This document shows positions 1 to 9,632 of a DNA stretch of 9,632 nt, in pieces. A program made the position numbers and the translations under genes. Position 1 is the first letter of the stretch, and every line of letters starts with the position of its first letter. The notes beneath the pieces are model-generated. The model ran no database searches, was not told where the DNA came from, and saw only the letters and a list, made by a program, of their open reading frames with translations. The stretch is from JAFGIT01 sp016929465 [NCBI: Candidatus Coatesbacteria bacterium] (GTDB lineage Bacteria > B130-G9), in the NCBI GenBank assembly GCA_016929465.1, contig JAFGIT010000238.1:1-9632 (forward strand), given 5' to 3'.

Positions 1-63
1 CTTCTGCCCGGGACTCTCGTGGCGCCCTCTTCCAGGATACCCCACCGAGGGACAATTCTCTAA
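1..63 (+). CDS. C-terminal tail of a possible hexapeptide-repeat (GlmU-like) protein, partial
   Basis: Frame 1 is open from the window edge to a TAA at 61-63 and reads LLPGTLVAPSSRIPHRGTIL. The spacing of aliphatic residues with Pro/Gly (TLVAPSSRIPxxGTIL) resembles the last coils of a left-handed beta-helix, as in sugar-phosphate nucleotidyltransferases or acyltransferases. Such genes (for example glmU) often sit beside glmS, which starts 33 bases later. Only 20 residues are visible, so this may be a chance open frame. Confidence 0.3.
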   Translation, partial: LLPGTLVAPSSRIPHRGTIL

Positions 64-82
64 CCTGCCAAAAGCAGCACTC

Positions 83-87
83 GAGGA
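83..87 (+). promoter_or_regulatory. Ribosome binding site of glmS
   Basis: GAGGA ends 9 bases before the ATG at 97, a workable Shine-Dalgarno spacing that supports this start. The next residue is Cys, as required for the N-terminal nucleophile of the enzyme. Confidence 0.6.
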
Positions 88-96
88 CAAAGAGAC

Positions 97-1908
97 ATGT
101 GTGGAATAAGCGGGATAGTCGGCAGCGCGGATGTCACAAAGAGACTCTACAGTTGCATGCTCAATCTTGAGTACAGAGGCTATGACAGCTGTGGAATGGC
201 TGTCTTAGCTGATGGGCAAATAGACGTTAGAAAGAACATAGGTAGGGTCGCCGAGGTTTTCGAGAAGGAAAGGTTCGCCGAGCTCTCGGGAACGATTGGA
301 ATTGCCCATTCTCGATGGGCGACGCACGGCAACCCGACGAAAGCCAATTCACATCCACACACGAGCTGTGACGGGAGAATAGCTGTAGTTCATAACGGAA
401 TAATCGGAAACTACCAGCCCCTGAAGGACGAACTCATCGCAGCAGGGCACAAGTTCACCTCAGAGACGGATACCGAGGTTCTAGCCCACCTTCTAGAGCA
501 CAATTATAAGGCCTGTGGGAACTTCGAACGCTCGGTCAGGGAGGCTATGGAGCGGATGGAGGGGACGTACGCTTTCGCCGCGCTCTCGGCGGACCACCCG
601 GACACATTCTTCTGCGGAAGGAATCGCAGTCCCCTGATAATTGGTATCGGAAAAGATGCCAATTTCATTGGTTCCGACATCGTTGCATTCATCGAATACA
701 CAAAGAAGGTCGCCTATCTGAACGACAATGAATATGCGATCGTTTCCAAGGACGGCTTCGAGATCAAGAACGCTTCGACCGGCAAGCCTCAGGCTCGGGC
801 TATAGATACGGTTGCCTGGGATGCAGAGCAGGCAAAGAAGGGGGGCTATCCGCACTTCCTGCTCAAAGAGATCTACGAGCAGCCGAACGCTCTCAGAGAG
901 GCCCTCGAGATCGATGAGAAGAAGATTGAGGCTGTTGCCGATATAATGAACGAGGCGGACCGCACCTACTTGATCGGCTGCGGCACAACATTTTACGCTG
1001 CCCTGCTCGCGCAGTACTACTTCAAGGAGTTCGCCGGGGTCTATGCGCCTGCCGTGAGCTCGGACGAGTTCCCCAACCTCTGCGGAGTTGACGAGAGGAC
1101 CGCGGTGCTCGCCATATCCCAGAGCGGGGAGACTTTCGACACACTTGAGGCTCTGAGATACGCGAAACGGCACGGCGCCAAGACCATCGCGATCGTGAAT
1201 GCTCTTGGTTCGAGCATGACAAGGGAAGTCGACTTCGTGATCATGCAGGGGGCGGGGCCGGAGAAGAGCGTTCTATCGACGAAGGCTATGACCTCGCAGA
1301 TAACCGTATTGACCAGAATCGCGCTGGAATTGAGCAAGCGTCGCGGAGCTCTTCCGAAGACTGAACTGAACGAAATTTCCGATGGTCTCTTGGAATTGGG
1401 GACAATTGTCCGGAGCGTACTCGACGAGCAGCCGGGTTTCATAAGAAGGATTGCGAATCGCGTTGGCCACTTCAACAAGTGGCTCTATATTGGTCGCAGC
1501 TATCACCTCCCGGCAGCTCTCGAGGCAGCTCTGAAGCTCAAAGAGGTGACCTATATTCCAGCGGAGGGCATGGCGGGAGGCTTTATGAAGCACGGGCCCA
1601 TATCTCTTGTAGATGAGGAAATGGCCGTCGTTGTTCTGATGCCGCCGCCAGAGAATGAAGCGCTGCACAGATCGACTTTTAATAGTGTGTCCGAGATGAG
1701 GTCCCGTGGCGGCAAGATGATCGGAATCCATTTCGATCCATGGGAGAGTGTGTTCGATGAGCAGATTGTACTGCCTAAGGTCCACAAGGCTCTGGCACCC
1801 ATTCCACAGCTCGTTGTAGGCCAGCTATTGGCGTATTTCATGGCTATCTTGCTCAAACGAGACCCTGATAATCCACGCGGACTAGCGAAGTCCGTGACCG
1901 TAGAGTAA
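97..1908 (+). CDS. glmS: Glutamine--fructose-6-phosphate aminotransferase (isomerizing)
   Basis: Cytosolic enzyme that makes glucosamine-6-phosphate from fructose-6-phosphate and glutamine, the entry step to UDP-GlcNAc for peptidoglycan and lipid-linked glycans. At 603 aa it is close to the usual 600-610. The N-terminal class II glutaminase domain begins MCGISGIVG, with Cys2 as the nucleophile after Met removal, and contains SRWATHG (near residue 72) and HNGIIGNY (near 99). Two SIS sugar-phosphate isomerase domains follow: the first has IGCGTTFYAA and ISQSGETFDT, the second ALKLKEVTYIPAEG and KHGPISL. The Lys and Glu of KLKE, the His of KHGP and the terminal LAKSVTVE tail match the known catalytic residues of E. 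coli GlmS. The AEGMAGGFMKHGP loop differs from the proteobacterial AEAYAAGELKHGP form. The epimerase gene follows almost directly, suggesting co-transcription. Confidence 0.97.
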   Translation: MCGISGIVGSADVTKRLYSCMLNLEYRGYDSCGMAVLADGQIDVRKNIGRVAEVFEKERFAELSGTIGIAHSRWATHGNPTKANSHPHTSCDGRIAVVHNGIIGNYQPLKDELIAAGHKFTSETDTEVLAHLLEHNYKACGNFERSVREAMERMEGTYAFAALSADHPDTFFCGRNRSPLIIGIGKDANFIGSDIVAFIEYTKKVAYLNDNEYAIVSKDGFEIKNASTGKPQARAIDTVAWDAEQAKKGGYPHFLLKEIYEQPNALREALEIDEKKIEAVADIMNEADRTYLIGCGTTFYAALLAQYYFKEFAGVYAPAVSSDEFPNLCGVDERTAVLAISQSGETFDTLEALRYAKRHGAKTIAIVNALGSSMTREVDFVIMQGAGPEKSVLSTKAMTSQITVLTRIALELSKRRGALPKTELNEISDGLLELGTIVRSVLDEQPGFIRRIANRVGHFNKWLYIGRSYHLPAALEAALKLKEVTYIPAEGMAGGFMKHGPISLVDEEMAVVVLMPPPENEALHRSTFNSVSEMRSRGGKMIGIHFDPWESVFDEQIVLPKVHKALAPIPQLVVGQLLAYFMAILLKRDPDNPRGLAKSVTVE

Positions 1909-1913
1909 GGAGG
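1907..1913 (+). promoter_or_regulatory. Strong ribosome binding site that decides the epimerase start
   Basis: AAGGAGG overlaps the glmS stop codon. It lies only 2 bases before the GTG at 1916 but 8 bases before the in-frame TTG at 1922. The latter spacing is near optimal, so the TTG is the likelier start. The overlap also suggests translational coupling with glmS. Confidence 0.7.
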
Positions 1914-1921
1914 ACGTGCCC

Positions 1922-2863
1922 TTGAGAGCAGTTGTGACGGGAGTCGCGGGCTTTATCGGCTCGCATCTGGCTGAACGACTCATCAAAGATGGTCACGATG
2001 TAGTAGGTGTCGATTCATTTACGCCATATTATTCTGTCAGCATCAAGGAGAGCAATATAGAGGAGCTCAACCGGAGCCCCAGATTCAGGCTGATTAGAAG
2101 CAGTCTATTGGGCATTGATCTCGATTCTCTGCTCTCAGATGTCGATCTTGTATTCCATCTCGCTGCTCAGGCCGGAGTTAGGGCGAGCTGGGGGAACCAC
2201 TTCAGGGATTACACGAGATTCAATGTGGAAGCCACCCAGGAATTGCTGGAGGCTGCTAAGGGCAAGGGGTTGAGCAGATTCGTCTGCGCTTCTTCCTCCT
2301 CTGTATATGGGGAAGTCACCCAACTGCCGGTTACGGAAGAGCATCCATTGAAGCCCGTCTCCCCATACGGAGTAACCAAGCTGGCGGCAGAGCATCTTTG
2401 CGGAATCTACGCTAAGAGCTTTGGGGTACCCGTTGTGAGCTTGCGATTCTTTACAGTGTACGGCCCTCGTCAGAGGCCAGACATGGCCATCCACAAGTTT
2501 ATCGCAGCAGCGCTCAAGGGTCAGCCCGTGGAAGTGTACGGCGATGGTATGCAGACAAGGGACTTCACATTCGTCAAGGACGTTGTGGACGGGTGCATGC
2601 TCGCTGCCACGAATAATCCAAAGTCGATCCCCTACAACATCGGTGGCGGATCCAGAATAACCGTGAACGATCTGCTTCATCTCCTGGAGAGGATACTCGA
2701 CATGTCCATCAAGGTCACATACATCGATAAGCAGAGGGGAGACGTGACGCACACGCATTCCGATTGCGGATTGGCGAAGTCTGACTTTGGGTACTCACCC
2801 AAGCATACGCTCGAGGAAGGGCTTTTTGAGGAAGCGGCCTGGCTAAGGGAATTGTGCGATTGA
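1922..2863 (+). CDS. NAD-dependent sugar-nucleotide epimerase (UDP-glucuronate/UDP-glucose 4-epimerase-like)
   Basis: Extended short-chain dehydrogenase/reductase acting on nucleotide sugars in the cytosol, probably as a C4 epimerase feeding glycan assembly. Numbered from the TTG at 1922 (313 aa), it shows the N-terminal NAD-binding TGVAGFIG (GxxGxxG, residues 6-13), an Asp at the end of beta-2 (VVGVDSF), HLAAQAGVR, the SSSSVYG active-site Ser region, and YGVTK (Tyr149/Lys153) as the catalytic pair. FFTVYGPRQRPDM and GDGMQTRDFTFVKDVVDG follow, typical of the substrate-binding half. The DSFTPYYSVSIKESNIEEL stretch resembles the UDP-glucuronate epimerase (CapI/LpsL) subgroup more than classic GalE, but substrate cannot be fixed by eye. 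The frame opens further to a GTG at 1916, which is too close to the Shine-Dalgarno sequence. It is downstream of glmS, likely in one transcript. Confidence 0.9.
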   Translation: MRAVVTGVAGFIGSHLAERLIKDGHDVVGVDSFTPYYSVSIKESNIEELNRSPRFRLIRSSLLGIDLDSLLSDVDLVFHLAAQAGVRASWGNHFRDYTRFNVEATQELLEAAKGKGLSRFVCASSSSVYGEVTQLPVTEEHPLKPVSPYGVTKLAAEHLCGIYAKSFGVPVVSLRFFTVYGPRQRPDMAIHKFIAAALKGQPVEVYGDGMQTRDFTFVKDVVDGCMLAATNNPKSIPYNIGGGSRITVNDLLHLLERILDMSIKVTYIDKQRGDVTHTHSDCGLAKSDFGYSPKHTLEEGLFEEAAWLRELCD

Positions 2864-2870
2864 TCTCATC

Positions 2871-2887
2871 CGGCGGAGTGACCGCCG
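2871..2887 (+). terminator. GC-rich hairpin after the glmS-epimerase pair
   Basis: CGGCGG and CCGCCG form a perfect 6-bp stem around an AGTGA loop, 7 bases after the epimerase stop. There is no T-run after it, so an intrinsic terminator is possible but not proven. Confidence 0.35.
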
Positions 2888-3004
2888 CAGGCGGAAACTG
2901 AAGCTCTGATTTGGCCTTTGATCCTGCGACCTCAGTCCGGATCGACGGTGCCGATAGATGATTCTCAATTGTTGTTTTGACGGTGTCTTACCCGTCGGCA
3001 ATCG

Positions 3005-3013
3005 TGATAGAAT
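3005..3013 (+). promoter_or_regulatory. Possible extended -10 promoter element
   Basis: TGATAGAAT fits the extended -10 pattern TGnTATAAT with one mismatch. A TTGACG lies 25 bases upstream (2977-2982), too far for a standard -35, so any activity would rest on the TGn element. The intervening DNA can form a 5-bp stem (GACGG 2979-2983 with CCGTC 2992-2996). Confidence 0.3.
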
Positions 3014-3034
3014 GTGAGTAATCCGCAAAAGCTC

Positions 3035-3063
3035 TTGACTTGAGGAAGACCGGCAAGTATCTT
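3035..3063 (+). promoter_or_regulatory. Sigma-70-like promoter for the beta-barrel gene
   Basis: TTGACT (5/6 of consensus) is followed after exactly 17 bases by TATCTT (4/6), predicting a transcript start near 3070 and a leader of about 45 bases. A weaker overlapping pair, TTGACG at 3062-3067 and CCTAAT at 3085-3090, also with 17-base spacing, would start too close to the gene to be the main promoter. Confidence 0.45.
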
Positions 3064-3113
3064 GACGCTCAATTGTTAAGACCCCCTAATCGCATTTTGA
3101 AGAGGAGATAGGC

Positions 3114-4028
3114 ATGAAGCGCATTATGTTCGCAATCGTCCTGCTATTGGTTGCAGCCACGTTCTCGACGGTTGCGTTAGCTGAAGATGAGGAGACCGCA
3201 ACGGCCGAAAAGGCCCTTAAATTCAAAGTGGGTTTGAAAGGCTTTTATGGTTCTTGGGACTTCGAGAACAGTGAAGTATGGGTTAAGGGCGTAAAGGGCA
3301 ACTATGATATGACCTCCGAGGTGGGCCCGTTTGGTCCCTTCGTTGAGCTTTCATTCGCCAAGGACCATCTGGGGCTTAGCGCCCAATATTTGGTCGGCAG
3401 GTTCGGTGGCGACTATCACGTCCGGAATGATCGGAATGAAGGCTGGTACGAGACCAAGGAAAAAGGCACCCTAGAAGTCAAGCGGGAGGATATTGAGCTT
3501 CTCTTGAGACTGACCCCCTTTCCGAGATATATCTCGCTTCTCTTTGGCTACAAATGGCAGAAATACTATAACTTCGACTTCAGCGGTCATGGAATCTGGA
3601 CAGAGTATGACGGCGGCTTCGATGTGCCGGTAGGGACACACGAGTACGATATGCGGCATGAGGAGAGAAACCGCATGCACGGCTTCATGTATGGACTCGC
3701 CCTCGAGTCACCGACTTACTCGGGATTCTATGCGTGGGCAAATGGCGTGCTGATGCCAAATCTGAATCTGAAGTATGATAGCTACATGCGCTATGACTAT
3801 GACGATCCCACCATCGAGAATAATGTCGTCTCCGGATGCTTCTCGGGCCGCCTGAAGAGCTTCAAGACTGAGCTGGGTCTCGCTTACGCCTGCGAGGGGA
3901 CGCCTCTGGAATTCAAGGTCGGTTGGTATCTGCAGAGGACAAAAGCATCTGAGGACAAGGCAAAAGAAGCGCCGATCTTCAATGATAATATGACGGGTGC
4001 TATCTTCTCCGTAGCTTACACCTTCTAG
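3114..4028 (+). CDS. Secreted protein, probable outer-membrane beta-barrel
   Basis: The family was not recognised. The 304-aa product starts with a clear Sec signal peptide: MKR, a hydrophobic core IMFAIVLLLVAATFSTV, then ALA before EDEE, giving likely cleavage near residue 23. The mature part has no further membrane helix. It is rich in Tyr, Trp, Phe and Gly in alternating patterns (for example FKVGLKGFYGSWDF, LGLSAQYLVGRFGG, YISLLFGYKWQKYYNF, FKVGWYLQRT) and ends AIFSVAYTF, the terminal-Phe beta-strand used for Bam-dependent insertion of outer-membrane barrels. Charged loops such as NDRNEGWYETKEKG would lie between strands. The ATG has GAGGAG six bases upstream. It stands alone between the epimerase and tRNA-Pro with its own promoter-like element. 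Role (porin, adhesin or other) unknown. Confidence 0.75.
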   Translation: MKRIMFAIVLLLVAATFSTVALAEDEETATAEKALKFKVGLKGFYGSWDFENSEVWVKGVKGNYDMTSEVGPFGPFVELSFAKDHLGLSAQYLVGRFGGDYHVRNDRNEGWYETKEKGTLEVKREDIELLLRLTPFPRYISLLFGYKWQKYYNFDFSGHGIWTEYDGGFDVPVGTHEYDMRHEERNRMHGFMYGLALESPTYSGFYAWANGVLMPNLNLKYDSYMRYDYDDPTIENNVVSGCFSGRLKSFKTELGLAYACEGTPLEFKVGWYLQRTKASEDKAKEAPIFNDNMTGAIFSVAYTF

Positions 4029-4034
4029 CGAGTT

Positions 4035-4060
4035 AGAGTAGTCCTCGACAGACTGACTCT
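4035..4060 (+). terminator. Hairpin between the beta-barrel gene and tRNA-Pro
   Basis: AGAGT-AGTC (4035-4043) pairs with GACT-G-ACTCT (4051-4060), a 9-bp stem with one bulged G and a 7-base loop, just after the stop codon. No T-run follows. It may end the upstream message or shape the tRNA precursor leader. Confidence 0.3.
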
Positions 4061-4072
4061 GAGAATACTCTC

Positions 4073-4149
4073 CGGGGCGTAGCGCAGTCCGGTAGCGCAC
4101 CGGTTTTGGGAACCGGGGGTCGGCGGTTCAAGTCCGCCCGCCCCGACCA
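4073..4149 (+). tRNA. tRNA-Pro (anticodon UGG)
   Basis: The sequence folds by hand into a complete cloverleaf of 77 bases including CCA. The acceptor stem CGGGGCG (4073-4079) pairs perfectly with CGCCCCG (4139-4145). The D arm is GCGC/GCGC and the anticodon stem CCGGT/ACCGG surrounds the loop TTTGGGA, giving anticodon TGG at 4107-4109 with G37 following, as usual for tRNA-Pro. The T arm is GGCGG-TTCAAGT-CCGCC, then discriminator A and encoded CCA (4147-4149). Its 3' half is duplicated at 6826-6865, so this gene is the apparent integration target of the island downstream and was left intact. Confidence 0.97.
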
Positions 4150-4151
4150 CT
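4112..4151 (+). repeat. Putative att site, tRNA-proximal copy
   Basis: The 3' half of tRNA-Pro from the anticodon stem to two bases past the CCA matches 6826-6865 at 37 of 40 positions, with the last 28 bases (4124-4151) identical. Identity that covers a tRNA 3' end and stops just outside it is the classic product of tyrosine-recombinase integration. Confidence 0.75.
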
Positions 4152-4170
4152 TCACGCAAGCCGTTTAGCC

Positions 4171-4227
4171 GCCGTTGTGTGGATTGTGTGTTCGGCAAAG
4201 GCTGCTCATCTGGCGGTTGTGTGGATT
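4171..4227 (+). repeat. Short direct repeats next to the att site
   Basis: GTTGTGTGGATT occurs at 4174-4185 and again at 4216-4227, exactly 42 bases apart (four helical turns). The flanking triplet matches too except for one base (gcc versus gcg). The pair lies within 80 bases of the tRNA 3' end, where recombinase or accessory-factor sites would be expected, but no protein partner is visible. Confidence 0.4.
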
Positions 4228-4238
4228 CCACAACTGCC
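4212..4238 (+). other. Strong stem-loop just inside the island
   Basis: GGCGGTTGTG (4212-4221) pairs with CACAACTGCC (4229-4238), 10 bp with one G-U, around a 7-base loop. No T-run follows it. It contains the second copy of the GTTGTGTGGATT repeat, so it may be a protein-binding palindrome or the end of the tRNA transcript. Confidence 0.4.
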
Positions 4239-4503
4239 CCATCTAGTGCTGGTTTGTCCTGTCGCGTGATTACATGAGCAGGATAGTAACTGCACAGGGA
4301 TGCGTATAGTGGGGCCACGGTACTGAGTTGCGTGGGTGGAGTTCCTTAAACCGTGACCACCGGCGTGGTGTCTGAACACTGTGTTAAGCGTCTTTTCCAG
4401 CTGCTCCTAGTGAACACGGCTCGGGGCCCGGCCTTTTGCTTTCGACGAGTTCCAAACACGACCTTGCTGACCGTGAATTGGATTTTCCGGGGCTCGGATG
4501 GGA
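4239..4503. other. Gene-free stretch inside the island
   Basis: No credible coding frame or RNA gene was found between the stem-loop after tRNA-Pro and the promoter at 4504. A GC-rich segment at 4418-4433 followed by TTTTGCTTT is only weakly terminator-like because its stem is very short. The DNA may be remains of lost element genes. Confidence 0.4.
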
Positions 4504-4533
4504 TTGAGAATCGCCTCGAGTTCATGCTATAGT
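4504..4533 (+). promoter_or_regulatory. Strong sigma-70-like promoter for the island lipoprotein
   Basis: TTGAGA (5/6) and TATAGT (5/6) are separated by 18 bases, and TGC directly precedes the -10 to give an extended -10 (TGCTATAGT). Transcription would begin near 4540 and run into the short ORF at 4579 and the lipoprotein gene. It is the best promoter match noticed in the window. Confidence 0.6.
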
Positions 4534-4578
4534 CTGGCGGGTGGTATGTTCAAGCCAATTCTATGGGAGGAAAAGAGA

Positions 4579-4644
4579 ATGCGAAGTCTTGGTCTTGTTG
4601 TGGTGGGGTCGTTGTCCTGTTTTGTCTTTACGCTCTTCGTTTGA
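4579..4644 (+). CDS. 21-codon hydrophobic signal-peptide-like ORF
   Basis: Reads MRSLGLVVVGSLSCFVFTLFV. GGGAGG ends exactly 8 bases before the ATG, and the promoter at 4504-4533 would start transcripts about 40 bases upstream, so initiation here is well supported. The product is one Arg plus an almost entirely hydrophobic stretch with an LSC lipobox-like spot, that is, a signal peptide without a mature domain. It is in the same frame as the lipoprotein at 4744, and that frame stays open from the TGA at 4642 to 5658, so it may be a truncated 5' end, a leader peptide or a small membrane peptide. No family recognised. Confidence 0.45.
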   Translation: MRSLGLVVVGSLSCFVFTLFV

Positions 4645-4669
4645 GGTGCATATTCAACGTGGAGACACC

Positions 4670-4759
4670 ATGCCTTTCCTCTTTTTGCAGAACTATTCAC
4701 ACAGCACCAAGGTAACTCATGGTATTTCCCTTACGAAGGAGTCATGCAATCCGTGTTAA
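4670..4759 (+). CDS. Possible 29-codon ORF overlapping the lipoprotein start
   Basis: ATG at 4670 follows GGAG with 5-base spacing and reads MPFLFLQNYSHST to CNPC. It overlaps the ATG of the lipoprotein gene by 16 bases, an arrangement that could couple translation. The peptide has no recognisable motif beyond two Cys near its end, and the ORF may be fortuitous. Confidence 0.2.
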   Translation: MPFLFLQNYSHSTKVTHGISLTKESCNPC

Positions 4760-5658
4760 AGCGGAACAGGACGAACGGTGATACTGCTGACCGACGTTGG
4801 TGCCGCTTCTCGCTCGCACTGCGTTTGTCCTTTGTCGCTCTTTGCTCAATCGTGAGCCTCTGGGGATGCTACCAGGAACGTGAGAACTGGGCCTGGCTCT
4901 CGGATGATGGCATAGTGAGGGTCTATCTTTGGCACGACTGCGCGATGCTGAGCGATATACGTAAGGGTGTTTCTTTGAAGAGGGCCTGCAATCGTGCCGA
5001 ATTTGATGAATTCAGCGAATTGCGATTCGAAGGAGACTTGGAACCTCTGGGTTGGCCCAGTTCAACCAAGATAAGAAAACCTTGCGCTGATCAGCTCTTG
5101 CTCATCGGGCCCGAAGGCCAGGTTTTAAAGAGATTCCAAAGAGTACAAGCGCCAAGAACAGCAAAGGACCTTGCACGAATGCTGAGCCTGCGGCTATCTG
5201 ACAATCAGTACTTCGCTTTACTTGCAGAGGGTTGGGATTTGATCACGGTACCGGGTTTAGATCTCGGCCGGGTGTACTACGATTCCAAGGTAGAGGATAG
5301 GCTCGAGCTTGTTACTACCAATGACGACAAGCCAGCGTTGATTGCAGAGCTCAGTCGCATACCCCCGAGATCTCTTTGGGACCACTCACTTGACGCGAAG
5401 ACGGAATCAGAGGTGATTCTAGCGCGTCTGATTGGCTTATGCAAAGACAGGCTCACAAAACTGGAGTATATCGAGCTACACCTGTCCGCTAAGGATGATT
5501 TCGGCAATGTCGCCGAATACGACATACGATTCAGACCAGGTTGTAACTATGTGAACCAGAACGACGAAGAAATAAGGTCTGCGATAGCCACCGAGATCGA
5601 AATAGTTCGTGATACTGCGTCAGGGAAGAAATGGCGATTCACATACACTCAGAAATAG
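4744..5658 (+). CDS. Hypothetical lipoprotein inside the tRNA-Pro island
   Basis: No family recognised. The protein has a long basic N-region (KRNRTNGDTADRRWCR), a hydrophobic core LSFVALCSIVSL and a lipobox-like LWGC, predicting lipidation at Cys42 and about 263 mature residues anchored in a membrane. The mature part is soluble-looking and charged, with several Cys (for example WHDCAM, KRACNR, RKPCAD, LCKDR, RPGCNY), a long stretch of alternating polar and aliphatic residues after 200, and an end at KKWRFTYTQK. The start is uncertain: AAGGAG ends only 2 bases before the ATG, whereas GTG at 4753 lies 11 bases away; both keep the signal peptide. Trp at the -2 lipobox position is unusual. It is the only full-length gene in the island and has its own promoter and upstream short ORFs. 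It could be cargo of the mobile element or a resident gene trapped between the repeats. Confidence 0.65.
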   Translation: MQSVLKRNRTNGDTADRRWCRFSLALRLSFVALCSIVSLWGCYQERENWAWLSDDGIVRVYLWHDCAMLSDIRKGVSLKRACNRAEFDEFSELRFEGDLEPLGWPSSTKIRKPCADQLLLIGPEGQVLKRFQRVQAPRTAKDLARMLSLRLSDNQYFALLAEGWDLITVPGLDLGRVYYDSKVEDRLELVTTNDDKPALIAELSRIPPRSLWDHSLDAKTESEVILARLIGLCKDRLTKLEYIELHLSAKDDFGNVAEYDIRFRPGCNYVNQNDEEIRSAIATEIEIVRDTASGKKWRFTYTQK

Positions 5659-5669
5659 GCCGTCCTATT
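5654..5669 (+). other. Hairpin over the lipoprotein stop codon
   Basis: AATAGG and CCTATT form a perfect 6-bp stem with loop CCGT, and the TAG stop at 5656-5658 lies in the left arm. There is no T-run, so it is more likely an mRNA 3'-end structure than a terminator. Confidence 0.25.
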
Positions 5670-5773
5670 ATGTGCCCTGCCATTGTACTGACGGTATCAC
5701 TCCCCACGGGAATGAAGTAGATTCTGCGGAGGCAAAATGCCCCGCCGCTTGGTTAATCCGTTGGCCGGCATCC

Positions 5774-5778
5774 AGGAG
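5774..5778 (+). promoter_or_regulatory. Ribosome binding site of the 58-codon ORF
   Basis: AGGAG ends 8 bases before the ATG at 5787, optimal spacing, and is the main support for translation of this short ORF. Confidence 0.5.
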
Positions 5779-5786
5779 AAAAGATC

Positions 5787-5963
5787 ATGATTAGCCATAC
5801 AATGCTCACAACCTTGGAAGCGATTTTTTGCTTGGCAATAACTGCGTGTCAAATGATCTCTGCGGGCCCTAGAGAAGTTCGGACCAGCGTGAACGCAAAG
5901 CTCTCTTACGCGTTGGTGCAAGCGAATGAGGTACCTTCATTAAGTGTGCAGATCCCCAGTTAG
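5787..5963 (+). CDS. 58-aa putative small lipoprotein or truncated lipoprotein
   Basis: A short ORF with an optimally spaced AGGAG. It begins MISHTMLTTLEAIFCLAITAC: a hydrophobic stretch ending in ITAC, a good lipobox, predicting lipidation at Cys21. The remaining 38 residues (QMISAGPREV to SLSVQIPS) are polar and end at TAG 5961-5963. No family was recognised, and the mature domain is too short for a typical fold, so this may be the 5' end of a longer gene cut by the transposase remnant that begins just downstream on the other strand. The acidic residue in the hydrophobic stretch (LEA) weakens the signal-peptide reading. Confidence 0.4.
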   Translation: MISHTMLTTLEAIFCLAITACQMISAGPREVRTSVNAKLSYALVQANEVPSLSVQIPS

Positions 5964-5969
5964 GCGCTT

Positions 5970-6230
5970 CCCTTCCTTCCTCAACATCTTGTTGGCTACC
6001 CTCGACGCAGATCACGGCCTCAAACACCTGTTTCATAACGTCCAGGGCCTTCAAGTCCTTGAGCCCTTTGTCGCTATCGTCAACATCTTCCATAAGACAT
6101 TGCTCTCATTCTCGTCCTTATTAAGACGCTTGGCCGGGTCAGTTCGCAGACGAACGCTTGCGAACGGCGATTTCACGGGATTCGCCGTCGGAATGTGCCT
6201 CCAGTGCTGATTGGGGATTAGTTGGGCCAC
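5970..6230 (-). pseudogene. IS256-family transposase, C-terminal remnant with frameshift
   Basis: Minus-strand translation gives NQHWRHIPTANPVKSPFASV followed by RLRTDPAK and NVLWKMLTIATKG. By recalled family patterns this matches the mutator/IS256 transposase C-terminus (xHWxHxRTTNPIESxFATVRLRT...VIWKMLxVAEKxFRRLKAPELM). The match then moves to the next frame: KGLKDLKALDVMKQVFEAVI then CVEG, corresponding to KRFRRLKAPELMKEVxEG. The shift lies near the CCCTTT at 6064-6069. The catalytic DDE domain (at least 250 residues) is missing, and the upstream end stops 25-40 bases after the livF remnant. No terminal inverted repeat was found. Non-functional; it shows that insertion sequences and deletions shaped the island. 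Confidence 0.7.
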
Positions 6231-6254
6231 CTCTATTGGCCACCCTCCAGGGGC

Positions 6255-6822
6255 CTACAGAAACAGCCGCTTAAGAGTCTCCTTGTCCCGCTGCAGCTCA
6301 TCCGGTAGCCGGAGAAAGACACTTTACCCAGCTTGAGCGAGTACACACGCTGGCAGACCTTCAGAATCTCCCGCACCTTCTGTTCAACGATCAGGATGGC
6401 CACGCCCGTTTCACGATTGATTTGGCCTGTCTTCTCGAAGACGTCGTCCAGAAGATTCGGAGCCAAACCAGGTGAAGGCTCATCGAGCATAAGCAGCTTC
6501 GGCTTCGGAACCAACGCCCGTGCCAGCGCCAACATCTGCTGCTCGCCGCCGCTCAGCCTCCCCGCTTCTCGTCGGGTTCGCTCTTTCAGGGCAGGAAACA
6601 TCTCAAGCACCAGCCCGACACGGTCCTTTAGCTCCTTAGAAGGGAGTTGAAAGCCCCCGATCTCGAGGTTCTACATCACGGTCAACTCGTCGAAGACGTG
6701 ATTGCCTTGAGGCGCGAAGGTAATGCCGCGAGCGACGTTCTTGGCCGGACTTGCGCCGTTCGTCTTCTGGCCGTTGAATATGATCTCGCTCTCCGACGAC
6801 CGGATTGGATCCACAAAGACAC
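6255..6822 (-). pseudogene. livF: livF-like branched-chain amino acid ABC transporter ATPase, decayed
   Basis: An ABC ATPase of the LivF type, which in intact form powers uptake of branched-chain amino acids at the inner membrane. Visible in order on the minus strand are EIIFNGQKTNGASP, the Q-loop region GITFAPQGNHVFDELTVM, the signature LSGGEQQMLALARAL, Walker B KLLMLDEPSPGLAP, and ILIVEQKV, the LivF-style Gln in place of the H-loop His. There are three lesions: the N-terminus including Walker A is absent, because homology starts near 6800 beside the tRNA-Pro repeat; a TAG at 6671-6673 replaces the Glu codon of TVMENLE; and a frameshift near 6300 moves the natural ending ELQRDKETLKRLFL, with its stop at 6255-6257, into another frame. 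About 190 of the usual 235 codons remain. No other liv gene is nearby. Confidence 0.85.
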
Positions 6823-6825
6823 CGG

Positions 6826-6865
6826 ACCGAGGCTCGCCGGTTCAAGTCCGCCCGCCCCGACCACT
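6826..6865 (+). repeat. Putative att site, distal copy (tRNA-Pro 3' fragment)
   Basis: Carries the T arm, 3' acceptor strand and CCA of tRNA-Pro. It is identical to 4124-4151 over 6838-6865 and matches 37 of 40 over the full length. There is no 5' half: the bases from about 6787 do not contain a CGGGGCG acceptor strand, so it is a fragment, not a second tRNA. It marks the far end of the island. Confidence 0.75.
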
Positions 6866-7008
6866 ATCCAGCAGCAGACTCACCGATTCTGCCCCAGAGG
6901 ATCGGGAAATTAACGGTGGCCGACCTTCTCCTGATACAGGACAATTGGCATTTGTGTTCTGATGTTATCCTGGCCGAAGGAGGAAATGCTCCTACCCCAG
7001 AGATCGTC
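6866..7008. other. Short spacer between island and glycan genes
   Basis: No gene. Two small inverted repeats are present, TCCTG-ATA-CAGGA (6929-6941) and AGGAG-GAAATG-CTCCT (6978-6993). Neither has a T-run on the minus strand, so no convincing terminator for the leftward operon is seen. Confidence 0.35.
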
Positions 7009-8100
7009 TTAATCCCTCTTTTTCTCATACTTCTCCGCAAGGGCCGCCACGTGCTTCTCCAGATACGCGAGCGTCTTGAGGGCGAGGAAGAGGCCCATCG
7101 CCAGGATGATGAGGATGAGGAAGGAGAACCTGAATGGAATCAATACCGTGATGAAGGCGATGACGCCGAGATACGCTGAGATGAAGTAGATCAGCCGCAC
7201 CGCCTGCCGCTGCGAAAGGCCGAGGGCGAGCAGCCGGTGATGGAGGTGCTCCCGGTCCCCCTGGAAGGGATGCGTCCCGCGAATGAGCCTTCGGAAGAAC
7301 GCAAGCCCGGTATCCATCAAGGGCACCGCCATCGACGCAATCGGGACCAGCAGGGCGACCGCGACCGTGCTCTTCGAAGTGCCTAAGAGAGACATCGCGG
7401 CGAAGATGAAGCCGAGACAGTTACTCCCAGTGTCACCCATGAAAATGCTGGCCGGCGCGAAGTTGTATTTCAGGAATCCAAGGACTGCACCAGCGATTGC
7501 GATCGAGATAAGGGCGATATCATAGTCGCTCCTGTAAATGGCGACTGACATCATGGTTAGTGATGCTATGAAGACTATACCGGCCGCGAGGCCATCCAGC
7601 CCATCTATCAGGTTGATTGAATTGGTCAGGCCCACGACCCACAGCACGGTCAGCAGAATGCCGACTGCTGCGGGGACTGCAATCGAGCCCGAGGGGGATA
7701 GGGGAGACGTGAACTTTTCGATGTTGAAGCCGTAGAGCAAAAGGACCACCGTTGCAGCGACCTGGCCCGCGAGCTTGAAGATCGGTCGGATATCCCTAAT
7801 ATCGTCATAGATGCCGACCGCCATGAGGATCAAACACCCGATGAAGACGCCGGTCAACTTGTCCGCCAAAAGCTCCTCGAATCCCGAGTGCAGCCATATC
7901 CCAAGCAAAAGCGACGCGACGAATGCGACCAGGATCGCGACCCCACCGAGCGACGGGACTGGACTGGAATGGATCTTCCTCCTGCCCGGGGCGTCCATCG
8001 CGCCGATTCGCCTTGCGACGGACCTGACCACGGGAGTAAGCGCCAGGGAGAGGCCGGTGCCGACTATGAACACAAGAGCGAAAACGAGGGCTAAATTCAT
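7009..8100 (-). CDS. WecA/TagO-type polyprenyl-phosphate GlcNAc-1-phosphate transferase
   Basis: A 363-aa multi-pass inner-membrane enzyme of glycosyltransferase family 4 (MraY/WecA). It transfers a HexNAc-1-phosphate from UDP-sugar to undecaprenyl phosphate, the first step of O-antigen, ECA, teichoic acid or exopolysaccharide synthesis. Motifs in order: GRRKIHSSPVPSLGG (substrate loop after the first helix), VGIYDDIRDI (Asp pair for Mg2+), the NLIDGLDGLA core, FAPASIFMGDTGS, and GDREHLHHRLL (the HxHHR signature that separates WecA/TagO types from MraY). About ten or eleven hydrophobic segments are visible, with a charged cytosolic tail EKYEKKRD. The ATG start fits the family, though no strong Shine-Dalgarno precedes it. 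It lies 79 bases after the FAD enzyme on the same strand, probably one operon. The sugar is likely GlcNAc, by family only. Confidence 0.9.
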   Translation of the reverse strand: MNLALVFALVFIVGTGLSLALTPVVRSVARRIGAMDAPGRRKIHSSPVPSLGGVAILVAFVASLLLGIWLHSGFEELLADKLTGVFIGCLILMAVGIYDDIRDIRPIFKLAGQVAATVVLLLYGFNIEKFTSPLSPSGSIAVPAAVGILLTVLWVVGLTNSINLIDGLDGLAAGIVFIASLTMMSVAIYRSDYDIALISIAIAGAVLGFLKYNFAPASIFMGDTGSNCLGFIFAAMSLLGTSKSTVAVALLVPIASMAVPLMDTGLAFFRRLIRGTHPFQGDREHLHHRLLALGLSQRQAVRLIYFISAYLGVIAFITVLIPFRFSFLILIILAMGLFLALKTLAYLEKHVAALAEKYEKKRD

Positions 8101-8179
8101 GCTATCTGCCGAATTCCATGATACTAAATGCCCAATTCAACGTCAGATTTCACCCCAGCTCTCCCAAACTGACCGCAAT

Positions 8180-9535
8180 TCACGGCAGCGGCGTCCAGAC
8201 GGTCTCTTGCTCCCCACTCATCAGCCTATCCACGGCCTCCTTGCCCTGCATGAAGGAGTGGTCGGTATTGCCGATCTCATAGCGCCATCCACCGAAGCGG
8301 CCTCTCGAGAGTATATCATGGCCCTCGAAAAACTCGATCGCGTGCTTCAGGTTCTGGTCGCGGGCAATTGTGGGGACCGGATAGGACCGCGTCAGCTTGA
8401 TGACCTTCGTGCTGACAACCGTGTCGATATCCGCCTGCGATAAGAGTCCGGCGGCGACAAGCCCATTCAGTGAGCTCTCTACGGCAGTTGCCCCAACTGC
8501 ATCCACCTCACCAGGCGGGCAGGATATCTCGCAGACGAGGGAATAGTGCTCCGAATCAGGGACGTTGTTAGGGGAGTAGTTCGAGAAATAAGTCACTCTG
8601 TAGAACGGGGAATTGCTCTCTGGGAAATACATCCAGCATTTGTCGCTCGGGCAAGGTTTCTTGAAGCCCAGGCCGATCATGACGCCCGCGGTCGTTGCGA
8701 GCCTCGATGCGGCATCGCGCACACTCTCAGGGGCTCCGACTGTGATCAAGGCAAGCTCATCGAGAGGGATGCTGGTGACCATGACATCGAAGCTGGTCTT
8801 CTCGCCATTCTCGAATTCGACCGCCCTGCTCTCGAGATCAACGCTTCGCACGCGGTGATTCAGATGAAGATGATCGCCCAGATCGGCGCGGTAGCCCTCG
8901 AACATGGTCCCGGTCCCGCCATGAAGAGGGAATTTGAACTTGCTGTTCGGGCCCCAGCCGACGTCGTCACGCTCCAGTATCACGTTGCGAAGCACCCGCT
9001 CAAAGTCGATCACGCTGACTCGCTCAGCGATCCAGTCCTTTGACATCTCCTCCAGAGGGAATTTCCAGACCATCTCGTTGTAGGGAAGCATGAAGTGCTT
9101 CGCTATTCCGGCGCCGAACGTGGCACTGATCCAATCTCTGAAGTTGCCGGCTGCGGAGCGGCTGTTTTTCGAAGCCTCCAACAAGCCGACGAGGCATTCG
9201 AGCACGATGTCTTTGTTGAGGTAGCGGATGTTGTTCTGGAATGGATATGGCACCCAGTTATTGAGCATCCTTATGAAGCTCCGCCTCTCGTGGGCGAGGT
9301 AGTCCTCTTTCAGGATTCCATCGACATATTGGTCAAAGTAGTCGTAATGAGAGAATAGGACGTGGCCCCCGATATCCCAGACGAAGCCACTTTCGTCGGT
9401 GAATGAGGCCGCAAGCCCGCCTATATAGTCGTGCTGCTCGTAAATGTCCCAATCCCTATGGCCCAAGTCGTTCAACCTGTGGGCTGCGCCAATCCCCGTT
9501 GGCCCCGCTCCAAGAATCAGTATTCGCTTCCGCAC
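8180..9535 (-). CDS. FAD-dependent amine-oxidase/UDP-galactopyranose-mutase-like protein
   Basis: A 451-aa flavoprotein of the NAD_binding_8/amino-oxidase superfamily. It has an N-terminal Rossmann ILILGAGPTGIGAAHRL (GxGxxG at residues 9-14), an acidic ribose-binding Glu in IYEQHDYIGG, and WDIGGHVLFSHYDYFD, reminiscent of the GPHIFHT region of UDP-galactopyranose mutases. Also visible are YPFQNNIRYL, FMLPYNEMVWKFPLEEMS, HGGTGTMFEGY, a second FAD-contact region VMVTSIPLDEL, and the C-terminal GRFGGWRYEIGNTDHSFMQG that closes the flavin site. Such proteins are common in polysaccharide loci as sugar-nucleotide mutases or oxidoreductases; the reaction here is not certain. The start is GTG with GAGGAG four bases upstream, a short but usable spacing. 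First gene of the probable two-gene leftward operon. Confidence 0.8.
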   Translation of the reverse strand: MRKRILILGAGPTGIGAAHRLNDLGHRDWDIYEQHDYIGGLAASFTDESGFVWDIGGHVLFSHYDYFDQYVDGILKEDYLAHERRSFIRMLNNWVPYPFQNNIRYLNKDIVLECLVGLLEASKNSRSAAGNFRDWISATFGAGIAKHFMLPYNEMVWKFPLEEMSKDWIAERVSVIDFERVLRNVILERDDVGWGPNSKFKFPLHGGTGTMFEGYRADLGDHLHLNHRVRSVDLESRAVEFENGEKTSFDVMVTSIPLDELALITVGAPESVRDAASRLATTAGVMIGLGFKKPCPSDKCWMYFPESNSPFYRVTYFSNYSPNNVPDSEHYSLVCEISCPPGEVDAVGATAVESSLNGLVAAGLLSQADIDTVVSTKVIKLTRSYPVPTIARDQNLKHAIEFFEGHDILSRGRFGGWRYEIGNTDHSFMQGKEAVDRLMSGEQETVWTPLP

Positions 9536-9590
9536 TCGGCTCCTCGCTAATCCTGTCGCAAAATTAATACCTGCAAGCTCCCATAGCGCC

Positions 9591-9610
9591 TATGCATCGA
9601 AATATGCATC
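9591..9610. repeat. Tandem TATGCATC boxes upstream of the leftward operon
   Basis: TATGCATC occurs at 9591-9598 and 9603-9610, 12 bases apart, each containing the palindrome ATGCAT. The pair lies 55-75 bases upstream of the GTG at 9535, where an operator could sit. The surrounding DNA (9536-9632) is AT-richer, but no clear -35/-10 pair was found on the minus strand. Confidence 0.3.
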
Positions 9611-9632
9611 CACTAATCTATCAGATATAAAC

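Follow-up and report, generated by a model that had tools for sequence, protein, structure and literature searches.

A segment bounded by a repeated tRNA-Pro 3′ half in JAFGIT01 sp016929465, read as a probable integrase-less remnant of an integrative element

Remnants of integrative elements that lack an integrase are a known kind. The account of CIMEs in PMC5704250 presents them as integrase-less remnants bounded by att sites. For the ssrA islands of Dehalococcoides, the description in PMC3146451 gives 15 without an integration module, and CIME-type remnants may be found among these islands. Flexible islands in Methylophilaceae, as described in PMC10872708, are preceded by 20-nt repeats of tRNA ends and range in size from 330 bp upwards. 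Here, we analyzed a window of 9,632 nt, which is one whole contig of a 3.19-Mb assembly (423 contigs, 86% complete). The stretch 4112-6865 in this window probably represents a decayed, CIME-like integrative element at tRNA-Pro that lacks an integrase; we give this reading a probability of roughly 0.58.

For comparison, positions 3100-8100 were searched against 60 genomes, among them the window's own (G000). Three others (G001, G002, and G003) are members of the same family, each from a genus different from that of the window; for the other 56, the only shared rank is the domain, and no second genome of the window's genus was present among the 60. Outside 4112-6865 the genes are intact (glmS, an NAD epimerase, and outer-membrane-protein-like, wecA-like, and PRK07208-like genes). 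The outer-membrane-protein-like gene adjoins tRNA-Pro in the window, and this linkage is kept in G001 and G002 (protein identity 59% and 48%, respectively); scanning the genome contigs with an alignment of this protein led to one locus. The neighbors to the left of this gene differ among G000, G001, and G002. The wecA-side flank was found in G001 and G002 on other contigs, with other neighbors and away from tRNA-Pro. Because synteny is scrambled in this way and no genome of the same genus was among those searched, a classical empty-site comparison is impossible with G001-G003.

The initial annotation, made from the letters alone, had claimed that the tRNA-Pro 3′ half is repeated 2714 bases downstream (28/28 identical, 37/40 when extended). 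A repeat search and ARAGORN confirmed this. The two copies (Table 1) are 93% identical (37/40) with a start-to-start distance of 2714 nt, and the three mismatches all fall within the first 12 positions, leaving 6838-6865 identical at 28/28 positions. ARAGORN called one full tRNA in this region; the right copy is a 3′ half only and not a tRNA gene. Thus, a direct repeat of the tRNA 3′ end lies at the far boundary of the segment. The rarity of the repeat was assessed with its 22-nt core, GGTTCAAGTCCGCCCGCCCCGA, allowing up to 2 mismatches in the four whole genomes G000-G003. It occurred at five places: two in G000, one in G001, two in G002, and none in G003, while the reversed core occurred at none in the four genomes. 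Both places in G000 are within the window. The repeat is confined to the tRNA 3′ half plus 2 nt, and the copies have little in common beyond it: when their flanks were aligned from an anchored end, with CCA included, 1-11% of random segments did as well, the share varying with the length.

Table 1. Features at the tRNA-Pro locus of the window
Feature	Positions	Strand	Basis or remark
Full tRNA-Pro(TGG)	4073..4149	+	ARAGORN; proposed left attachment site within its 3′ half
Left repeat copy, 40 nt (tRNA 3′ half + 2 nt)	4112..4151	+	Repeat search
Post-tRNA segment, homologous to DNA right of the tRNA-Pro 3′ half at G002:C44	4149..4303	+	Local alignment
Lipoprotein-like ORF, 304 aa, intact, orphan	4744..5658	+	ORF list; signal peptide/lipobox judged by eye
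IS256-family transposase gene remnant, 3′ end + terminal region	5927..6224	-	DNA match to relatives
LivF/UrtE-type ABC ATPase pseudogene, N-terminal part missing	6258..6826	-	Stops, frameshifts; profile matches
Right repeat copy = tRNA-Pro 3′ half, proposed remnant right attachment site	6826..6865	+	Repeat search

Next to the intact genes outside, the segment was said to hold one intact lipoprotein gene and decayed fragments, and ORFs, family matches, and frameshifts or stops all agree with this. The 304-aa protein has an N-terminal hydrophobic stretch and a lipobox-like cysteine. It matched no Pfam family above the cut-off and none in NCBIfam. Its sole other match in G000-G003 is spurious, and the structure prediction was unusable (mean pLDDT 37.3). 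The protein also had no match among plasmids, phages, and viral contigs, nor did the att pattern among viral contigs, and the idea that the cargo came from a phage or plasmid was therefore rejected. The transposase remnant is 69-78% identical at the DNA level to three loci of relatives (L033, L034, and L035), of which the L033 transposase belongs to NF033543/PF00872. For the LivF/UrtE-type pseudogene, the top NCBIfam model was UrtE with a score far below the cut-off, as expected for a fragment. Its best other match in G000-G003 was 41% over 73 aa, and its 3′ end (104 nt) is 88% identical to a fragment in G001:C176. Homology of this pseudogene fades at 6806-6826, where the repeat begins. The GC content of the segment is 0.49-0.59 in 600-nt windows, like that of its flanks.

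A six-frame search of the whole of G000 with PF00589 gave two matches, neither of them on the window's contig, which bears out the earlier statement that the segment is without an integrase. There is thus no integrase gene inside it beside an att site and no tyrosine recombinase of the kind that marks a tycheposon. Like a CIME, it showed no integration or transfer genes among the ORFs scanned, which were those of at least 60 aa outside 4152-4743. Since no integrase is on the contig, we filed the segment as a remnant and not as an intact element.

In the lineage, such integrases are found beside tRNA 3′ halves. There were 19 PF00589 matches in G000-G002 and none in G003. Nine are followed by a tRNA 3′ half or a full tRNA on the same strand: in eight of them, a T-arm that satisfies a strict T-stem test lies 170-222 nt past the end of the domain (background, 0.0095 such T-arms per kb), and for the ninth (L064) the tRNA was seen in the sequence and matches tRNA-Arg(cct). 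These nine are the strongest relatives of the integrase linked to tRNA-Pro, with the one exception of L071, a fragment in G001 that shares 55% identity with it over 65 aa and lacks a nearby tRNA half. The other nine PF00589 matches are weaker relatives or gave no hit, and none of them has a tRNA half. Seven of the nine tRNA-linked modules match one full tRNA of their own genome (Leu-tag, Arg-tct, Ser-tga, Arg-cct, Gly-gcc, Val-tac, and Pro-tgg), with alignment scores of 42-49 for probes of 46-49 nt. The remaining two, L027 and L063, are tRNA-Leu(taa)-like (anticodon by eye), and none of the full tRNAs retrieved matched them. At L066, the order is integrase, tRNA-Gly 3′ half, and complete tRNA-Pro, and in G000 and G003 a full tRNA-Gly precedes tRNA-Pro(ggg). 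This comparison indicates that at L066 the element ends on the right with its integrase, and that host DNA lies beyond. One ARAGORN call pointed to a pyrrolysine system, but this was rejected, as three genomes gave no PylS match over the cut-off.

The opposite end of these elements was sought in the DNA 3′ of 125 distinct full tRNAs (28 in G000, 48 in G001, and 49 in G002); these are not all, as Rfam tRNA matches, partial ones included, numbered 39, 52, and 51. Some of the full tRNAs are followed by a box close to TTATAGCCGCCTTCCCGGCGATTT; as this consensus was picked by eye from a few of the same sequences, the enrichment of the box is partly circular. Direct-repeat pairs of at least 7 nt at +75 to +135 were present in 10 of 18 box-positive vs. 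8 of 103 box-negative cases (Fisher 8.7e-6; 121 tRNAs with enough sequence). Among random segments, 9.5% have such a pair. In G001, the box follows 10 of 48 tRNAs, which include all five that have an integrase-linked half (252/1,712,304, about 1.5e-4). The stretch separating an integrase end from its tRNA half was also compared with 45-48 tRNA flanks. It matched the cognate flank best in four of seven pairs, with random fractions of 0.0050 (Leu-tag), 0.0000 (Ser-tga), 0.0000 (Gly-gcc), and 0.0025 (Pro-tgg). In the other three the cognate flank ranked 38 (Arg-tct), 6 (Arg-cct), and 11 (Val-tac), and the best match of the Arg-tct pair was the tRNA-Pro flank. The tRNA-Pro of the window has a weak box when measured against the consensus (p 0.044) and no exact repeat pair. 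Compared with single flanks, this box gave a stronger match, at 0.0008 (L067) and 0.0021 (G001). A 12-nt direct repeat after the window's tRNA is a weak signal, since repeats of such length were present in 25 of 824 control segments. At L061, a box-like sequence (p 0.003) and a direct-repeat pair lie beyond the tRNA half, and this locus is a possible precedent for tandem stacking.

Together, these data suggest a picture for the lineage which we hold tentatively, at slightly less than an even chance. One integrase subfamily would have colonized many tRNA genes (Leu-tag, Leu-taa, Pro, Gly, Val, Arg-tct, Arg-cct, and Ser), with each element bringing its own post-tRNA box and integrase-arm repeats and stacking in tandem at some tRNAs. 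The ends could then be paired across unjoined contigs, and at tRNA-Pro the window would preserve an old layer of such a stack, one without an integrase. This lineage-wide set of integrases is more interesting than the segment itself. If the picture is true, one integrase subfamily has switched among many tRNA targets, and tRNA half, box, and arm repeats are all readable; target switching and tandem stacking could then be studied in genomes known from fragmented assemblies only. We claim no priority for a system in which one integrase family uses many tRNAs with matched arm sequences.

In G002, a broken (frameshifted) integrase of the subfamily lies beside a tRNA-Pro 3′ half on contig C44. The DNA at its 3′ end matches the flank of the full tRNA-Pro on contig C227 in 18 of 21 columns, the best of 48 flanks (random fraction 0.0025). 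The common stretch lies within the 3′ end of the integrase gene, at a greater distance from the tRNA half than the other pairs show, and it occurs singly and not as a repeat pair. With this reserve, C227 and C44 may carry the left and right ends of one element. Purine-biosynthesis genes (identified by eye; conserved in G000, G001, and G003) are located about 600 nt to the left of the C44 integrase, which is a difficulty for this pairing and would require some rearrangement.

The post-tRNA segment of the window aligns with C44 in 105 of 163 columns, and none of 1000 random segments scored as high. Its homologue at C44 is on the outer side of the integrase end and, on this reading of the two ends, outside the G002 element. 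The segment would therefore be either native post-tRNA DNA or the left arm of an older element, later overstacked by the element in G002. We prefer the older element, as it alone accounts for the right copy, which lies 2.7 kb off on the same strand, beyond decayed genes; this is no more than a preference. Native flanks are conserved just as often between these genera: of 62 box-negative tRNA pairs, 28 reach 59, the score of this pair, or more. Conservation of the left flank was therefore rejected as a sign of mobility and does not decide between the two readings. The left edge had been placed at 4151 in the initial annotation; the repeat does end with the tRNA, but the DNA that follows resembles outer-side DNA at C44, which leaves this edge uncertain.

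The right flank was compared with post-tRNA DNA in three ways. In an end-anchored test, the random fractions were 0.0008-0.0029 for G002 and 0.0013-0.043 for G001 (three lengths). Without CCA, the match was weak (0.012 and 0.040), and in a local alignment of 200 nt, 87 and 806 of 1000 random segments scored as high. A clear result in one anchored test that was weak or absent in two others was not accepted as proof that the right flank is native. At the right copy no integrase or arm is left, and the LivF pseudogene abuts it.

On these data, the small or deleted integrative element proposed initially stands in part. The limits set by the repeat, the decayed or orphan content, and the integrases linked to tRNA halves in the lineage, one of them at tRNA-Pro, argue for it; the doubtful left edge, the weak box without an exact repeat pair, a right flank without a stable match, the loss of integrase and arm at the right copy, and a GC content like that of the flanks argue against it. 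The strongest alternative is that the left side is a native, unoccupied tRNA-Pro site with ancestral post-tRNA DNA, and that the half at 6826 is the scar of a separate event, either the att site of another element or an array rearrangement. The homologue of the post-tRNA DNA is indeed just beyond the integrase end of a G002 element whose left end seems to be at the full tRNA-Pro, and L066 has host DNA after the tRNA half on that side. However, this reading leaves unexplained why a right copy exists in the same orientation near the tRNA, and at L061 a box-like sequence is found beyond the integrase end together with a pair of direct repeats, as would be seen in tandem elements. We consider it unlikely.

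Far less probable is that the segment is a passenger, or a CIME, that is still mobilized in trans by a related integrase elsewhere in the genome, an option also raised at the outset. The repeats resembling attL and attR are kept, and G000 does encode a related integrase, on contig C331, which is 36-57% identical in pieces to the tRNA-Pro-linked integrase of G002. However, the C331 integrase is associated with a tRNA-Leu 3′ half, and its reading frame is interrupted by a stop; LivF directly adjoins the right half, so that no arm region is left, and the contents are decayed. Direct support for mobilization in trans was not found. An assembly artefact, with the contig misjoined at the 28-nt exact repeat, is a little less credible still: the number of contigs, the completeness of the assembly, and the fact that the window is a whole contig leave room for it, but the two copies diverge immediately before the identical stretch, and 28 nt is shorter than the k-mers usually used in final assembly. 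Chance duplication of a segment with part of the tRNA, with no connection to integration, would account for the missing local integrase and is the least probable of all, since the copy stops at the tRNA 3′ end just like the integrase-linked halves in the same family.

We therefore return to the decayed integrative element and suggest the following course. An element would have entered at the 3′ end of tRNA-Pro by means of a tyrosine integrase of the subfamily linked to tRNA 3′ halves. Its insertion would have restored a complete tRNA on the left, and the 3′ half that it displaced would have come to lie on the right. A later deletion, ending at or in the tRNA half, could have removed the integrase and the flanking arm. 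IS insertion and decay would have followed, leaving the IS256 remnant, the truncated LivF gene, and one surviving lipoprotein-like gene. Integration of the segment as a unit, a left edge at the tRNA, and loss of the integrase by deletion are what we infer from the arrangement. With its putative attL and attR boundaries and without integration genes, the segment now acts at most like a CIME.

Compared with known systems, the segment is a further case of integrase-less, att-bounded remnants, an ordinary kind of scar. CIMEs and decayed ICE or IME remnants, as portrayed in PMC5704250, share with it attL/attR-like repeats at a tRNA 3′ end, the lack of integration and transfer genes, and signs of tandem accretion, here seen in the lineage. 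In contrast to them, its att sites are putative, the right integrase arm is missing, and it is much smaller and consists mostly of pseudogenes. Tycheposons and tRNA-bounded flexible islands, in the account of PMC10872708, are likewise bounded by tRNAs and have a tyrosine recombinase, which in our case is found in the lineage; the segment itself is without one and is smaller than the 4-200 kb given for tycheposons. The Dehalococcoides ssrA islands resemble it in that they are delimited by an RNA gene and by direct repeats of the 3′ end of that gene, in that some lack integration genes, and in their tandem arrays. They differ, according to the description in PMC3146451, in using one target (ssrA) and the DsiB integrase, whereas the lineage of the window has tyrosine integrases at several tRNAs.

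The repeat pair TGCACACTGAGTGCACAC was identical after tRNA-Arg(tct) in the window's own genome (G000:C159, L232) and after tRNA-Pro(tgg) in G001, a same-family genome of another genus (G001:C84, L028). When integrase-end DNA was compared with tRNA flanks, the Arg-tct-linked integrase of G001 best matched the tRNA-Pro flank. It looks as if a single arm specificity serves both tRNA targets.

Convergent with this tRNA-Pro runs a very long open frame, whose two stretches (3333 codons in L079 and 2700 in L028) are mutually in frame; bacterial Ig-like domains were detected within its scanned part. The window's own genome also carries a related tyrosine integrase; an in-frame stop breaks it, and a tRNA-Leu 3' half lies next after it. 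At G001:C155 (L185) and at G002:C103 (L191; another same-family genome), ARAGORN reported tRNAs of low score whose anticodons are CTA ('Pyl') and TTA ('Stop'); a PylS search of three genomes gave zero matches above the cut-off.

Upstream of a SIR2-domain gene, G001 carries the 3' end of the LivF-type gene that the window also has (88% identity, 104 nt), a fragment common to both.

Coordinates of features outside the window
Feature	Contig	Locus	Position
Related tyrosine integrase	G000:C331	L040	2-1301
Long open frame	G001:C84	L079 + L028 (1-8100)	1-18099
LivF-type 3' end	G001:C176	L036	622-725
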